64,000 nt of DNA from NCBI GenBank assembly GCA_947479755.1, contig CANKAM010000010.1, positions 1 to 64,000 of the forward strand. Direction: 5' to 3'. How positions within the stretch are numbered: the first letter of the stretch is position 1; each line of letters opens with the position of its first letter. The DNA comes from Bacteroidota bacterium. GTDB lineage: Bacteria; Bacteroidota; Bacteroidia; SXHM01. Under the pieces are notes generated by a model. The model searched no databases and was not told the origin of the DNA. It was given only the letters and a program-made list of their open reading frames with translations. Made by a program: the position numbers and the translations under genes. This document shows, piece after piece, positions 1 to 64,000 of the stretch.

Positions 1-120
1 ACCTTGATTCATAATTACTTATTTATCAAGAAAATAAAAAATATTTTCAACTCATAAATTCAAATCGTTGCAGGCAATAAAATCGCTGAAACTCAATAAT
101 AACAATACTTTCAAAGAACT

Positions 121-128
121 TATATTTG
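121..128 (+). promoter_or_regulatory. Candidate -7 box upstream of the SiaB-like gene
   Basis: The octamer TATATTTG matches the Bacteroidota -7 consensus TAnnTTTG. No good -33 TTTG lies at the usual 17-23 bp upstream, and the box is about 95 nt before the first start codon, so the leader would be long. The rest of bases 1-223 is AT-rich and shows no gene. Confidence 0.35.
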
Positions 129-223
129 TAACATCAAAACGCTAATGATAATAACATTAATAAAGTATTTTTAAATTCGCAAAGTTTGATGATTGATTTT
201 AGCAAAGGCAGCGAAGGTTAAAT

Positions 224-784
224 ATGGGGAACGAAAGGGCATTTTTAAACGGTCTTATGGATGGCGATGAGATTCTGCTGAGCAGAGAGGGACTTATTGC
301 CAAAAGTGATATCCTGCTCATTCTGCCCGAGATTGAAACGCTGATTGATAAGTATAAAACCAGCAAAATTATCAAGCGCAAGATTGTAAACATTGCCATT
401 GAGAGTTTACAAAACCTGCAAATTCACTCGTTTCTTGACCACACAGAATTATATCAGCAAAAGCCGCTTTTTGTTTTAAGCAAGGCGGATAATGACTTTT
501 ATGTATCCATCGGAAATCTGGTGAACAACAACGAAATACATTATTTGAAAGACAAGCTGGTAAAGATCAACAGCCTTGAAGATGATGAGGTGAAATACCT
601 TTACAGCGTTATTATGAAACAAACTTTTGTCAAGTTCAGCGACAAGGGTGGCGCGGGTTTGGGTCTGGTGGACATGAAGAAAAAATCAGGGCACCCGCTG
701 CAATATCATTTCGCAAGAGTAGATGATTCGGTTTCGTACTTTGTACTGAAAGTGAAGATACCGATGAATGAAGACAATGCTTAA
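224..784 (+). CDS. SiaB-like protein kinase (DUF6272 family)
   Basis: 186-aa soluble protein of the SiaB/DUF6272 family, GHKL-fold Ser/Thr kinases. In Pseudomonas SiaB phosphorylates the small protein SiaC, while the phosphatase SiaA reverses this. Visible here are an N-box-like helix around residues 58-70 (NIAIESLQNLQIHS) and a Gly-rich ATP-lid segment near residues 142-155 (DKGGAGLGLVDMKKKSG). There is no signal peptide or membrane segment. A frameshifted SiaC homologue lies about 4.6 kb downstream; no SiaA phosphatase or diguanylate cyclase is in the window. The next gene starts 12 nt after the stop in the same frame, suggesting cotranscription. The family call comes from recognisable sequence features, not from a search. 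Confidence 0.75.
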   Translation: MGNERAFLNGLMDGDEILLSREGLIAKSDILLILPEIETLIDKYKTSKIIKRKIVNIAIESLQNLQIHSFLDHTELYQQKPLFVLSKADNDFYVSIGNLVNNNEIHYLKDKLVKINSLEDDEVKYLYSVIMKQTFVKFSDKGGAGLGLVDMKKKSGHPLQYHFARVDDSVSYFVLKVKIPMNEDNA

Positions 785-796
785 AACCTTCCAATT

Positions 797-2458
797 TTGC
801 TAAACCAGCTTTTCAGGAAAAAACCTGTTCAACAGGCATTAGAGAATGACCCCGAACAGGCAGAAACACATTCACTGCACAAAGTACTTACCACCCGCGA
901 CCTTACCTTTTTTGGTATTGCCGCTATCATAGGTGCGGGCAGCTTCAGCAGCATGGGAGAAGCTTGTTTTAAAGGCGGACCGGGTGTTGTAATTCTTTTT
1001 ATTATTTGTGCCGTTGCCTGTGGTTTCACTGCGCTGTGCTATGCCGAGTTTGCTTCGCGTGTTCCTGCTTCGGGCAGCGCATATACCTATGCTTATGTAT
1101 CGTTTGGTGAGTTATTCGCCTGGATAATCGGGTGGGCTTTACTAATGGAATATTCAATCGGAAATATTTATGTAGCGTTTTCGTGGAGCGGTTATTTCAC
1201 CAACCTGTTAGAAGGAGTGGGGCTGCATCTTCCAGAGTGGCTGACTACTAATTACCGCTCGGCACACAATATGTATGACCAGAATATTTCCAGTGAAGGT
1301 ATGCTGGCCTGGATAACTGCACCTAAGGTTGGCAGCCTGCGGATTATCTTTGATTTACCCGCTGTTATAATCAATATGCTGATAACAGCATTGGTTTATG
1401 TAGGCGTAAAAGAAACGCGCAACGCCAGTAATTTTATGGTGATGCTGAAACTGGCAGTTATAGTTTTGGTAATTGTTGTAGGCGTTTTTTATGTGGACAT
1501 TGACAACTGGTCGCCTTTTATGCCCAACGGTTTTACAGGTGTGATGGGCGGTGTAGCTGCCGTATTCTTTGCCTTCATTGGTTTTGATGCCGTCTCCACA
1601 TTAGCAGAAGAAAGCAAAGACCCGCAACGCGATTTGCCCAAAGGCATGATTTACTCCCTGATTATCTGCACCGTTGTTTACATAGCACTGGCGCTGGTTT
1701 TGACAGGCATGGTAAGCTATCAGCAATTAGGGGTGAGCGACCCGCTGGCCGAGGTTTTTAAAATCCGTGAGGTAAAATGGATGCTGTACATTGTATCGGT
1801 AGTGGCGGTGGTGGCGATGACCAGCGTACTCTTGGTTTTCCAGATGGGGCAGCCGAGGATATGGATGAGCATGAGCCGCGATGGTTTGATGCCTAAACGT
1901 TTTGCCAGCATCCACCCGAAATATAAAACACCCGGCTTTGCAACGATTGTAACAGGATTGGTAGTTGGTATTCCCTTGTTCTTTACTGACGAAAAATTTG
2001 TGCTTGACTTCACCAGCATAGGTACTTTGTTTGCCTTTGTATTGGTGTGTGGCGGTGTGCTGATGCTTCCTCCCAAACAACCGGGAGAAGGCGGCAAATT
2101 CAAACTGCCGTATGTGAACAGCAAGTTTATTTTCCCGGCAATGGTAGTGGTGGCAGCAGCATCGTTGCTGATTTTCAATCCTGAGTTTGTGAGCAATACC
2201 TTTATCATCAACAGCGAAACGGCAGCTACCAACGTTCCCATGATTATATTCTTTATCGTGTGTGTGTTGATGGCGGTGTTCTCTTTCCTTAAAAACTTCT
2301 CACTGATACCGGTGCTGGGTGTGGTATCGTGCTGCTATCTGCTTACGGGCATGGCGCTGAGCAACTGGATTTGGTTTAGCATCTGGCTGGTGATTGGCGT
2401 GGTGATTTACTTCTTGTATGGATTTAGAAAAAGCAAATTGGCAACTAATACAAACTAA
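797..2458 (+). CDS. APC-family amino acid permease
   Basis: 553-aa integral membrane protein of the amino acid/polyamine/organocation superfamily, close to the cationic amino acid transporter group of Bacteroidota. A cytosolic N-terminus leads to the TM1 signature GIAAIIGAGSF (residues about 39-49), and about 12-14 hydrophobic segments follow. Loop motifs typical of the group are present (SVVAFFAFIGFDA-like region near 255, QPRIWMSMSRDG near 355). The start is taken as TTG at 797: it is the first possible start after the upstream stop, and the only in-frame ATG candidates lie inside TM1-TM2. It probably imports or exchanges amino acids at the inner membrane; the substrate cannot be told from sequence. 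Confidence 0.85.
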   Translation: MLNQLFRKKPVQQALENDPEQAETHSLHKVLTTRDLTFFGIAAIIGAGSFSSMGEACFKGGPGVVILFIICAVACGFTALCYAEFASRVPASGSAYTYAYVSFGELFAWIIGWALLMEYSIGNIYVAFSWSGYFTNLLEGVGLHLPEWLTTNYRSAHNMYDQNISSEGMLAWITAPKVGSLRIIFDLPAVIINMLITALVYVGVKETRNASNFMVMLKLAVIVLVIVVGVFYVDIDNWSPFMPNGFTGVMGGVAAVFFAFIGFDAVSTLAEESKDPQRDLPKGMIYSLIICTVVYIALALVLTGMVSYQQLGVSDPLAEVFKIREVKWMLYIVSVVAVVAMTSVLLVFQMGQPRIWMSMSRDGLMPKRFASIHPKYKTPGFATIVTGLVVGIPLFFTDEKFVLDFTSIGTLFAFVLVCGGVLMLPPKQPGEGGKFKLPYVNSKFIFPAMVVVAAASLLIFNPEFVSNTFIINSETAATNVPMIIFFIVCVLMAVFSFLKNFSLIPVLGVVSCCYLLTGMALSNWIWFSIWLVIGVVIYFLYGFRKSKLATNTN

Positions 2459-2462
2459 ATAG

Positions 2463-2514
2463 TTGCCACAGATTACACAGACTAATCAGTGTAAATCAGT
2501 GTAATCTGTGGCAA
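2463..2514. repeat. Long inverted repeat, CACAGATTACAC type
   Basis: Two perfectly complementary 16-nt arms (TTGCCACAGATTACAC at 2463-2478 and its complement at 2499-2514) flank a 20-nt loop. The loop itself contains near-duplicates of ATCAGTGTAA. I recognise this as one of the short repeats seen dispersed in many unrelated bacterial genomes. It sits in the gap between the permease and the lipoprotein gene, ending 13 nt before the lipoprotein ATG. RNA from either strand would fold into a long hairpin. No T-run follows, so it is not a typical intrinsic terminator. Confidence 0.85.
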
Positions 2515-2527
2515 AAACAAAAACAAC

Positions 2528-3079
2528 ATGAAAAAACTACTCTTCTTATTCGCGGCTTCGTTAGCCATTTACTCCTGCGGAAATGGTAAAAAGGAAATCA
2601 CCGAAACCTACGGCTATTACGGTCAAGAATTTAAAATTGACAGTGCGATTCCTGCTGCGCAACTAAATGCACTGGCACTGGAAGGAAAAGCCACCGATGT
2701 AGTAGTAAAAGGCACTATAAATGCCGTGTGCAAAAAGAAAGGCTGCTGGACGACCATTGACATGGGCAACAACGAAGAAATGCGCGTTACCTTTAAAGAC
2801 TACAGTTTCTTTGTTCCTAAAGACTGCGATGGCAAAACTGCTATCTTTAAAGGCACCGCCACCTTTGATACCACTTCGGTTGCCGACCTGCAACACTATG
2901 CCTCAGATGAAGGCTTGGCACAAGAAGAGATTGATAAAATTACCGAACCCGAAATTGCGCTGGTGTTTGAGGCTACGGGGGTATGGATACATGCAAGCCA
3001 GGCTGAACTGGATACGCTAAAGCCTATAGAGCTAAGTAAGGAGGAGTTTGATTCTCTGAAAGCTAAGGTTGTTAAGTAA
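2528..3079 (+). CDS. DUF4920 lipoprotein
   Basis: 183-aa predicted lipoprotein. The signal peptide MKKLLFLFAASLAIYSC ends in a lipobox with Cys17, so the mature protein would be anchored in a membrane facing the periplasm or surface. The body (about residues 35-155) has the DUF4920 layout: a small beta-barrel-like domain with a conserved Cys pair in AVCKKKGCWT (around residues 66-75), then a segment like nucleic-acid-binding OB folds (VTFKDYSFFVPKD). Function is not known; family members are common in Bacteroidota. It has a strong terminator 20 nt downstream and the inverted repeat just upstream of its ATG. Confidence 0.8.
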   Translation: MKKLLFLFAASLAIYSCGNGKKEITETYGYYGQEFKIDSAIPAAQLNALALEGKATDVVVKGTINAVCKKKGCWTTIDMGNNEEMRVTFKDYSFFVPKDCDGKTAIFKGTATFDTTSVADLQHYASDEGLAQEEIDKITEPEIALVFEATGVWIHASQAELDTLKPIELSKEEFDSLKAKVVK

Positions 3080-3098
3080 CCTACTAACAGTTTAAGAT

Positions 3099-3134
3099 AA
3101 AAGCTCCCCTCGCCTTGGCGAGCTTTTTGTTTTT
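3099..3134 (+). terminator. Intrinsic terminator after the DUF4920 gene
   Basis: AAAAGCTC at 3099-3106 pairs with GAGCTTTT at 3120-3127, with an inner CGCC/GGCG stem in the loop, followed by T-rich sequence. It separates the upstream genes from the tandem-repeat unit that follows. Confidence 0.8.
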
Positions 3135-3155
3135 ATACAGGCTATAAATAAGGCC

Positions 3156-3187
3156 TTGCTTTTTAACTTATTTCCTCTTTATATTTG
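3156..3187 (+). promoter_or_regulatory. Bacteroidota-type promoter of the tandem-repeat unit
   Basis: TTG at 3156-3158, a 21-bp spacer, then TATATTTG at 3180-3187, in good agreement with TTG-N17-23-TAnnTTTG. Predicted transcription start is near 3194, just before the repeat array and 15 nt before an ATG at 3209. Confidence 0.6.
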
Positions 3188-3208
3188 CAGTACCCAACGG
3201 TTAAGCTA

Positions 3209-3619
3209 ATGTATTTACTCACACATGTTTTCGCCTTTGCTACTTGTGCAGCTGTTTTGGTTCACCTCCTTGTGTCGTGTTTAACCAAAACAAGTGGTTT
3301 GCCTCAACACGTTACAACGTGTTTAACTGAAACAACTGTTTTGCCTCAACACGTTACACAGTGTTTAATAAAAACAACTGTTTTTTCTCAACACGTTGCA
3401 TCATGTTCAATTGAAACAACTGTTTTGCTTCAACATGTTACACCGTGTTTAACTGAAACAACTGTTTTTCCTAAACACGTTACACCGTGTTCAATAGAAA
3501 CAACTGTTTTGCCTCAACACGTTACACCGTGTTTAATAGAAACAACTGTTTTGCTTCAACACGGTGTAAGGATGGATATCAAAACGATTTTACCTCCTCA
3601 ACTCCTTTTAAGACATTAA
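3209..3619 (+). CDS. Possible repeat protein (14-residue repeats), coding status doubtful
   Basis: An open frame of 136 codons starting at ATG 3209 spans the 42-bp tandem repeats. Because 42 is divisible by 3 it reads as seven repeats of about 14 residues (consensus QHVTPCLTETTVLP). The first 24 residues are hydrophobic (MYLLTHVFAFATCAAVLVHL), so a secreted or anchored peptide is possible. I recognise no family. The open frame could simply be a by-product of a stop-free repeat whose length is a multiple of three; the internal dyad symmetries argue equally for an RNA or DNA role. An alternative TTG start at 3185 overlaps the -7 box and is therefore unlikely. Confidence 0.25.
   Translation: MYLLTHVFAFATCAAVLVHLLVSCLTKTSGLPQHVTTCLTETTVLPQHVTQCLIKTTVFSQHVASCSIETTVLLQHVTPCLTETTVFPKHVTPCSIETTVLPQHVTPCLIETTVLLQHGVRMDIKTILPPQLLLRH
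3263..3568. repeat. 42-bp tandem repeat array, about 7 units
   Basis: Units begin at 3305, 3347, 3389, 3431, 3473, 3515 and 3557 (the last truncated), each exactly 42 bp apart; a degenerate unit precedes them from about 3263. Each unit holds two dyads: AACACG-6 nt-CGTGTT and AAAC-AACT-GTTT. In the 3305 unit the first dyad extends to 8 bp (AACACGTT/AACGTGTT). Units differ by a few substitutions and no indels. There are no unique spacers, so it is not a CRISPR array. Confidence 0.9.
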
Positions 3620-3817
3620 TTAATAACCGATAAACTCTCCGCTCAGCGGAATGTTCCTTTAGACTTTTTGCTAAATGGCAGGTAGGCTGACCGGCATTTG
3701 CAATGGAGGTCAGCCGGGGGATAAATTTTATAAAAGATAAATCTACTAATAAGCGGCATTGTCAGCCTGAGGTAAACCGTTCATCTGAAGTGCAACGCTC
3801 AGGATCTTCATAAAAAT
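3620..3817. other. Gene-free stretch with two hairpins after the repeat array
   Basis: No coding frame is convincing here. Two inverted repeats are visible: TCCGCTCAGCGGA at 3638-3650 (5-bp stem, 3-nt loop) and GGCTGACC/GGTCAGCC at 3685-3692 and 3708-3715 (8-bp stem, 15-nt loop). Together with the promoter and the repeat array they would belong to one transcript of roughly 550 nt isolated from both neighbours. Confidence 0.5.
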
Positions 3818-3825
3818 TACCTTTG
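3818..3825 (+). promoter_or_regulatory. -7 box of the P450 gene
   Basis: TACCTTTG matches TAnnTTTG and lies 30 nt before the ATG at 3856. It supports that ATG over the TTG inside the box itself. No clear -33 element. Confidence 0.45.
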
Positions 3826-3855
3826 ACACACTCAACGCATTTAAAGAACAGAACA

Positions 3856-5204
3856 ATGAAAGGTAAAGAAATTCAAAAATTCAAAGGCAATACCTTTTTT
3901 GGCGCTGGCAATGCCATGCGAAAAAATCCGTTGCAGTTTTTAATTAACCTGGATAAAACCAATCCCGACAGTGTTCATTTGAAATTCCTGCATCTGCATG
4001 TTGTGCATATATCAGACCCTAAATTAATCCGGGATGTGCTTCAAACCAATCAGAAATACTACATAAAAATCTGATGTACGTTCATCTGAAACTGTTGCTG
4101 GGCGAAGGACTGGTTACAAGTGAAGGACAATTATGGAAACGTCAGCGGAAAATGATACAACCTTCATTTCACAAGCAGCATATCAATAACCTGTTTGATG
4201 AAATGCTGGGCTGCACCAATGAAATGATAAAGGAATGGAAGGTGGAGGCACAGCAAGGCGGCAAAATTGATTTTGCACCTGAAATGATGAAAATTACTCT
4301 TCAGATTATTGCTAAAACAATGCTGAGTGCAGACTTTAAAACCGAAGCAAAATCAGTAGGTGTTTCATTAACGTATCTGCTGAAAGCCCTTGAAGAAAGG
4401 GTTTTGAGGGGGATTAACTTTCCCTTGTGGGTGCCTACTCCGGCTAATACCGAGTTTAAAAATAAACGAAAAGTTTTAGATGCACTTATTTATAAGCTCA
4501 TAAGCGACAGAAGAAAAACGGGGCATCAAAAAGGCGATTTACTGGATATGCTCATGGAGTCGAGATATGAGGACAATGGTGAGGCCATGCCCGATAAGTT
4601 ATTGCGCGATGAATTGATGACCATTTTTTTAGCAGGACACGAAACCACCGCCACCGCTTTAACATGGACTTTTTATCTGCTTGCCAAACATCCTGAAGTG
4701 TATCAGAAATTAAAGAAGGAAGTAAAAGATGTGGTTGGTGAAGGTGAGCTAACCTTTCAGCATATACATCAACTAAAATATACAAAGGCCTGTATCAATG
4801 AATGCATGCGGTTGTATCCACCCGTTTGGGTAATAGGGCGCAGAGCAACAGAGGACAACATGGTGGGCGACTACCTTATTACGAAAGACACATCCGTTCT
4901 TATATCACCTTACATTGTTCACCGCAATCCTGCTTATTGGAAAAACCCGGATGTATTTGACCCTGAACGCTGGGAAACAGAAGAAGTAAAGCAAATGGAT
5001 AAGTTTGCCTATTTCCCATTTGCTGCCGGACCCAGAATGTGCATCGGAAACAATTTTGCCTTATTGGAAGCCGACATTATTCTTACCAAAGTAATTCAGC
5101 AATTTGATTTTAGTTTCATTGGTGAATCAGAACCCGAAATGGATCCTACGTTAACGTTAAGGGTTAAACAGGGTATGCCTATGCAGATTCAAAATATAAG
5201 TTAA
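3856..5204 (+). pseudogene. Cytochrome P450, split by a one-base frameshift in an A-run
   Basis: Bacterial class P450 of about 449 aa if intact; a heme monooxygenase using O2 and two electrons. The first part (3856-4074, from MKGKEIQKFKG to NQKYYIKI) stops at TGA 4072-4074. The second part runs from 4074 to 5204 and holds the rest: the I-helix AGHETTATALTWT, the ExxR motif ECMR and the heme loop FPFAAGPRMCIG with the Cys ligand. Adding one A to the five-A run at 4065-4069 joins them as YYIKNLMYVHLKLLLGEGL, exactly what the family shows at this point. The stop overlaps an ATG (TGATG, 4072-4076), so coupled translation of two pieces, a -1 slip on AAA, a real null mutation or a sequencing error are all possible. 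All catalytic motifs are otherwise intact. Confidence 0.8.
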
Positions 5205-5361
5205 CAGGGGATAACTTAATTGTCAATTGATTTCATAACAATACATTTGAAAACAATCGGCTCTTCAGTTAAAAGGCAGTACATCTGTTAAGCATAACTT
5301 TACCGTTGCAGTAACTAATCTTTATCAGAAGCGTAATTACCCCAAACGGATAAAATAAGCT

Positions 5362-5731
5362 ATGCTGACAATAATAGAAACCGAAAAAAACACCTTCTGT
5401 AAGATTTAACAGTAAAACAGGCGTACTGGATATTTCAGGCAAATCACTTACCGAAAATGCTTTTGAATTTTATAAACCGCTGCTCGAAAAAATTAAAGAG
5501 TATATAAATGCTCCCTCTGAGCAAACTACGGTAAACATTACATTTGAATATTTTAACACCGCTTCATCAAAATCAATGATGGATTTAATTCTAGCGTTTG
5601 AACCCTTGCAAAAACAAGGTAAGTTAACAATAAACTGGTTTTGTGAATCAGATGATGATGATATGTTTGAAGTTGCCGAAGATTTTAAAGACAAAACCAA
5701 AATGTCTATCAATATAATACCTGTTGATTAA
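5362..5731 (+). pseudogene. SiaC-like phosphoprotein (DUF1987), frameshifted near the start
   Basis: From ATG 5362 the frame reads MLTIIETEKN and then stops early at a TAA (5407-5409). Removing one A from the seven-A run at 5384-5390 restores a 122-aa protein beginning MLTIIETEKTPSVRF and continuing uninterrupted to TAA 5729-5731. It has the DUF1987/SiaC hallmarks: EKTPSVRFNSKTG, LDISGKSLTENAFEFY, FEYFNTASSK and an acidic DDDDMFE stretch near the end. In Pseudomonas SiaC is phosphorylated by SiaB on a Thr in the same FNTxSS segment; the equivalent here would be about Thr66. The first gene of the window is SiaB-like, so the partner switch would be broken if the lesion is real. Confidence 0.75.
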
Positions 5732-5754
5732 TTAACAGGTCCGGTATAGGGAAT

Positions 5755-5784
5755 TTGTAAATTTACAACTCATTAGATTTACAA
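5755..5784. promoter_or_regulatory. Possible operator: 14-nt palindrome plus direct half-site
   Basis: TTGTAAATTTACAA at 5755-5768 is a perfect palindrome. The half-site ATTTACAA recurs in the same orientation at 5777-5784, 16 bp further on. No known regulator can be assigned. The stretch 5732-5974 otherwise shows no gene I can support. Confidence 0.3.
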
Positions 5785-5974
5785 ATATGCAGGTTCAAAA
5801 GGTAATGGAAAGAACCAACGCATATGGCAATACAACCACATTGGATATTTCTCATTTTTAGTAACGGTTTGTGCCTTGTTGAAATAAGCAGCAAAAGCTA
5901 TAATTCAAGAATTAATACGGTGAAGTATAATTAGGGTAAGTCAAGTTGTTTTAAAAACAAAACAATACTTGAAA

Positions 5975-5982
5975 TACCTTTG
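5975..5982 (+). promoter_or_regulatory. -7 box directly before the 5992 gene
   Basis: TACCTTTG ends 9 nt before ATG 5992, so the transcript would begin only a few nucleotides before the start codon. The nearest TTG on the 5' side is 26 bp away, longer than usual. Confidence 0.45.
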
Positions 5983-5991
5983 TATATAAAT

Positions 5992-6498
5992 ATGAAACTA
6001 AAAGATGTCCTTATCCTTATTGCATTTATAGTACAGTTGTTTGTTGCCGATAATGTCAGCGGTCAGTCAACAGGTCAAACAACTGCCAACAAAGGTGTAG
6101 TAATACAAAAACAACAATTGCCCGGTGACCTATTTCTTAAATACCCTGAAGGAAAAATACCCGCTGCAACAGATCGCCTCAGTCAATCGCATGTTTATTG
6201 TTATGCCTATATAAGTAACAAAACAAAAGTGGATGAAAATCCTCTTATTTTCATTTCAAATGTTTTTAAAATTGAAAAACGTAATGACGGCAGCTGGCCG
6301 CTGAAGAGCGAACTGATAGCTGAGTTGCAAAAAAAATCGTCAGCAGGCACAGTAACCCTTATGGGATATTATTTTGGCTACGATAATGCAGCAGCAGCCA
6401 GCAATAATCTTATGAATGATGCCTTGTCAGCAGGCTTTACCGTTAAAATGATAGAATATAATCCACAGCCGTCTCAGGATAAAGAGGTCGGAAATTAA
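5992..6498 (+). CDS. Secreted protein of unknown function
   Basis: 168 aa from ATG 5992. A TTG 12 nt upstream lies inside the -7 box and is not credible as a start. Residues 1-25 form a signal peptide (MKLKDVLILIAFIVQLFVAD then NVSGQ). The mature part carries no domain I recognise; it has a repeated-ELxxxL segment (LKSELIAELQKKSSAGT) and a C-terminal stretch reading NLMNDALSAGFTVKMIEYNP, the sort of alternating pattern found in small alpha/beta domains such as SPOR, but the match is too weak to assign. It precedes the GH31 gene in the same orientation with a 77-nt gap. Confidence 0.6.
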   Translation: MKLKDVLILIAFIVQLFVADNVSGQSTGQTTANKGVVIQKQQLPGDLFLKYPEGKIPAATDRLSQSHVYCYAYISNKTKVDENPLIFISNVFKIEKRNDGSWPLKSELIAELQKKSSAGTVTLMGYYFGYDNAAAASNNLMNDALSAGFTVKMIEYNPQPSQDKEVGN

Positions 6499-6575
6499 AG
6501 CAGGATTTTATATTCATCCATAAATTCACACACCATTAGATTTTCTATTTTTACGCATACATAATTTCAGCGCAG

Positions 6576-8534
6576 ATGTATGCACTCCGTTTTTTATCAA
6601 CTACCTGTTTATGTTTCTTTTTAGGTGCATTGACTGCAACTGCTTTTGCACAACAGAAATATTCAGTTACAGGTATTAAAGTCGGACATCAGAAAATAAA
6701 AACGAAAAATAATTATGCTTCGTTTAAGTTTTCGTGTACAGGTAAAAAACTTGATAATGATACCTGTATTAGCATCAGCGATTCTACTATTAGTGTTACC
6801 TGCCTTTATTCCGGTAATCGTTCATTTATACGAGCAACATTTAATACCGGTGGTGAACATTATTTTGGGTTAGGTGAACAGTTTTCCTGTCTTGATTTTA
6901 AAAACACAAAACCTTATGTTTTTACCGAGGAGCAAGGTATTGGTCGCGGTGATAAACGGGTAAGCCGGTTTACACGAATGTTTGGTGTTAGCGGAAATGA
7001 ATTTAGTTCATATGCCCCGCTTAATTTTTTCTTTACTGAAAATAACAACGCATTTATTTTTACCGGCAGTCCTTATATCAGTTATGATTTTACAAATGCT
7101 AATTCGTTTTCAATTGAAAGCTGGAGCAATCATTTGAAAATATATAGCATCACTGCAGCTAATCCTAAACAACTGTTAAGTAAAGCCGCCACCCTGACAG
7201 GCAAAATGCCGCTCTTGCCGGACTGGGCTTTTGGAACCTGGCTGGGTTTGCAGGGCGGAGCTAACAAGGTGGAAGAAATTATCGATAAGGCTTTGAAACA
7301 TAATAATCCGGTAACTGCTGTATGGATACAAGACTGGGTGGGAAGAAGAAAAACGCGTTTTGGTTCGCAACTCTGGTGGACATGGGAAGCTGATACAATT
7401 GCTTATCCTGATTTTATAAATTTTTGTAAGCGCATGGATAAACAAAACATACGGGTGTTGGGCTACATCAATTCTTTTATGGCTAATGAAGGCAGGCTGT
7501 TTGAAGAGGCCCGCACAAAAGGTTATCTTGTAAAAAATAAAAAGCACGAAGACTATGTTATAAAAACAGCAGGCTTCCCTGCTTATTTAATTGACCTTAC
7601 TAATCCTGCTGCTTTTCAATGGATGAAACAGGTTATAAAACATAATCTTATTGATGTGGGCTTAAGCGGCTGGATGGCTGATTATGCTGAATGGCTTCCG
7701 CTGGATGCCGTTTTATTCTCAGGCGAAGATGCTTTTGATTATCATAATCAATATGCTGTTGATTGGGCAAGACTTAACAGAGAGGCTATTCAGGAAGCCG
7801 GAAGGGATGGTGATATTGTTTTCTTTACAAGAAGTGGTGCATTGGGTTCTGCTGCTTATTCAACATTGTTTTGGGCAGGTGACCAAATGGTTGACTGGGG
7901 TGAACACGATGGTTTGCCTTCAGCAGTTTGCGCTCTTATTACTTCCGGACTTTCGGGCATTTCACTCAACCACTCAGATATTGGCGGCTATACCACTCTG
8001 GATAATTTATTTATTAAAGTTAAAAGAGATGAGGAATTATTAAAACGATGGATTGAATTTGCTGCATTTACTCCTGTTTTCAGAACCCATGAAGGATTAA
8101 AACCGGAAAGCAATATGCAGGTATATTCCAGCGACTCGATGATGAACTTTTTCTCTCGTTTCGGACAACTTCATTGGGCATTAAAAGATTATTTTAAAGA
8201 ACTTAATATCGAAGCAACTGAAAATGCCATACCTGTGGTAAGAGCTTTGTTGCTTGAGTTTCCGGATGATACCTTAACCTATACCATCAAAGACCAGTTT
8301 ATGCTGGGTGAAGATTTACTGGTAGCACCGGTAATAGAAAAAGGAGCAAAATCCCGACAGGTTTATTTTCCGGCAGGCGAATGGATGAATGTCTGGACAA
8401 ATGAAACGGTACCCGGTAAATGCACCCGGCAAATAGATTCCGAAATTGGTTATCCACCCGTTTTCATCAAAAAAAGTGGAAAGAGAAGCAGTAATTTAAA
8501 AACAGTTTTTGATACATTTAGCAGTTATCGATGA
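6576..8534 (+). CDS. Secreted GH31 alpha-glycosidase of the sulfoquinovosidase (YihQ) branch
   Basis: 652 aa with a signal peptide (residues 1-25, cleavage near AFA-QQ), so periplasmic or exported. The catalytic barrel spans about residues 215-500. Asp369 in GWMADYAEWLP is the expected nucleophile and Asp436 in WAGDQMVDW the acid/base. Against E. coli YihQ, as I remember its numbering, positions align without gaps in this region (offset 36): Gln288, Trp304 and Tyr508 of the sulfonate pocket are kept as Gln252, Trp268 and Tyr472, but Arg301 is Gln265. YihQ cleaves sulfoquinovosides from plant sulfolipid; with the Arg missing, the substrate may be a different alpha-glycoside. No other sulfoglycolysis gene is nearby. 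Confidence 0.85.
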   Translation: MYALRFLSTTCLCFFLGALTATAFAQQKYSVTGIKVGHQKIKTKNNYASFKFSCTGKKLDNDTCISISDSTISVTCLYSGNRSFIRATFNTGGEHYFGLGEQFSCLDFKNTKPYVFTEEQGIGRGDKRVSRFTRMFGVSGNEFSSYAPLNFFFTENNNAFIFTGSPYISYDFTNANSFSIESWSNHLKIYSITAANPKQLLSKAATLTGKMPLLPDWAFGTWLGLQGGANKVEEIIDKALKHNNPVTAVWIQDWVGRRKTRFGSQLWWTWEADTIAYPDFINFCKRMDKQNIRVLGYINSFMANEGRLFEEARTKGYLVKNKKHEDYVIKTAGFPAYLIDLTNPAAFQWMKQVIKHNLIDVGLSGWMADYAEWLPLDAVLFSGEDAFDYHNQYAVDWARLNREAIQEAGRDGDIVFFTRSGALGSAAYSTLFWAGDQMVDWGEHDGLPSAVCALITSGLSGISLNHSDIGGYTTLDNLFIKVKRDEELLKRWIEFAAFTPVFRTHEGLKPESNMQVYSSDSMMNFFSRFGQLHWALKDYFKELNIEATENAIPVVRALLLEFPDDTLTYTIKDQFMLGEDLLVAPVIEKGAKSRQVYFPAGEWMNVWTNETVPGKCTRQIDSEIGYPPVFIKKSGKRSSNLKTVFDTFSSYR

Positions 8535-8560
8535 TTTGAATTTTAGTATCAGTTTTTTTC

Positions 8561-8588
8561 TTGCAGAATAGTATAAGATGTATATTTG
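8561..8588 (+). promoter_or_regulatory. Promoter of the HNH-like gene
   Basis: TTG at 8561-8563, a 17-bp spacer and TATATTTG at 8581-8588. It lies 62 nt before ATG 8651 and would give a leader of about 55 nt. Confidence 0.55.
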
Positions 8589-8650
8589 AACGTTCTAATT
8601 ACTCTTGCATTTAACTAATGATTCACTGTGTTGTAGGGTTTTAAGTTTAC

Positions 8651-9040
8651 ATGAATAAGATTAAAAAGTTATTTCCAACTTCATTTTTTTTGTTTCTACT
8701 GCTTTTCTGCACGCATAATTTGTTTGCTCAAAAAAATACAACTCCCGGAAGTCACTACAAGCAAAAGCACTCCAATAAAGGTACTAACCGTTATTCTTCT
8801 CCTGCTTCATCCGGCACTGTTAAAACTGACAATCCTGATGCTGCTAACGACAGTATTGCAAACCTGAAAACAGGCTCAGCTGCAAAATCTGAATTTATGA
8901 AAAAATCAGGTTTCCCCATGGGGCGTCCCGGTTATATTTTAGACTATATTGTACCGCTTGATAAAGGCGGTTGCTATTGTGTGCCAAACATGCAATGGAT
9001 AACCATTGAAGCAGCAAAAGCGCAAGGCAAATTAGAATAA
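8651..9040 (+). CDS. Small secreted protein with a degenerate HNH-nuclease motif
   Basis: 129 aa. Signal peptide at residues 1-26 (ending NLFAQ), then a Ser/Asn/Thr-rich linker to about residue 78, then a 50-residue domain. That domain reads RPGYILDYIVPLDKGG followed by VPNMQWITIEAAKAQGK, strongly like small HNH endonucleases whose core is DHIVPLxxGG then SNMQWQTxxxAKAKD. The catalytic first His of the HNH core is Tyr here (DY instead of DH), so nuclease activity is doubtful. A CYC pair replaces the usual residues after GG. It has its own promoter and precedes the large Gly-rich gene by 39 nt. Confidence 0.6.
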   Translation: MNKIKKLFPTSFFLFLLLFCTHNLFAQKNTTPGSHYKQKHSNKGTNRYSSPASSGTVKTDNPDAANDSIANLKTGSAAKSEFMKKSGFPMGRPGYILDYIVPLDKGGCYCVPNMQWITIEAAKAQGKLE

Positions 9041-9079
9041 TCTTCAACAACTAATTATTAGTAATTCAATCTTATAAAA

Positions 9080-11575
9080 ATGAAAAAAAATCTACAACTG
9101 CTTTTTACCGTTATTATTTCGTTAGCATTTTTCTCTCAAACAAATGCGCAGCAAAGTTGCTCGTTCATTATTCACGTTGATGGTACCAATGGAATTAATG
9201 ATACCGGTTGCGGCAGTGAAGGCACACCCTGCGCCACCATCGGTGCAGGTATTACCAGAGCTGTTGACGAAGGATATACGGATGTGCGCATTTCGGCAGG
9301 CACTTACAACGAAGTTATTCAACTTGCTGATGGCATTAATCTTTGGGGCGGCTTTGATGCGCAATGGGCTGTTAGCGGTTTAACAGCCGTTTACGGTGGA
9401 TTATACAACGGAGAATACTATACCATAAATGCTGATGCTATCAACACACCTACTGTCATCTCTGATTTTGAAATTTTTGCTCCCGATGCTACCATTCCCG
9501 GAAAGAGTTCATACGGGTTGCATATTACCAACAGCACCGGTCTTAAGTTTCAGCGGGTAACTGTTCATGGCGGTGCAGGAGCAAATGGTCTTGCCGGTCT
9601 TAATGGTACTAATGCTACTGTTCTTGCTCTTGTCGGAGGTAATGGTGGAAATTCTGATGAATTCAACACTGCGTGCAATGATGGTAATTCGGGTGGTGGA
9701 GGAAGCGGTGCAACAACATCCGGTTACCCGGCAACAGCAGGAGGTAACGGTGGTCGCGGAGGTTATATGGATAGTGATTGCGGTGGTTTTCCTGATTTTG
9801 ATGCCACTCCCGGAATTGCAGGCTCAAATGCAGCCTATTCTGTTGTCAATAGTTTTGGCTACAGAGGTGCGGGAGGCGGAACGTGCTCAGCAGGCAGCAA
9901 TGGAAATGACGGACAAACCATACATGGTACCGGAGGAACCGGTGCCACGCAGTCTGCCAATGTTGTAGGATTGTTTTTTGCCCCCACAGAGGGCAACGAT
10001 GGAGGGCTTGGTGTTAACGGCACCGGTGGAGGTGGCGGTGGTGGTTCAGGCGGCTGCGATTCGGGAACAGACTCTTATGGTGCAGGTGGTGGAGGTGGCG
10101 GTTCAGGAGGTATTGCTTCTGAGGTTGCAGGTTCAGGCGGCATGTCGGGAGGCAATAGTGCAGCAGTTTTTATGCTATTGTCCACCTGTGCTTTTGTTGA
10201 TTGCGAAATTATTCTTGGCACCGCAGGAAACGGTGGCAGTGGCGGTGCTTCAGGTTTAGGATCAATTGGTGGTTCAGGCGGAATTGGCGGAATTGGAGTA
10301 GGAACAGGTGCAGGCGGAAATGGCGGCAAGGGTGGTGATGGTGGAAACAGTGGTGCAGGTGGTGGTGGTGCAGGTGGTTCTGCTTATGGATTTTATGGAG
10401 ATAATTCGGTTGTCAATCGTTCAGGTACCAACCTGAGTGGAGGTGCAGCAGGAACACTTGGAAATGGTGGATCAGGAAGTCCAGTAGGTCTTGAAGGTAG
10501 CAATGGAACTTCAGGAAGTGTTGAACAGTTCGGTGGTTCTTTAACCGATAACATAACTACTCTTACTTTGGAAGAAGACCCTTGCATAGAAATTATTACA
10601 GCCGACTTATCAGTACTTCAGTTCTGTGCAGGAGAAACCACAACAGTGGATTACAATGCAGTAGGCAGTTTTTCAAACGGCAATACATTTACCGCACAGC
10701 TTTCTGATGCTAACGGTGATTTTTCATCACCTGTTGATATAGGTTTTATTACTTCAACAACTTCTGGAACCATTACAGTGGTTCTTCCGCTTAATACTCC
10801 AAGTGGTGCAGGTTACAGAATTCGCGTAGTGTCATCGGCAACCCCTTCAATAGGAACAGATAATTCAACGGACATTGTTATTAATCCGTTGCCGCCTGTG
10901 ACAGCAAATGCTTCTGTCGCATCCGTTTGTTCAGGAAATCAGGTAACGCTTAACGGTGGTGGGGCAGATAGCTATGTCTGGAATAATAATGTTGATAATG
11001 GAGTGGCTTTCTTCCCAACTGAAAGCCTCTATTACACTGTAACCGGAACTGACCAGACAACTTCCTGCTCCAATATTGATTCAGTATTGGTTTCAGTTGT
11101 TGAACTTCCTGATACATCAGTTATAGTTAATGGCAATCAGCTGCAGGCGGTGTTAAGCGGTGCAGCCTATCAATGGGTAGATTGTAATAATAACTATGAT
11201 CCGCTTGATGGTTTTACTTCAGCATCATTTGACCCGGCAACATCGGGAAGCTATGCCGTAATTGTTACGCAAAATAATTGCAGCGATACTTCATCATGCT
11301 ATCCTGTATTGATTACCGATATAAAAGAGGTGTCATTGAATCATATCGTTACTATTTACCCTAATCCATCACCTGACGGCAGGATTGATATTGCCTGTCA
11401 GTCGCAGGTTGATGCAGCAATTGATGTATTTGACGTAACCGGAAAATTAGTGCTCAGCAACTATTTGCCTGCTCACGGAAAAACGAGTATCCGAATCAAA
11501 GGCAAAGGAATGTTCTTTGTTCGAGCATTGTTTTCTGATGGTAGTGTTAATGTACAAAAGGTGTTGATTTATTAA
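9080..11575 (+). CDS. Large Gly-rich surface protein with type A T9SS sorting domain
   Basis: 831 aa. Signal peptide at residues 1-23, then an N-terminal region (about 27-160) resembling right-handed beta-helix proteins: PCATIGAGITRAVDEGYTDVRISAGTYNE is the usual DUF1565-like opening. Residues 160-500 are a low-complexity Gly/Ser/Asn region with runs such as GGGGGGGSGG. Two Ig-like modules follow (about 520-720) and a C-terminal T9SS type A domain beginning IYPNPSPDGRIDI, with VFDVTGK and a final VQKVLIY. It should cross the outer membrane by the type IX system and stay at or leave the surface. Role unknown; adhesion or a structural coat is plausible. Confidence 0.8.
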   Translation: MKKNLQLLFTVIISLAFFSQTNAQQSCSFIIHVDGTNGINDTGCGSEGTPCATIGAGITRAVDEGYTDVRISAGTYNEVIQLADGINLWGGFDAQWAVSGLTAVYGGLYNGEYYTINADAINTPTVISDFEIFAPDATIPGKSSYGLHITNSTGLKFQRVTVHGGAGANGLAGLNGTNATVLALVGGNGGNSDEFNTACNDGNSGGGGSGATTSGYPATAGGNGGRGGYMDSDCGGFPDFDATPGIAGSNAAYSVVNSFGYRGAGGGTCSAGSNGNDGQTIHGTGGTGATQSANVVGLFFAPTEGNDGGLGVNGTGGGGGGGSGGCDSGTDSYGAGGGGGGSGGIASEVAGSGGMSGGNSAAVFMLLSTCAFVDCEIILGTAGNGGSGGASGLGSIGGSGGIGGIGVGTGAGGNGGKGGDGGNSGAGGGGAGGSAYGFYGDNSVVNRSGTNLSGGAAGTLGNGGSGSPVGLEGSNGTSGSVEQFGGSLTDNITTLTLEEDPCIEIITADLSVLQFCAGETTTVDYNAVGSFSNGNTFTAQLSDANGDFSSPVDIGFITSTTSGTITVVLPLNTPSGAGYRIRVVSSATPSIGTDNSTDIVINPLPPVTANASVASVCSGNQVTLNGGGADSYVWNNNVDNGVAFFPTESLYYTVTGTDQTTSCSNIDSVLVSVVELPDTSVIVNGNQLQAVLSGAAYQWVDCNNNYDPLDGFTSASFDPATSGSYAVIVTQNNCSDTSSCYPVLITDIKEVSLNHIVTIYPNPSPDGRIDIACQSQVDAAIDVFDVTGKLVLSNYLPAHGKTSIRIKGKGMFFVRALFSDGSVNVQKVLIY

Positions 11576-11647
11576 GAGTTTATTCCGTGTATGTATAGCA
11601 TTGAAAGAAATTAAGAGCCCCAATATAGAAGCTAAACCCGGATTTAT

Positions 11648-12484
11648 ATGATTGCAGAATATGATTCGGTTTGCTTTTGGTGGGGAGCAATGAACCTTTT
11701 GGCATTGTTCAATATTTTTTTATTGGGCTATACTTATAATCTTTTAAAAAAAAAGCAAACAGAATATTCTGAAACAGTAATTAGAATTCGTAGATGGCAT
11801 TTTATATTGGCTGCTATTTATGTTTTTGGTTGTGGATTTCGGTCCGTTCTTCCGCGAGAAGATTTAATGCGCATTGTTATGGTTGATTCCTGGATTTCAT
11901 CAATTGTAATTGGTCGCTCGGTTGCCACAATTGCTGAGTTAAGTTTTGCAGCACAATGGGCTCTGATTTTATTTGAAGCCGGCAAGGGAACCAACAACAG
12001 ATTTGCCCTGACTACTTCAAAAATAATAGTGCCGATAATTATTATTGCTGAGTGCTTCTCCTGGTATGCATGCACTACCACCAATTACATTGGTTCCTCC
12101 GTTGAAGAATCTCTTTGGGCTGTTGCAGCAACTATTACTATAATCGGATTTATAAAGGTTAGACCTCATTATATAAACCAACAAAAGAAGTTTTTAACTG
12201 CCGGAATTATTGTTGGTCTTCTGTATGTTTGCTACATGGTTTTTGTGGATGTACCTAACTATGTCAACCACTGGATTCATGATGAAGCAATGCGTAAAAC
12301 GTATTCATCTTTTGGTCAGGGCTTAATTGAAGTTGCCACTCAATGGACAGAAATAAGGACATTTGAAGTATGGCAATATGCAATGATCTGGATGACTCTT
12401 TATTTCAGTGTTGCTGTTTGGATAAGTCTGTTTATTGTAAACAGTCCGGTTTTAGATAAAAACATAATGCGAAAAGTAAAATAG
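11648..12484 (+). CDS. Multi-pass membrane protein, unknown family
   Basis: 278 aa with about seven hydrophobic segments (around residues 10-30, 50-65, 85-105, 125-145, 155-172, 188-208, 240-262). Conserved-looking polar patches between them include GCGFRSVLPREDLMRIVMVD, GRSVATIAELSFAAQW and a late DVPNYVNHW. The buried Arg, Glu, Asp and His residues suggest a transporter, sensor or membrane enzyme, but I recognise no family. It is followed after 21 nt by a His-rich secreted protein, suggesting a two-gene unit. Confidence 0.6.
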   Translation: MIAEYDSVCFWWGAMNLLALFNIFLLGYTYNLLKKKQTEYSETVIRIRRWHFILAAIYVFGCGFRSVLPREDLMRIVMVDSWISSIVIGRSVATIAELSFAAQWALILFEAGKGTNNRFALTTSKIIVPIIIIAECFSWYACTTTNYIGSSVEESLWAVAATITIIGFIKVRPHYINQQKKFLTAGIIVGLLYVCYMVFVDVPNYVNHWIHDEAMRKTYSSFGQGLIEVATQWTEIRTFEVWQYAMIWMTLYFSVAVWISLFIVNSPVLDKNIMRKVK

Positions 12485-12505
12485 CAAGCACAGAAAAAAT
12501 TATTT

Positions 12506-13720
12506 ATGCGCCATATAATTCTATTGTTTACAGTTTTGTTTTTCTGCTTTTATTATGCTGATGGAAGCAACAGAATTAATCCAGATACCGCTAAAGTTGT
12601 GGCAAAGGTGCCTGATAGTTTTTTGGAACTTAGAATAAGCAACGATTCTGTTTCAAACAATAGCTTGCTCAACGAAAAGATTATTGACCTTGTAAATGTA
12701 GATGAGCGCGATAAAAGAACCCCAACTCCTTATACTACTCATCAGGGTGGTATTATTGGTGGCTGGATTGTTCGCAGTTTGGGTTTTTACTGGAAGGCTG
12801 TAGACCGCAAGAGGCATAAATTTGTAGGTACAAACAGACACGGAGTTTCACTTCCTGGTAAGAAAGATCAACTTACAGAACATGATATAAATTTCAATCT
12901 TACTCCTCATTTGCCTGCATATCTTAGTTTGGTTTATGATGGCAGCATTGCACAAAGCAAGCGAAGACAATTCAAACGCGCTGACAATACCGATATAACA
13001 ATACCGCCTTATATTGCCCCAACTGCCGAAACTGCTGATGCGTATGAAATGCATTGCGAACTTACTCCGCCAAAACGGATGCGCGATTCGCTGAATGTGC
13101 TCTTCTATCCCTGCATGCACGGCTGCAATCTTGACCAGCATCCCAATTTTTTTGACATGAAACCTACCATGGGTATGTATGGCATTTTTGTGCTGGATTG
13201 CAATCACTCATGCCATCCCGAAATTCACCCTTATGAATGGCTGTGGTGGCTTCTCCTTACCGAAAAAGAAAAAGCAGGAGGTAATTTTAATAAAGACTGG
13301 ATGATTGGATTTTTTAAGGAAAGCAGCAATCGCTTTATTCACTGGACTTTTCCTCCGCGGGTTGGAACCATAGCTGTTCCGTTTATTTTCAAAACTTCAG
13401 AAACAAATAGCTATTTAAAATTGAATGAAATTGTAAAAGGAAAGTTTCGCCCAAATGGAATTAAACGCATGGAAGGTTTGCCCAAAGAAACTACTCAGTT
13501 TAATTTTACGGATACCATTATTCCGGTTATGCTGCCCAACGGAAAATCTTTTCCGCTTCAACTGAAAACAGATAAGGTAACAAATACTTCCGCACTTAAA
13601 TGGTGGATTAGCGATTTGCAAACCGATGAAGCTAATGAATGGGTTTGGGGCTACTTTAACATGGTGCTAAGTGTTAAAGATGGTTATACTGCCCGGTTGG
13701 AGAGTGTGGCTAAAGAATAA
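12506..13720 (+). CDS. Secreted His/Cys-rich protein, unknown, likely metal-binding
   Basis: 404 aa with a signal peptide (residues 1-20). A central cluster around residues 200-250 is dense in potential metal ligands: YPCMHGCNLDQHPNFF, then LDCNHSCHPEIHPYEWLWW. The pattern EIHP followed by aromatics occurs in several extracytoplasmic enzymes, but I cannot name this family. The C-terminal third looks like beta-rich sequence. It follows the multi-pass membrane protein by 21 nt and is probably cotranscribed; it may work with it at the periplasmic face. Confidence 0.6.
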   Translation: MRHIILLFTVLFFCFYYADGSNRINPDTAKVVAKVPDSFLELRISNDSVSNNSLLNEKIIDLVNVDERDKRTPTPYTTHQGGIIGGWIVRSLGFYWKAVDRKRHKFVGTNRHGVSLPGKKDQLTEHDINFNLTPHLPAYLSLVYDGSIAQSKRRQFKRADNTDITIPPYIAPTAETADAYEMHCELTPPKRMRDSLNVLFYPCMHGCNLDQHPNFFDMKPTMGMYGIFVLDCNHSCHPEIHPYEWLWWLLLTEKEKAGGNFNKDWMIGFFKESSNRFIHWTFPPRVGTIAVPFIFKTSETNSYLKLNEIVKGKFRPNGIKRMEGLPKETTQFNFTDTIIPVMLPNGKSFPLQLKTDKVTNTSALKWWISDLQTDEANEWVWGYFNMVLSVKDGYTARLESVAKE

Positions 13721-13762
13721 TTTTTGTTCGCAGTTTTCTGATTAGCCTGCTATAAATCTGGA

Positions 13763-14182
13763 TTAGTTCACAGGAAAATCTATGTTTAAATCCTTCTTAA
13801 GAATATCGGATATAATCTGTTTTGAGAGAGGTTTCTGATAATAGCGTTCTACCTCATTAGCTAACGATTTTTTAATGTCTTGTATACTGGTAGAACTGGT
13901 AAGGTGCACTATTATTGTTCTCTGCTGATTAAATACAGGTATGTCCATTACCTCTGAAACAAATTCATGCCCATTCATTTTAGGCATATTAATGTCAACA
14001 AAAATCAAATCAGGAAAATCATATTTATTTTCAATACTCTGAAGGTATTTCAGTGCTTCTTCCTCTTGTGTGAAGAATAAGGCCTCTTCGGCAAACTGCA
14101 TTTTTTCGACAATGTATTTATGGTAGTCAGTTGTTGCCTCATCATCAATAAATACTACTTTGTTAATTTTTTCCATTTTCAT
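13763..14182 (-). CDS. Single-domain response regulator
   Basis: 139 aa receiver domain only (no output domain). The acidic pocket is DDE near residues 13-15, the phosphoacceptor is Asp63 in FVDINMPKMNG, the switch Thr is Thr95 in HLTSS and the conserved Lys is Lys117 in YYQKPL. The sequence resembles the small receivers that pair with hybrid or GAF kinases in Bacteroidota. It is divergent from a GAF histidine kinase 62 bp away, the obvious partner. The start could also be the second Met (14176). Confidence 0.85.
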   Translation of the reverse strand: MKMEKINKVVFIDDEATTDYHKYIVEKMQFAEEALFFTQEEEALKYLQSIENKYDFPDLIFVDINMPKMNGHEFVSEVMDIPVFNQQRTIIVHLTSSTSIQDIKKSLANEVERYYQKPLSKQIISDILKKDLNIDFPVN

Positions 14183-14244
14183 ATTTTCTTAGTTGTAACT
14201 ATACGGCAGTTATCTTCGTTTTGTTTCAAAACCAATTTTCATCT

Positions 14245-15453
14245 ATGCTAAAGCCTAAACTTCCGGTAAACGAGTCTCAACGAATAGAATCTCTTAATAG
14301 TTATGATATTCTCGATACACTTCCGGAGAAGGATTATGATGAAATTACTCAATTAGCATCACAAATTTGTAATACACCAATTTCACTAATCAGTTTAATT
14401 GACCCTCAAAGGCAATGGTTTAAATCACATCATGGACTAGGGGCAACTGAAACACCACGGGAGCTTGCATTCTGCGCTCATGCTATTCTTGAACCCGATA
14501 AGATATTTGTTGTAAACGATGCATATAAAGATGTCCGTTTTTCAGACAACCCTTTAGTTGTAGGAGATCCTAATGTTGTTTTCTATACAGGCGTTCCACT
14601 TGTTAACACTGAAGGTCATGCTTTAGGAACACTTTGTACGATTGACCACAAGCCACGTGAATTATCACAGTCGCAAATAAGTTCATTGAAAATTTTGGCT
14701 CATACAGTGGTTACTTTAATGGAGCTTAGAAAGTCAAATATTGCATTGCAAAAAATAAAGCGAGAACTTGAAGCCCGAAATTCAGAGCTTGAGAACTTTG
14801 CTTACGTTATTTCGCATGATATAAAATCGCCTCTTATTAATATTATGTCTTTTACAGAGCTGTTAAAGAATGACTATTATGAAAGTTTTGACGAGAATGG
14901 TATCAAGTATTTAGATTACCTGCATCAATCATCAGAAAAATTAAATACAATGGTAGATGGCTTACTTTCCTATTACCGAGGCGAGCGATTATTAGCAACA
15001 AAAAATGAAGTTTTTAAAATAAATGATTTACTGCAATCACTTATTCCCTTATTAAGCAAATCAGAAGATTTCAAAATCAATTATCCTGAAAGTAAAAAGA
15101 CAATTAAAGGAAACAAAGTAGTGTTGGAACATATTTTATTAAACCTTTTCAATAACAGCATTAAATACAATGATAAAGATGAAATCCTTGTTGACTTTGA
15201 TTTTAGTGAGGATAATGAGTATTACTATTTTACTGTAACTGACAACGGACGAGGAATTGCAAAAGAGCATCAGAATAAAATATTTAATCTTTTTGCCAAC
15301 CTTGGAATTAAAGATCGATTTGGAAATAAAGGGACAGGGATTGGATTAACTGCGGTAAAAAAATTCGTTGAATCGCTTGGCGGTACAATTAACTTATCCT
15401 CTGAAGTAGGGAAAGGAACCACAATTAATTTTACAATAAAAAAGGAGAAATAA
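14245..15453 (+). CDS. GAF-domain sensor histidine kinase
   Basis: 402 aa from ATG 14245. The usual start MLKPKLPVNESQR of this kinase type is at the ATG, so the TTG 24 nt earlier is not used. Residues about 20-165 are a GAF sensor with the common RELAFCAHAI and FYTGVPL motifs; a short helix (165-185) leads to HisKA with the phosphoacceptor His191 in VISHDIKSPL. The HATPase domain follows (N box LLNLFNNSIKYND, G1 DNGRGI, G2 GTGIGLTAVKK). There is no signal peptide or membrane span, so it senses an intracellular cue. The partner is probably the divergent receiver at 13763-14182. Confidence 0.88.
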   Translation: MLKPKLPVNESQRIESLNSYDILDTLPEKDYDEITQLASQICNTPISLISLIDPQRQWFKSHHGLGATETPRELAFCAHAILEPDKIFVVNDAYKDVRFSDNPLVVGDPNVVFYTGVPLVNTEGHALGTLCTIDHKPRELSQSQISSLKILAHTVVTLMELRKSNIALQKIKRELEARNSELENFAYVISHDIKSPLINIMSFTELLKNDYYESFDENGIKYLDYLHQSSEKLNTMVDGLLSYYRGERLLATKNEVFKINDLLQSLIPLLSKSEDFKINYPESKKTIKGNKVVLEHILLNLFNNSIKYNDKDEILVDFDFSEDNEYYYFTVTDNGRGIAKEHQNKIFNLFANLGIKDRFGNKGTGIGLTAVKKFVESLGGTINLSSEVGKGTTINFTIKKEK

Positions 15454-15460
15454 TATTTCG

Positions 15461-15712
15461 CAATATCTCTATGCCGAATTTTCAGATTTAAATATTTATT
15501 CTAATCCCGTTTCAAATGAATTAATTATTGAACCGGTAGGAACAAAAGCGGCAATAGCATTTGAAATTTCAAATTCATCAGGATAGGTCGTTATTAAAAG
15601 TATTGCAAATGGAAAAACAATAATTCCAGCAGTTTCGCTTCGGGCAGGTATTTATTTTATAAAACTCTCAGATGGCACTGCTGCCGAATTCAGAAAACTG
15701 ATTAAACAGTAG
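15461..15712 (+). pseudogene. Remnant of a T9SS type A sorting domain
   Basis: An 84-codon frame reads as the end of a type IX-exported protein: LNIYSNPVSNELIIEP (normally YPNP), FEISNSSG, then SLRAGIYFIKLSDG and a Lys-Leu-Ile-Lys-Gln end before TAG 15710-15712. It is broken by TAG at 15584-15586 after SSG. There is no start or upstream body: the histidine kinase ends at 15453. So this is a leftover tail of a deleted gene, or a cassette that never had a body. Bases 15713-15798 show nothing. Confidence 0.7.
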
Positions 15713-15798
15713 ATCTGGTTTTTATACTGTTTATGTGTGCATGATATTAATCATGTGATAAGCTAATGCATGTCACTTTCTTGTCATCTGGGTTGCGC

Positions 15799-15806
15799 TA
15801 TTTTTG
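15799..15806 (+). promoter_or_regulatory. -7 box of the small lipoprotein gene
   Basis: TATTTTTG matches TAnnTTTG, 26 nt before ATG 15833. A TTG at 15781-15783 is 15 bp upstream, slightly close. Confidence 0.45.
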
Positions 15807-15832
15807 GCGTACAAATCAAAACAATCAAAACC

Positions 15833-16156
15833 ATGAAAAAAGTAACACTTTCCTTTTTAGCATTAATACTACTCTCAATGTCATCTTGCGTAAAGCAGGA
15901 AGACGATGATAATAATTGTCCGCAGGCAGGATATGGTTGGTTTAAAGTAACCAATGGTTCATTAGGTACCGTGCAGCGCATGATGATTGACGGAACTAAT
16001 TACGGCACAATGGATCCTGGTGATGATATGAATATTCCTTTACCTGCCGGTCAACATGATTATATATTTGAAGGCATAAGTGGTGGTTCCGGTTGCAGTG
16101 CAGCAACAGTAACCATTGTTGAGTGCCAGACCGAAGGTCGCCAGTGCAACTACTAA
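15833..16156 (+). CDS. Small lipoprotein, unknown function
   Basis: 107 aa. The signal peptide ends with lipobox LLSMSSC (Cys20). The mature domain of about 85 residues is beta-rich with the segment WFKVTNGSLGTVQRMMIDGTNYGTM broken into short strands and Cys residues near the end (SGCSAATVTIVEC and GRQCNY), which may form disulfides. No family recognised. An upstream in-frame start at 15770 is possible but would bury the signal peptide. A good terminator follows. Confidence 0.65.
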   Translation: MKKVTLSFLALILLSMSSCVKQEDDDNNCPQAGYGWFKVTNGSLGTVQRMMIDGTNYGTMDPGDDMNIPLPAGQHDYIFEGISGGSGCSAATVTIVECQTEGRQCNY

Positions 16157-16178
16157 AAGTAGAATAGCTTTAGGTAAT

Positions 16179-16213
16179 GAGGCAGTTCTCGCAAAGAGGC
16201 TGCCTCTTTTTTT
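16179..16213 (+). terminator. Intrinsic terminator after the small lipoprotein gene
   Basis: GAGGCAG at 16179-16185 pairs with CTGCCTC at 16200-16206, followed by seven T residues (16207-16213). Confidence 0.85.
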
Positions 16214-16249
16214 AGGTTATATTTCGTTTCTTTGCAAAAACATTTATTT

Positions 16250-17329
16250 ATGTTTAAAAAACTATCTTTTTTCTTTCTTGCTTTTCTTATTGTTTCCTGC
16301 AAAAGCAAAAAGGAAACCATCAAACCTGAAGTTTCTTCTATCACCGAATCGGTTTATGCTTCCGGAATTATCAAGAGTAAAAATCAGTATCAGGTTTTTC
16401 CTTCGGTAAGCGGCATAGTAGATTCGGTTTTTGTTACTGAAGGAGATTCTGTAAAATCAGGTTCTGTAATTCTTATTATTTCGGGTAAGGCGCAGAAGTT
16501 AAATAAAGAACTTGCTCAGCTTTCTGCTGCTTATACAGATGCCGAAGCCAATAAAGGGAAATTGAACGATGCTGCAATGCTGAGAGAACTGGCTAAAAAC
16601 AAAATGCAGAATGATTCATTGTTATATTTCCGTCAGAAAAATTTATGGGAGAAACAGATTGGTAGCAAAACAGAATTGGAGCAACGACAACTGGCTTATT
16701 TTAATTCTAAAACTGCTTATAACTCTGCTCTGATAAAATACGATGATCTTAAACGTCAGCTTGATTTTACTTCGGCACAGTCAAAGAAAAACCTTCAGTT
16801 GTCTGGTGTTCTTGAAAACGATTATTCCGTTGAAAGTGATATTAACGGCATTGTTTACAGCGTACTGAAATCAAAAGGTGAAATAGCGAGTCCGCAAACT
16901 CCAATTGCCATTATTGGTGATGCACGTGACTTTATTCTTGAAATGCAGGTAGATGAATACGACATACTGAAACTTAAAAAAAATCAGAAAGTGATTGTGC
17001 GTTTAGACAGCTACAAAGGAAAAGTCTTTGAAGCGTCAATCTCTAAAATAAATCCGTTGATGAATGAGCGGAGTAAAACCTTTTTGGTGGAAGCCATTTT
17101 TATAACCCAGCCCGAAATACTGTATCCAAATATCAGTTTTGAAGCCAGCGTGGTTATTCAGGAAAAACAAAATGTGCTGCTTATTCCGCGCAATTTTATG
17201 CTGAATGATTCGATGGTATTGAAAGTTGAGGATGAAAAAGTAATAATCCGAACAGGACTTAAAGACTACCAAAAAATTGAAGTTCTTTCAGGTATTACCG
17301 CAGAAGACGAATTGGTTAAGCCTGAATAA
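16250..17329 (+). CDS. Periplasmic adaptor (HlyD/MacA-type) lipoprotein
   Basis: 359 aa from ATG 16250. A lipobox-like FLIVSC near residue 17 suggests a lipid-anchored membrane fusion protein. Order of parts: first lipoyl half (YQVFPSVSGIVDSVFVTEGDSVKSG, split around residue 55), an alpha-helical hairpin about 80-190 rich in Gln/Lys/Leu, second lipoyl half (SDINGIVYSVLKSKGE), then beta-barrel and membrane-proximal domains. It overlaps the permease start by one base (TAATG), and an ATPase follows, so the three genes form one exporter. Confidence 0.85.
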   Translation: MFKKLSFFFLAFLIVSCKSKKETIKPEVSSITESVYASGIIKSKNQYQVFPSVSGIVDSVFVTEGDSVKSGSVILIISGKAQKLNKELAQLSAAYTDAEANKGKLNDAAMLRELAKNKMQNDSLLYFRQKNLWEKQIGSKTELEQRQLAYFNSKTAYNSALIKYDDLKRQLDFTSAQSKKNLQLSGVLENDYSVESDINGIVYSVLKSKGEIASPQTPIAIIGDARDFILEMQVDEYDILKLKKNQKVIVRLDSYKGKVFEASISKINPLMNERSKTFLVEAIFITQPEILYPNISFEASVVIQEKQNVLLIPRNFMLNDSMVLKVEDEKVIIRTGLKDYQKIEVLSGITAEDELVKPE

Positions 17330-18588
17330 TGAAAATTAAGCTCATTGCCACGGTTTCTTTTTCGCTGATGCTTGCCCGCCTTAAGCAAACAACAGTAGCT
17401 GCGGTAGGAGTAACATTTGGTATAACCATGTTTATAACACTGCTCAGCTTTATGGGTGGGTTAAATGATTTGCTTGACGGACTTATTACAAAACGTTCGC
17501 CTCACGTAAGACTTTATAATGAAGTGCAGCCATCAGAAATGCAGCCTGTTGATATATTGCCTCAGTATGCAGGCTGCCATAATTTTGTAAGTTCTGTAAA
17601 GCCTAAAAACGAAATGTCAGAAATTTACAATAGCCGTGAAATTATGAATACACTTAAACGCGATTCGCGCGTATCAGGTATCTCCCCTAAAATTACAGTC
17701 CAGGTTTTTTACAATATTGGTTCTATTGATTTTGCAGGTTCTATAAACGGAATAGATGTGGATGCCGAAGCCAGGCTATTTTCATTCAGCGACTATGTTA
17801 CTACTGGTAATTACATCGATCTTAAAAATACACCTAACAGCATAATACTCGGTAAAGGCGTTGCAGATAAAATGCTTGCCGATATTGGTGATTTAATTCA
17901 GGTTACCACTTCAAAAGGAGAACGTGTTCAACTAAAAGTAGTGGGCTATTTTCAATCGGGATTGCTTGATTTGGATAAAGTGCAGAGCTATGCTTCCATC
18001 ACAACTGCACAAAAATTGTTGGGCGAATCAGATAGCTACATTACCGATATTCAGATAAAAGTGAATGATCTTGAAATGGCTCCGGAATTGGCAAAAGAAT
18101 ATGCAAGCGTTTTTGAAACCAATGCGATTGATATTCAAACTGCCAATGCACAGTTTGAAACAGGCAGTTCAGTGCGCACGCTCATTTCGTATGCTGTTGG
18201 TATCACACTACTTATTGTAGCAGGTTTTGGTATTTACAATATTCTGAATATGATGATTTATGAGAAAATGGATTCAATCGCAATTCTAAAAGCCACAGGC
18301 TTTTCGGGTAGTGATGTAAAAAATGTTTTTATACTGATTGCATTAACTATCGGTGTTCTTGGTGGCTTGCTTGGACTGCTCTTTGGTTTTTGTTTTTCAA
18401 TGATTATTGACCAGATACCATTTGTTACTGCAGCCTTGCCTACCATTAAAACGTATGCCATAAATTGCAATCCTAAGTTCTATATTATTGCTATCATTTT
18501 CTCAGTTGTAACAACCTACCTTGCAGGTTATTTTCCTGCCAAAAAGGCAAGTAAATTAGATCCGGTAATTATCATCAGAGGCAAATAA
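17329..18588 (+). CDS. ABC transporter permease, FtsX/MacB family
   Basis: 419 aa. One N-terminal membrane helix (about residues 20-45), a large periplasmic domain (about 50-280), then three C-terminal helices ending in the FtsX domain (YNILNMMIYEKMDSIAILKATGFSG split around residue 310, final PAKKASKLDPVIIIRGK). This four-helix layout is typical of MacB/LolC-type mechanotransmission exporters that move substrates from the periplasmic face rather than across the inner membrane. The stop is directly followed by the ATPase ATG. Substrate unknown; drugs, peptides or lipoproteins are possible. Confidence 0.88.
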   Translation: MKIKLIATVSFSLMLARLKQTTVAAVGVTFGITMFITLLSFMGGLNDLLDGLITKRSPHVRLYNEVQPSEMQPVDILPQYAGCHNFVSSVKPKNEMSEIYNSREIMNTLKRDSRVSGISPKITVQVFYNIGSIDFAGSINGIDVDAEARLFSFSDYVTTGNYIDLKNTPNSIILGKGVADKMLADIGDLIQVTTSKGERVQLKVVGYFQSGLLDLDKVQSYASITTAQKLLGESDSYITDIQIKVNDLEMAPELAKEYASVFETNAIDIQTANAQFETGSSVRTLISYAVGITLLIVAGFGIYNILNMMIYEKMDSIAILKATGFSGSDVKNVFILIALTIGVLGGLLGLLFGFCFSMIIDQIPFVTAALPTIKTYAINCNPKFYIIAIIFSVVTTYLAGYFPAKKASKLDPVIIIRGK

Positions 18589-19281
18589 ATGAGTGAACTT
18601 GTACTGGAAGCCCGGAATGTAAATAAGTATTTTCACGACCCTGTTACCAATCAGGTCTTGAAAGATGTAAATCTCACTATTGAAAAGGGTGTGTTTGCTA
18701 CGGTTATGGGTAAATCAGGCTGCGGGAAATCAACCTTACTCTATATCCTTTCTACCATGGATACCGAATATGAAGGTGAACTTTTTATTGACGGTGTGAA
18801 TATGCGCAACCGAACTGAGAAAGAACTAGCACGTGTGCGTAATGAAAAAATAGGTTTTGTTTTTCAGTTTCACTATTTGCTTAACGAGTTTTCTGTAATC
18901 AGAAATGTAATGTTACCCGGTTTGAAACTTGAAAAGTATTCAGAGAAGGAAGTGGAGCATAAAGCCTATGAAAAACTAAAACTTTTAGGAATTGAAAGCG
19001 AAGCATTGAAAAAGCCCAATCATCTTTCGGGCGGACAAAAACAACGTGTTGCTATAGCGCGTGCTTTAATTAATGACCCATTGATTATCATGGGCGATGA
19101 GCCCACCGGAAATCTTGACAAAAAAAACAGTGAAGTGGTATATGAAATTTTTAATGAGCTTGCAGAAAGGTACAATCAGTCATTGCTTATTGTAACCCAC
19201 GATCCCGAGTTTGCCAATCGCACCCACCGCATTATTGAAATGGTGGATGGCGCCATTACTAATATAGTTAAGATGAAATAG
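18589..19281 (+). CDS. ABC transporter ATPase, MacB/LolD type
   Basis: 230 aa soluble nucleotide-binding subunit: Walker [10 protein letters not shown] (residues about 38-46), Q-loop [10 protein letters not shown], signature LSGGQKQR, Walker [14 protein letters not shown] and the switch His in VTHD. It is the third gene of the adaptor-permease-ATPase operon and starts with no gap after the permease. Confidence 0.92.
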
Positions 19282-19374
19282 TATATCTATTTTTTCGGTG
19301 TCTCATTTTATTTGAGATAAAAATGGTCTTCAGAAGTAGAAGTATTTTTAAAACAACAAACCCTTCTTTATTGC

Positions 19375-19382
19375 TATCTTTG
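19375..19382 (+). promoter_or_regulatory. -7 box of the helicase gene
   Basis: TATCTTTG matches TAnnTTTG, 20 nt before the proposed TTG start at 19403. No convincing -33 TTG is present at the right distance. Confidence 0.5.
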
Positions 19383-19402
19383 CAGCCTTTTTTTACAAGG
19401 CT

Positions 19403-21043
19403 TTGGATATTCAGAACACAATAGAACGGCAGGATAACAACTTTGGCAAAGAGCTTTACTCTTACCAGAAAACGGCTATTGACAAGATTTTTGAGAAACT
19501 TGAAAACCACCCCGAGCGCTATAATCTGTTGTATCAACTGCCAACAGGTGGCGGAAAAACGGTTATCTTTTCTGAGATAACCAGAAGGTATATCCAGCAA
19601 ACAGGAAAGAAAGTTTTAATTCTTACGCATCGTGTTGAGTTGTGTGCACAAACATCGCAGATGCTGAATGAGTTTGGTGTCGTCAATAAGGTCATCAACA
19701 GTGAGGTGAAAGAACTTCCCGTCCCCAATCATTTCATGTGTTTTGTGGCAATGGTTGAAACACTCAATAATCGTTTGCGCGATAAAATTCTTGACCTTGA
19801 TAACATCGGGCTAATGATTGTGGATGAGGCACACTACAACTCGTTTCGCAAACTGTTTAAGTTCTATGAAAAAGGAGTGATGCTCGGTGTTACCGCCACT
19901 CCGCTAAGCTCAAATATTAAATTACCCATGAACGAAGTGTATGACGAACTTATTGTGGGAGAATCTATTGGTTCACTCATTAACATGGGTTTTTTATCGC
20001 GGGCAACAACGTATAGTTATCATGTAGGTTTAACTTCTTTGAAAATAGGTATTAACGGTGACTATACCGTTAGTTCTTCCGAGCGGCTTTACAATACACA
20101 CGTGATGCAGGATAAGCTGCTTGCGGCATACAAAGACCAGTGCTTGGGAAAAAAGACTTTGATTTTTAATAACGGAATTCATACTTCGCAATATGTATAT
20201 GAATCGTTTAAACAGGCGGGTTTTGATATAAGGCATCTTGATAACACACATACAGGAAGCGAACGCAGAAAAATTCTGGACTGGTTTCGTGAAAAGCCGG
20301 ATGCTATTTTAACCTCAGTAAGTATTCTCACTACAGGTTTTGATGAGCCAACGGTTGAGAGTATTATTTTGAATCGTGCCACACGCTCACTCACCTTGTA
20401 TTTTCAGATGATAGGGCGCGGTTCGCGTGTTATTCCCGGCAAAAAAGAATTCACCGTTATTGATTTGGGAAATAACCTTAGCCGTTTTGGATTATGGGAA
20501 GATGAAGTGGATTGGGCTGCCGTATTTCGCAATCCGGAAGCTTACCTCTTAAACCTGCGCAGCGATGAGGAAATTGAACTGCAATATCGTTATGAAATGC
20601 CTGACGAACTCAGAGCCAGATTCAGCAAATCCGAGGTTATTGATTTTGATATAAAGGAAGCACACAAAGAAGCATTGCGCGAAAAGCAGCGTCCTAAAAT
20701 TGTGATTGAACAATCCATTGAGCAGCATGTAAAAATATGTGTTGAAAACAGTTCAGACATTGAAGGCGCACTCGAACTTGCTCAATTGTTGAAAGAAGAA
20801 ATTGATTTTCGTGTGCGTGTTTACACCCGCTGTCTGGGCAAAGCTTCACAGAGTTATGTCACCTGGCTGCAGGATGATTATTACCGCAAGTTGAAACAAC
20901 AGATAGTTAGATTTGGTTCACCGATTGTTGAAGAACATGTATCTGAAATGATTGATGAAGTTGAATTTTCTGATGTTCCTCAAAGCAACGATGAAGAAGA
21001 GATTCAGGAAGAATTGAAAACGGATTTTAATACTGAATTGTAA
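19403..21043 (+). CDS. DEAH superfamily 2 helicase, SSL2-like
   Basis: 546 aa. Helicase motifs in order: Q-like region YSYQKTAID, Walker A PTGGGKT (about residues 48-54), Ia LTHRVEL, DEAH box VDEAH (about 138), motif III GVTATP, motif V TTGFDEP and motif VI QMIGRGSR. The C-terminal 150 residues are helical and acidic and carry no nuclease motif I can see. The start is a TTG: there is no Met between it and motif I, and the -7 box fits this position. Such helicases occur as housekeeping proteins and in defence islands; no defence neighbour is visible here. Confidence 0.82.
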   Translation: MDIQNTIERQDNNFGKELYSYQKTAIDKIFEKLENHPERYNLLYQLPTGGGKTVIFSEITRRYIQQTGKKVLILTHRVELCAQTSQMLNEFGVVNKVINSEVKELPVPNHFMCFVAMVETLNNRLRDKILDLDNIGLMIVDEAHYNSFRKLFKFYEKGVMLGVTATPLSSNIKLPMNEVYDELIVGESIGSLINMGFLSRATTYSYHVGLTSLKIGINGDYTVSSSERLYNTHVMQDKLLAAYKDQCLGKKTLIFNNGIHTSQYVYESFKQAGFDIRHLDNTHTGSERRKILDWFREKPDAILTSVSILTTGFDEPTVESIILNRATRSLTLYFQMIGRGSRVIPGKKEFTVIDLGNNLSRFGLWEDEVDWAAVFRNPEAYLLNLRSDEEIELQYRYEMPDELRARFSKSEVIDFDIKEAHKEALREKQRPKIVIEQSIEQHVKICVENSSDIEGALELAQLLKEEIDFRVRVYTRCLGKASQSYVTWLQDDYYRKLKQQIVRFGSPIVEEHVSEMIDEVEFSDVPQSNDEEEIQEELKTDFNTEL

Positions 21044-21045
21044 CT

Positions 21046-21882
21046 TCAGTATTTTCCTATCACATCATTATTAAAAACCTCCACTAATTTTACAGCTTCT
21101 GATAATTTATCGGAAGGCACAGGCACACGAACCTGTTCGTTGGTTTGTCCTTTTCGCGTGTTCCAGATTACAGTAAATTCAAGTAGTTGCGGAGTTTGGT
21201 CTTCCAATAATTCCAGTTTTGAGAGTGTTTTATGCTCATCATTAAGTGTGTGATAAGTTCCGTTAATCAGAATTGATTTTGCAGAAATAATAACATCTCC
21301 GGGCTTTGAGGGATTTGCATTACGAGCATTGTATGCAATAATAAAACGTATAAAAGTAATCAGTGCGCCAGTGCTAAAACATGTAATAAAAGCTGCAAGA
21401 TGCCCCATCTCGCGGTATCCAGACATCAGCCAGGTTCCTATTCCTACAAGCAAAAGCCATACAAATAAAGCCTCACGTATGCTAACATTGAATTCCTTTT
21501 TTGTAAATGTTTTCCATTCTTTATCAGAATAAGTCCAGTGAGCAAGAAGCGTATTTTTATCGGGAAAAGGTTTTGCAGCTTGTTCGCGAACTGATTGTAT
21601 GGCATCATCAATGTTTACAGGTTTTTTTACTGCTTCTGCCAGTTCCTTTTCATCGCGTGTAGTGTCCTCAATTTTTTTCTTCGATCCGAAAAACATGGTA
21701 ACTCCTCCATAAACCATCATTCCGCCTGAAATAGCTAAAACCCACAATACACCGCGAATCCAGTTATCCATCTCATCACCGGATAAGGCACCGGATAAAC
21801 CTATAATTGCGCAGCAAAATCCAAGCATTGCAATAAATAATGCAAGTGCCATTGAAATTGCCTGACCTGTGTTGTTTGCCAT
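21046..21882 (-). CDS. Membrane protein of unknown function
   Basis: 278 aa from ATG 21882. Four hydrophobic segments: about residues 8-32, 45-66, 140-158 and 167-190; between the second and third is a charged cytosolic stretch with the DDAIQSVREQAAK region. The C-terminal 85 residues form a soluble domain ending DKLSEAVKLVEVFNNDVIGKY. I recognise no family. The longer frame upstream (to 22011) has a Phe/Cys/Ser-rich run that overlaps the divergent gene and the promoter, so it is not translated. It ends 3 nt from the helicase stop, tail to tail. Confidence 0.6.
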   Translation of the reverse strand: MANNTGQAISMALALFIAMLGFCCAIIGLSGALSGDEMDNWIRGVLWVLAISGGMMVYGGVTMFFGSKKKIEDTTRDEKELAEAVKKPVNIDDAIQSVREQAAKPFPDKNTLLAHWTYSDKEWKTFTKKEFNVSIREALFVWLLLVGIGTWLMSGYREMGHLAAFITCFSTGALITFIRFIIAYNARNANPSKPGDVIISAKSILINGTYHTLNDEHKTLSKLELLEDQTPQLLEFTVIWNTRKGQTNEQVRVPVPSDKLSEAVKLVEVFNNDVIGKY

Positions 21883-21900
21883 TTGTTGAATATCTTGCAC

Positions 21901-21934
21901 CAAATTTATGATAAAAATATCCGAACTTAAACAA
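21901..21934 (-). promoter_or_regulatory. Promoter of the 21882 gene, overlapping the divergent start
   Basis: On the minus strand TTG (21932-21934) and TAAATTTG (21901-21908) are 23 bp apart. The -7 box ends exactly at the A of ATG 21908 of the divergent gene, so the two transcription units compete for this DNA. Confidence 0.5.
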
Positions 21935-22396
21935 GTCGCATCAAAACGTTTGGAAGAGCACACAAAACTTCTTGCTGTTTTGAAAAAGAAAAACAGTAGT
22001 GAAGTGGACAAGGTTTTTCAACGTCTGCACAACGAGGCTTTTGAAAAGATTGATTGCTTGCAATGCGCCAACTGCTGCAAAACCACAAGTCCTATTTTTT
22101 ATCAGCGCGATATTGAGCGATTGGCAAAACATTTTCGCATTCGTCCTTCAGAGTTTATTGAGCAATACCTGCACATTGACGAAGACAATGACTATGTATT
22201 GAATTTCACACCTTGTCCGTTTTTGGGTGATGATAATTATTGCGGTGTTTACGATAGCCGTCCAACTGCATGTCGCGAATACCCGCACACAGACAGAAAA
22301 AGAGTTCAGCAGATTTTCAAACTAACTTTGAAGAACGCCTCGGTTTGTCCTGCTGTGTTTGATATTCTGGAAAATATAAGAACAGCTAAGCCGTGA
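21908..22396 (+). CDS. YkgJ family Cys-cluster protein
   Basis: 162 aa. The cluster CLQCANCCK (about residues 50-58) and later Cys residues (PCPFLGDDNYCGVY, RPTACREYP, SVCPAV) are the YkgJ/UPF0153 pattern, thought to hold a metal or Fe-S centre; biochemical role not established. The last bases overlap the GTG start of the next gene (GTGA), indicating translational coupling with MnmD. Confidence 0.85.
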   Translation: MIKISELKQVASKRLEEHTKLLAVLKKKNSSEVDKVFQRLHNEAFEKIDCLQCANCCKTTSPIFYQRDIERLAKHFRIRPSEFIEQYLHIDEDNDYVLNFTPCPFLGDDNYCGVYDSRPTACREYPHTDRKRVQQIFKLTLKNASVCPAVFDILENIRTAKP

Positions 22397-23076
22397 AACT
22401 CATCACCACCTCAGACGGTTCTCATTCAGTCTTTTCTGAAAAGTTTAATGCCGATTATCATTCTAAGCATGGAGCCATTCAGGAATCGCAGCATGTATTT
22501 ATTAAAAGCGGATTGCATTATTTTCTTCAGAATAATCAAACAGATACTATAAGAATTTTTGAAATGGGGTTTGGAACAGGATTAAACGCCTTTCTCGCTT
22601 TTCTTGAAATGCAAAACAATAATGTGAATGTTGAATACACCGCTGTTGAGCAGTTTCCATTGGAAAGAGAAATTTATACTTCACTCAATTATGCTGAATT
22701 GCTTGCAGTAGAAAATTGCAAATCTGAATTTTTGAAAATGCACGAATGTGAATGGAACGGCTTTTGTACTATCTCCTCAAAATTTACGTTAAGAAAAATA
22801 AATGCCCAACTTCAGACTTTGAATCACGACCAAAAGTATCACCTTGTTTTCTTTGATGCATTTGCTCACAGTGCACAACCCGAATTGTGGGAGGCTGAAA
22901 TTTTTACCAGTCTTTACAATACAATGGAACAAGGCGGAATTCTTGTTACCTATTCAGCAAAGGGACAAGTGAGGAGAAATTTACAGGCAGCAGGTTTTCA
23001 GGTAGAACGTATTCATGGCCCACCGGGAAAACGTGAAATGTTGAGAGCGATTAAACCTCTATCTTTGCACGCTTAA
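22393..23076 (+). CDS. mnmD: tRNA U34 methyltransferase, MnmD (MnmC C-like half alone)
   Basis: 227 aa SAM-dependent methyltransferase of the DUF752 family that completes mnm5(s2)U34 in tRNA. Motif I is FEMGFGTGLNAFL (about residues 55-67), with VEQFP after strand 2 and the family mark FFDAFAHSAQPELWE (about 155-169). Near the end GPPGKREMLRA matches the family. Unlike the enterobacterial MnmC fusion there is no FAD oxidoreductase half. Start GTG 22393 overlaps the YkgJ stop. MnmA, which thiolates the same nucleotide, is encoded 1 kb downstream. Confidence 0.85.
   Translation: MKLITTSDGSHSVFSEKFNADYHSKHGAIQESQHVFIKSGLHYFLQNNQTDTIRIFEMGFGTGLNAFLAFLEMQNNNVNVEYTAVEQFPLEREIYTSLNYAELLAVENCKSEFLKMHECEWNGFCTISSKFTLRKINAQLQTLNHDQKYHLVFFDAFAHSAQPELWEAEIFTSLYNTMEQGGILVTYSAKGQVRRNLQAAGFQVERIHGPPGKREMLRAIKPLSLHA
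23060..23067 (+). promoter_or_regulatory. -7 box inside the mnmD 3' end
   Basis: TATCTTTG lies 12 nt before ATG 23080, so the MORN gene (and perhaps mnmA) can be transcribed separately from an almost leaderless message. Confidence 0.5.
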
Positions 23077-23079
23077 ATT

Positions 23080-24069
23080 ATGAATAGTATTAAAAATATA
23101 TTCGCTCTGCTGTTACTGTTGACATTTGCTTTTCCCGCAAATGCACAACCCAACAAAACTGATGAAAAAGGACTGAAGCAAGGCTTGTGGAAAACTTATC
23201 ATGAGAACGGAAAAGTGAAATACGAAGGCGAGTTTAAAGACAATATTCCCATTGGTTTATTTCGTCATTACTACGAAACCGGGCCATTGAAAATGACCGC
23301 TAATTATTTCAATAATGGTAAATCAGCTTCTACTTATATTTATTATCCGAATGGGAAGATTGAAGCAGCCGGACTTTACACCGAACAGAAAAAAGACAGT
23401 CTTTGGCGTTATTATAACGACCAGGAGCAGCTGATAGGAGAGGAGTTTTATAAAAAAGGAATACAGGACGGGACATTTAAAACCTGGTATGCCAATGGAA
23501 AACTGGTTGAAGAAATCAACTGGAAAAACGGAGTGAAAGAAGGTGCATGGAAAAAATACTATGAAGATGGAAAGCCCCGCGAGGAAGCATTTCACCTGAA
23601 CGGAAAACTGGAAGGTGATTTCAAAGTATTCACGGATGAAGGCAAGCCTTTTGTTGAAGGAAAATACAAGGAAGATAAAAAAGCAGGCATTTGGTATTAC
23701 TACACATCAACCGGTGCGATTGAGAAAATTGAAAAATATCGTGACGGAAATTTGTTTTCGGAGCAGATGATGAATGGCAGGAAGGAAGAATTTTACAAAA
23801 ACAATATTCCCAAGTCGAGTGTTAATTATGCCAGCGGAAAAAAGAGCGGACTTTTTAGCGAATGGTATGAGGCAGGCGAGTGGAAAAAGAAACTAATAAA
23901 AGGCGAAGACGGAAAGCCTGATGAATGGGAAGAATACTTAGAAGGACAGGTGCTGAAAAGAACAGGAAAGTATGTGAATGACTTGTTGGACGGTGAAGTG
24001 ATTGATTACAATCCTGATGGAAGTATCGCGAAGAAAGAAATGTATAAAGCGGGTGTGTTGGTAAATTAA
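23080..24069 (+). CDS. Secreted MORN-repeat (YwqK-like) protein
   Basis: 329 aa. Signal peptide at residues 1-22 (ending NAQ), followed by about ten MORN-variant repeats of roughly 23 residues with the pattern GxWkxYyenGkvkxEgeyk, for example QGLWKTYHENGKVKYEGEF. Proteins with these repeats are often labelled YwqK antitoxin-like, but no toxin is adjacent, and the signal peptide points to the periplasm or surface. It lies between mnmD and mnmA with 3-nt and 1-nt gaps. Confidence 0.8.
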   Translation: MNSIKNIFALLLLLTFAFPANAQPNKTDEKGLKQGLWKTYHENGKVKYEGEFKDNIPIGLFRHYYETGPLKMTANYFNNGKSASTYIYYPNGKIEAAGLYTEQKKDSLWRYYNDQEQLIGEEFYKKGIQDGTFKTWYANGKLVEEINWKNGVKEGAWKKYYEDGKPREEAFHLNGKLEGDFKVFTDEGKPFVEGKYKEDKKAGIWYYYTSTGAIEKIEKYRDGNLFSEQMMNGRKEEFYKNNIPKSSVNYASGKKSGLFSEWYEAGEWKKKLIKGEDGKPDEWEEYLEGQVLKRTGKYVNDLLDGEVIDYNPDGSIAKKEMYKAGVLVN

Positions 24070-24070
24070 A

Positions 24071-25153
24071 ATGGCAAAAGAAAAAGTTTTAGTAGCAATG
24101 AGTGGCGGGCTGGATAGCTCCGTTGTGGCGCTGATGCTCCACAATGAAGGCTACGAAGTAATCGGCATTACCATGAAAACATGGGACTATGCTACTTCTG
24201 GCGGAAGCAAACGCACTACAGGATGTTGCAGCCTGGATGATATTAATGATGCACGACAGCTTGCGGTTAATTGTGGCTTTCCGCATTATATATTGGACAT
24301 CCGTGCTGAGTTTGGTGATTTTATCATTGACAATTTTGTTGAAGAATATCTTGCCGGAAGAACTCCAAACCCTTGTGTGCTTTGTAATACACACATCAAA
24401 TGGGATGCATTACTGAAACGTGCTGATAAACTTGGTTGCAAATACATTGCAACCGGACATTATGCGCAGGTAAGACAAGAGAACGGACGCTATGTGGTTT
24501 CCAAAGGATTGGATGAAACCAAAGACCAGAGTTATGTGCTCTGGGGATTAAGTCAGGAAAGTCTGGCTCGCACTATTTTTCCGTTGGGTAAATACCATAA
24601 ATCAGAAATACGCCAACTGGCATTGGATAGCGGATATACTGAACTGGCAAAGAAAAGCGAGAGCTATGAGATATGTTTTGTGCCCGATAATGACTACCGC
24701 GGTTTTCTGAAACGCAAAGACCCGGGATTGGAAGATCGTGTGAAAGGTGGCAACTTTGTTAATCGTGAAGGAAAAGTATTGGGCAAGCACGAAGGCTATC
24801 CTTTTTATACCATCGGGCAGCGCAAGGGATTAGAGATTGCACTCGGACATCCGATGTATGTTACAGAGATAATTCCTGAAACCAACACCGTGGTGCTGGG
24901 CGAAAAAGAAGAACTGGAAAAGCGTGAGATGCTCGTGAAAAAAGTGAACATGATAAAATATGCTTCACTGCCCGAAGGTTTTGAGGCACTGACCAAAATC
25001 CGCTATAAAGATAAAGGCATGATGAGCAGCCTTACCCACGAAGGCGATTTGCTGAAGGTGGAGTTTTACAACAATGTAAGCGCCATTGCGCCCGGACAAA
25101 GTGCCGTGTTTTATGAAGGCAATGATTTGCTTGGCGGTGGCTTTATCAAATAA
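24071..25153 (+). CDS. mnmA: tRNA-uridine 2-sulfurtransferase MnmA
   Basis: 360 aa, full length for the family. It adds sulfur to C2 of U34 in tRNA Lys, Glu and Gln. PP-loop AMSGGLDSSVV (about residues 9-19), catalytic Cys in NPCVLCN and second Cys in SYEICFVPD; tRNA-binding GYPFYTIGQRKGL and the C-terminal barrel (APGQSAVFY). Being in the same cluster as MnmD, it indicates a local wobble-uridine modification group. Confidence 0.95.
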   Translation: MAKEKVLVAMSGGLDSSVVALMLHNEGYEVIGITMKTWDYATSGGSKRTTGCCSLDDINDARQLAVNCGFPHYILDIRAEFGDFIIDNFVEEYLAGRTPNPCVLCNTHIKWDALLKRADKLGCKYIATGHYAQVRQENGRYVVSKGLDETKDQSYVLWGLSQESLARTIFPLGKYHKSEIRQLALDSGYTELAKKSESYEICFVPDNDYRGFLKRKDPGLEDRVKGGNFVNREGKVLGKHEGYPFYTIGQRKGLEIALGHPMYVTEIIPETNTVVLGEKEELEKREMLVKKVNMIKYASLPEGFEALTKIRYKDKGMMSSLTHEGDLLKVEFYNNVSAIAPGQSAVFYEGNDLLGGGFIK

Positions 25154-25185
25154 TCATTAATTTGGTGCACAGAATTCGGGCATAC

Positions 25186-25899
25186 ATGAAGCATCTTTTC
25201 AATTTCTTCTTACTTTCTGTTTTGGCACTTAATATGGTTTCGTGTACTGAAGAAGTGCAAACTCCGCCTTATATGGGTTATGAATATTTCCCTGATTCGG
25301 TTGGACATTATATTACTTACCGAGTTGATTCAATCTGGACGGATGATGCATTCAACCGCAAAGACACTTTTATTTTCAAGCTGAAAGAATACACCGAATC
25401 TAAATTCCTTGACAACGAAAACCGTTGGTCGCAGCGACTGGAGCGTTTTAAAACCGATACCAATCTTGATTTTGTTTTCAGCGATATAAGCGATGTATGG
25501 TTTGCAACACGCACTGCTGCGCGTGCAGAAAAAGTAGAAGAAAATTCACGCTACGTGAAACTGATTTTTCCATTAACAGAAGATGAGCAATGGAACGGCA
25601 ATGCTTTTAACACGCTTGAAGATTTTGACATTGACTACAGAATGTACAATGTTCATCAAGCTTTTATCGATACGCTGACAGGAATAACTTTTGACTCAAC
25701 TGTTACTGTTTTGCAGATTAACAGAGATGTGGTATTTGGAGAAGATACTTATTCGTTAGAAGTTTATGCTAAACATATAGGACTTGTTTACAAACAGTGT
25801 TCTTTTATTAATGTGCAGCCGGATACCAATCAGTCTGATTTAACGGAAGATTATGGTCCTGCCTACAAATACCATTACCTTGAACATGGTTATGAGTAA
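25186..25899 (+). CDS. Lipoprotein, unknown function
   Basis: 237 aa from ATG 25186; a GTG 24 nt earlier would put charged residues before the signal peptide. The lipobox is LALNMVSC. The mature sequence starts with PYMGYEYFPDSVGHYITYRVDSI, a pattern I recognise only as a recurring Bacteroidota lipoprotein opening; the rest is beta-rich with no motif. Its last 8 bases overlap the start of the protease gene. Confidence 0.65.
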   Translation: MKHLFNFFLLSVLALNMVSCTEEVQTPPYMGYEYFPDSVGHYITYRVDSIWTDDAFNRKDTFIFKLKEYTESKFLDNENRWSQRLERFKTDTNLDFVFSDISDVWFATRTAARAEKVEENSRYVKLIFPLTEDEQWNGNAFNTLEDFDIDYRMYNVHQAFIDTLTGITFDSTVTVLQINRDVVFGEDTYSLEVYAKHIGLVYKQCSFINVQPDTNQSDLTEDYGPAYKYHYLEHGYE

Positions 25900-27568
25900 A
25901 CGTCTTTTTCTTGCTTCCTGCTTCTTGTTTCTTGCTTCTCATTCCTTCGCGCAAATTGCCCCTTCGCGCTATTGGGTAAAATTTACGGATAAGAACGCAA
26001 GTCCTTACAGCATTGGTGCGCCCGAGCAATTCCTTTCGCAACGTGCTATTCAGCGGAGAGTAAATCAAAACATTGCAATTGTTGAAAATGATATTCCCAT
26101 AAACCAAACGTATGTGGATGCGGTTGTTGCCACCGGTGCGCAAGTGCTTAACCGCAGTAAGTGGCATAATTCGGTTACTATTCTTTCAAGCGACTCTGCA
26201 CAGATTGATGCCATTAATGCGTTGCCTTTTGTGGTGAGTGTAAATGCGGTGGCGCTTGCTCAACAACCTGTTGTTGACCTGCGCAACAAGTTTGAGTTGG
26301 AAAACGAAAACGTTTATAAAAATGAGATTGTCTCGCCTTCCATCAGCAATGCCGATTACGGAATGGGCCTGAACCAGATTGATATGCTGGGTGGAATTCC
26401 CTTGCACGAAGCGGGTTTCCGTGGACAAGGCGTTTTGATTGCCGTTATTGATGCCGGTTTTTTCAATGCCGATATTCTTACCGTATTCGACAGCCTGCGC
26501 AACGAGAACCGCATTATTGCCACCCGCGACTTTGTGGATGGCGACCTGAATGTATACGGTGGCAGCACGCACGGAACGATGGTGCTTTCCACCATGGCGG
26601 GCAATATTCCCGGTCAATTGATTGGTACTGCACCCAAGGCTTCTTATCTGTTGTTGCGCTCTGAAGAAGGCGCAACTGAATACCTGATTGAAGAAGTGAA
26701 CTGGGCTTCGGCTGCCGAGTTTGCCGATAGCGCAGGAGCGGATGTCATCAACTCTTCGCTGGGCTATACTGACTTTAACGATGCCACGCAAAATCATACC
26801 TATGCCGACATGGATGGCAATACCACGCCCGTTAGTATTGCTGCCGATATTGCCGCTTCAAAAGGAATTGCGGTGGTAAACAGTGCAGGTAATGAGGGCA
26901 CTTCGCCTTGGTTCCGCATCAGTGCGCCATCGGATGCCGACAGCGTATTGGCCATTGGCGCTGTGGATGAATTCGGGCAGTATGTAGCCTTCAGCGGAAA
27001 AGGGTATTCGTTTGACGGACGCATAAAACCCAACGTGGTGGCGCAGGGTAAAGATGCTGCCATTGTTAATTCCAGCACCGGTGAAATTATGACGGGCAAC
27101 GGAACTTCTTTCTCGGGGCCAATCATTGCGGGCATGACTGCCTGCCTGTGGCAGGCCAACCCAACGCTTAATAATATGGAGTTATTGCACGCCATTGAGC
27201 AAAGCGCCCATCAGTATAATAATCCTGATTCGCTGATGGGTTATGGTATTCCCAATTTCGCTGTTGCCAATCTTATTCTTTCTGACCAGATGCCCGAAAG
27301 TCTTTCTAAAGACGAGTTATTGAAAGTTTATCCCAGCCCTTTTGATGAGGATGTAACGGGTGTTTTTTACTCGGCATTGGACCAGCCCACCGAAATGCGC
27401 CTTACAGCTGTGGATGGCCGCAAGATTTATTACAAAGAAATCTTTTGCCGCAAAAACACTTCTACTATCATCCATTTTCCTTCGCTTGAAAACTTAGCGC
27501 AGGGTGTTTACATCTTCAGCGTTACCACTCCGGATAAGGTGTATTACAAGCGGGTGTTGAAGAGGTAA
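25892..27568 (+). CDS. Subtilisin-like (S8) protease with type A T9SS sorting domain
   Basis: 558 aa from ATG 25892 (25886 is an alternative). Signal peptide about residues 1-21. The catalytic triad is visible: Asp in VLIAVIDAGFF, His in GGSTHGTMV and Ser in GNGTSFSGPI, with the oxyanion Asn in VVNSAGNEG. The tail starting VYPSPFDED and ending YYKRVLKR is a T9SS C-terminal domain, so the protease should be exported and attached to or shed from the surface. The first bases overlap the lipoprotein stop, suggesting cotranscription. Confidence 0.88.
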   Translation: MSKRLFLASCFLFLASHSFAQIAPSRYWVKFTDKNASPYSIGAPEQFLSQRAIQRRVNQNIAIVENDIPINQTYVDAVVATGAQVLNRSKWHNSVTILSSDSAQIDAINALPFVVSVNAVALAQQPVVDLRNKFELENENVYKNEIVSPSISNADYGMGLNQIDMLGGIPLHEAGFRGQGVLIAVIDAGFFNADILTVFDSLRNENRIIATRDFVDGDLNVYGGSTHGTMVLSTMAGNIPGQLIGTAPKASYLLLRSEEGATEYLIEEVNWASAAEFADSAGADVINSSLGYTDFNDATQNHTYADMDGNTTPVSIAADIAASKGIAVVNSAGNEGTSPWFRISAPSDADSVLAIGAVDEFGQYVAFSGKGYSFDGRIKPNVVAQGKDAAIVNSSTGEIMTGNGTSFSGPIIAGMTACLWQANPTLNNMELLHAIEQSAHQYNNPDSLMGYGIPNFAVANLILSDQMPESLSKDELLKVYPSPFDEDVTGVFYSALDQPTEMRLTAVDGRKIYYKEIFCRKNTSTIIHFPSLENLAQGVYIFSVTTPDKVYYKRVLKR

Positions 27569-30500
27569 TCACTCCTCCGGCTTCCTCACCAGCACCATCT
27601 TACCCGTCATGGCATGCTCATCGCCTGTTAAATCAATGGCGCGGATGTGGTAAACATAAACGCCTTGCGGGGCATCGCGTCCGGTGCTGCGCACTGTACC
27701 GTCCCAGCCGGTAATGGTATCGATGCCCGTAAAAAGCTTGGCACCCCAGCGGTCAAAAACAAACCATTCCAGTGTGCCTGCGCCTAAGCCTTCGGGTTTA
27801 AAAACATCGTTCAGCCCGTCACCATTTGGAGTAAAAGCACCGGGAGCATACATCACAAAATCGGGTTTAATAATTACGGTGTGTGTAACCGTATCGCTGC
27901 AACCATAGCTGTTCCATACTATAAGCGAGGCAAACATATTCCCGAAATCGCGGTAGTCATAAATGGGGTTGGGTACATCCGAAGTGTCGGTATCAATCAG
28001 CGGCTCGCCAAAATCCCAGTGCCACACAACGGGGTTAATACTGGCATCGGTAAACTTAATCTGCGGATTAAGCAGCGAGGTTTCATTCGGTGTAAACGTA
28101 AACTCGGCAAGCGGAATAGGATATACCTCAATCACCTCATCAAACACCGTATCACTCTTGCAGCCATAGTTGCTGAATACCTCCAGCGAAATATCAATAA
28201 GCGTGGAAGTAAAATTATCATCGTTGTAATAGCAGTGCTGCGGATTTTGCACAGTGCTAAGGGTAAGGTCGCCCAGGTTCCAGTCCCACTGCACAATGTT
28301 ACCGCTGTTGATGGTGCTCAGGTCGCGGAAATTAACGCACAGCGGCTGGCAACCCGCCAGCGTGTCTAACGAAAAATCAGGAACCGGCACAGGATAAATG
28401 GTAACCGTTTGTGTCATTGAATCGCGGCAGCCATGCCCCGAAACCACCAGCAGCTCGGCATCCCAGTCGCCATCAGTAGGGTAAACATGGTTGGCATTTA
28501 CAGCCGTTTCGGGAAGCGTTCCATCGCCATACGTCCATTCCCAGATTACAATATTTTCAGGAAAACCAATGCTGCTTGTATTTTGAAACGAAGCGGGAAA
28601 GCCATCGCACACAGGCGCAACCGTAAACTGCGCCACCGGCAACTCATACACCGAAACAGGCACTGTAACCGAATCACGGCAACCCCCCACACTGGTAACC
28701 AATAGCTGAATATCATATTGTCCGGTTGCTGCATATAAGTGCGTGGGGTCAATACTAAAATCAATGGCGGTATTATCGCCAAAATTCCACTCGTGCGTAT
28801 TAATGCTGCCCGTAGAAAGGTTTACAGGAACCGCATCCAGCAGATGACAAACGCTCTGCACCGTAAAGTCGGCTTCGGGCACAGGGAACATTTCAATCTG
28901 TCCTAAAGCAGTATCAGCACAACTCAGGTTGCTGGAATACGCAATCAGCATCACATCATAAATACCCGCTGCCGGAAAATTGTGCAGGGGCGAGAAAGCA
29001 CTGGAAGTTGTGTTATCACTGAACGACCAGTACCATGCATCTAAAGTTCCCATAGTAGGGTCTAATGAAGTATTGGTGAAAATGGCCGAGGCATTGGCGC
29101 AGGTATCAAAGGTGCTGAACTGCGCCACGGGCGCATCAAAAACATACACGGTGTTAGTAATGGTATCGTTGCAGCCATCGGGCGTAATGCCCACTAAGCG
29201 CACATCAAAGGTATCGGCAGTGGCATAAGTATAGCTTGGATTTTGCGTTGCGTCAAACGGACTGGCATCACCAAAATCCCATTCCCACTGGGCACCTCCA
29301 ACGCTCTGATTAATAAAATCAATCGGGTTAGGAAAACAAACATTGGCTGCAACAAAGTCCACTTCTACTGAAGGAAAAACATCAATCGTATCCTGAAACA
29401 TGCTTGAACACCCCATAATGGAATTGAATACTTCCAGCACAACAGGGTAGGAGTTGGGCAGCGAATAATAATGCGAGCCGTCCCAGTCCGAAGAACTGAT
29501 GCCGTCACCAAAATTCCACACGATTGTTCCTATGGTATCGTTGCTGCCATCCACCGAAGTGTTGGTGAAAATGGCTTCGGTATTTAAACACGTATTGGTG
29601 AACGTGAAGGATGCGGTAGGATAATCATATACATTCACCTGTTGAATAACGGTGTCAATACAACCGCTGTTGCTGGTGGCAATCATCATCACATCAAACG
29701 TTCCGGCAGTGGCGTAAATGTTGGAAGGGTTGTAGGCGGTGCTGGTATTAATAAGGTCGCCAAAATCCCATTGAAAATTACTAACCGTAGCAGGCGGATT
29801 GATAACTGTAGTGTTGTTGAAAAACGTAGTGTTATTCAAACACACATCGTTATTAAAGAACGAAGCAACAAGTCCCTGGTCATTCCAGATATCAATGTCA
29901 ATGGTATCTAACAACGAACAGGCCCCCGAAATAATTTCATAAATCAGTTGCATCGATTCTATGGGTTCATTTTGTCCGTCATTAATTGGGTCAATAACTA
30001 CGGTAATACATTGTTGCCCTGCTGGAATGGTAACGGTGGAAGGGATGTTTACATAGTCCACACCGTTTACAGCAGTACCGCCAAACGTAAGGTTTACATC
30101 AAAAGGAGCGGCAGTACTGCCCTGCCTGCAAAAGTCAACCGAAATGGTTTTGCAGCCTTCAATAGGATTTACTCCGGTTTGTATGGCATCGGTAACAACG
30201 GCATTGTTAACCCCGCAGTCCATACTGTTTTCGGCAATAAATACGCCTGCATCAAAAATGCAATCGATAATATCGGCAACCGCAATTTTTATGTGATATT
30301 GTGAGCAGGGCAGCACATCAGCACTTGCCGTAAGCACATCGGTAAAGCCATCGTATTGAATACTTGCGCCACCGTTGTTGCCGTTATACAGTCCGCTGTT
30401 GTTGTTCTGGTTTATATTCTGAATGTTTACGGGTGTGTTACCGTTTACCACCGCAAGGTTTTGTGTGCCCGCAATGCCCGGACCGCTTATCATAATCACC

Positions 30501-30964
30501 ATGCCATCAGCAAATTCACGGTTAATGTATTCGGGATATTCTTCAGACCCGAAGATGTAAGAGAAGGTTAAAGGTGTGCAGGTAGGCACAATGTCAAACT
30601 CCAGAATGCAGGCATCGTAACTGGTGCTGTTTCCCGAAATAGCTGAAACCGAAGGATCGCCCTGTGAGCTGTTGCAGCTTCCTGCTCCTGTATTGTTGTT
30701 GGGTCCGTTTGCCATGGCAGCATCACCGCTGGTAAGCAATATGCCGGTGGTCATGCCGATGTTGGTGGCTGTGCCGTCAAAATAAGCGTTGGCAATTTGT
30801 GGGCAGTTCATAATAACGTTGCTCACTACTATTCCGTCAGCAACTATTACATCAACAAGTTGGTCGGGGGTGTAGGTATTATCGGTTACTAATTGCGCAG
30901 AAGCACTATATGAGAAGAGTAGAGCTAATAGTGTGAATTTTATCCGCTGCATTTTATTTTTCAT
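27569..30964 (-). CDS. PKD-repeat surface protein with choice-of-anchor L and CHU_C domains
   Basis: 1131 aa. Signal peptide about residues 1-23. Then a choice-of-anchor L domain (about 25-245, containing SYIFGSEEYPEY), a Calx-beta-like module (about 260-345, TAVNGVDYVNI), and eight PKD-type beta-sandwiches, each marked by a W-x-[FY]-G-[DE] core such as WDFGD and WEWTYGDG. The end (about 1040-1131) is the gliding-motility-associated CHU_C/type B sorting domain: APGAFTPNGDGLNDVFKPEG, FDRWGAKLF and WDGT. T9SS export to the surface is expected. It lies 34 nt after a similar gene in the same direction. Confidence 0.88.
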   Translation of the reverse strand: MKNKMQRIKFTLLALLFSYSASAQLVTDNTYTPDQLVDVIVADGIVVSNVIMNCPQIANAYFDGTATNIGMTTGILLTSGDAAMANGPNNNTGAGSCNSSQGDPSVSAISGNSTSYDACILEFDIVPTCTPLTFSYIFGSEEYPEYINREFADGMVIMISGPGIAGTQNLAVVNGNTPVNIQNINQNNNSGLYNGNNGGASIQYDGFTDVLTASADVLPCSQYHIKIAVADIIDCIFDAGVFIAENSMDCGVNNAVVTDAIQTGVNPIEGCKTISVDFCRQGSTAAPFDVNLTFGGTAVNGVDYVNIPSTVTIPAGQQCITVVIDPINDGQNEPIESMQLIYEIISGACSLLDTIDIDIWNDQGLVASFFNNDVCLNNTTFFNNTTVINPPATVSNFQWDFGDLINTSTAYNPSNIYATAGTFDVMMIATSNSGCIDTVIQQVNVYDYPTASFTFTNTCLNTEAIFTNTSVDGSNDTIGTIVWNFGDGISSSDWDGSHYYSLPNSYPVVLEVFNSIMGCSSMFQDTIDVFPSVEVDFVAANVCFPNPIDFINQSVGGAQWEWDFGDASPFDATQNPSYTYATADTFDVRLVGITPDGCNDTITNTVYVFDAPVAQFSTFDTCANASAIFTNTSLDPTMGTLDAWYWSFSDNTTSSAFSPLHNFPAAGIYDVMLIAYSSNLSCADTALGQIEMFPVPEADFTVQSVCHLLDAVPVNLSTGSINTHEWNFGDNTAIDFSIDPTHLYAATGQYDIQLLVTSVGGCRDSVTVPVSVYELPVAQFTVAPVCDGFPASFQNTSSIGFPENIVIWEWTYGDGTLPETAVNANHVYPTDGDWDAELLVVSGHGCRDSMTQTVTIYPVPVPDFSLDTLAGCQPLCVNFRDLSTINSGNIVQWDWNLGDLTLSTVQNPQHCYYNDDNFTSTLIDISLEVFSNYGCKSDTVFDEVIEVYPIPLAEFTFTPNETSLLNPQIKFTDASINPVVWHWDFGEPLIDTDTSDVPNPIYDYRDFGNMFASLIVWNSYGCSDTVTHTVIIKPDFVMYAPGAFTPNGDGLNDVFKPEGLGAGTLEWFVFDRWGAKLFTGIDTITGWDGTVRSTGRDAPQGVYVYHIRAIDLTGDEHAMTGKMVLVRKPEE

Positions 30965-30998
30965 TCTCTGCGCCTCCGCGTCTCTGCGGTGAAAAAAA
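30965..30998. repeat. Short dispersed-type repeat, GCAGAGACGCGGAGG class
   Basis: Read on the minus strand the gap contains ACCGCAGAGACGCGGAGG then CGCAGAGA, ending at the ATG of the downstream PKD gene. I recognise this as a family of purine-rich repeats scattered in many unrelated bacteria. Its GGAGG lies about 8 nt before that ATG, which would act as a strong Shine-Dalgarno in other bacteria although Bacteroidota rarely rely on one. Confidence 0.6.
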
Positions 30999-33900
30999 CT
31001 ATCGTAACAACATCACGTAGCCGTAAAATTTACGCTCGGCTTTCACCAGATCAATAGCGGTAATGGTGTAAACGTAAATATCCTGTTTGGCTTTTTCTCC
31101 GTTACGTTGAATGGTGCCGTCCCAACCGCTTTCAATGTCTTCGGTGTAGTAAAGCAGTTCGCCCCAGCGGTCGTAAATGCGCATTTGCATAGCTGTTATT
31201 CCTATGCCGTTAATGGCAAAGCGGTCGTTTACACCATTGGCATTCGGGCTGAATGCATTGGGTATATAAATCACCACATCAGGATTAATAATTACTTCAG
31301 AGCGCATGGTGTCTGAGCAGCGGTAGTCGTTGTAAACAACCTGTGTTATGGTAAATAATCCCGTGTCTGTATAATTGTAAACCGGGTTCTGAAAATTGGA
31401 AGTGTTGTCCACCTGATTATCACCAAAGTTCCAGCTCCATTGTGTTGCCTCCTGTGATAAATCAGTAAACTCAACCTGCGGATAAATAACCGTTGTAACC
31501 TGTGGCGTGAAGGTGAAGCCTGCTTTCGGTATAGGGAAAACGGTAATGTAATTTTCTTTGCGAACAGTTGTTTCGCAGCCCTGATCAGAACTTACTCTCA
31601 GCATAACATCAAATACAGCAGGTACAGTAGTTGAATAATTGATAAAGATATACGTTGGGTTTTGCTGCGAAGAAGAACCTACATCACCAAAAGTCCAGTC
31701 CCATTGAGTATTTAATCCGGTAAGTATTCCCGATAAATCTTGAAACTCCACAAGCAAAGGAGAACAACCTTCTTCGGGTTCACCAATAAAATCAACTACC
31801 GGGTTTGGGTGAACAACGATGGTTTGAACAATCGAGTCAACGCAGCCATCGCTTGAAACTACGGTGTGCACCACATTGTAATTTCCGGGGTTTGCATATT
31901 GGTGTGTAGTAGATGTGTTGTTATCAAATGGCGTTGCATCAGCAAAATTCCATTGCCAGCCTATAATTGTTCCGGGCACAGGCGTGGTGGATAAATCTGT
32001 AAAGTCTGTAGTAGTGCCATGGCAAACATTGGCAGAATTGAAAGCCGCTTCAGGCTGAGAATAAATGGTAACAGTTTGGGTTAAAGAATCTATGCATCCG
32101 TAAATGGTGGTTGCCCCAAGTGTAACATCATAATTGCCAGGAGTAGAATACGAGTGGCTAATGTTCATGTTGAAATTATGTGCACTTCCGTCACCAAAAT
32201 TCCAGTCCCAGTCAGTAATTTCTCCCTGCGAAAGATTAGTTAATTCCATTGCTACGTTAAGACACACATTGGAAAATGAAAAGTCAACCTGGGGTTGAGG
32301 ATACACATAAACAGAATCAATCAGCGTATCAGAACAAATCAGATTGTCAGACCAGGTAATAAGGCGTATGTAATACGTTCCGGCAGCGGCATAAACGTGC
32401 TGAGGTTCCCAGTCCGTAGTGTTCACAGGGCTTGCATCACCAAAATCCCATTCCCATTCGTTAATGGCAAACGGAGGTGAAATGGTACTTTGATTAGTGA
32501 AATTTACCATTTTTCCTTCACATGCATTGTTGTAGCTGAACTGTGTTTGTGGTTGTGCAGTAACGGTAACAACTTGTGTTATGGAATCCACGCATCCGTC
32601 AGTGTTGGTAACTGTAAGCGTAGTATTATAATTTCCCGAAGCAATAAAAATATGCGATGGCGAATTGATGTAAAGCGGTATGGAATTATCACCAAAGTCC
32701 CATGTGGAATTACTGATGGTGCCTAGCGAAGTGTTGGTGAAGTCTACCGGGTTTCCGTGACATACATCTGTGAATGTAAAATCTGCTGTTGGCAAGGGTG
32801 AAACCACAATCGGTGCTGTAAAAGTATCGGTGCAGGCTAAGTTTTGCGAAAAGCAGATAAGTGATGCATTGTAATTACCGGCAGGGTAGCTGTGCTGTGC
32901 ATCCCAGTTGGTGGTATTGGGTGGCGAACCATCACCAAAATCCCAACTCCATGCGCCAATGGTATTAGGGAAAAGCGTTCCGTTGGCAAAATTCACAGGA
33001 AATGATTCACAAACAGGTGGTGCTGCAAAGTTGGCTACCGGATAAGGATTTATGTCTACAGGTTTTGTAATTGTTCCCTCGCAATTATTGGAAGTAACTG
33101 TTGTTAGTGTTACGCTGTAAATTCCGCTGTTAACGTAGGTGTGTGTCGGATTTTGCAATACAGAAGTAGTACCATCACCAAAATTCCAATCCCACGAAAC
33201 TACTGTTCCTATGTTTGAATTGGTGATATCCGTAAACTGAATTTGCTCTCCCGGACAAGCAATCGTATTTGTAAAGTCTGTGTTAATGGCGGTAGCAGCA
33301 ATGTTTGCCGAAACTGTAACCTGGCAACCTGTAACAGCAGTCAAAAGACAGGAGTATGCCGCACCGTTTACTGGATTTGTAACCTGAATGCTTTGAGCAG
33401 TTGCTCCCGTATTCCACTGATAACTGAAGCCGCTTGGAGCAGTAAGTGTGGCAATGTTGCTGTTGGCAGGGCAATAATCTACTTCGAGTTCCAGCGGATT
33501 GCATTCTGCAACAATGTAGGCATACCCAAAGTGACCACCTAAAGCGCAGTCGCCTGTTGAAAATTCAATAGTAATGCTTTGCCCTATAAAAGCTGAAAGA
33601 TCAATACCAACAGGTGTCCATGCGCGGTAGCGCACGCCACCACAATTTCGGAAACCCTGAATATTTGCAGCGGAGGTAACAGCATAATATCCGCATTGCT
33701 GACTGATTAATTGTCCGTTTGAATTTAAAACCCTGATTTCAAAACGCGGCTGGTCAGCAACTGAATGCCCCGGATCTTCCAGCACCACGGCATATTGGTA
33801 AGTAAATAATGCACTGGCTGTTGTTACGTTATACGTGTATAAAAGTCGTTCGGCCTCCCCGCCCACATTACTGTTTCCCAGACGAGCAGATGCAGCATAC

Positions 33901-34154
33901 CCGGGGGCAACTAACGTAATATCATTGCAGGCAATTGGGTCCGTTCCGGCACCGGTCATTATGGTGTGCCTTCCGTTTACAATTCCTACAGTGGGTGTAT
34001 TGATACCACAGCAACTTCCTGTTCTGCCTACCCAATTTGAAAAATCGTTATTAGAGAAATCAGCATTAATACATTGAGAATAACAGATGTTTGTCAGACC
34101 TGAAAAAGTCAGAATTATTGAGGTTAATACAATGGATTTAACACAATTGAACAT
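30999..34154 (-). CDS. PKD-repeat surface protein with CHU_C domain
   Basis: 1051 aa. Signal peptide about residues 1-27 (ending CYSQ). An N-terminal jelly-roll-like domain (about 30-215; CINADFSNNDFSNWVGRTGS opening, and a late GDCALGGHFGYAYIVAEC) precedes a short Ig-like linker and eight PKD modules with cores such as WDWNFGDG, WEWDFGDA and WSWNFGDN. The C-terminal CHU_C/type B sorting domain has IPNAFSPNANGVNDRFAING, YDRWGELLYY and WDGT. It is probably exported by T9SS as an adhesin or matrix protein. It shares repeat architecture with the next gene, so the two are likely old duplicates with exchanged N-terminal heads. Confidence 0.88.
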   Translation of the reverse strand: MFNCVKSIVLTSIILTFSGLTNICYSQCINADFSNNDFSNWVGRTGSCCGINTPTVGIVNGRHTIMTGAGTDPIACNDITLVAPGYAASARLGNSNVGGEAERLLYTYNVTTASALFTYQYAVVLEDPGHSVADQPRFEIRVLNSNGQLISQQCGYYAVTSAANIQGFRNCGGVRYRAWTPVGIDLSAFIGQSITIEFSTGDCALGGHFGYAYIVAECNPLELEVDYCPANSNIATLTAPSGFSYQWNTGATAQSIQVTNPVNGAAYSCLLTAVTGCQVTVSANIAATAINTDFTNTIACPGEQIQFTDITNSNIGTVVSWDWNFGDGTTSVLQNPTHTYVNSGIYSVTLTTVTSNNCEGTITKPVDINPYPVANFAAPPVCESFPVNFANGTLFPNTIGAWSWDFGDGSPPNTTNWDAQHSYPAGNYNASLICFSQNLACTDTFTAPIVVSPLPTADFTFTDVCHGNPVDFTNTSLGTISNSTWDFGDNSIPLYINSPSHIFIASGNYNTTLTVTNTDGCVDSITQVVTVTAQPQTQFSYNNACEGKMVNFTNQSTISPPFAINEWEWDFGDASPVNTTDWEPQHVYAAAGTYYIRLITWSDNLICSDTLIDSVYVYPQPQVDFSFSNVCLNVAMELTNLSQGEITDWDWNFGDGSAHNFNMNISHSYSTPGNYDVTLGATTIYGCIDSLTQTVTIYSQPEAAFNSANVCHGTTTDFTDLSTTPVPGTIIGWQWNFADATPFDNNTSTTHQYANPGNYNVVHTVVSSDGCVDSIVQTIVVHPNPVVDFIGEPEEGCSPLLVEFQDLSGILTGLNTQWDWTFGDVGSSSQQNPTYIFINYSTTVPAVFDVMLRVSSDQGCETTVRKENYITVFPIPKAGFTFTPQVTTVIYPQVEFTDLSQEATQWSWNFGDNQVDNTSNFQNPVYNYTDTGLFTITQVVYNDYRCSDTMRSEVIINPDVVIYIPNAFSPNANGVNDRFAINGIGITAMQMRIYDRWGELLYYTEDIESGWDGTIQRNGEKAKQDIYVYTITAIDLVKAERKFYGYVMLLR

Positions 34155-34210
34155 ACGTTAAAACCAAAAGGAGTAAAAATTGCAACCCATTATCTTTAGA
34201 AAATGCCAAG

Positions 34211-34241
34211 CAAATATATTGATTTTCAATCGGGATGTCAA
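34211..34241 (-). promoter_or_regulatory. Promoter of the PKD gene pair
   Basis: On the minus strand TTG (34239-34241), a 20-bp spacer and TATATTTG (34211-34218), 57 nt before ATG 34154. Both elements and the spacing fit the consensus. Confidence 0.65.
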
Positions 34242-34307
34242 GTATTTATGATTTCTTTATCGAAATTTTAAGGTGTTTAACGAAAGTAAATTAACCAGAA
34301 CAATTAT

Positions 34308-34341
34308 TTTGATTTTTGTTTGGAATAAATTTCTACATTTG
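34308..34341 (+). promoter_or_regulatory. Promoter of rpmG
   Basis: TTTG at 34308-34311, a 22-bp spacer and TACATTTG at 34334-34341, 29 nt before the rpmG ATG. Confidence 0.65.
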
Positions 34342-34370
34342 CAGCCCTTTAAATAAAAAAACAGAATAAA

Positions 34371-34553
34371 ATGGCTAAAAGAGGAAGCAGAATACAGGTA
34401 ATTCTTGAGTGCACAGAGCATAAAGACAGCGGTAAACCGGGAACTTCTCGTTATATCACTACCAAAAACAAGAAAAATACAACCGAAAGAGTTGAGTTGA
34501 AAAAATACAACCCAATTCTTAAGAAAATGACCGTTCACAAAGAGATTAAGTAA
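34371..34553 (+). CDS. rpmG: 50S ribosomal protein L33
   Basis: 60 aa, full length. Sequence marks of bL33 in Bacteroidota: [17 protein letters not shown], then [12 protein letters not shown] and [10 protein letters not shown]. It lacks the four zinc Cys of the C+ form (only one Cys). In most Bacteroidota rpmB (L28) directly precedes rpmG; here the gene begins its own unit from a promoter and rpmB is absent. Confidence 0.95.
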
Positions 34554-34582
34554 GAAATTATAATCTTCTAAATTAAAATAAC

Positions 34583-34738
34583 ATGGCAAAGAAAACCGTA
34601 GCAACGCTGAAATCAGGAACCGGAAGAAGTTTTACCAAAGTGATTAAAATGATAAAATCACCTAAAACCGGTGCATACTCTTTCAAAACAGAAGTAGTTC
34701 ACAACGACCACGTGAAAGATTTTCTGAAAGAAAACTAA
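34583..34738 (+). CDS. DUF4295 small basic protein
   Basis: 51 aa, starting MAKKTVATLKSGTGRSFTK and ending VKDFLKEN. It is the lineage-specific small protein that regularly follows rpmG in Bacteroidota and is therefore likely ribosome-associated. The gene is 29 nt after rpmG and followed by a clear terminator. Confidence 0.88.
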   Translation: MAKKTVATLKSGTGRSFTKVIKMIKSPKTGAYSFKTEVVHNDHVKDFLKEN

Positions 34739-34758
34739 TCAACAGCATAATGAATACA

Positions 34759-34791
34759 AAGCTTCTTTCTCCTCAGGAAGAAGCTTTTTTT
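34759..34791 (+). terminator. Intrinsic terminator of the rpmG-DUF4295 unit
   Basis: AAGCTTCTT at 34759-34767 pairs with AAGAAGCTT at 34778-34786 and is followed by T residues. It isolates the ribosomal unit from the GxxExxY gene and ftsY. Confidence 0.88.
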
Positions 34792-34801
34792 GTTTACTGA
34801 A

Positions 34802-34842
34802 TTAACCACAAAGATCACAAAGAAGGCACAAAGGTCGCAAAG
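34802..34842 (+). repeat. Left flanking repeat of the GxxExxY cassette
   Basis: Four spaced copies of a CACAAAG-type heptamer: ACCACAAAG, ATCACAAAG, GGCACAAAG and a diverged GTCGCAAAG. It ends 4 nt before the ATG at 34847. The same heptamers occur in inverted orientation after the gene. Confidence 0.85.
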
Positions 34843-34846
34843 AAAA

Positions 34847-35227
34847 ATGACTGAAAATGAACTTGCAAATAAGGTACTTGGTTTAGCTATTGAGGTTCAT
34901 CAAGCACTTGGTCCGGGATTGCTTGAAAGTGCTTATAAAGAAACCTTAGCCTACAAAATCAATAAATCAGGACTTTTTGTTGAAAAGGAAAAGCCTATGC
35001 CTCTCATCTTTGAGGAGGTAAAATTAGATTGTGGTTATCGCATGGACTTATTGGTTGAAAATAAATTAGTTGTAGAAATTAAGTCAGTTGATGCAATTAA
35101 TGATGTTCATCTTGCACAGGTATTGACCTACCTGAAACTCGGTGATTTTAAACTTGGTCTTTTACTAAATTTCAATGTTCCACTAATGAGGAGTGGTATA
35201 AAAAGAGTTATAAATGGAACATTATAA
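34847..35227 (+). CDS. GxxExxY protein (PD-(D/E)XK nuclease fold)
   Basis: 126 aa. The name-giving motif is Gly24-Leu-Leu-Glu27-Ser-Ala-Tyr30 in LGPGLLESAY. The nuclease-like core is Asp67 in YRMDLLVENK and Glu77-x-Lys79 in VVEIKS, followed by Gln91-x3-Tyr95 (QVLTYL), so the catalytic set looks intact. Family function is not established. An upstream in-frame start at 34790 would lie in the terminator T-run and the repeat, so ATG 34847 is preferred. The gene is enclosed by inverted CACAAAG repeats and lies between a terminator and ftsY, looking like an inserted cassette. Confidence 0.85.
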   Translation: MTENELANKVLGLAIEVHQALGPGLLESAYKETLAYKINKSGLFVEKEKPMPLIFEEVKLDCGYRMDLLVENKLVVEIKSVDAINDVHLAQVLTYLKLGDFKLGLLLNFNVPLMRSGIKRVINGTL

Positions 35228-35228
35228 A

Positions 35229-35273
35229 CTTTGTGGCCTTTGTGTAGATTTAACTTTGTGTCCTTTGTGGTAA
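35229..35273 (-). repeat. Right flanking repeat of the GxxExxY cassette (inverted)
   Basis: Read on the minus strand it is ACCACAAAG, GACACAAAG, then after a short AT-rich insert TACACAAAG and GCCACAAAG: the same heptamers as the left repeat in opposite orientation. It starts right after the GxxExxY stop and ends 6 nt before the ftsY ATG. Confidence 0.85.
35230..35258 (+). promoter_or_regulatory. Promoter-like sequence inside the right repeat, facing ftsY
   Basis: TTTG at 35230-35233, a 17-bp spacer and TAACTTTG at 35251-35258 fit the Bacteroidota consensus. Both boxes are made from repeat heptamers. Transcription would start near 35265, about 15 nt before the ftsY ATG. Confidence 0.5.
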
Positions 35274-35279
35274 AAAAGC

Positions 35280-36230
35280 ATGAATATTTTCAGCATATTT
35301 TCTAAAGACAAAAAAGAGAGCCTTGACAAAGGTTTGGAAAAAACACGCGAAAGTGTTTTCTCCAGACTTACCAAAGCTGTTGCTGGTAAATCAACAGTAG
35401 ATGCTGATGTGCTTGATAATCTGGAAGAAATCCTAATCAGCAGCGATGTGGGAGTTGAAACAACCCTGAAAATTATTGCCCTCATAGAAGAACGGGTTAA
35501 GAAGGATAAATACCTTGGTGCTTCAGAGCTAAACAGATTATTAAAAGAAGAAATTGCTTCGCTGCTTGCTGAAAACAACAGCGATGATGTAACTGAATTT
35601 ACTATTCCTGCAGGCAAAAAGCCTTATGTTATTATGGTGGTTGGTGTAAATGGTGTAGGTAAAACTACCACCATCGGTAAACTTGCCAACCAGTTGAAAA
35701 AGTCAGGTAAAAATGTGATGTTAGGCGCTGCAGATACTTTCAGAGCCGCAGCAGTTGACCAATTGAAAATATGGGGAACAAGGGTTGGAGTTCCTGTCAT
35801 TAATCAAGGCATGAATGCCGACCCCGCTTCGGTTGCTTTTGAAGCTGTTTCGGAAGCGGTGAAGCAAAATGCAGACGTGGTAATTATTGATACAGCAGGC
35901 AGGTTGCACAATAAAGTGAACCTGATGAACGAACTTTCAAAGATTAAGCGTGTTATGCAAAAGGTAATTCCCGATGCGCCTCACGAGATTTTATTGGTGC
36001 TGGATGCTTCAACCGGACAAAATGCAATTGAACAGGCTAAACAATTTACATTGGCAACAGAAGTAAATGCACTTGCATTAACCAAATTAGACGGCACTGC
36101 TAAAGGCGGTGTAGTAATTGGTATTTCTGACCAGTTTAAAATCCCTGTAAAATATATTGGAGTAGGCGAGGGAATAGATCACCTGCAGGTGTTCAATAAA
36201 AACGAGTTTGTTGATAGTTTGTTTAAATAG
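35280..36230 (+). CDS. ftsY: Signal recognition particle receptor FtsY
   Basis: 316 aa SRP-type GTPase that docks ribosome-SRP complexes to the inner membrane for cotranslational insertion. The short N domain is about residues 20-100; the G domain has G1 GVNGVGKTTTIGKLA, the insertion-box region AADTFRAAAVDQL, G3 DTAGR, G4 TKLDGTAKGG and the closing GVGEGIDHLQVF. It lacks the long acidic A domain of E. coli FtsY, as usual in this phylum. The usual upstream partners rpmG-DUF4295 are 0.5 kb away, separated by the GxxExxY cassette. Its 3' end overlaps the convergent TPR gene by 8 bp. Confidence 0.95.
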   Translation: MNIFSIFSKDKKESLDKGLEKTRESVFSRLTKAVAGKSTVDADVLDNLEEILISSDVGVETTLKIIALIEERVKKDKYLGASELNRLLKEEIASLLAENNSDDVTEFTIPAGKKPYVIMVVGVNGVGKTTTIGKLANQLKKSGKNVMLGAADTFRAAAVDQLKIWGTRVGVPVINQGMNADPASVAFEAVSEAVKQNADVVIIDTAGRLHNKVNLMNELSKIKRVMQKVIPDAPHEILLVLDASTGQNAIEQAKQFTLATEVNALALTKLDGTAKGGVVIGISDQFKIPVKYIGVGEGIDHLQVFNKNEFVDSLFK

Positions 36231-37881
36231 CCTGATCTTCTTCAGTTCTCCTTTCTTCTTCTTCCTTTCTTAATCGTTCATCTTCCTGCACTTGCAGAAT
36301 GCGCTGTTTTCTCCTATCACTTATAGTATGAGAAAACAGAATTAATCTTTTTTCTACTAAACGATGAATTGGTTTAATACTCGAAGCAATGATAATATTT
36401 ACCACAATGAAAAGTGCGGGTAATCCGTGAGTATAATGCGAAATACTAGGATGCAGCAGCGCCTCAATAAACTGAAAAAACAAAAGCACTCCAATAAATC
36501 CAGCGTAATCAATTACTTTGACTGATAACTGCACTCTTGCAGCTATAAAAACAAAGGCCACCAATAAAAGGATAAGTACTACTACTCCCATATATTGTAA
36601 CATCACCACGCGTTTTTCTTCCGCTTCTGCCTTTTCTTCTTCAATTTTCTGTTCCAGTTCTTTCTTCTCTAACTGGTATTTCATTTCGAGATTCAGTTCT
36701 TTCGTTTTATTTTCATCGCTGAAAAGAGCATCTTTTATTTTTATTGAATGTTTATAGTAAAATAGCGACCGCTGCCGCATTTCAACCATAGACAAAATTT
36801 TTCCTCCTATTGTGTCATGCAATTGAATAGTTGACTTTTCGTATAAAATACTTAGCTGCTCGTAAGTTTCTTTTAAATAGTTCATTTGCCCCATACTGTC
36901 GGAAAGAGATAGTGATTTATAAAGATACTTTTCGGCCAATTGATAACCTTTTAATTTCTCATCTGCTGGGGGTGTTAGGTTAGGGGCTTCAGTGTAAGTT
37001 GCACCAATGCAGTTAAGTATCACCGCAGTTAGGTTTTTTGCTCCAATCTCATTTGCCTTTTGCAATGCTTTAAAATAGTATTCGAGCGTATTAGGGTAAT
37101 CCATTTCCATACCATAAACATTTCCAATATTCAGAAGGCTGATTGCTATACCTCTTTTATATCCTAATTCTTCTGCCATTTTCAGAGCTTTAGAATGATA
37201 CTGCAATGCTTTCGGGTAGTTTTTTTGATTGTAAAAAACTATTCCGATATTAGTTGAGGCTCTTTGGATATTTGTAATATCTCCAAATTCTTCATATATC
37301 TTTATTGACTTAAAATAATTGTCTAATGCTTTAGAATAATCACCGGTTTGTTCATAAACTATCCCGATATTTCCTAAGGTTATTGCTATACTTAATTTCT
37401 CGTTCAATTCTTCAGTGATTTTCAATGACTTTAAAAAACAATCAAGAGAGTGAGGGAAATCCCCTTGGTAAAGATAATTCTGACCAATTAGAGTAAGGCA
37501 AGATGCCATTCGATGTTTGTCTAATAGTTTTTCAAATAATAGTAAGCTTTTTTTACTGTATAAAATTGATTGAATGTAGTCTCCTTTTATCAGGCTTGAA
37601 TATCCCAATTGATAAAATGATTCTGCCTTTCCCTTTTTCCAGTTTAAAGTTTCTGATAATTGTAAGGCCTGATTAGTAAAATAAAGGGCGGAGTCAGGTT
37701 CATTATTTTGAAGTTCTCTTGCAATATTAATTAAGTGATTAACCTTATTGGTGTCTTCATCATCCATTTTTAAAAGGTTTAGAAGTGAATCGGTTTTTTG
37801 CTCTGCAACTATTTGTCCACAGCTTAATAAACAGATAATCACTGCAAAAAAAGAGGATTGAAATCGTCTGAGTTTTTTCAT
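36223..37881 (-). CDS. TPR protein with membrane segments (sensor-like)
   Basis: 552 aa. Signal-like N-terminus (residues 5-26), then about seven TPR repeats (about 40-350; for example ITLGNIGIVYEQTGDYSKAL and ISLLNIGNVYGMEMDYPNTL). A coiled coil rich in Glu/Lys (about 390-425) leads to two or three membrane segments (about 430-505) and a charged cytosolic tail ending in RKEEEERRTEEDQAI. The layout is that of Bacteroidota TPR sensor kinases or regulators, but the output domain is replaced by a short charged helix. A partner kinase or regulator is not visible. Confidence 0.75.
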   Translation of the reverse strand: MKKLRRFQSSFFAVIICLLSCGQIVAEQKTDSLLNLLKMDDEDTNKVNHLINIARELQNNEPDSALYFTNQALQLSETLNWKKGKAESFYQLGYSSLIKGDYIQSILYSKKSLLLFEKLLDKHRMASCLTLIGQNYLYQGDFPHSLDCFLKSLKITEELNEKLSIAITLGNIGIVYEQTGDYSKALDNYFKSIKIYEEFGDITNIQRASTNIGIVFYNQKNYPKALQYHSKALKMAEELGYKRGIAISLLNIGNVYGMEMDYPNTLEYYFKALQKANEIGAKNLTAVILNCIGATYTEAPNLTPPADEKLKGYQLAEKYLYKSLSLSDSMGQMNYLKETYEQLSILYEKSTIQLHDTIGGKILSMVEMRQRSLFYYKHSIKIKDALFSDENKTKELNLEMKYQLEKKELEQKIEEEKAEAEEKRVVMLQYMGVVVLILLLVAFVFIAARVQLSVKVIDYAGFIGVLLFFQFIEALLHPSISHYTHGLPALFIVVNIIIASSIKPIHRLVEKRLILFSHTISDRRKQRILQVQEDERLRKEEEERRTEEDQAI

Positions 37882-37957
37882 AAGGTTAATTTATAAGGTA
37901 AAAATAGATTTATTCTTTTTGGAAAATAAGCTGGAGAAGATAGAATCTAAACTTAAA

Positions 37958-37965
37958 CAAAAATA
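37958..37965 (-). promoter_or_regulatory. -7 box candidate of the TPR gene
   Basis: On the minus strand TATTTTTG matches TAnnTTTG, about 77 nt before ATG 37881. No clear -33 TTG. Confidence 0.3.
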
Positions 37966-37987
37966 TTCCGTTCTTTGCAGCCCTTAA

Positions 37988-39298
37988 ATGAGAACAAAAA
38001 CCACAAAGAAGAATAAAATCAATGTCATCACGCTTGGCTGCTCCAAGAATATTTATGATTCTGAAGTTTTATTGGGACAACTTAAAGCCAACGGCAAAGA
38101 TGCTGTGCATGAAAGCACCAAAGATAATGCGAATATCATTGTCATCAATACCTGCGGTTTTATTGATAATGCAAAGCAGGAAAGCATTGATACCATTGTC
38201 CGTTTTGCAGATGCCAAGCAACGCGGATTAGTTGATAAAGTATTTGTTACCGGATGTCTATCGGAACGCTACAAGCCGGAATTGGAAAAAGAAATCCCGA
38301 ATGTTGACCAGTATTTCGGAACACGTGATTTGCCAAAACTGTTAAAAGTTCTAGGCGCTGATTACAAGCATGAACTTATTGGCGAGCGCATTATTACTAC
38401 TCCATCGCATTATGCTTATTTCAAAATATCAGAAGGTTGCGATCGTCCTTGTTCGTTTTGTGCTATTCCTTTGATGCGCGGAAAACATATTTCAAAACCA
38501 ATGGAAGAATTGGTGAAGGAAGCCGAAAATCTTGCTGCAAAAGGAGTAAAGGAGTTGATGATCATCGCTCAGGATTCAACGTATTACGGAATTGATATTT
38601 ACGGTAAACGAAAATTAGCTGAATTGCTGCAACGTCTTTCAGAAGTGGAAGGTATTGATTGGCTGCGGTTGCATTATGCTTTTCCATCGGGTTTTCCCGA
38701 AGATGTATTGGATGTAATGCGCGAGAATAAGAAGATTGTGAAGTACCTTGATATGCCTTTGCAGCATATCTCTAACCCTATGCTGAAATCAATGCGCAGA
38801 GGAACAACTTCTGAGAAAACAAGAGAACTGGTGAAAACCATTCGCGAAAAAGTTCCCGGAATTGCTTTGCGTACAACCTTAATTGCCGGCTATCCGGGCG
38901 AAACCAAAGAAGATTTTAATGAAATGGTGGAATGGGTGAAAGAAACCCGCTTCGACCGTCTCGGAATTTTTGCTTATTCGCACGAAGAAAATACACATGC
39001 TTATTTGCTGAAAGATGATGTTTCTGCTAAAACAAAAGAGAAACGTGTGGAAGCTATCATGGAAGCCCAACAGCAAATATCAAACGAACTGAACCAGCAG
39101 AAAATCGGTAAAACATACAAAGTTTTATTCGACCGCAAAGAAGGAAATTACTTTATCGGTCGTACTGAATTTGATTCGCCTGAGGTTGATAACGAAGTGT
39201 TGGTTGATGCAAAGAAATTCTATGTTCGTGTAGGTGATTTTGCAAATGTAAAAATTACTTCTGCCGAAGATTTCGACCTTTACGGTGAAATTGTTTAA
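37988..39298 (+). CDS. rimO: Ribosomal protein S12 methylthiotransferase RimO
   Basis: 436 aa, full length. RimO adds a methylthio group to an Asp of ribosomal protein S12. The N-terminal UPF0004 domain has three cluster Cys (ITLGCSKNIYDSE, INTCGFIDNAKQE, VTGCLSERY); the radical SAM domain has CDRPCSFC (CxxxCxxC) near residue 149; a C-terminal TRAM domain ends at GEIV. The SK after the first Cys is the RimO form rather than MiaB. Confidence 0.93.
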   Translation: MRTKTTKKNKINVITLGCSKNIYDSEVLLGQLKANGKDAVHESTKDNANIIVINTCGFIDNAKQESIDTIVRFADAKQRGLVDKVFVTGCLSERYKPELEKEIPNVDQYFGTRDLPKLLKVLGADYKHELIGERIITTPSHYAYFKISEGCDRPCSFCAIPLMRGKHISKPMEELVKEAENLAAKGVKELMIIAQDSTYYGIDIYGKRKLAELLQRLSEVEGIDWLRLHYAFPSGFPEDVLDVMRENKKIVKYLDMPLQHISNPMLKSMRRGTTSEKTRELVKTIREKVPGIALRTTLIAGYPGETKEDFNEMVEWVKETRFDRLGIFAYSHEENTHAYLLKDDVSAKTKEKRVEAIMEAQQQISNELNQQKIGKTYKVLFDRKEGNYFIGRTEFDSPEVDNEVLVDAKKFYVRVGDFANVKITSAEDFDLYGEIV

Positions 39299-39309
39299 TG
39301 CTGCTTGTC

Positions 39310-39331
39310 GCCCTGAGCGTAGTCGAAGGGC
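39310..39331. repeat. Short dispersed-type palindrome, CCTGAGCGTAGTCGAAGG class
   Basis: A 22-bp imperfect palindrome with arms GCCCT and AGGGC. I recognise it as a sequence found scattered in many unrelated bacterial genomes. It ends 9 nt before the bshC ATG and lies 11 nt after the rimO stop. Confidence 0.7.
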
Positions 39332-39340
39332 CTAATTATT

Positions 39341-40930
39341 ATGCTTAAATCCTCATTTATAAATTACTCCGAAACCGGTTTTTTCTCCAGCCTTATCCTG
39401 GATTATCTTTCAGAAAAACCTGAACTGAAAAGCTTTTATGATTCAAACCCAAGCTTTTTTTCTTTTGGAAAAAAGATCAAAGAAAGAGGATTGAAAAACC
39501 CTGACAGAAATCTATTATCTGATGTTTTGTCAGAGCAAAATAAAGCACTGAAGAACAGTGAACAAGTTCTTGCGAATATTGAATTACTGAGAAGTAACAA
39601 CACGTTTACAGTAACTACCGGACATCAGCTAAATCTTTTCACAGGGCCGCTTTATTTCATTTACAAAATCATTTCCACCATTAACCTTGCTGAAAAACTA
39701 AAGCAGGATTATCCTTATTCAGATTTTGTTCCTGTTTACTGGATGCACTGCGAAGACCATGATTTTGCAGAGATCAATCACATCCATCTTTTCGGAAAAA
39801 ATATAGAATGGAAAGAAGAGCATCACGGTGCAGCAGGTGAAATTTCAACCGCTTCATTGCGTTCAGTTATTAACGAACTGAAAACTATTTTAGGTGAAAG
39901 CCAAAACGCAAACGAATTAATTGCTCTTTTTTCTGAAGCATATCTTCATCATTCCAATCTTGCTGATGCCATGCGTTTCCTTTGTCATCAACTGTTTGGC
40001 AAATACGGTTTGGTTATTTTGGATGCGCGGGATAAAAGACTAAAGCAAACATTTGTTCAGCAATTCAAAGAAGATATTTTTAAAAACACCAATTACGAAT
40101 TAGTTTCAGAAACTAACTCGGAATTAGAAGCGCTTGGTTACAAAGTGCAGGTAAATCCCCGCGAAATCAATTGCTTTTATTTAACAGAAGGTAAAAGAGA
40201 ACGCATTGTTAAAACCGACAAGGGTTTTGAAGTGCTGAATGCTGCTCTAGTATTTTCAAAAGCGGAATTAGAAAATGAACTGGATGCATATCCCGAAAAG
40301 TTTAGTCCGAATGTTGTTTTGCGCCCGCTTTATCAGGAACACATTTTGCCCAACCTTGCCTACATCGGTGGGGCAGGGGAATTGGCCTACTGGTTGCAGT
40401 ACAAACGTATGTTTACCGCTGCCAAGACTTCTTTCCCTGTTCTGGTATTGCGTAATTCGGTGATGGTGGTTGACGAAAGTCTTAAAGCTAAAATTGAAAA
40501 ACTAAGTTTGTCAGCAAAGGACTTTTTTGCTCCGGAAGAGAAATTAGTAAATGACTTTATTGCTGCCCACTCTTCTTCCGAAACAGGTTTAACAACTGAA
40601 CAGCAGCAACTGAAAGAACTTTTCTCTTCTATTAAAGCCAAAGCAACAAAGGTTGACTCAACCTTAGAAGCAAGCATAGAAGCCGAATTGCAGAAACAAT
40701 TAAAAGTACTGGAACAATTAGAAGGGCGCCTTCAGCGTGCCGAAAAGAAGAAACACGAAACGGCTATCAATCATATCAAATCTACCCGCGAAAAACTATT
40801 TCCCAGTAAATCATTGCAGGAGCGCCACGAGAATATAAGTTCGTTTTACCTGCTCTATGGCAGTGGGTTTATACAATCACTAAAAGAGAACTTAAATCCT
40901 TTGGATGTAAGGTTTGTTGTTTTGGAATAA
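39341..40930 (+). CDS. bshC: Bacillithiol synthesis enzyme BshC (cysteine-adding)
   Basis: 529 aa, full length for the family. BshC joins cysteine to glucosamine-malate in the last step of bacillithiol synthesis. Family marks: TTGHQLNLFTGPLYFIYKI (about residues 91-109), PVYWMHCEDHDFAEINH, and LVILDARDKRLK. A long C-terminal coiled coil lies around 430-500 (Gln/Glu/Lys-rich). The other bsh genes are not in the window. Confidence 0.92.
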   Translation: MLKSSFINYSETGFFSSLILDYLSEKPELKSFYDSNPSFFSFGKKIKERGLKNPDRNLLSDVLSEQNKALKNSEQVLANIELLRSNNTFTVTTGHQLNLFTGPLYFIYKIISTINLAEKLKQDYPYSDFVPVYWMHCEDHDFAEINHIHLFGKNIEWKEEHHGAAGEISTASLRSVINELKTILGESQNANELIALFSEAYLHHSNLADAMRFLCHQLFGKYGLVILDARDKRLKQTFVQQFKEDIFKNTNYELVSETNSELEALGYKVQVNPREINCFYLTEGKRERIVKTDKGFEVLNAALVFSKAELENELDAYPEKFSPNVVLRPLYQEHILPNLAYIGGAGELAYWLQYKRMFTAAKTSFPVLVLRNSVMVVDESLKAKIEKLSLSAKDFFAPEEKLVNDFIAAHSSSETGLTTEQQQLKELFSSIKAKATKVDSTLEASIEAELQKQLKVLEQLEGRLQRAEKKKHETAINHIKSTREKLFPSKSLQERHENISSFYLLYGSGFIQSLKENLNPLDVRFVVLE

Positions 40931-40966
40931 TAGGCTGAATTGAATCAACCAAATCAGCGTTATACT

Positions 40967-42064
40967 TTAGAAAATCTTCGGCAAATTCCTTGGCCCGTTA
41001 AAGTTATAACAGTTACGTGCCTTTCTGCGGGCAGAGTTTGAACGAACGCTGGTAAGTCTGGCGGATGTAAATTCCAGCAGCAATGAAATCTCGTGCGAAC
41101 CACCTGAAGAACCAGCCAGTTTAGATAATGTTAAATCGTAGCTGTAGCCAAACTGGTAAATAAATGCTCCGTTGCCGTCTCTTCCTCTGAAACCGAGACT
41201 GAACACAAGCGCATCAGTGCGTTTAGGAATAAGAATAGGTGTGCCGTTACGATACCAGACGCCAATCACCAAAGGAGCACGCAAAGCAAATAAACCTAAG
41301 TTAAAGGTTTGCAAAACACTTTGTCTTTCATAAATAAAATTGGGCGACAGGTAAGTAAGGTTTTTGCTTCTTGATTTTTTCTTCGAGACAGGAATCATAA
41401 AACTCAAATGTCCTACATATTTGCGTGGCAGGCGTTGTACTCCGCCAATCAATGATTCATTGGGTTGGGTAAGGTGTTGCACCGAAAAACCGATGGTGCT
41501 GCTTATGATTCTGCGGCTGCGGTGTTTCTTAATGTTAAAACGGGTCATGATACCGGCAGCTGCATCAAACATTCCGCGTTTGGTATCGGAAGGTGGGGTA
41601 GCTGCTGATGTATAAACCTGTCCGTAAACAGGGTCAAGCTGGTCGCTGAATACAAAACGGCTCCAGTCAATTGATTTTTGCATATACCCGGCTTGCAGTC
41701 CTATGTGCACGTCACACATGCGAGGCATTACAGTTATCCGGTATGAATAATTAAGCGCATAGCTGTTGGTTCGCAGCAAACCATCACCCTCCACATTGCC
41801 TACCACAACAGCACCAATACCACCTCCAAGGTTAAAATCCGAAATATCCATGTTGAAGTTGTATGTCCCGAAATTGCTGTTCAGCGATGTCCAGAGGTTA
41901 CGGTAGTTGAAATTAACGCGAAGACCGGGATCGGCACCTGCAAAAGCAGGATTGTAATATAGCTTGTTGGAATAGTATTGTGAGAAGGTTGGATCCTGCG
42001 CCAATACAGTGTTTGAGGCTATAATTAACAGGAACAGAACAGCATAAAGTATGCGTTGCTTCAT
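40967..42064 (-). CDS. PorP/SprF-type T9SS outer-membrane protein
   Basis: 365 aa. Signal peptide about residues 1-22 (ending VLAQ), then the family opening DPTFSQYYSNKLYYNPAFAG and a beta-barrel with alternating strands. PorP/SprF proteins help deliver or attach substrates of the type IX secretion system. CHU_C/type B exported proteins typically have such a partner next to them; here the PKD proteins are 7 kb away. Confidence 0.85.
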   Translation of the reverse strand: MKQRILYAVLFLLIIASNTVLAQDPTFSQYYSNKLYYNPAFAGADPGLRVNFNYRNLWTSLNSNFGTYNFNMDISDFNLGGGIGAVVVGNVEGDGLLRTNSYALNYSYRITVMPRMCDVHIGLQAGYMQKSIDWSRFVFSDQLDPVYGQVYTSAATPPSDTKRGMFDAAAGIMTRFNIKKHRSRRIISSTIGFSVQHLTQPNESLIGGVQRLPRKYVGHLSFMIPVSKKKSRSKNLTYLSPNFIYERQSVLQTFNLGLFALRAPLVIGVWYRNGTPILIPKRTDALVFSLGFRGRDGNGAFIYQFGYSYDLTLSKLAGSSGGSHEISLLLEFTSARLTSVRSNSARRKARNCYNFNGPRNLPKIF

Positions 42065-42262
42065 AGGTGTTTTTTTGGTCAGAAGACAGTATTAATCCTG
42101 CGTTTATACTTGATTAACTGAATTCTGTTACAAAAAAACGAATTGTTTGGTTATGCTTTTCCCCTCTTCAGAAATTGTTTCAACAACGGACTGATAATAA
42201 AACACCCTGAAACAAATCCTATTATTGATCTTTTTCAGGGTGTTTTCGGGTTTTAATGCTTG

Positions 42263-42346
42263 TGCCCACGGGGAGACTCGAACTCCCAAGGTAATTACAC
42301 CAACGGCTTCTGAGACCGCAACGTTTGCCAATTTCGCCACGTGGGC
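42263..42346 (-). tRNA. tRNA-Leu (anticodon CAG)
   Basis: 84-nt class II tRNA on the minus strand. The acceptor arms are GCCCACG and CGTGGGC with discriminator A; the anticodon loop is CTCAGAA (anticodon CAG) on a stem with two G-T pairs; there is a long variable arm (GGT-ACC) and T arm GGGAG-TTCGAGT-CTCCC. CCA is not encoded. The surrounding 42065-42521 stretch holds no other gene. Confidence 0.93.
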
Positions 42347-42358
42347 AGCGAGGGGCAA

Positions 42359-42366
42359 CAAAAGTA
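42359..42366 (-). promoter_or_regulatory. -7 box of tRNA-Leu
   Basis: On the minus strand TACTTTTG matches TAnnTTTG, 12 nt before the mature tRNA 5' end. Confidence 0.5.
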
Positions 42367-42521
42367 GAAAAATATGATTTACACGGGAATTTATTTTGCC
42401 TTCACTTTCATATTTTCGGATGATTAATCCGTGTTATCAGTGCTGAAAATAATGAGGTATTCATCGAAAAATAAAATGTCTTAGGAGGTAATTCCTTAAT
42501 ATTGACGTTTAAATCTGAGCT

Positions 42522-43694
42522 ATGAACGTTATCCTGTTTGACGGAAACCGAAGAAACCACCTATTGCCGCTTACTTTTACGCGACCGGTAGCAGATATCC
42601 GCATTGGAATTCTGACTATTCGCGAAAAGTGGGAACATTATTTCGGAAAAACATCTTCAATGACAGAAGATTATTTATCGGGAAAGTTTCCGGTAAACAT
42701 TAGTGCAGACAATATTCTTATCAATTCTTCCGTTTGTCCTGATGAGGACATGGTGAAGAAAATTAAAGAATTGAAAACCGGTGAAGCGCTTATTACTGAA
42801 AATACTTTTATCGCGCTGGCTCTGCCAAAACATAAGGTCGAGACTTTTAAAGAAAGTGACACTGACTGTTATGTTAAACATAACTACGCAGCTAAGTTTT
42901 TACAGGTTAATAACCTTTGGGATATATTTCAAAAGAACGCAGAAGCAATTGAAGCAGATTTTAAACTGCTGACCAAAGGAAGAAAGTCGGCTAAAATTTC
43001 TGAAAGCAACACCTTAATCACTCCCGAAAATATTTTTCTGGAAGAAGGCGCAAAGGTGGAGGCATCTGTAATTAATGCTTCTTCAGGTCCTGTATATATA
43101 GCCAAAGATGCTGAAGTAATGGAAGGCTCGCTTATCCGCGGTCCGTTTGCATTGTGCGAACATTCAACATTGAAAATGGGTGCTAAAATTTACGGAGCAA
43201 CTACCATCGGGCCGCATTCAAAGGTGGGTGGTGAGGTAAGTAATTCTGTGATTTTCGGTTACTCCAACAAAGCCCACGATGGTTTTCTTGGCAATGCTGT
43301 AATTGGTGAGTGGTGTAATTTAGGTGCCGACAGCAATAACTCCAATCTGAAGAATAATTATGCTGAAGTAAAACTCTGGAACTATGCAGAGAATACCTTT
43401 GTAAGCACAGGTTCACAATTCTGCGGATTGATTATGGGCGACCACAGCAAGTGCGGAATAAACACCATGTTCAATACAGGAACAGTGGTGGGAGTAAGTT
43501 GTAATATTTTCGGAGCAGGGTTTCCGCGCAATTTTATTCCTTCTTTTTCGTGGGGCGGAGCAAATGGTTTTATGATTTACAGCCTTGAAAAAGCACTAGA
43601 AACAGCAAAGCTGGTAATGGAGCGCAGACACATTGACCTGACCAAAGAAGACGAAAAGATATTTGAGTACATCACTGAACTGACAAAAAAATAA
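42522..43694 (+). CDS. GlmU-like putative sugar nucleotidyltransferase
   Basis: 390 aa. N-terminal part (about 1-160) is a reduced nucleotidyltransferase-like domain beginning MNVILFDGNRRNHLLPLTFT, lacking the usual GxGTRM loop. The C-terminal part (about 170-370) is a left-handed beta-helix of hexapeptide repeats (for example AKDAEVMEGSLIRGPFALCE), as in GlmU acyltransferases. It belongs to the GlmU-related family of Bacteroidota, presumed to act on UDP- or dTDP-sugars; activity is not proven. Confidence 0.85.
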   Translation: MNVILFDGNRRNHLLPLTFTRPVADIRIGILTIREKWEHYFGKTSSMTEDYLSGKFPVNISADNILINSSVCPDEDMVKKIKELKTGEALITENTFIALALPKHKVETFKESDTDCYVKHNYAAKFLQVNNLWDIFQKNAEAIEADFKLLTKGRKSAKISESNTLITPENIFLEEGAKVEASVINASSGPVYIAKDAEVMEGSLIRGPFALCEHSTLKMGAKIYGATTIGPHSKVGGEVSNSVIFGYSNKAHDGFLGNAVIGEWCNLGADSNNSNLKNNYAEVKLWNYAENTFVSTGSQFCGLIMGDHSKCGINTMFNTGTVVGVSCNIFGAGFPRNFIPSFSWGGANGFMIYSLEKALETAKLVMERRHIDLTKEDEKIFEYITELTKK

Positions 43695-43759
43695 GAAACC
43701 TGACAATTTTCCTTTGGCACAGCTATTGACAAATCAGCAGCCCACCAAAGAGGAAAAAT

Positions 43760-46219
43760 ATGAACCGTATGAATAAAGATGACCTTAATATCGAAGCCCT
43801 GTCGCTGAATCACCTCATTGACGATGAGCCTGAATTTATCCCGTTGCTCACTCAGGAAGATGAGGATACCATGAATTCGGAGAAACTACCTGAAATTTTG
43901 TCAATACTTCCGTTAAGGAATACTGTCTTGTTTCCGGGTGTTGTAATTCCTATTACCGTTGGCCGCGATAAATCCATAAAACTGATTAAAGAAGCAAACC
44001 GAGGAAGTAAGATTATTGGCGTTGTAGCGCAAAAAGACGTGGGCATTGAAGACCCTAAATTTGAAGACCTGAATAAGATTGGTACTGTAGCCTACATCAT
44101 TAAAATGCTCCGTATGCCTGACGGAAACACAACCGTTATCATTCAAGGCAAAAAGCGATTTGAATTAAAGGAAGTAGTTCAGAGTGAGCCTTACTTTAAA
44201 GCTAAAGTAGAAGCAATTCCTGATGCCAAACCCGATAAAAAGGATAAAGAATTCAGTGCACTTATTTCTTCCTTGAAAGATGTGGCAACGCAGATTGTGC
44301 GTCAGTCGCCTAACATTCCTTCTGAGTCTGCTTTCGCGTTGAAAAACATTGACAGCCCGTCATTCCTCATCAATTTTATTTCTTCAAACATGAATGTGGA
44401 AGTTCATGAAAAACAGAAAGTGCTGGATGAAAGTGATTTGAAGAAACGTGCAACATTGGTTTTGGAATTTCTTACCAAAGAGTTGCAGATGTTGGAATTG
44501 AAAAACCAGATACAGACTAAAGTAAAAACTGATTTAGATAAGCAGCAACGCGAGTATTTTCTGAATCAGCAAATGAAAACCATTCAGGAAGAACTAGGTG
44601 GAAATTCATTTGAACAGGAATTAAAAGAACTGGAGAAGCGTGCTGAAAAGAAAAAGTGGAGCAAAGAAACAGCAGAGCTTTTCAAAAAAGATCTGGCTAA
44701 GTTGAAGCGCATGAATCCAATGGCTTCTGAATATTCTGTTCAGACTAATTATTTGGATGTACTACTTGATATTCCATGGAACGAATACACGAAAGATAAC
44801 TTCAATCTTAAGCGTGCAAAAAATATTTTAGATGCCGATCACTTTGGCCTAGATAAAGTAAAAGACCGTATTCTGGAACACCTTGCTGTGTTGAAACTGA
44901 AAGGTGATATGAAGTCGCCAATCCTTTGTTTGGTGGGACCTCCCGGAGTTGGTAAAACATCATTGGGTAAATCCATAGCAAAAGCATTGGGCAGAAAATA
45001 TGTGCGAATGTCATTAGGTGGTTTACGTGATGAAGCGGAAGTTCGCGGTCATCGCAAAACGTATATTGGTGCAATGCCTGGGCGCATTATTCAAAGTTTA
45101 CGTAAAGCAAAATCATCCAATCCTGTTTTTGTATTGGATGAGTTGGATAAAGTAGGTCGTGATGCACATGGCGATCCTTCTTCTGCTTTGTTAGAGGTGT
45201 TGGATCCCGAGCAAAACAATGCATTTCATGATAATTACATTGAAACTGGTTACGACCTTTCAAAGGTTCTGTTTATAGCAACAGCAAATTCGCTTAGTAC
45301 TATTCAACCAGCGCTTCGCGACAGGTTGGAGATTATTGAAGTAACAGGCTACACCGTTGAAGAAAAAGTTGAAATAGCAAAACGCCACCTTGTTCCTAAA
45401 CAAATTGAAGAGCATGGCCTGAAAAGGAAGCAGGTTACATTCACGGATAAAGTGCTTGAAACAATTATTGAAGAATATACCCGCGAATCGGGTGTGCGTA
45501 ATTTAGAGAAAGTTCTTGCTCGTTTGATACGCAGCGTTGCAAAATCAGTTGCTTCGGGTGAGAAAGCGGAAGCTGAAATCACTGTTGACAAAGCCCGTAA
45601 AATTTTGGGTGTTTCGCATTACCAGAAAGATATTTATCAGGGTAACGATATTGCCGGAGTTGTTACAGGCCTTGCCTGGACTGCTTTTGGAGGTGACATT
45701 CTTTTTATAGAAGTAAGTTTAAGTAAAGGGAAAGGCAAACTCACACTCACCGGAAATCTTGGTGATGTAATGAAAGAGTCGGCCATGCTTGCTTTGGAAT
45801 ACCTGAAATCACATTGCTACGATTTAGGTTTGCAGTCCGATATTTTTGAGCAATGGAATGTACACGTTCACGTTCCCGAAGGGGCAACACCTAAAGACGG
45901 ACCAAGTGCGGGTATTACTATTTTCACAGCACTGGCTTCTGCCTTTACACAACGCAAAGTGAAAGAGAAATTAGCCATGACAGGTGAGATTACTCTGCGC
46001 GGAAGGGTGCTTCCGGTTGGAGGAATAAAAGAAAAGATACTGGCCGCTAAACGCGCTAACATCACTGACATTATTCTTTCGCATGAAAACGAAAAAGACA
46101 TCAATGAAATTCAACCACATTATCTTAAAGGTTTGAAATTTCATTATGTGAAAACCATGATTGAAGTTGCTGATATTGCATTGCTGGAAGAGAAAGTAAA
46201 GAGCAAAGCATCTGCTTAA
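43760..46219 (+). CDS. lon: ATP-dependent protease Lon
   Basis: 819 aa. N-terminal substrate-binding LON domain (about residues 45-240, [16 protein letters not shown]), a coiled-coil linker, an AAA+ module (Walker [14 protein letters not shown] about residue 393, Walker [10 protein letters not shown], sensor [15 protein letters not shown]) and a protease domain with catalytic Ser in [10 protein letters not shown] and Lys in [13 protein letters not shown]. Cytosolic quality-control hexamer. It is followed by a bidirectional terminator. Confidence 0.96.
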
Positions 46220-46240
46220 CACACTGAATTGATTTAAATA

Positions 46241-46269
46241 AAAAAGAGAACTCTAAAGGTTCCCTTTTT
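46241..46269. terminator. Bidirectional terminator between lon and mpg
   Basis: AAAAAG at 46241-46246 and GAAC at 46248-46251 pair with GTTC at 46259-46262 and CTTTTT at 46264-46269, with one A/C mismatch. A-run and T-run on both sides serve both converging units. The mpg stop codon lies inside it. Confidence 0.7.
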
Positions 46270-46847
46270 CATTTACCCAAAAACGGTAAGGCAATTTGGC
46301 ATCCTCACCTGCATATTCAACACCTATGCGTGGCCCTTTATTGATAAGCCTCTCCGGAATTATTATTCCGCGGTCTTCAATCCATATTTTGTTTCCCGCA
46401 AGGTCTTGTGCATTGTGACTGCGGAAGTTTATTCCCAGCGCCATACTTACTTTTCCTGGTCCTGTGGTTAATCCTTTTTTTTAGTTTCTCTGATTTTCTG
46501 CGTTGCAGAATTTTCTCAATCCCTTCTATCGGTTGTATGGCACGGACAAGCACCGCATGAGGAATATCTTTTCGGTTGGTAACCACATTAAAGAGTGAAT
46601 ACATTCCGTAGCAGAGATAAACATAAGAAACGCCACCTTCTGCATACATGGTTTCTGTTCTTGAAGTTCATCTTCCTCCGTAAGCGTGAGATGCTTTATC
46701 AATAATACCTGCATAGGCTTCAGTTTCGGTGATAATGCCTGCGGTAATAGTTTTCCCATCTTTGGTATAAAGCACTTTCCCGAGCAGTTGTTTACTTAAA
46801 CTCACTACATCATCCTGTAAATAAAAATCCTTTGGAAGTTTACTCAT
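46253..46847 (-). pseudogene. 3-methyladenine DNA glycosylase (AAG/Mpg family), two lesions
   Basis: The gene starts at ATG 46847 ([13 protein letters not shown]) and overlaps the recQ stop by 8 bases (ATGAGTAA). It carries the family core [19 protein letters not shown] with the catalytic Glu, but codon 60 is TGA (46668-46670), where the family has Arg in GGRRTxRTE (CGA to TGA fits a C to T change). After a good stretch (MYAEGGVSYVYLCYGMYSLF split region) a second lesion is an extra A in the eight-A run (minus strand, T-run 46475-46482), which changes LKKGLTTGPGK to LKKRINHR. The last part, from MALGINFRSHNAQDL to the TAG at 46253, is back in frame. Two independent lesions make a true pseudogene likely. 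Confidence 0.85.
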
Positions 46848-48759
46848 TGACTAATTGGAGCTTGTTCTCATTATTATAAATAACAATTCCTTCCTCCATT
46901 AGTTGTTGCAGTGTTTTTATAATCAAAGCTTCTTTGTTGCTTCCGTATTTTTCAAGTAATTCTTTTAAGCTAAGCGGAGAATTCATCAGCAGTGATTTCA
47001 TTTTCTCCGATATTTTTTCAAAATCTGTAGTCTTTAATTCCTGCTTGTCGCGTTCCAAACAAATATCACAGACGCCACAGTTTTCGGTATTGGTTTCACC
47101 GAAATAAGCTAACAGCAGGCGGCTTCGGCAAAAGATTTTGTTGTCGGCATAGTTGAGCACAGCATCAATTTTTTGCTGAAATACTTTTTTGCGTAGCTCG
47201 TAATTTTCTTTTGAAAAGGTGAGCAAGCCTGTATCAATTCTTCCTCTGCCGAAAGAAAGTTTAGGTAAACTGCTTTGCGGAAAGTAAGAAACCAGTTCGT
47301 GTTCCTGCAAACGGAAAATGATATTCAGAACCTTTGCCTTATCTAACTTGGTGCGGGTTGCAATTTCGTTTTCGAAAATATTTACGTACTCAAAAAACAA
47401 GCCGGAGTAGGAGCGTAGCATCACTTTTACTACAGCATCTACTTCCAGATTAGCAACCTGAAATTCATAAAGTTGTTCTTTTGTCCCCGTTATTTTAAGG
47501 CGCGAAGGCATATAAACACTTTCGGTAAGAAGCAGGTGTTCTTCTTTTTCAAGAAACTTTATACAATTGATTACACGCAAGGCCTCCAACTTATATTTTT
47601 TACAGAAATCAGCAATGTCAAACTCAAAAAAATGGTCGGCACCACTGCCCATTGCCAGATGAAAATAATTTGAGAGCGCATGATACACCTGTTTGATTTC
47701 TTCTTTCTCAGGGAAAGTTGTGAGCACTCTTTTCTTTAGTTCAATCTTATCTTTATTACTCACCAGTAATACCGCATAGGCTTTTTTCTCATCGCGACCT
47801 GCGCGACCTGCTTCCTGAAAATAGGCTTCTAATGATTCTGCAAGGTCGCTGTGGATAACAAAACGCACATCGGGCTTGTCAATTCCCATTCCAAAAGCAT
47901 TGGTTGCTGAAATAACCTGCACGGTGTTATTAATCCATTGTTCCTGTACCTGTGCACGTTTTGCAGCATCCATTCCGGCATGATAAAAGGCTGAACTTAT
48001 ATTATTTGTTTGCAGTAAAGTTGCTGTTTCAGCGGTTTTGCGCCTGCTGCGCTCGTAAACAATTCCGCTGCCGCCCACGTTATTTATCACCTTCAGCATG
48101 CGCTTGCTCTTGTCTTCTTCGTGCAAAACCACATAGGCAAGATTAGGACGGTTAAAACTTTTACGCAATACGTGTTCATTTTTGAAACCAAGTTTCTGCT
48201 GAATGTCTTTTACCACATCGGGCGTTGCCGTTGCTGTAAGTGCAAGAACGGGAACCTTTGGAACATATTGCCGGATTTCTTTTATCTTCATGTATGGCGG
48301 ACGAAAATCATAACCCCATTGAGAGATACAGTGCGCCTCGTCAACAGCTATGAGGTTTACGTTCATCTTTGGAAGGCGCGCCAGAAATATTTCAGTTTGC
48401 AGGCGCTCGGGCGAGAGATAGAGAAATTTATAGTTGCCGTAAATACAGTTGTCCAGAGCAATGTCAATCTCTTTCATACTCATTACCGAATTGATGGCAA
48501 CGGCTTTGATATCTTTTTTGCGCAGGCTGTCTACCTGGTCTTTCATGAGCGCAATAAGCGGTGAAACCACTATGCACAAGCCTTCCATGCACAGGGCAGG
48601 CACCTGAAAACAGATGGATTTACCGCCACCGGTGGGGAGTAGTGCAAGGGTGTCTTTTCCTTGCAGGGCGGCATTAACAATGTCTTCCTGCAGCGGACGG
48701 AAATTTTGATAATTCCAGTATTTAAGAAGTATTTCGCGGGGCGAAGAAACGGCATTCAT
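46840..48759 (-). CDS. recQ: ATP-dependent DNA helicase RecQ
   Basis: 639 aa. Superfamily 2 motifs: Q-motif region FRPLQEDIV, Walker [25 protein letters not shown] box [23 protein letters not shown], and motif [12 protein letters not shown]. The RecQ zinc-binding Cys set is near residue 560 ([15 protein letters not shown]). An HRDC domain is not obvious; the C-terminal end is a winged-helix-like region ([18 protein letters not shown]). The J-domain gene upstream overlaps by ATGA and mpg follows with an ATGAGTAA overlap: a translationally coupled DNA-repair unit. Confidence 0.93.
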
Positions 48760-49265
48760 TCACTCAACAGTATCGACTTGGCTACATCGCGTATCATAAA
48801 AAAGCCGGGTAAAAGCAGAATCAGTACACCGAAATTGATTGCATTGTGATAAACAGCCAGCGAAGGAATAAAAACGCACAGCATACCAATAAACATAATG
48901 GAAAAAAGGAAAAATTTGAATAGCGGGCGCGATGGCTCAAAATCTTTTTCATCTTCTTTAGGCTGCGCCTGTTCGCGTTCGGGGTTTCTGCGGTAGGCAG
49001 GGTCGCGGTGTGGCTGTTCCTTTTGCGTTGCAGCAGTTGTTGTACGAAACTGTTCGTATTCCAGCTTCAGGTCGTAGCGTCTTCTTTTCTTTTCATCGCA
49101 AAGGGTGTCGTTTGCGGTGTTGAGAATGGTAAAGTAGTCGTGGGCGCTAGCCGATGCATTCACATCGGGATGATAGAGTTTTGCTTTTCTGCGGTAGGCG
49201 AGTTTTATCTGCGAAACGGTGGCGTTTCGCTCTACACCAAGTATTTTGTAGTAGTTATAAATCAT
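48756..49265 (-). CDS. J-domain membrane protein
   Basis: 169 aa. N-terminal J domain (about residues 4-66) with the HPD motif in YHPDVNA and helix IV KKRRRYD. A charged Gln/Glu/Arg linker is followed by two membrane segments (about 112-131 and 138-160). It probably recruits DnaK to the inner membrane. Its stop overlaps the recQ start by 4 nt, so it is cotranscribed with recQ. Confidence 0.88.
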   Translation of the reverse strand: MIYNYYKILGVERNATVSQIKLAYRRKAKLYHPDVNASASAHDYFTILNTANDTLCDEKKRRRYDLKLEYEQFRTTTAATQKEQPHRDPAYRRNPEREQAQPKEDEKDFEPSRPLFKFFLFSIMFIGMLCVFIPSLAVYHNAINFGVLILLLPGFFMIRDVAKSILLSE

Positions 49266-49356
49266 AAAATACTAACGCTAAACTTTTACTGAAAAGTATA
49301 GCAATAGTACGAAAAATTGATGCAGCGAGAAAGACGTGAATAAAACTAAATGAATT

Positions 49357-49824
49357 TTAGAATACCCAGTTCTTATTGTTGGTAGCTGTTTCGTGAGCAG
49401 GTTGTTCTTCTTCCAGAAGTTCGTAATTTCCGTAATCGTCAAAACTGCTTAGGCTGAAATTCTTTTCTAAGTTGTATAAGGCTGTAATATCATCCATCAA
49501 TGTTTGCGGAATGTATTTGGTGTTTTTTTCAAAGCTCAGCATGTTCAGCATCCCGCCATTCTCAAGCTGAGCAACAGAGTTAGGGATGATTTCAAAATTA
49601 GTAAATCCAAGTTGAGCCAATTCCGTTTGTGCGGCAGTTAGTTTTTCAACATCATCGGCACAGATGTAGAAACTCCAGCGGTATTGGTTATCAAAATCCC
49701 ATTTCTCCTGTTCCAGTAAATCACCGAAATAGAGTTGTATGTTTCCGATGGTATGACCAGGGAACTGGGCGCTGGCAGTGGTGAAGAGGGTGAGGGTAAA
49801 GAGGGTTATGAGAACTGATTTCAT
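49357..49824 (-). CDS. Secreted protein of unknown function
   Basis: 155 aa. Signal peptide residues 1-19 (ending ASAQ). The body is acidic with YFGDLLEQEKWDFDNQYRW and YICADDVEKLTAAQTELAQ; the layout faintly recalls RraB-like ferredoxin folds but this cannot be secured. The tail is Glu/Asn-rich. No family assigned. Confidence 0.55.
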   Translation of the reverse strand: MKSVLITLFTLTLFTTASAQFPGHTIGNIQLYFGDLLEQEKWDFDNQYRWSFYICADDVEKLTAAQTELAQLGFTNFEIIPNSVAQLENGGMLNMLSFEKNTKYIPQTLMDDITALYNLEKNFSLSSFDDYGNYELLEEEQPAHETATNNKNWVF

Positions 49825-49892
49825 TGCCGGAGTTTTTTTTGTCGTTTAACGATGATATAAGTGAAAGGTTTGGGAGTTCGATGAACGACCAA

Positions 49893-52610
49893 TCACTCCA
49901 GCGGATAAATCATCACCGCACTTCCCGAGGCGGTAACTAATAAGGAGGGGATATCACCATTGCCTAAGGCAACATCAAACAACGTGCTGCCTGCCAGCGG
50001 AAAATCTTCTTCCACTCCGCCATCGGCAGTAAAAATAAATACCTCACTGCTACCCTTGCAAACAGCACCTAAGCGTTGCCCGTCCCATGTTTCGGTAATC
50101 AGAGGAGGCAAATTGGTTTCGCTTTCAAATTTATGACCAAACAGCGTTTCGCCTTTGGCATTGTAAACAAACAATTCGTTCAGGTCGCTGAAAATAAGTT
50201 CAGGCGTTTTGTCTGAATTGATGTCGCCATAAACAAAATGATGGTGCGCTGTAAATTCTTTCGCTGTAATTTTTTCCGTTTTGCCGCTCATGCTAACGGT
50301 ATAAACCTTGCCGGTGCTGTCGGTAAAAGCAATAAGTCCGTTAAAAGTCTGCAAGGTGTTATGCCCGAACCGGAACTTCTCTTTTACCTTAGCCTTGTCA
50401 CTTCCCTTGCGGTCAAGAATATTGAGTTTGCCGTCAGCTTCTGCAATTACAATAAAATCTTTCCCCCCGGTGCGCACATGTACAATGGGTTGCGTAACCA
50501 CTTCGTTCGTTTTCTTAAATCCCCAGCCTTTCACTGTTTCTCCTTTAGCATCCATGCAATACACCTTTTTGTTTTTGCAGGCAACAAACAGGCGGTAGTC
50601 GCGCTTGCCATCGTAATCAAAAACCGACAGGGGTGAAGTGGCAGGCGCTTCCAGTTCAATCGGGTATTTCGGAACATCTTCGCCCTTGCGGTCAACTAAG
50701 TAAATGAAGTTGGTGGTGCCAAACAGGATTTGAAGTTTTCCGTTCTTGTAAACATCCACCTGATGCACCTTGCCGTTTATTTTTTCGGGAATTTGTTTCT
50801 TCCACAAAATGGTCCCCATGCTGTTGATGAGGTAAACGTTGTTGGCATCGTCCTGCACAAAGACTTCATTCTCGCCCGAGAATGAGTTTTTCAGGAACAC
50901 CGGCTTTCCGCTCACGGTTGTATCTAAGCGAGCCTCAAAAACATTGGCTTTAGTGCCGCTGTAATCGACATTGTATTTCAGGTAAACATTGGTGTAAAAG
51001 GCGCTTCCGTTTGAACTCATCTGCACGGCAAGTCCTTCGAATTTGCGCATCGTTTCTTCGCTCTTTTTCAGTTCTTTTGAGGTTTCGCGGTTAGCATATG
51101 AGTCAATGATATTCTTTGAGCGCGAAGGGTTGGAATAGGCAAAAACATTAAAGGTAGAGGAAAGGTTTTCGCTGTAGGTAGAGAAGTAAACATCTTTGCC
51201 CAGCGTTTTATCAGCAATGTAATAGTTGATGTAATTTTTTACCGACTGCATGCTGTTGCCAAATACCACGTAATCACCCAGAATAGTGTAATAGGTAGTT
51301 TGCATCTGCTCAAATGCAGAGCCGAATAAGCGCGGTAAAACTTGAGGTAAATTAATGTTGGTAATGGTATATTCCTGATAAACTTCCTGTTCAGCCACAC
51401 CTTGTTTTTCCGAAAGACTTTTCACCAGCCCTGTAAGCAGATCAGATGCAAGTTCTGCTTTGCGCGCCCTGAAAACGGCATACGTGTTGTCCGAAAAAGA
51501 TGCTGCCTTTGGCTCGGTAATGCATACGCCAAACTCGCTGCCCATCCACGAGAACATGCTCAGTTCAATGTCGACATCGTAAGTGGTGTTAATGTTTTTT
51601 ACCTCCTTTTCGTAGCGCTCCAAATCTTTTATTCGTTTCAGGTGGGTTTTGTAATCATTGTAAAAACTCAGGATATCACCAATCCCGAAGAACATAAATG
51701 TTGCCGTGTTTGCAGGCAGCACCGCAGGAAACTCAACCTGTTGAGGTTTCTGTACAGTAAACAAATTCAGGTAGTGCGCTGCGGTATCGTTGGGGTAGGT
51801 AAAGCCGTTCAGCATCACTCCTTCGGGGCGCAGGTTCATATCCAGTTCACTCCACTCCGCTATTTTTGCAAATGTTTCAAATGACGAAGCACTTTCAGAT
51901 TTTACAAATACCTGCAGGTAGCCCGGAAAACGTGCATAGTTGATGTAGATATTTACTTCCACATTTTTTCCCGAAGACTCAACAGCCTTCACAAAATAAG
52001 TATCCTTCATCATGCTCCCGCCCTTGTTCAGCTGGTCAATGGCAGATTCGGTAAGCAGCAGCGAGTAGCTGGCTATAAACACACCCTGATATTGCGTGTA
52101 ATAAAATGCACTGTCGGTTTCGCTTTTCTTTACACTTGTTACAATACTATTGCCGTACTCAAAATTGCGGAAAATAGCATCGGGACGGCAAACTGCTTTA
52201 ACTACTTCATCCAGCCGATCTTTCATATTTGCCTTTTCAAGCGCTATGCAGTAGAGGTATTCCAGGCTGTGATCGGACTGTGTATGCACCGAAATATACA
52301 TTTTACGGTTGCCGAATATATCAGCCGCTACGGCATTGGTTTTTAGTATGGAATCAATGAAATCTACATTGTCCCTGAAAATCTGAAAGGTCTCGTACTT
52401 CTCCAGTTCATCGCGGTAGGTGGCCGTTGTTTTATAAGTTTCCCATGCTTTGCGGAAGTCACGGATTTCAAGAATGATTGCAGCATCGCGTGGTACTGCA
52501 TTGATGGCATCGGTAGGCTTGGTGCTGTTTCGAAAAAAATACCACCAACCCCCGCCAATAAGGGCGAGCGTAATAATAACCGAAGAAACAATAAGAACCG
52601 TACGTTTCAT
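49893..52610 (-). CDS. Large membrane-anchored protein with C-terminal beta-propeller-like region
   Basis: 905 aa from ATG 52610 (a GTG 12 nt earlier is possible). A single N-terminal membrane anchor (about residues 4-25) is followed by a DUF3352-like region (about 35-560: INAVPRDAAIILEIRDFRKAW and later SYANRETSKELKKSEE) and a C-terminal part (about 600-905) with PQQ/FG-GAP-like beta-propeller blades such as VYLINSMGTILWKKQIPEKI and VYCMDAKGETVKGWGFKK. A periplasmic role in envelope monitoring or scaffolding is conceivable; no function is proven. Confidence 0.6.
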   Translation of the reverse strand: MKRTVLIVSSVIITLALIGGGWWYFFRNSTKPTDAINAVPRDAAIILEIRDFRKAWETYKTTATYRDELEKYETFQIFRDNVDFIDSILKTNAVAADIFGNRKMYISVHTQSDHSLEYLYCIALEKANMKDRLDEVVKAVCRPDAIFRNFEYGNSIVTSVKKSETDSAFYYTQYQGVFIASYSLLLTESAIDQLNKGGSMMKDTYFVKAVESSGKNVEVNIYINYARFPGYLQVFVKSESASSFETFAKIAEWSELDMNLRPEGVMLNGFTYPNDTAAHYLNLFTVQKPQQVEFPAVLPANTATFMFFGIGDILSFYNDYKTHLKRIKDLERYEKEVKNINTTYDVDIELSMFSWMGSEFGVCITEPKAASFSDNTYAVFRARKAELASDLLTGLVKSLSEKQGVAEQEVYQEYTITNINLPQVLPRLFGSAFEQMQTTYYTILGDYVVFGNSMQSVKNYINYYIADKTLGKDVYFSTYSENLSSTFNVFAYSNPSRSKNIIDSYANRETSKELKKSEETMRKFEGLAVQMSSNGSAFYTNVYLKYNVDYSGTKANVFEARLDTTVSGKPVFLKNSFSGENEVFVQDDANNVYLINSMGTILWKKQIPEKINGKVHQVDVYKNGKLQILFGTTNFIYLVDRKGEDVPKYPIELEAPATSPLSVFDYDGKRDYRLFVACKNKKVYCMDAKGETVKGWGFKKTNEVVTQPIVHVRTGGKDFIVIAEADGKLNILDRKGSDKAKVKEKFRFGHNTLQTFNGLIAFTDSTGKVYTVSMSGKTEKITAKEFTAHHHFVYGDINSDKTPELIFSDLNELFVYNAKGETLFGHKFESETNLPPLITETWDGQRLGAVCKGSSEVFIFTADGGVEEDFPLAGSTLFDVALGNGDIPSLLVTASGSAVMIYPLE

Positions 52611-52695
52611 ATTCACAGACACACAAAAATAGGGCTAATTAGCCTACTTGTCCCTGATACGAAACATAGATATTAATAGTTCGCTGTCAATATCC

Positions 52696-53925
52696 CTATT
52701 TGGTTTCAGCTTTTTCTGCAACAGCCTCCTGAAGGGTGAGTTCTGAAATATTTTTGCCTGTATTGGCAATAAATAATTTGCTGTTTTGGATTTTGGCAGC
52801 TTTCTTCAGCAGGTTTTCAAGTATCACTGTGCCAATTACAAAGCCGTTTCCTTTCTCTGAAATGTTTTCGAATTCAATCAGGTTCAGTTCCTGCTCATTA
52901 CTGAAACGCACATACAACTCAAGCAATACATTTTTTGAGTAACGGAGTTTTTTGTCCTGCGAGGCTTTGTGGTAAGCATATTTGTAATCGTAGGTAACCG
53001 CTGAAATGTCTGATAATACAGCAGATCCGGTTGGGTGACCGCCCGCACCCTTGCCTAAATAAAACTGTTTGTCGGAAAAAGCTGCTTCCACAATCACCCC
53101 GTTAAACTCGTTTTCAACAAAGTATAAATACTGATGAGGTGCAACAAAAGTAGGCATGGTGTGAATTGTGATTTCATCGTCATTCAGTTTGCGCACCACG
53201 TTTACCAATTTAATTTTTCTTCCGCTTTTGCGCGCATACTCTATATCTGCGGTTGAAAGATTTTGGATCCCCAGGTTCAGAATCTCATCTGGGTGAATGA
53301 ATAAACCGTATGCATGTGCTGAAATAATTGTGAGTTTGAATTTGGCATCAAAACCGCCCACATCTAATAAGGGATTCGATTCAGCGAAACCTAAATCCTG
53401 CGCCTGTTTCAAGGCCGTATCATAATCAAGGTGCTCGTTAAAATTTTTTGAAAGAATATAATTGGATGATCCGTTGAAAATTCCGCTTACAGAGTTTAGT
53501 AACTCGTTGTCGTAATATTCCTCCAGCGTGCGGATAATAGGAATACTGCCGCAGGAAGAGGCTTCATACAATAGTGAAACATTGTGTTTGTTTTGCAGTT
53601 CAACTAATTCGGCCAGGTGATTTGCCACCATTTTTTTGTTCGCAGTAACTACGCTTTTGCCGGAAGTCATTGCAGTTTTTACAATGTTGAATGCTTCATC
53701 GGCATCGTCTATCAACTCCACGACTAAATTAATTTCTGAGTTATTCAGAATGTCGTTTTTATCGAAAGTAAAGAGTTCCATCGGTAATTTGCGCGATTTG
53801 CTCCTGTCCTTCACACAGATTTTAACGATGTCGGCTTTGATGCCGCTGCTCTTGGATAATACATCGTAAAGCCCTTGTCCCACGCAGCCGAAACCAAAGA
53901 GTCCGATTTTTAATTTTGAAATCAT
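52696..53925 (-). CDS. hom: Homoserine dehydrogenase
   Basis: 409 aa monofunctional enzyme (no aspartokinase fusion). It reduces aspartate semialdehyde to homoserine, the branch point for methionine and threonine. NAD(P)-binding GLFGFGCVGQGLYDVL (about residues 8-23), VVTANKKMVANH and the catalytic region GIFNGSSNYIL, GFAESNPLLDVGGFDAKFKL with the active Lys. A C-terminal extension after about residue 330 is present. It is the last gene of the sulfur operon. Confidence 0.92.
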   Translation of the reverse strand: MISKLKIGLFGFGCVGQGLYDVLSKSSGIKADIVKICVKDRSKSRKLPMELFTFDKNDILNNSEINLVVELIDDADEAFNIVKTAMTSGKSVVTANKKMVANHLAELVELQNKHNVSLLYEASSCGSIPIIRTLEEYYDNELLNSVSGIFNGSSNYILSKNFNEHLDYDTALKQAQDLGFAESNPLLDVGGFDAKFKLTIISAHAYGLFIHPDEILNLGIQNLSTADIEYARKSGRKIKLVNVVRKLNDDEITIHTMPTFVAPHQYLYFVENEFNGVIVEAAFSDKQFYLGKGAGGHPTGSAVLSDISAVTYDYKYAYHKASQDKKLRYSKNVLLELYVRFSNEQELNLIEFENISEKGNGFVIGTVILENLLKKAAKIQNSKLFIANTGKNISELTLQEAVAEKAETK

Positions 53926-53940
53926 ATTATTTGTTTACTG

Positions 53941-54951
53941 TTAATAAAATTGATTGATAGCCTCTGTAAGTTGTTTTGTTTCCAATAAAAAACCATCGTG
54001 TCCGTAAAGTGAATCTATTTCCCTGAACTCTGCTCCCGGAATATGTTCTGCCAGAAATGATTGTTCGTTGGGCGGAAAAAGTATATCAGAAGTAATGCCG
54101 ACAGCAAGTGTTTTTGCTTTGATAGAAGCCAAGGCATTGGTAACACTTTTTCTTCCCCTTCCAACATTATGTGTGTCCATTGCTTTGGATAAATACCAAT
54201 AAACATGAGCGTTGAAACGTTTAACCAATTTATCGCCCTGATAATTCTGATATGATGCAGCGCGAAAGTTGTCAGTCTTTTCGTTGGTTTCCTCGCTCTG
54301 ACTTTGTCGGTAAGCATGGTAGTTACGGTAAGAGAGCAAAGCAATAGCACGTGCTGTTTTCATTCCGTTTTGTCCTGCACTCAGGCTTTCTGTTCTGAAA
54401 GTCGGGTCGGTTTCCAGCGCCATGCGTTGCGATTCACGAAAAGCAATTCCCCAGGGCGAATGCAACGCGCTTGTTGCAATAGCAACAAGGTGTTCAATGC
54501 GTTCAGGTTCTTCGATGCTCCATTCAATGGCTTGCTGTCCGCCCAATGAACCACCAATAACAGTGTGTATTTTTTCAATGCCGAGATGTGCAGCCAGCAA
54601 TTGTTTTGCCTTCACCATGTCGCGCACAGTTATCATTGGGAAACTGAGAAAATAAGGTTTTTCTGTTTCGGGATTTATACTTGCTGCGCCTGTTGTTCCG
54701 TAAAACGAACCAAGTATGTTATCGCAGACAATAAAGTATTCATCAGGATTGTAGAAATCAGTTGCACCAAATAACCCTTTCCACCAGTCAAACACATCAG
54801 AACTGGCCGTTAGTGCGTGACAAACCCAAACTACTTTACTTTTTCCGGTAACAAAATTTCCATATGTGTGATACGCAATCTCTAATTCAGGAAGGCTTTT
54901 CCCGCTTTCGAGTCTGAATTCTTTTTTATAATGAAACTTTCTGGCACTCAT
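53941..54951 (-). CDS. metX: Homoserine O-acetyltransferase MetX
   Basis: 336 aa from ATG 54951 (MSARKFHYKKEFRLESG, the family start); an ATG at 54966 would overlap metZ by 14 bp. Alpha/beta hydrolase fold: nucleophile Ser in GGSLGGQQAIEW, Asp in ITSDILFPP, His in SLYGHDGFL. It acetylates homoserine using acetyl-CoA for the next sulfhydrylation step. Whether it uses succinyl-CoA instead cannot be read with certainty. Confidence 0.9.
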   Translation of the reverse strand: MSARKFHYKKEFRLESGKSLPELEIAYHTYGNFVTGKSKVVWVCHALTASSDVFDWWKGLFGATDFYNPDEYFIVCDNILGSFYGTTGAASINPETEKPYFLSFPMITVRDMVKAKQLLAAHLGIEKIHTVIGGSLGGQQAIEWSIEEPERIEHLVAIATSALHSPWGIAFRESQRMALETDPTFRTESLSAGQNGMKTARAIALLSYRNYHAYRQSQSEETNEKTDNFRAASYQNYQGDKLVKRFNAHVYWYLSKAMDTHNVGRGRKSVTNALASIKAKTLAVGITSDILFPPNEQSFLAEHIPGAEFREIDSLYGHDGFLLETKQLTEAINQFY

Positions 54952-54952
54952 A

Positions 54953-56131
54953 TTATTTGCTTGCATTCAGCGCCTGTTCAACATCAGAAATAATATCATC
55001 AATGTGCTCCAGTCCGACAGAAATGCGGACTAGCCCCGGTAAAATTCCCGATTCCAATCGCTCTGCTTCTGTCAACTTTGCGTGGGTTGAGGAAGCCGGA
55101 TGCGTAACAATGGAACGTGTGTCGCCCAAATTAGCAGAAATAGAAAGCATCTTCAATGCATCCATAAATTTCCTACCTCTCTCCACTCCGCCTTTTACAA
55201 TAAACGTTACAATTCCACCGCCTGCGCTCATTTGCTTTTTTGCAATTTCGTAATGCGGGTGCGAAGGAAGGAAAGGATATTTCACCAGTTCAACTTCTTT
55301 GTTATTCTCCAACCATTGCGCAAGTTTAAAAGCGCTATCAGAATGTCTGTTCATCCGAACAGCTAGTGTTTCCAGACTTTTTGAAATAATCCATGCATTG
55401 AAAGGTGAAAGCGCAGGGCCGGTGTGCCTTGCAAATAACTTTATGGTGTCAACATACTTTTTGCTTCCGTTAATGGTGCCGCCCATAACGCGTCCTTGTC
55501 CATCTAAATACTTTGTTGCAGAATGAATGATAATATCTGCTCCGTATTTTACAGGTTGTTGTAAATAAGGTGTTGCAAAGCAATTGTCCACTACCAAAAT
55601 CAGATTGTTTTGTTTTGCAAATTTCCCCAGCCATTCTAAATCAATAATGTCTATTCCCGGGTTTGACGGGGTTTCCACATACAACAGTTTGGTTTCTTTT
55701 TTCACCGCAGCCTGCCATGTTTCGGGAGTGTTGATGTCCACATAGCTGTGCGAGATATTCCATTTCGGAAGTAGTTTGGTAATCACGCTGTGCGTAGAGC
55801 CGAATATCGAACGACAGGAAAGCAAATGATCCCCTGCATTAAGCAATGCAGCAAAGGTGGTAAACACGGCTGCCATGCCTGTTGCCGTTGTTAAACCTTC
55901 TTCTGTTCCTTCAAGAAAATTCATTTTTTCAATCAACTCGCTGTTGTTGGGATTGGTAAAACGGCTGTAAATATTTCCTTCCTTTTCATCCGCAAAAAGC
56001 GCACGCATATCTTCCGCATCATCAAACATAAAACTGGAAGTAAGAAAGAGGGGGGTGCTGTGCTCTTTCTGAGCAGTGCGTGCTGTTTGCGTGCGCACGG
56101 CAAGTGTTTCAAAATGTTTTGATTTTGCCAT
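54953..56131 (-). CDS. metZ: O-acyl-homoserine sulfhydrylase (MetZ type, PLP enzyme)
   Basis: 392 aa, fold type I PLP enzyme. PLP-Lys in HSATKYLDGQGR (about residue 205), substrate-pocket YSRFTNPNNSELIEKM, phosphate-binding TATGMAAV and late THPASSTHAKL. It condenses the acylated homoserine with sulfide to homocysteine. The GQGR after the Lys is the MetZ mark as I remember the family; MetY or a cystathionine synthase activity is an alternative. It sits between osmC and metX with a 2-nt gap upstream. Confidence 0.88.
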   Translation of the reverse strand: MAKSKHFETLAVRTQTARTAQKEHSTPLFLTSSFMFDDAEDMRALFADEKEGNIYSRFTNPNNSELIEKMNFLEGTEEGLTTATGMAAVFTTFAALLNAGDHLLSCRSIFGSTHSVITKLLPKWNISHSYVDINTPETWQAAVKKETKLLYVETPSNPGIDIIDLEWLGKFAKQNNLILVVDNCFATPYLQQPVKYGADIIIHSATKYLDGQGRVMGGTINGSKKYVDTIKLFARHTGPALSPFNAWIISKSLETLAVRMNRHSDSAFKLAQWLENNKEVELVKYPFLPSHPHYEIAKKQMSAGGGIVTFIVKGGVERGRKFMDALKMLSISANLGDTRSIVTHPASSTHAKLTEAERLESGILPGLVRISVGLEHIDDIISDVEQALNASK

Positions 56132-56133
56132 AA

Positions 56134-56553
56134 TTATTTTCCGTTGATGGTATAGGAGTAGGTGATGGTCGCAGTCTTTTCTAATGTTTTAGCAACAGAA
56201 CAATATTTATCCAATGACAATTTGATAGCATGTTCTAATTTATCCTTTTCAATTTTTCCGGTAAGAATAAACTGGATGTGAATGTCGGTGAACAGCGAAG
56301 GAATTTTGTCTTTTTCTCTTTCTGCGGTAATCACTACATCGTAATCGTCCACTTCCTGTCTTTGCTTTTTCAAGATGGAGATTATATCAATGCTAGCGCA
56401 TCCGCCTAGTCCCATAAGCATCATTTGCATCGGGCGAACACCCAAATCATCACCACCATCCTGCGGACCTGCATCAATGGATACGGTTCTTCCGTTTGTT
56501 CCAGTGGCTTCAAGGTTGTAGTTTTTGTTGAGGCGTTTAAGTTTTATTTCCAT
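56134..56553 (-). CDS. OsmC-family peroxiredoxin-like protein
   Basis: 139 aa from ATG 56553. The two conserved Cys are in GLGGCASIDI and KYCSVAKT, as in OsmC/Ohr thiol peroxidases; it would remove organic peroxides or act on sulfur compounds. It sits between cysH and metZ, 1-2 nt from both, so it belongs to the sulfur operon. A longer frame upstream overlaps cysH and is not needed. Confidence 0.88.
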   Translation of the reverse strand: MEIKLKRLNKNYNLEATGTNGRTVSIDAGPQDGGDDLGVRPMQMMLMGLGGCASIDIISILKKQRQEVDDYDVVITAEREKDKIPSLFTDIHIQFILTGKIEKDKLEHAIKLSLDKYCSVAKTLEKTATITYSYTINGK

Positions 56554-56554
56554 G

Positions 56555-57256
56555 TTAGTTCGTTTCGTGCAATCCACATTCCTTTTTTGAATTTTCCCAC
56601 CACCAGCGTCCTGCGCGTATATCTTCGCCCGGCTGTATAGCACGTGTGCAAGGCGCACAGCCGATGCTGACAAAACCTTTGTCATGCAGGGGATTATAAG
56701 GAACGTTGTTCTCTTTTAAATACTCAACAACCTGTTCCAAACTCCATTTAGCAAGCGGGTTATATTTAATTAGCTGATACGTTTCATCCCATTGAAACAG
56801 CGGCAGGTTTTCGCGTTCTGTGCTTTGTCCGCTGCGCAAACCTGTAATCCATATCTCCTTTCCTTTCAAAGCTCGCTGTAAGGGTTCAACTTTGCGGATA
56901 TGGCAACATTCCTTGCGGTTTTCCACTGAATCATAAAAACTGAAAGGTCCTTTCTTTGTAAGTAATTCTTCTGTTTTTGTTTTATCGGGAAAATAGGTTT
57001 TAATTTCTTTTTTGTAGCGTTTTATAGTCTTGTCAAAGGTTTCGTAGGTCTCGTTGAAAAGCCTTCTGGTGTCAATGGTAAACACTTCAGCAACAAGATT
57101 GTTTCTGAAAATCAGATCGGTCAGTACCTGGTCTTCTTGCCCGAAGCTGGTAGAGAAAGCAATGCTTTTATAGTTCTGTGCAAGCGCATCAAGAACTTCA
57201 GGAATTGGTTTTTCTTTAAACTGTTCTGATAATTTTTGTGCGGTAACTAATGACAT
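56555..57256 (-). CDS. cysH: APS/PAPS reductase CysH
   Basis: 233 aa from ATG 57256. It reduces activated sulfate to sulfite in assimilation. PP-loop-like FSTSFGQEDQVL (about residues 34-45), DTRRLF, ITGLRSGQSTER, and cluster Cys in KECCHIRKVEPL and SIGCAPCTRAI; the CC-to-CxxC set is the 4Fe-4S form that usually accepts APS rather than PAPS. The C-terminal catalytic Cys is in ECGLHE. The ATG at 57307 would run through the attenuator hairpin and is rejected. First gene of the cysH-osmC-metZ-metX-hom operon. Confidence 0.9.
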   Translation of the reverse strand: MSLVTAQKLSEQFKEKPIPEVLDALAQNYKSIAFSTSFGQEDQVLTDLIFRNNLVAEVFTIDTRRLFNETYETFDKTIKRYKKEIKTYFPDKTKTEELLTKKGPFSFYDSVENRKECCHIRKVEPLQRALKGKEIWITGLRSGQSTERENLPLFQWDETYQLIKYNPLAKWSLEQVVEYLKENNVPYNPLHDKGFVSIGCAPCTRAIQPGEDIRAGRWWWENSKKECGLHETN

Positions 57257-57280
57257 TTTTGTGCTGTAAAGTGGGTTGAG

Positions 57281-57327
57281 GTCGGGATTGTAAATCCCGA
57301 CTAACACCGAGATTTAGATGTTGCGGG
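57281..57327 (-). promoter_or_regulatory. Attenuator-like hairpin with competing pairing before cysH
   Basis: On the minus strand GTCGGGATT and AATCCCGAC (57281-57301) form a perfect 9-bp stem with a 3-nt loop. An upstream CCCG (57324-57327) with AACA can pair instead with TGTT and the CGGG of the first arm, making the two folds mutually exclusive. There is no T-run after the stem, so it would not be a classical intrinsic terminator. Confidence 0.55.
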
Positions 57328-57343
57328 CAATATGAAAAATGCC

Positions 57344-57418
57344 TTAACAACAACAGCAACAGCAGCACATCATCCGGTTGGATGCTATTGAAGAATGATG
57401 TTGTTTAATAGGTGTCAT
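57344..57418 (-). CDS. Poly-Cys leader peptide (24 aa), candidate attenuator ORF
   Basis: ATG 57418 to TAA 57344. The sequence is MTPIKQHHSSIASNR then MMCCCCCCC: two Met and seven consecutive Cys codons (UGC UGC UGU UGC UGU UGU UGU) directly before the stop. It begins about 9 nt after the predicted transcription start, lies between a strong promoter and a stable hairpin, and precedes an operon for sulfate reduction and methionine synthesis. A stalled ribosome at the Cys run when charged tRNA-Cys is scarce would change folding downstream. Poly-Cys leader ORFs acting this way are known in mycobacteria; I know of no named family here. Confidence 0.72.
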   Translation of the reverse strand: MTPIKQHHSSIASNRMMCCCCCCC

Positions 57419-57433
57419 GCTGCTGAATGAGGG

Positions 57434-57465
57434 CAAATATAAATTCAAATGATTTAGCTTCCAAA
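57434..57465 (-). promoter_or_regulatory. Promoter of the leader-cysH-met operon
   Basis: On the minus strand TTTG (57462-57465), a 20-bp spacer and TATATTTG (57434-57441): an exact fit to the Bacteroidota consensus. It lies in the 73-bp gap after hisIE, so the sulfur genes are a separate unit from the his operon. Confidence 0.8.
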
Positions 57466-57491
57466 TAAAACATTCATCAGCTAAGTATCAA

Positions 57492-58085
57492 TTATTTATG
57501 CCGCCCTTCCAATTTTTTCACAACATCAGTAAGTTTTAAATCTTTTGCAGCAAGTAACACCATATAATGGTAGAGCAAGTCGGCTGCTTCGCCAATAAAT
57601 AATTCTTTGTTGTTGTCCTTGGCTTCAATTACTAATTCTATGGCTTCTTCGCCTACTTTTTGTGCAACTTTATTAATGCCCGATGCAAATAATGAAGATG
57701 TATAGGATTTATCTGATGGATGATTTTTTCTGTCTTGTATTGTTTTTTCAAGATGCTCCAGAAAAAAAGAATTCGGGAAATTGTTTTCATTAAAACAAGT
57801 GTCGCTTGCCTTATGGCAAACAGGACCAATCGGGGTTGCCTGTATCAGCAAGGTGTCGTTGTCGCAATCTTCTTTAATACTTAGTACTTCCAGAAAGTTG
57901 CCCGATGTTTCCCCTTTTGTCCACAGTCTTTGTTTGCTGCGGCTGAAAAATGTTACCCTTTTTTCTTTTTCGGTTTTCTCCAATGCTTCGCTGTTCATGT
58001 AGCCCAGCATCAGCACTTTTGCGGTTTTTGCATCCTGAACTATTACAGGAATTAGTCCTCCTGATTTTTCAAAATCTAAATTCAT
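57492..58085 (-). CDS. hisIE: Bifunctional phosphoribosyl-AMP cyclohydrolase / phosphoribosyl-ATP pyrophosphatase HisIE
   Basis: 197 aa. HisI part (about residues 1-105): [35 protein letters not shown] and the zinc/Cys region DCDNDTLL and [12 protein letters not shown]. HisE part (about 115-197): [16 protein letters not shown] and [15 protein letters not shown]. Its ATG overlaps hisF by 4 nt. Last gene of the his operon. Confidence 0.95.
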
Positions 58086-58837
58086 AGTCTTACGGGTATT
58101 TGTTGTTGAGCTAAGTAATTTTTAAGATCTTTTATTTCTATTTCCTTGAAATGAAAAACGCTGGCAGCTAATGCTGCATCAGCTTTTCCCTTAGTAAATG
58201 CTTCCACAAAATGTTCTGGTTTGCCTGCGCCACCGGAGGCAATTACAGGAATGGAAATCATGTCGGAAATGCGCGCAAGTTCTTCGCATGCAAAACCGTT
58301 TTTAGTGCCATCATGGTTCATGGAAGTAAACAATATTTCACCTGCACCCAATTTCTCTAATTGTTTCACCCAATCTTCAAGCAGCAATTCAGTTTCTATT
58401 CTTCCCCCATTCAAGAAAACTTTCCATGCTACGTTTATGTTTTTTGCATCAACAGCAACTACTACGCATTGGCTGCCAAAACGCGAAGCTATTTCCGAAA
58501 CAAGTTCCGGATGCTTTACTGCTGCTGAGTTTATAGAAATTTTGTCGGCACCTGCATTCAATAAAGCTGATACATCTTCAACTGAAGAAATTCCACCTCC
58601 AACAGTAAACGGAATATTCAGATTTAACGCAATACGGTTGACTAATTCAATTAGTGTTTTTCGTTTCTCGTGTGTGGCGGTGATGTCTAGAAAAACAAGT
58701 TCGTCAGCACCTTCATCTGCATAACGTTTACCAAGTTCAACCGGATCTCCGGCATCGCGAAGGTCAAGAAAATTCACACCTTTTACGGTTCTTCCGTCTT
58801 TGATATCAAGGCATGGAATTATGCGTTTGGTAAGCAT
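58082..58837 (-). CDS. hisF: Imidazole glycerol phosphate synthase subunit HisF
   Basis: 251 aa TIM barrel, full length. N-terminal [19 protein letters not shown] with catalytic Asp11, [12 protein letters not shown], second catalytic Asp in [17 protein letters not shown] region and phosphate site [12 protein letters not shown]. It works as a complex with HisH, encoded two genes upstream. Confidence 0.96.
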
Positions 58838-58841
58838 TTAT

Positions 58842-59552
58842 TCAGGATTTTAACTCGTTTAATTTTATTCTGCCTTCATAAAAAGCCTTTCCTACAATTG
58901 CTCCGTAAAGTCCTGCACTTCTTAGTTCGTTGAGTTCGTCAACAGACGAAACTCCACCGCTGGCAATTAATTTAATCGTTGGAAATTTTGTTAGTATCTG
59001 TTTGTAAAGTTCGGTGGCTGTGCCTTGCAGTAAACCATCTTTAGTAATGTCGGTGCATATAACATACTTAATTCCGCTGCTGATGTAGTTTTTAAGAAAC
59101 TGAAACAACTCTTCCTGAGATTCTTCTTTCCATCCGTTCACTGCAATTTTTCCATTTTTTACATCAGCACCAAGAATTATTTTGTCTGCTCCATAGCTTT
59201 TTATCCATTCAATAAAAAGTGATTTATTTTTAACAGCAATACTTCCCCCTGTTACCTGGTTTGCCCCACAATCAAAAGCAATGCGAATGTCATTATTTGA
59301 CTTTATTCCACCTCCGAAATCAATTTTTAGGCTGGTGTTTTTAGAAATGGTTTCCAATACTTTGTAGTTGACAATGTGTTGTGATTTTGCTCCGTCAAGA
59401 TCAACTAAATGCAGGTGTGTTATTCCTGCGGCTTCAAATTCTTTAGCAACTTCCAGAGGATTTTCATTGTAGATTTTTTTCTGTGCATAATCTCCTTGCG
59501 TAAGTCTTACGCATTTTCCGTCAATAATATCTATCGCAGGAATAATGATCAT
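58842..59552 (-). CDS. hisA: ProFAR isomerase HisA
   Basis: 236 aa TIM barrel related to His[21 protein letters not shown] with catalytic Asp8, [25 protein letters not shown], and [12 protein letters not shown] with the second Asp; [12 protein letters not shown] forms the phosphate site. Start overlaps the hisH stop by one base. Confidence 0.95.
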
Positions 59553-60130
59553 CAGAGTGCTAAGAAGTTTTTCAGAATTTGTTCGCCAACGCTGCTGCTT
59601 TTTTCAGGATGAAACTGCACAGCATAGAAATTGTTTTTTTTTAGCGCTGCGCTGAATGGATTGATGTAATCAGTTTCAGCAATGGTGTTTTCGCCTATTT
59701 CTGCAAAGTAGCTGTGAACATAGTATTCATAGCTATCTTCGCTACAGCCTTCAAATAAAGGACTTTTCAAATTAAAAATAGTATTCCAACCCATATGCGG
59801 AACTTTTAAAACAGGATTGAATTTTTTCACCTTCACCGGAAATACTCCAAGACAGTCAGTATTGCTTTCTTCTGAATGCTGACACATTAATTGCAGCCCA
59901 AGACAAATTCCCAAAAGAGGTTGTGATAATTGCGGAATTAGTTTGTCAAGATTTTTTTCTTTGAGAAATTTCATAGCTGTTCCGGCTTCTCCGACCCCCG
60001 GGAAAATTATTTTTTCGGCTTTCTGCAATTGTTCTATATCATTGGTCAGCACAGGCTCAATGCCCAACCGGTTCAGCGCAAATCGCACCGACTGTATATT
60101 TCCCGCGTTGTAGTCAATAATGGCTATCAT
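59552..60130 (-). CDS. hisH: Imidazole glycerol phosphate synthase glutaminase HisH
   Basis: 192 aa class I glutaminase. Catalytic Cys in [11 protein letters not shown] (about residue 76), His and Glu in QFHPEKSS near the end. It makes ammonia for HisF. ATG overlaps the hisB stop by 4 nt. Confidence 0.95.
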
Positions 60131-61236
60131 AAAATCCCCTTTGTTGTGGGTAATTCATTGTTGCTAATATCACGCTTCAAAGCCATTTTTATTGCCTTTG
60201 CAAATGCCTTATATATTGCTTCAATCTTGTGGTGTTCATTCGTTCCTTCAGCATTTATATTCAGGTTGCATTTTGCAGAATCAGAGAACGATTTGAAGAA
60301 ATGAAAAAACATTTCGGTAGGCATTTCGCCAATTTTTTCACGTTTAAATTCTGCCTTCCATTCAATCCAGCTGCGCCCACCAAAGTCAATGGCCACCTGT
60401 GCCAGACAATCATCCATAGGCAGGCAAAAGCCATAGCGTTCCATCCCCTTTTTATTGCCTAACGCTTTCAAGAATGCTTCTCCAAGTGTGATTGCGGTGT
60501 CTTCAATCGTATGGTGTTCGTCAATATGCAAATCACCTTTTGCGGAAATTTCAAGGTCAATATTTCCGTGACGTGCCAGTTGGTCGAGCATGTGGTCAAA
60601 AAAAGCTAAACCGGTTGCTATTGTTGATTTGCCTGCTCCATCAAGATTAACAGAAATACTGATTTCGGTTTCTTTTGTTTTCCGTTCAACACTTGCCTTG
60701 CGTGGCGGTAATTTCAGGAAGTAATATATTTCGTTCCAGTTGGCTGTTGTAAGTGCAAGCACACCAAAATCATTACCTTTTAATTTTTCTGTAGATCCGA
60801 TAAAAATTGCTTTTGCTCCCAGGTTTTTTGCCAGTTCAACATCGGTGGCACGGTCGCCAATTACATAAGAATTAGCAAGATCATACTCATTAGAAATGTA
60901 TTTTGTCAATAAACCTGTCCGCGGTTTTCGAGTCGGAGCATTGTCTTTTGCAAACGATTTGTCAATCAGGATTTCATTGAAAATAATGCCTTCGCCTTCC
61001 AGCGTTTTAAGCATCTTATTTTGTGCAGGCCAAAAGTTCTCTTCGGGAAATGAAGCTGTGCCAAGCCCATCCTGATTGGTAACCATCACTAATTCATAGT
61101 CAAGTTCGGCAGCAATTTTTGCTAAAGCAGAAATGGCACCCGGAATAAATTCCAGTTTTTCAAGACTGTCAATTTGCTGATCTGCCGGCTCGGTGATGAT
61201 GGTTCCGTCACGGTCAATAAAAAGAACTTTTTTCAT
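60127..61236 (-). CDS. hisB: Bifunctional histidinol-phosphatase / IGP dehydratase HisB
   Basis: 369 aa fusion. N-terminal HAD phosphatase (about residues 1-165: [14 protein letters not shown] with the DxD nucleophile pair, [24 protein letters not shown]) and C-terminal dehydratase (about 180-369: [53 protein letters not shown]). The bifunctional form and the gene order match the enterobacterial layout. Confidence 0.95.
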
Positions 61237-61238
61237 CT

Positions 61239-62282
61239 TTATTTGAATTTTTTCAAAGCGTTTAACAACTTATCATTTTCTTCTTTTGTTCCAACGGTAA
61301 TGCGGATGCAGCCTTCGCATAATTCCACTTTTGAACGGTCACGCACTACAATGTTCTCACGCACTAAATAATTGTAAACCGATTTTGCATCCTCAACTTT
61401 TACAAGTATGAAATTAGCGTCTGACTGGTAAATATGTTTTACAAGAGGCAGGGCTGAAAGCGCAGAAATCAGTTTTGCCCTTTCCTTAAGAATTTCAGAA
61501 ATATAACTCTTTACGTTCTCAGGTTTTTCAAGAGCTACCAATACTATTTGCTGAGTAATACCATTGATGTTATAAGGTGGTTTTATCTTAGAGAGAATGT
61601 TGATGATTTTGTCGTCTGCAAAGGCCATACCTAGTCTGAGTGAAGCCATTCCCCATGCTTTAGAAAAGGTTTGCAAAACAACAAGGTTAGGATAGTTCTT
61701 CAATTTCGATACAAAACTTTGTTGAGCAGAAAAATCTATATATGCTTCGTCAACGACTACAATTCCGTTAAACTTTTCAAGCACTTCTTGCATTAGTTCA
61801 GTTTGAAAAGAATTTGCTGTTGGATTGTTTGGCGAGCAGAAAAAAATCAGTCGTGTGTTAGTATCAATTGCATTTTGAATTCCTACAGTATCTGGTTGAA
61901 AATTATTTTGCAGCAGCACCTTCCGGACTTCTACATCATTTATGTTTGCTGCTACTTCATACATTCCGTAAGTAGGAGGAAGAATAATTACATTGCTTTT
62001 TCCGGGTTCGCAGAAAGCGCGGAAGAGCAGGTCAATCCCTTCATCACTGCCGTTTCCCAGAAATATATTTTTCAGCTCAACTCCTTTTAGATCGGCAATT
62101 TTATCTTTCAAGTTTTTTTGATGCGGATCGGGATAACGGTTGTAGCCTGTGTTAAAAGGATTTTCATTTGCATCCAGAAATATGCCATTGCTTCCGCTGA
62201 ATTCATCGCGAGCAGAAGAATAGGGGACAAGTTTTTTTACATTGTCTCTTGTAATGGAATCAAGGTTGAATGTGACGTTCAT
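61239..62282 (-). CDS. hisC: Histidinol-phosphate aminotransferase HisC
   Basis: 347 aa fold type I PLP aminotransferase. [19 protein letters not shown] at the start, [29 protein letters not shown]-Lys in [17 protein letters not shown]. It adds the amino group to imidazole-acetol phosphate. One-base overlap with hisD upstream. Confidence 0.95.
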
Positions 62283-63568
62283 TATTTATTATTCATTCTT
62301 ATTGATACTGCATTGGCGTGAGCCTGTAACTGTTCAGCTTCTGCCATTATTACTATTGTTTTTCCAAGTGTATTAATACCCTGTTCCGATATTTTCTGAA
62401 ATGTAATTTTCTTCACAAAGCTGTCTATTGAAACTCCGCTGTATGCTTTTGCAAACCCTCCGGTTGGCAGCGTGTGGTTGGTTCCTGATGCATAATCGCC
62501 TGCGGCTTCGGGTGTGTAATTTCCGATGAAAACAGAGCCTGAATTAGTGATTTGTAAAGCAACTTCATCTGCATTTTTTACGGCAAGTATTAAATGCTCG
62601 GGCGCATAATCATTAATAAAATCAATGGCTTCCTTAGTTTTAGCTTGGTCGAAAATTATTGCTGAACTGTTTGCTAATGCTTTTTCTGCAAGGCCTTTTC
62701 GGGGTAAAATTTCAAGTTGTTTTTTTAGTTCTGTCATCACTATATTCACTATTTCCTGTGATGTTGCAACAAGCATAACCTGACTGTCAGCTCCATGCTC
62801 AGCTTGTGAAAGAAGGTCAGCTGCCACAAAAGCAGGAACGCATGTTTCGTCAGCAAAAACAAGAACTTCCGATGGACCAGCGGGCATATCTATCGCAATT
62901 CCTTTTGAGTTGATAAGCTGTTTGGCTGCGGTTACATATTGATTACCCGGACCAAATACTTTGTAAACAGAAGGGATGCTTTCAGTACCAAAAGCCATGG
63001 CAGCAATAGCCTGCGCACCTCCAACTTTGAATACTTTTTTTACTCCTGATACTTTTGCTGCATATAAAATTGCGGGATGTATTTTGCCATCTTTACCGGG
63101 TGGTGAACACAGAATAATTTCTTTGCATCCTGCAATGTTTGCTGGAACTGCCAACATCAGAACCGTTGAAAATAAAGGCGCAGATCCGCCCGGAATGTAG
63201 AGTCCGACTTTTTCAATTCCTACTGATTTTCGCCAACAAAAAACTCCGGTAGATGTTTCAATTATTTTCGCTTCTTCTTTTTGCGAAGCGTGAAATGTTT
63301 CAATGTTCTTCTTTGCCTGTTCTATCGCCTGCTTTAGTACTTCTGAATCTTGTTGTTCAGCCTCTGAAAATTCTTTTTCACTTACCTGAAGTTTTGTTAT
63401 TTCGGCTTTGTCAAAGCGGAGTGAATATTCACGCAAAGCCTTGTCGCCATTTGCTTTTACGTTGTCAAGAATTTCTGAAACACTCGCATACAATGATGTT
63501 GAATCAAAATATGGGCGTTGAAGCAACGACTGCTGTTGTTGTTTATCAGGATTGATAACTATCTTCAT
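62282..63568 (-). CDS. hisD: Histidinol dehydrogenase HisD
   Basis: 428 aa, full length. NAD-binding and zinc-site marks: GLYIPGGSAPLFSTVLMLA, GGAQAIAAMAFGT, VFGPGNQYVTAAKQL, DMPAGPSEVLVFAD, LLSQAEHGADSQ and the catalytic pair in YAPEHLIL plus NHTLPTGG. Performs the last two oxidations to histidine. Confidence 0.96.
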   Translation of the reverse strand: MKIVINPDKQQQQSLLQRPYFDSTSLYASVSEILDNVKANGDKALREYSLRFDKAEITKLQVSEKEFSEAEQQDSEVLKQAIEQAKKNIETFHASQKEEAKIIETSTGVFCWRKSVGIEKVGLYIPGGSAPLFSTVLMLAVPANIAGCKEIILCSPPGKDGKIHPAILYAAKVSGVKKVFKVGGAQAIAAMAFGTESIPSVYKVFGPGNQYVTAAKQLINSKGIAIDMPAGPSEVLVFADETCVPAFVAADLLSQAEHGADSQVMLVATSQEIVNIVMTELKKQLEILPRKGLAEKALANSSAIIFDQAKTKEAIDFINDYAPEHLILAVKNADEVALQITNSGSVFIGNYTPEAAGDYASGTNHTLPTGGFAKAYSGVSIDSFVKKITFQKISEQGINTLGKTIVIMAEAEQLQAHANAVSIRMNNK

Positions 63569-64000
63569 TTAAAGAATCATTTTTTCAATCGGAACTACTA
63601 AAATTCCCTGTGCACCATTGGCTTTCAGGTTTTCTATTATTTCCCAGAAATCATCTTCATCAACAACTGAATGGACAGAACTCCAGCCTTCTTCAGCAAG
63701 CGGAAGAACGGTTGGGCTTTTCATTCCAGGCAATATTTTTATGATTTCATCTAGTTTATTGTTGGGTGCGTTAAGCAGAATATATTTGTTGTTTTTGGCT
63801 TTTTTTACAGCATTCAGTCTAAAGACAAGACGATTGATGATTTCCTGCTTTTCTGCTGACAAATTATTTCCAGAAACAAGAACGGCTTCTGATTTGAAAA
63901 TAATCTGCGCTTCACGCAAACCATTCATAAAAAGCGTGCTTCCCGAACTTACCAGGTCACAGATAGCATCAGCAAGTCCAATTCCTGGTGCAATTTCAAC
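63569..64000 (-). CDS. hisG: ATP phosphoribosyltransferase HisG, C-terminal part (runs off the window)
   Basis: 144 codons are visible. The segment VEIAPGIGLADAICDLVSSG is the end of the catalytic domain; the last about 75 residues (from NNKYILLNAP to VVPIEKMIL) are the HisG_C regulatory domain of the long form, which binds histidine for feedback inhibition. The gene continues beyond base 64000. It is the first gene of the his operon seen here and is directly adjacent to hisD. Confidence 0.93.
   Translation of the reverse strand, partial: VEIAPGIGLADAICDLVSSGSTLFMNGLREAQIIFKSEAVLVSGNNLSAEKQEIINRLVFRLNAVKKAKNNKYILLNAPNNKLDEIIKILPGMKSPTVLPLAEEGWSSVHSVVDEDDFWEIIENLKANGAQGILVVPIEKMIL

Follow-up and report, generated by a model that had tools for sequence, protein, structure and literature searches.

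The sulfoquinovosidase (SQase) branch of the GH31 enzymes usually releases the sulfur sugar from the lipids of plants and algae. In its E. coli member, YihQ, the residues that bind the sulfonate are presumably Arg301, Trp304 and Tyr508, and we take QQRWY and KERWY to be the motif names for the SQase pocket types. Sulfoglycolysis-type genes cluster with the SQase gene in E. coli, Burkholderia, Microvirga and Shinella, and in the last three genera the KERWY-type gene adjoins lactonase, dehydrogenase or TauE-type genes. SftG of Eubacterium rectale is likewise described, in an excerpt of the source, as lying within a sulfoglycolytic cluster and as having measured SQase activity (PMC11968277). Passages of another paper treat the YihQ-type enzymes as a single monophyletic group of orthologues whose function is conserved, with yihQ employed to mark the use of sulfoquinovose (PMC13219744). 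Here, we report the analysis of a GH31 gene of this branch that carries glutamine in place of Arg301. It lies, with an intact open reading frame, in a 64,000-nt stretch of DNA (hereafter the window) from a 3.9 Mb genome, and the nearest named relatives are metagenome-assembled genomes labelled Bacteroidetes. Its features, in window coordinates, are as follows.

6576..8534, + strand: GH31 enzyme of the YihQ branch, 652 amino acids, ATG start (open reading frame; sequence and domain matches)
6576..6653, + strand: signal-peptide-like N terminus, residues 1–26, ending ...TATAFAQ (hydrophobic stretch read by eye)
7209..8192, + strand: GH31 TIM-barrel domain, residues 212–539, PF01055 (Pfam)
7251..7253, + strand: Q226, equivalent of YihQ Q262 (alignment with YihQ)
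7329..7331, + strand: Q252, equivalent of YihQ Q288 (alignment with YihQ)
7368..7370, + strand: Q265, codon CAA, the changed residue, equivalent of YihQ Arg301 (HMMER and alignment with YihQ)
7377..7379, + strand: W268, equivalent of YihQ W304 (alignment with YihQ)
7680..7682, + strand: D369, equivalent of the nucleophile, YihQ D405 (alignment; invariant in 25 sequences)
7881..7883, + strand: D436, equivalent of the acid/base, YihQ D472 (alignment; invariant in 25 sequences)
7989..7991, + strand: Y472, equivalent of YihQ Y508 (alignment; invariant in 25 sequences)
8229..8474, + strand: GH31 C-terminal domain, residues 552–633, PF21365 (Pfam)

A sequence-only reading of this DNA had assigned the protein to the SQase branch, and sequence, family model, tree and predicted fold all bear out that placement. 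The best solved relatives found by sequence search of the PDB are SQases (E values of 1e-123 to 3e-116), followed by YicI at 8e-47. The NCBIfam model PRK10426, which we take to be the YihQ model although NCBIfam describes it as an alpha-glucosidase, matches the protein with 742.1 bits against a cut-off of 553. An AlphaFold2 model built from 25 sequences covers the full length with a mean pLDDT of 88.7 and a pTM of 0.89; with Foldseek, SQase chains account for each of its best 23 PDB matches (TM 0.87–0.90), and the next scores 0.74. For the tree, we excluded the column of residue 301 and used 34 of 49 aligned rows, dropping the distant non-YihQ rows except for five kept as an outgroup. The node uniting YihQ, the KERWY enzymes and the window clade (29 rows) has support of 100/100, and within it the window clade (21 rows, 99/95) is sister to the YihQ and KERWY rows.

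To compare the pockets, we used as reference the translation of yihQ from E. coli K-12 (NC_000913.3), in which residues 262, 288, 301, 304, 508, 405 and 472 are Q, Q, R, W, Y, D and D. These align to Q226, Q252, Q265, W268, Y472, D369 and D436 of the window protein, always 36 positions apart, so that the change from R301 to Q265 is the sole difference among the seven key positions. HMMER aligns the motif without a gap (TSFGKRVMWNW over TRFGSQLWWTW). Thus, the retention of the catalytic aspartate pair and the other pocket residues at a constant offset, and the replacement of Arg301 by Gln265, both proposed in that earlier reading, are upheld. Glutamine also occupies position 265 in relatives at 91, 73, 49, 46, 40, 39 and 39% identity, and between the window gene and the 91% relative dN and dS are about 0.05 and 0.22 (a ratio of roughly 0.2). 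Because of this recurrence and this ratio, Q265 is neither a sequencing error nor a sign of decay.

The window enzyme therefore resembles E. coli YihQ (PDB 5aed, 5aeg and 5oht; TM 0.87–0.88) in its fold, in the catalytic aspartate pair, in the equivalents of Q262, Q288, W304 and Y508 and in its match to PRK10426, and differs from it in having Gln for R301, a signal-peptide-like N terminus and no sulfoglycolysis operon found around it, in contrast to the yih genes of K-12. SftG (PDB 6pnr) and BmSQase (PDB 8r56), the second and fourth best sequence matches (TM 0.87–0.88), keep the arginine, in the motif SFGKRL. The KERWY-type proteobacterial SQases (PDB 5ohs, 5ohy and 7ofx; TM 0.89–0.90) belong to the same GH31 branch, but have Lys and Glu at the positions of YihQ Q262 and Q288, and keep the arginine, in 7/7 plasmid-borne sequences. 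The enzyme is apparently exported, judging by its hydrophobic N terminus; most members of the clade, with Gln or Arg alike, start with a similar stretch, also read by eye.

We then asked how widely the substitution occurs. Among 21 distinct sequences sampled from the window clade (Bacteroidota and Myxococcota), the equivalent of residue 301 is Gln in 10 (Gln type) and Arg in 11 (Arg type), and it is Arg in all eight YihQ and KERWY sequences (YihQ and the seven plasmid-borne proteobacterial enzymes). The Trp, the Tyr and both catalytic aspartates are kept in 29/29 rows of these sets combined, and W268, Y472 and the equivalents of both motif glutamines in 21/21 rows of the clade. The Gln-type set is drawn from Bacteroidota, with the addition of one contig (L011) labelled Deltaproteobacteria/Myxococcota, and one Arg-type gene, L037, is 52% identical to the window gene. 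The conservation tables leave out the window’s own copies (L001 and L003), repeat contigs (L006, the same as L004, and L050, the same as L012), the broken L051 copy and a group of fragments or near-duplicates (L016, L018, L029, L033 and L034). For the plasmid set, 38 records matched and eight were taken, of which one, from Entomospira (L074), had no usable open reading frame.

The YihQ-like gene is patchily distributed. A class-wide draw of 395 genomes yielded 17 with a match at an E value no higher than 1e-70, including one broken copy; these 17 matches comprise five Gln, eleven Arg and one without a score at the position. In the phylum draw the window gene was the sole match (1/395), and sampling of genomes from the window’s family and order, from the G140 family, and from the genus and order of G178 added no members. 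In genome G149 (L051/L067) five in-frame stops disrupt a relative of the gene; two other genomes of the genus keep a Gln-type copy.

Gln rows branch among Arg rows in the tree, where the Gln label needs four changes, at least three of them forced by supported branches. Constrained-tree tests rejected a single origin of all ten Gln rows (p = 0.00094) and of the nine without L011 (p = 0.012). Several Gln rows sit on long branches, and after removal of long branches a single clade of seven core Gln rows was not rejected (p = 0.467). Because this core clade stays compatible with the data, the count of Arg/Gln switches is uncertain: either Gln appears to have arisen more than once, or it would be old and Arg regained.

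We favour the reading, to which we give a probability of roughly 0.5, that the window protein is an exported, retaining alpha-glycosidase in which loss of the cation has left a C6 pocket that accepts an uncharged C6 group; we rank it above an SQase with relaxed binding, set out below. The protein is very probably active, because both catalytic aspartates are invariant in 25 sequences and dN/dS (0.05/0.22) is low. The clade would consist of mostly lone, exported enzymes of Bacteroidota and Myxococcota, sister to the classical SQases, in which D369 would serve as nucleophile and D436 as acid/base of a double displacement, as their full conservation suggests. The putative C6 pocket retains the Trp, the Tyr and the two Gln of YihQ around a neutral Q265 in place of the cationic R301. 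Given this neutral residue, an uncharged C6 group would most likely be preferred, which would fit the move to a neutral sugar that the sequence-only reading had put forward as a possibility. The loss of the cation with retention of the other four residues suggests a gluco-configured alpha-glycoside, such as an alpha-glucoside with glycerol or a lipid as aglycone. Q265 and W268 would then hydrogen-bond the 6-OH, and the released sugar would probably be used outside sulfoglycolysis. Other GH31 enzymes accommodate a neutral 6-OH by different means, according to passages of PMC9061262: LlGH31_u1 through His280, and CtGII through Asp482 and Trp517 by way of water. It weighs against a neutral substrate that every row of the clade keeps W268, Y472 and both glutamines, which an enzyme with a wholly new substrate could dispense with, and that glutamine remains able to act as a hydrogen-bond donor to a sulfonate.

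These same points are what lends weight to the chief alternative, a possible but less probable one, that the enzyme is still a sulfoquinovosidase. The exported clade would then free sulfoquinovose or cleave SQ-glycerol outside the cytoplasm, with Gln as a weaker hydrogen-bond donor and W268 and Y472 providing the main recognition. The unbroken retention of the other motif residues across the 21 clade rows would fit such an enzyme, as would the nearest folds of the predicted model, all of them SQases, and the interleaving of the two types in the tree, as would arise if either residue could nearly stand in for the other. It is harder to reconcile with the presence of Arg in all eight YihQ and KERWY sequences, and with searches of the window’s genome with YihT and YihS, run without a positive control, that gave no match. 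A conserved subgroup of the NAD-dependent SQase family also differs at one sulfonate-binding position, and its genes lie in SQ-like clusters; in contrast to the window enzyme, that family is unrelated to GH31, the contact concerned is a backbone amide and the site stays intact. The GH188 SQases, too, bind the sulfonate by Arg and Lys, as stated in the part of PMC10755693 that deals with them, which argues against a sulfonate pocket without the cation.

Sulfoquinovose could also still be bound if a basic residue had moved, with R261 (in the same loop, four residues upstream) or R/K313 taking the sulfonate, but the columns of the alignment make this improbable. Six columns are Lys or Arg in at least 9/10 Gln-type rows (R124, R258, R419, R484, R491 and R503); these are also basic in at least 10/11 Arg-type rows and Arg in 8/8 SQases, so nothing specific to the Gln type compensates there. 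A column-by-column search of the 10 Gln, 11 Arg and 8 SQase rows for a basic residue exclusive to the Gln type found none. R261 occurs in 8/10 Gln-type rows versus 1/11 Arg-type rows, and R/K313 in 9/10, with K313 in 1/11 Arg-type rows. However, the Arg-type L037 carries R261 and K313 along with R265, and the B. multivorans SQase has an arginine at 313 with the arginine kept, so that neither residue is tied to the loss of Arg; L011 and L047, both Gln type, lack R261, and residue 313 lies near the end of a helix (307–314) of the predicted model. Other positions co-vary with the type, in favour of the neutral-pocket reading. Position 331 is Thr in 8/10 Gln-type rows and Phe in 8/8 YihQ/KERWY sequences; position 370, beside the nucleophile, is Tyr in 8/10 Gln-type rows (L010 and L047 have Phe) and Phe in all 11 Arg-type and eight YihQ/KERWY rows; and position 418 is Thr in 8/10 Gln-type rows, Ser, Asn, Cys or His in the Arg type and Met in 8/8 YihQ/KERWY sequences. 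Because L037 shares T331, W267, W441 and K313 with the Gln type, part of this co-variation reflects lineage, not function.

Slightly less probable again is a pocket for another C6 group or configuration: the sugar might be a uronic acid, carry an amide, or be a different hexose, with alpha-Gal and alpha-GalNAc as examples. The sequence-only reading had listed alpha-GalNAc among assay substrates, and GH31 includes alpha-galactosidases and alpha-N-acetylgalactosaminidases (PMC9061262, in the passages cited above), but the residues checked apart from 265 match those of gluco-configured SQases, and the GH31 alpha-galactosidase 8j53 is far more distant (E 6e-18 versus 1e-123). A degenerate, inactive enzyme, which the broken relative in G149 with its five in-frame stops might bring to mind, is very improbable in view of the invariant aspartates (25 sequences), the dN/dS of about 0.2 against the 91% relative and the confident full-length model (mean pLDDT 88.7).

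The neutral-pocket reading bears on how these genes are annotated. PRK10426 passes six of the eight Gln-type proteins tested (window, L007, L008, L010, L011 and the L063 copy; the exceptions are L012, a cut sequence, and the L065 copy) and both of the two Arg-type proteins tested. Since the model accepts both types, annotation and marker surveys would miss the Arg/Gln change and count the Gln type. The open-access literature that we searched yielded no report of a GH31 Gln type. The usual sulfoquinovosidase label may be wrong for the window enzyme and its scattered Gln-type relatives, and should sulfoquinovose not be a substrate of the Gln type, surveys may over-count its use in Bacteroidota. 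More tentatively, we propose that the SQase branch may hold an exported sister clade in which Arg and Gln have switched more than once, and in which neutral-sugar alpha-glycosidases, perhaps acting on algal or cyanobacterial glucosylglycerol or glucolipids, are annotated and counted as yihQ. If the Gln type rejects sulfoquinovose, this single pocket position would be a clean natural experiment in the gain or loss of an anionic sugar by a glycosidase, and related Arg/Gln pairs, such as L037 and the window gene, make the question directly testable.

The earlier reading had also held that no sulfoglycolysis genes are near. A set of 12 query proteins of sulfoglycolysis, seven of them Yih proteins of E. 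coli and five from sulfo-ED-like clusters, gave no match in the window, in a search that lacked a strong positive control, and among 25 other loci gave SDR-family matches only, in L062 and in L071, a KERWY locus. The absence stands for the proteins queried, but is uninformative because Arg-type genes of the window clade are lone too. As both types are lone, in contrast to the clustered classical SQases, the missing cluster is a trait of the exported clade and not of the Gln type. Gln-type genes elsewhere adjoin unrelated genes, as do Arg-type genes of the clade, and we found no neighbours conserved across the Gln type, context being common to near relatives only. At L010 (2212–10021) the Gln-type gene lies in a same-strand run, with a PaaD-like gene on one side and UbiA, FAD-binding, SDR and HAD genes on the other, and may be co-transcribed with these neighbours. 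A two-component system adjoins the L008 gene and another lies a few genes from the L063 gene; neither these contexts nor the UbiA/FAD-binding/SDR context of L010 recurred beside other Gln-type genes. At L053 (12222–14240), the Arg-type gene of G051 has close to it another glycosidase-like gene, which matches melibiase and the GH31 barrel.

In the window, two unnamed, exported-looking proteins without a Pfam match flank the GH31 gene; the upstream one is common to the 91% relative and absent beside the 73% relative. Slightly downstream (9080–11575) is a protein that looks exported and contains very long runs rich in Gly; the 91% relative has it too. Further features of the window include a split cytochrome P450 (PF00067; 3856–5204), the N-terminal part of which lies in another frame just upstream of the open reading frame at 4074 and ends at a stop, the gene being frameshifted either here or in the assembly. 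At 3276–3563, a 42-bp tandem array of about seven copies (84% matches) runs in frame through a 144-amino-acid open reading frame built of 14-residue units.

Follow-up and report, generated by a model that had tools for sequence, protein, structure and literature searches.

Small elements with inverted ends are a known general idea, and both IS elements and MITEs combine such ends with autonomous and gene-less forms. REPIN/RAYT systems (PMC3116915) consist of small intergenic inverted-repeat hairpins that occur as dispersed gene-less copies, together with a single enzyme gene bordered by these repeats and a repeat type that matches the enzyme. Intervening sequences of 23S rRNA are ~0.4 kb long and carry one small open reading frame (ORF), encoding an S23p four-helix bundle, between complementary ends; their distribution is patchy and horizontal transfer has been inferred (PMC4990558). 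The locus described here shares these traits, and the best structural matches of its modeled protein fall in the Cas4/Hjc/lambda-exonuclease branch of the PD-(D/E)XK nucleases.

The locus lies in a 64,000-nucleotide stretch of a Bacteroidota genome (GCA_947479755.1, contig CANKAM010000010.1, positions 1 to 64,000 of the forward strand), hereafter the window. The original prediction, made from the letters of the window, described a GxxExxY gene closely bounded by four spaced heptamers on each side, in opposite orientation, which interrupts the rpmG-DUF4295-ftsY order and resembles a small mobile unit. Comparison with relatives leads us to conclude, with high confidence, that the GxxExxY gene and its arrays are a discrete mobile unit.

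Architecture of the cassette

The cassette and its neighbors are laid out in the window as follows:

34583..34738, + strand: DUF4295 gene, the left neighbor (context)
34758-34787: terminator-like hairpin of the DUF4295 gene, upstream of the cassette
34802..35273, no strand: whole cassette, ~472 bp, missing from the orthologous DUF4295-ftsY junction in G001, G002, G004 and G006
34802..34842, + strand: left array, facing the gene; TTAAC, then three CACAAAG (34807, 34816, 34827) and one CGCAAAG (34836), at spacings of 9, 11 and 9 nt
34847..35227, + strand: GxxExxY gene (TIGR04256, PF13366 PDDEXK_3), 126 aa
35229..35273, - strand: right array, inverted; four CACAAAG (35229, 35238, 35254, 35263), with GGTAA as the outer end
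35280..36230, + strand: ftsY, the right neighbor; 6 nt from the cassette end to the ftsY ATG

Profile matches for all four genes, namely L33 (PF00471), DUF4295 (PF14128), GxxExxY (TIGR04256 / PF13366) and FtsY (SRP54), place the cassette between DUF4295 and ftsY as predicted. Both arrays comprise four CACAAAG-type heptamers facing inward at the gene, and the predicted positions and orientations proved correct. The tight fit was borne out as well: the ATG at 34847 is 4 nt past the last left unit, and the first right unit is 1 nt beyond the stop codon (35225-35227). The outer ends of the cassette read TTAACC... and ...GGTAA.

The CACAAAG-type heptamer by itself was unenriched in the window (16 seen versus 13.8 expected), and it is the clustering of the heptamers, rather than their abundance, that is significant. 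Alignment of one arm with the other scored 19, compared with a mean of 6.6 (sd 1.4) for 3170 pairs of positions with the same spacing taken throughout the window. The sole near-rival, a match at 18821 with a score of 16, was rejected as a second array pair and attributed to chance because it lies within an ABC-transporter-like gene. No other comparable array arrangement was found in the 64-kb window. A sub-threshold Rfam match to PyrR (34676-34794) was likewise taken as chance. An open frame runs from the left array into the GxxExxY gene (34790-34847, with a TTG at 34790), and GxxExxY proteins can therefore acquire a repeat-encoded N-terminus (TTKITKKAQRSQRK) when starts are called automatically.

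The GxxExxY protein

The encoded protein matched TIGR04256 over positions 2-116 of 116 with 138.1 bits (cut-off 35) and PF13366 with 133.1 (cut-off 22). With Thr2 numbered as residue 1, D66, K78 and E26 (of GxxE) are invariant among 31 relatives and E76 is conserved in at least 90%, and a near-invariant G-x-G-x-x-E-x-x-Y stands near the start of helix 2. The layout of D66, E76 and K78 is that of PD-(D/E)XK nucleases, with both the D...ExK motif and the core alpha-beta fold present. The structure model is confident (pLDDT 94.8) and its best match was Cas4 SSO0001 (4ic1, Z 9.9), followed by Hjc (1gef, Z 7.1) and Cas4 (4r5q, Z 7.0), both of which are within the range common by chance. These results agree with the earlier view of a PD-(D/E)XK fold with intact-looking residues, and the protein is a predicted nuclease. 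It had no sequence homologue in the PDB. It is also distinct from CRISPR Cas4, as PF01930 scored 14.8 (cut-off 22.7) and the adjacent ORFs include no cas genes. Values of dN/dS among orthologous copies and close paralogues were 0.01-0.12, and such strong purifying selection on orthologous copies suggests a host benefit besides self-spread.

Arrays around other GxxExxY genes

We collected GxxExxY loci from class relatives, 80 named genomes of several phyla, the genus together with G012, and further multi-copy genomes. The main set comprised 120 non-redundant loci, and flanks 900 nt away at 105 loci served as a distant control. When each upstream flank was aligned with the reverse complement of its own downstream flank, the mean score was 19.05, versus 11.4 with the flanks of other loci and 9.6 at the control distance. 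Scores above the 99th percentile of the distant control were reached at 90 of the 120 loci but at only 1 of 105 at the control distance. Some of the other 30 (L003 and L112) have a hairpin complete on the upstream side alone. The median arm length was 43 nt, and the arms lie ~9 nt from the ATG and ~3 nt from the stop codon. Both cassette ends share the consensus TTAAC-CRCARAG.

GxxExxY genes are present in 70 of 100 genomes of the class, at up to 20 copies each. Arrays were seen in loci labeled Bacteroidota, Balneolaceae, Melioribacter, Chlorobiaceae, Planctomycetota, Spartobacteria and cyanobacteria, some of which are metagenome bins in which single labels may err. The genome of the window has three GxxExxY genes, all with arrays and each with a different word: CACAAAG in the window, CGC(A/T)AAG at the lepA site and CACATAG at the nitrilase site. 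The expectation that the same heptamer arrays would flank other GxxExxY genes thus holds for the arrays, which were found at 90 of 120 loci, but not for the heptamer, as each cassette has its own word. A different word, ACGAAT or ACGAAAT, makes up the arrays of L196 (G004), L205 (G002) and L305-L307 (G012), where the inversion across the gene is kept.

Specificity and co-variation of the repeat word

We scanned for pairs of CRCNNAG spaced 8-13 nt apart and within 160 nt of a gene. Such pairs accompanied GxxExxY genes at 90/120 loci but were absent from all 30 four-helix-bundle genes, all 22 ftsY genes and all 105 far controls; most were oriented inward (62 and 72 loci versus 18 and 19). Within single genomes, the strictly best partner of an arm was its own opposite arm in 57 of 76 cases (18 expected), with a mean score of 21.7 versus 11.7, which implies that the array word is not a host-wide repeat. 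Similarity of words tracked similarity of proteins, both across all loci after removing same-site pairs (Spearman 0.383; permutation maximum 0.132) and within genomes (Spearman 0.508; equaled in 0 of 1000 permutations). Hence, repeat words differ between copies in one genome, match across each gene and follow the protein.

Across 100 genomes, array triples numbered 119, versus 5 for a reversed-pattern control, in genomes with GxxExxY, and 5 versus 4 in genomes without. Counted by genome, the figures were 22 of 70 with GxxExxY and 4 of 30 without (p = 0.08); this test is weaker than it appears because more than half of the matches come from one genus.

Four-helix-bundle cassettes and a MITE

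TIGR02436 genes encode S23p/IVP-like four-helix bundles and occur in 81 of 100 class genomes, at up to 23 copies. Inverted short tandem arrays flank these genes too, forming analogous intergenic cassettes, with 93% of 30 loci from class relatives (L218-L247) exceeding the distant control. The vocabulary of these arrays is distinct, for example AGGTTCTAGGTGCTAG, GATGTCAGATGTCAG and GTATTGAGTATTGAG.

In G012, a ~190-bp MITE has recently spread to 18 sites (L255-L272); its ends are GTTACTATTCACCCC/GGGGTGAATAGTAAC and its target duplications are 8 bp long. Arrays of CACAGAG lie inside this MITE, and one GxxExxY copy (L192) lies within a related element, which has an 8-bp duplication of its own. 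We had considered the 18 near-identical arrays as a guide to cassette borders, which was abandoned when they proved to belong to a conventional MITE containing such arrays.

Occupied and empty sites

The ftsY site carries the cassette in the window and in G003, and the empty site sought in relatives was found in four of six congeners (G001, G002, G004 and G006), so the arrangement at ftsY is variable among relatives. In G005, the site upstream of ftsY (L079) holds another hairpin repeat (CACCCTGAACTTGTTTCAGGGTCTC...GATGCTGAAACAAGTTCAGCATGACG). Synonymous divergence at this site was 0.78 for the cassette gene and 1.20 for ftsY, which may reflect either shared descent with losses or transfer.

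At the nitrilase site, one CACATAG cassette is present in G000, G002 and G003, and the site is empty in G001, G004 and G005; G006 has a different GxxExxY cassette (CGCAAAG). The G000 and G002 cassettes are 98% identical, while the neighboring sequence is 83-88% identical directly at the borders. Synonymous divergence (dS) was 0.10 for the cassette gene, compared with 0.76 and 1.01 for the flanking genes, leaving out the G001 nitrilase value as an apparent frame artefact. Judged by these divergences, the cassette is far younger than its flanking genes, and it is missing from the closest relatives.

Cassettes also have gene-less counterparts. The lepA site has a gene-bearing cassette in G000, a gene-less hairpin in G003 and a stub in G001 and G006; in G004 it has a gene-less hairpin carrying the word of that genome's own L196 cassette. 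At another site (site B), a 75-nt hairpin is present in G000 and G001 and absent from G004. Gene-less inverted hairpins were recorded at L010 and L012 (G000), L249 (G003) and L251 (G004). In other genomes, sites of heptamer hairpins hold unrelated hairpin repeats (L277 and L279 at site B in G002 and G003; L286 at site A in G006), implying that these intergenic points behave as hot spots shared by several repeat families.

Orthologous sites were thus found both filled and empty, and the history of the element is unlike that of its flanks. The gene and arrays form one unit that enters or is missing from orthologous intergenic sites and moves horizontally as a sharply bordered block. Together, the empty sites, the block transfer and the gene-less hairpins support the predicted small mobile unit. 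No target duplication was demonstrable at ftsY. Site B alone has a candidate of 8 nt (TAAARATG), and junctions elsewhere are ambiguous. Comparing end flanks beyond the consensus revealed no regular mutual repeat and no consistent target-site duplication, and no common target sequence was evident at cassette borders. A 13-nt direct repeat at site C was dropped as a target duplication, being also part of another repeat. Phage origin was rejected with only 2 loci among 2.9 million viral contigs, as was plasmid carriage with 7 among 72,556 plasmid records.

Discussion

We propose that the element is a ~0.47-kb single-gene mobile cassette of the form 5'-TTAACC(RCAAAGNN)n - nuclease gene - inverted array - GGTTAA-3', in which the arrays would be the recognized ends. 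The GxxExxY protein, as a putative PD-(D/E)XK endonuclease whose core resembles that of Cas4 and Hjc, would bind the iterated words and cut either the ends or an extruded hairpin or cruciform. Host repair would then place a copy of the cassette in intergenic DNA, or a copy of a gene-less hairpin that is supplied in trans, often right behind stop codons or at pre-existing hairpins of this kind. By function, the cassette would be autonomous and the gene-less hairpins its non-autonomous derivatives, a relationship comparable to that of RAYTs and REPINs, although the enzyme is unrelated and the ends are iterated. Judging from comparative data, we see about even chances that the cassette is moved by its own GxxExxY nuclease, for which the specificity of the arrays, the co-variation of word and protein, and the preserved active site argue. 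The main argument against it is that four-helix-bundle genes, which are no predicted nucleases, occupy analogous cassettes with other words, and a resident nuclease is therefore unnecessary for the architecture. The inconsistent target-site duplications, the purifying selection on orthologous copies, the G012 cassettes inside a MITE-like element and the loci whose only complete hairpin is upstream (L003, L112) also weigh against it. Either two protein families may do one job, or both may be tenants of hairpins moved otherwise.

Tenancy would follow if the arrays were spread by host factors, repair or another transposase, with GxxExxY resident for some other purpose, for instance defence of the genome or rivalry among elements. 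The same architecture around four-helix-bundle genes with another repeat vocabulary fits this idea, as do the G012 cassettes within a MITE (ends GTTACTATTCACCCC, 8-bp duplications) and the strong purifying selection on resident copies. We nevertheless consider it rather unlikely: word and protein co-vary even inside one genome and the repeat class goes specifically with the gene family (90/120 versus 0/30), both of which an interaction between protein and array would predict and generic cargo would not, and most cassettes, including that of the window, have no enclosing transposon ends. The nuclease might also act by homing, cutting vacant intergenic or gene-less hairpin alleles rather than moving the ends, with the cassette then being copied by recombination to the corresponding site of other strains. 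One site is indeed reused by unrelated cassettes (at nitrilase, CACATAG in G000, G002 and G003 and CGCAAAG in G006), the lepA site is gene-bearing in G000 and a hairpin in G003, and a young cassette was transferred at the same site between diverged genomes. However, similar proteins and words also occur at unrelated sites, so same-site copying is not the sole route, and the borders have no evident shared target sequence. We regard homing as improbable.

Less probable again is that selection acts on RNA pairing instead of DNA ends, with the arms forming a long stem around the ORF in the transcript for RNase III to process. The cassette RNA does fold arm to arm (z = -4.75 versus shuffles), and 23S rRNA intervening sequences are likewise small-ORF elements with complementary borders (PMC4990558). 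Yet arm mismatches at 127 loci were not biased toward G.U (193 G.U-preserving versus 230 A.C), which makes the arms look like DNA features. Moreover, the element is intergenic and outside rRNA, and RNA pairing leaves both the heptamer iteration and the shared outer TTAACC unexplained. The least probable account is an immobile locus whose heptamers are operator or terminator sites of GxxExxY or its neighbors. Only a few nucleotides separate the arrays from the start and stop codons, and the gene is under strong purifying selection, both of which are compatible with regulation. Against this stand the orthologous sites that are empty or differently occupied, the block transfer (dS 0.10 versus 0.76-1.01 in flanking genes) and the existence of hairpins without a gene. 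Empty sites rule out static regulation as the full account, but it could have a secondary role.

Returning to movement by the cassette's own nuclease, we think it possible, at somewhat less than even chances, that GxxExxY proteins are the dedicated mobilization nucleases of an undescribed, phylum-crossing element class. Its iterated end words would diversify with the enzyme, the gene-less hairpins would be its non-autonomous members, and TIGR02436 cassettes would be a parallel class with another vocabulary. If so, much unexplained intergenic short-repeat DNA in Bacteroidota and other bacteria would be element debris. The cassette model would account for a body of hairpin-forming short repeats, and ends of its own would give a common family of "unknown function" a testable role. 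Small mobile DNAs, among which DDE and HUH enzymes predominate, would gain a member driven by a PD-(D/E)XK enzyme. In addition, the array words would supply a natural set of codes for the recognition of DNA by protein, each varying with its protein.

Comparison with known systems

Our search of the open-access literature, outside of which lie most subscription journals and preprints, found no account of GxxExxY cassettes. Papers naming GxxExxY did not concern repeats, matches to the repeat sequences were unrelated, and the literature on REP, intervening sequences and heptanucleotides offered analogues only. In contrast to IS elements and MITEs, the cassette has no DDE, HUH or recombinase gene, its ends are iterated and copy-specific, and no regular target duplication was demonstrated. 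The Cas4/Hjc branch differs in that GxxExxY is a stand-alone protein of 126 aa whose neighbors include no cas or recombination genes. Intervening sequences reside in rRNA helices, are excised from RNA by RNase III and encode another protein, whereas the cassette is intergenic (DUF4295-ftsY), its ORF is a predicted nuclease and its arm mismatches have no G.U bias.

REPIN/RAYT systems resemble the cassette in that gene-less hairpins of the same repeat kind occur in the same genome (e.g., G000, G003 and G004). However, a RAYT is a Y1/HUH tyrosine transposase, while the only gene of the cassette (PF13366 / TIGR04256) encodes a predicted PD-(D/E)XK nuclease. REPs are single palindromes, unlike the iterated 7-mers with locus-specific words that form the cassette arms, and the GxxExxY gene normally lies within the inverted pair as one 0.5-kb cassette. 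Enzyme class, iterated locus-specific ends and single-gene layout jointly match no system that we found, and the element appears to be of an undescribed kind.

Follow-up and report, generated by a model that had tools for sequence, protein, structure and literature searches.

A probable cysteine-responsive leader peptide upstream of the cysH-osmC-metZ-metX-hom operon in a Bacteroidota bacterium, and related Cys/Met leaders in the class Bacteroidia

A 24-codon ORF ahead of the cysH-osmC-metZ-metX-hom operon of a Bacteroidota bacterium is interpreted here as a Cys-responsive leader peptide, to which reading we assign a probability of about 0.85. It lies in the window, by which we mean the whole stretch of 64,000 nucleotides that was analysed. 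Leader translation is likely to sense the supply of cysteinyl-tRNA and to control the operon behind it; translation of the ORF, ribosome stalling and a translational output are all inferred. The ORF, its promoter motif, its conservation, the class-wide association with sulfur genes and the absence of a local intrinsic terminator are established by sequence and comparison, while the regulation itself is an inference made without expression or ribosome data.

Leader ORF and promoter in the window

The initial annotation had proposed a minus-strand ORF with seven Cys codons at its end, and translation of the strand confirmed it as MTPIKQHHSSIASNRMMCCCCCCC followed directly by a stop codon (Table 1). 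The promoter proposed with it, TTTG-N20-TATATTTG, was recovered with the exact spacing. The ORF had also been placed about 9 nt beyond this promoter; it is indeed downstream, but its ATG lies 15 nt past the last G of TATATTTG, and ~9 nt fits the presumed transcription start instead. Transcription in Bacteroidota usually starts 5–8 nt downstream of the promoter, and if that applies here, the 15 nt spacing leaves the leader a 5′ UTR of only ~8–10 nt; the transcription start is unmapped. No Shine-Dalgarno sequence is apparent at the window leader. The leader stop codon is separated by 87 nt from the start of cysH, behind which osmC, metZ, metX and hom follow closely spaced, the gene names given to this operon being upheld by NCBIfam. 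The arrangement thus meets the criterion for an attenuator, namely a short same-strand ORF just upstream with codons clustered for the end product of the operon, as well as the narrower one of a (nearly) leaderless ORF, located ahead of sulfur genes, with a Cys run close to its stop.

Short ORFs are common, and one without any function could in principle arise by chance. However, the number of runs of seven TGY codons expected in the genome from its TGY frequencies is only about 0.001, and a single TGYx7+TAA run is present in the 3.9 Mb genome, with none in a reversed control, in keeping with the earlier contention that seven such codons are improbable by chance. The leader is also the sole short intergenic ORF of the window that bears a Cys cluster. 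Together with the conservation and class-wide recurrence described below, these figures contradict chance, which we regard as exceedingly improbable.

Table 1. Leader, operon genes and predicted RNA elements in the window.
Feature	Position	Strand	Basis and remarks
Bacteroidota-type promoter	57434..57465	(-)	Direct reading; TTTG at 57465-57462, exactly 20 nt, TATATTTG at 57441-57434; conserved in L003, L004 and L006
CAGCAGCAT at the leader start codon (CAGCAGCAU region)	57417..57425	(-)	MFE fold; can pair with the 5′ half of the Cys codons
Leader ORF, 24 codons, MTPIKQHHSSIASNRMMCCCCCCC and stop	57344..57418	(-)	Translation; frame and length retained across four species, stop TAA or TGA
Two Met codons preceding the Cys run	57368..57373	(-)	Met-Met; Leu-Met in L006
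Seven Cys codons, TGC TGC TGT TGC TGT TGT TGT	57347..57367	(-)	Stalling presumed to occur here; complement of the cysH start region
GGC...GCC hairpin, then GCAACA	57319..57343	(-)	Conserved block in four species; fold, final Cys codons the predicted partner of GCAACA
ACAGCA, 6-11 nt before the cysH start codon	57262..57267	(-)	Folding and duplex prediction; predicted to be sequestered by the Cys codons
cysH (phosphoadenylyl-sulfate/APS reductase)	56555..57256	(-)	NCBIfam; start at 57256
osmC (OsmC family protein)	56134..56553	(-)	NCBIfam
metZ-like (O-succinylhomoserine sulfhydrylase family)	54953..56131	(-)	NCBIfam
metX-like (homoserine O-acetyltransferase)	53941..54966	(-)	NCBIfam
hom (homoserine dehydrogenase)	52696..53925	(-)	NCBIfam

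Conservation among close relatives

The leader was found at the same place before cysH in three further species, with the peptides MTHIKQHHSSITSNGMMYCCCCCC, MTHIKQHHSFIKSAGMMCCFCCCC and MNQITHRHSSIAPNGLMCCCCCCC, and in a near-identical copy of the window locus (L002). Across the four species the promoter, length, frame and Cys tail are kept, while the stop codon swaps between TAA and TGA and the third positions of the Cys codons vary between C and T. Conservation of the frame bears only indirectly on whether the leader is translated. The first Met is Leu in L006, and the second is invariant. The leader is absent from a congener, G005, though the same cysH-osmC-metZ-metX-hom operon is present there; in that genome (L198, 3125-10020) the operon is found at a different place, behind an adenosylhomocysteinase-like gene. 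With four sequences only, covariation could not be judged. Because searches in the genus, family and order of the window gave only seven genomes, sampling was extended to the class.

Cys leaders before cysH across the class

We sampled 396 genomes of the class Bacteroidia for cysH loci and added genome-contig loci, a small number of them from beyond the class, which gave 159 loci in total, some redundant. A cluster was scored where an ATG-started short ORF no more than 450 nt upstream contained at least four copies of the same residue within six. Cys, normally among the rarest residues, was the clustered residue at 13 loci; Leu followed with 5, and no other residue exceeded 2. The leaders recovered from other families include MSIKSNHSRSTSRPYLTNSLQTEFIKSSMLDANNPCCCCCCC, MKNLSPSVSLSESSRLPYLPTHFAIDFKLNNCCCCCCC, MSKNVHEFPLPAAQSSATFSTYMFTTIGTANTICCCCCCC and MLFASTSLKLYPCCCC, each ending at a stop codon, and between families the peptides are unrelated outside the Met/Cys cluster; what they have in common is position, length, Met/Cys codons and sulfur-gene neighbours. 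The initial annotation had named Cys-rich ORFs upstream of homologous operons as the check to be made, and the outcome strongly favoured its proposal: besides the conserved leaders of the genus, such ORFs were found across many families before cysH, metY, a sulfite-reductase-like gene and a siroheme gene.

Because the peptides have little in common beyond the Cys-rich tail, the codons, rather than the peptide, appear to be under selection. The same lack of relationship between families is difficult to reconcile with a functional Cys-rich microprotein involved in metal, thiol or redox sensing; seven Cys residues could bind metal and the ORF would in principle be translated, yet we consider such a product very improbable.

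Two minor observations were made on these loci. A Cys leader, MKKFLIKYKYEYCCCCRMCRM (L178:485-550), precedes a gene for uroporphyrinogen-III C-methyltransferase (siroheme). In L050, L158, L165, L174 and L181, a AGTAGACT-like or CCTAC...GTAGG-like motif recurs between the promoter and the leader ATG, close to the latter, and may be where a transcription factor for sulfur genes binds.

Met/Cys leaders before metY

At metY (O-acetylhomoserine sulfhydrylase) loci, a short ORF with a Met/Cys cluster was present upstream in 29 of 53 cases, whereas none of 20 dinucleotide-shuffled sets contained any and the reverse strand gave 1, and Cys plus Met was the commonest among all amino-acid pairs tested in these upstream regions. 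About six of the metY leader loci had first been found via the codon pattern MMMCC, most being independent of it. When this pattern was searched for with neighbours disregarded, it occurred at 49 places, compared with 4 in a reversed control; nine of the 49 were clear of long ORFs, and eight of those nine preceded metY, cysH or a NirA/sulfite-reductase-like gene. At L238:1538 (the start of the MMMCC codons), the leader MKFTNNQNLNSYMMCMMMCCCMRSDAGGYLAE stands before a NirA/sulfite-reductase-like gene of 710 aa.

These leaders bear on the earlier suggestion that one ribosome could read both Cys and Met supply, which is supported at the level of the class by the mixed Met/Cys leaders before metY, and only weakly for the window leader. 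The mean Met content per 10 residues is 2.7 in metY leaders versus 0.9 in cysH leaders (p = 0.001), with values of 2, 2, 2 and 1 in the window clade, in which one operon serves both pathways; part of this contrast is built in, in that the cluster criterion for metY leaders counted Met and the one applied to most cysH leaders did not. A leader that senses Cys only, with Met codons present for RNA structure or by descent, is a reading to which we give slightly less than even odds. It would account for the replacement of the first Met by Leu in L006, for the location of the AUGAUG before the Cys run within a predicted stem, and for the mostly low Met content of cysH leaders elsewhere, but it leaves unexplained the invariance of the second Met, the Met-rich leaders of metY, and the inclusion of metZ and metX in the window operon.

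Terminators, tandem units and SAM-I riboswitches

Units composed of a leader and an intrinsic terminator were found before metY in L211, L213, L234, L236, L293, L300, L305, L316, L317 and L318. Although 21 of 35 units scored as terminators, compared with 3.7 expected in shuffles, this figure overstates the true number because simple scoring admits doubtful stems that overlap Cys codons, as in L222, L247 and L278, where the stem lies partly inside those codons. By eye about 15 are convincing, including the second unit of L300, which was scored in one scan only. It is probable that some members of the class use leaders of this kind for transcription attenuation. In L234, L293, L300, L305, L317 and L318, the leader and terminator unit is doubled in tandem before metY, and both leaders are rich in Met/Cys.

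A second form combines the leader with a SAM-I riboswitch (RF00162), the aptamer of which was detected in 16 of the 29 leader-bearing metY loci (L222, L247, L260, L263, L266, L270, L273, L274, L276, L278, L279, L280, L283, L285, L295 and L299). The distance from the end of the aptamer to the leader ATG is 1-9 nt in the eleven metY loci measured; at cysH loci it is 12-20 nt in L139, L152 and L194, and 113 nt in L153. It is possible that SAM-I and a Cys/Met leader together make a two-signal control RNA. At the window locus itself, no intrinsic terminator was found in 57150-57560, a range that includes the spacer between leader and cysH, nor was SAM-I or any other Rfam element found at the leader; within the window, Rfam matched nothing but a tRNA (42263-42346).

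On balance, we think it probable that the Bacteroidia possess a class-wide, hitherto undescribed set of Cys/Met leaders at sulfur-amino-acid genes, in three interchangeable forms: (i) the leader alone with a translational output, as in the window, (ii) the leader followed by an intrinsic terminator, frequently with the unit doubled in tandem, and (iii) SAM-I placed 1-20 nt before the leader start, such that SAM and charged Cys/Met-tRNA would be read in series. This suggests that, in a large bacterial class, the reduction of sulfate and the synthesis of homocysteine may be governed by a count of Cys and Met codons. Unannotated genes would thereby gain a function, and the SAM-riboswitch composites and tandem attenuators offer natural objects of study.

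Comparison with known systems

That poly-Cys leader ORFs act as Cys-responsive attenuators in mycobacteria, as the initial annotation stated, is borne out by the literature, in which polycysteine leaderless short ORFs are linked to Cys-responsive translation attenuation (Canestrari 2020, doi 10.1111/mmi.14498, as cited in PMC9031893, PMC9094748 and PMC13236596). The window leader resembles the mycobacterial ORFs in being short, 5′-located and presumably (nearly) leaderless, with a Cys run and with cysteine genes behind it, but differs in phylum, in its Bacteroidota promoter, in lacking an apparent Shine-Dalgarno sequence, in its unrelated sequence, in the Met codons beside the Cys run, and in an operon that also makes methionine precursors. 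Since leaders are unrelated even between families of Bacteroidia, convergence or fast turnover is the likely relation to the mycobacterial elements, a judgement from sequence without direct comparison. Cys leader peptides have also been predicted for Mycobacterium cys, P. acnes cys and B. longum cbs genes (Seliverstov 2005, PMC1262725). These share Cys runs near the leader stop and the lack of a conserved terminator hairpin, and differ in belonging to Actinobacteria; no Met/Cys mixed leaders were found in the part of that paper available to us. The SAM-I riboswitch is alike in controlling the same pathway and directly precedes Cys/Met leaders in relatives, but is absent at the window locus.

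Bacteroid-trp RNA (Rfam RF01692), which holds a trp leader peptide, is comparable as a leader of an amino-acid operon in Bacteroidota, albeit for Trp and not Cys/Met. It was reported as a cis-regulatory motif of Bacteroidetes (Weinberg 2010, PMC2864571). For Flavobacterium psychrophilum, a paper reports strong hints that leader peptides act as attenuators ahead of amino-acid operons, and its main text names neither Cys nor Met (PMC9723704). The literature searched, coverage of which was partial, yielded no description of Cys/Met leaders in Bacteroidota or of composites of SAM-I and a leader, and only within these bounds does the earlier remark stand that no description of the arrangement was known for this phylum. 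Cys leader-peptide attenuators are thus known in Actinobacteria, while their occurrence in Bacteroidota and the two unusual composite forms are apparently undescribed.

RNA folding and the output step

The fold of the window leader is stable relative to shuffled sequences (z = -4.1). In it, one part of the Cys codons is paired with CAGCAGCAU at the leader start, and another with GCAACA and with the ACAGCA that immediately precedes the cysH AUG. The spacer in L004 is otherwise divergent, and the blocks conserved there are GGC...GCC-CAACATCT and ACAGC...ACAAAAATG. In all four species, 5.6-8.2 pairs are expected to join the Cys codons to the cysH start site; in the window, however, the duplex of these two regions ranks only 6th of 51 genes. 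When the Cys codons were masked, as a model of a stalled ribosome, the unpaired probability of cysH positions -16 to -5 rose from 0.30-0.50 to ~0.9 in the window, L003 and L004; in L006 it was not raised, and the opening energy fell from 6.2 to about 3.5 kcal/mol. Synonymous recoding gave no sign that the choice of C or T in the Cys codons is tuned for pairing, and masking did not influence the start site in general when all 21 leaders without a terminator in the class were taken together (p = 0.89), with the effect present in L158 and L174.

From these models, we lean modestly towards translational sequestration as the output step. A near-leaderless transcript would begin some 10 nt ahead of the leader AUG. 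Where Cys is sufficient, ribosomes would pass the Cys codons and leave the leader, and the freed stretch of UGY repeats could pair with GCAACA and with ACAGCA before the cysH AUG, holding cysH translation low. Where Cys-tRNA is short, a ribosome would stall on the Cys run and cover it, the cysH start region would remain free, and the operon would be translated. The same Cys sensor could alternatively act through premature transcription termination, which here would have to be Rho-dependent. Relatives do carry leader and intrinsic terminator units before metY, and Rho has been suggested for the mycobacterial cases by Seliverstov 2005 (PMC1262725), yet the window lacks any terminator-like site between leader and cysH and has a conserved pairing partner at the cysH start, and we consider such termination unlikely. 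Besides the elements invoked for sequestration, the spacer between leader and cysH contains a perfect palindromic hairpin, GTCGGGATTTACAATCCCGAC (57281-57301). This strong hairpin was considered as a part of the attenuator and rejected, as the genome contains a form of it four times and L004 lacks it; it is probably a dispersed repeat.
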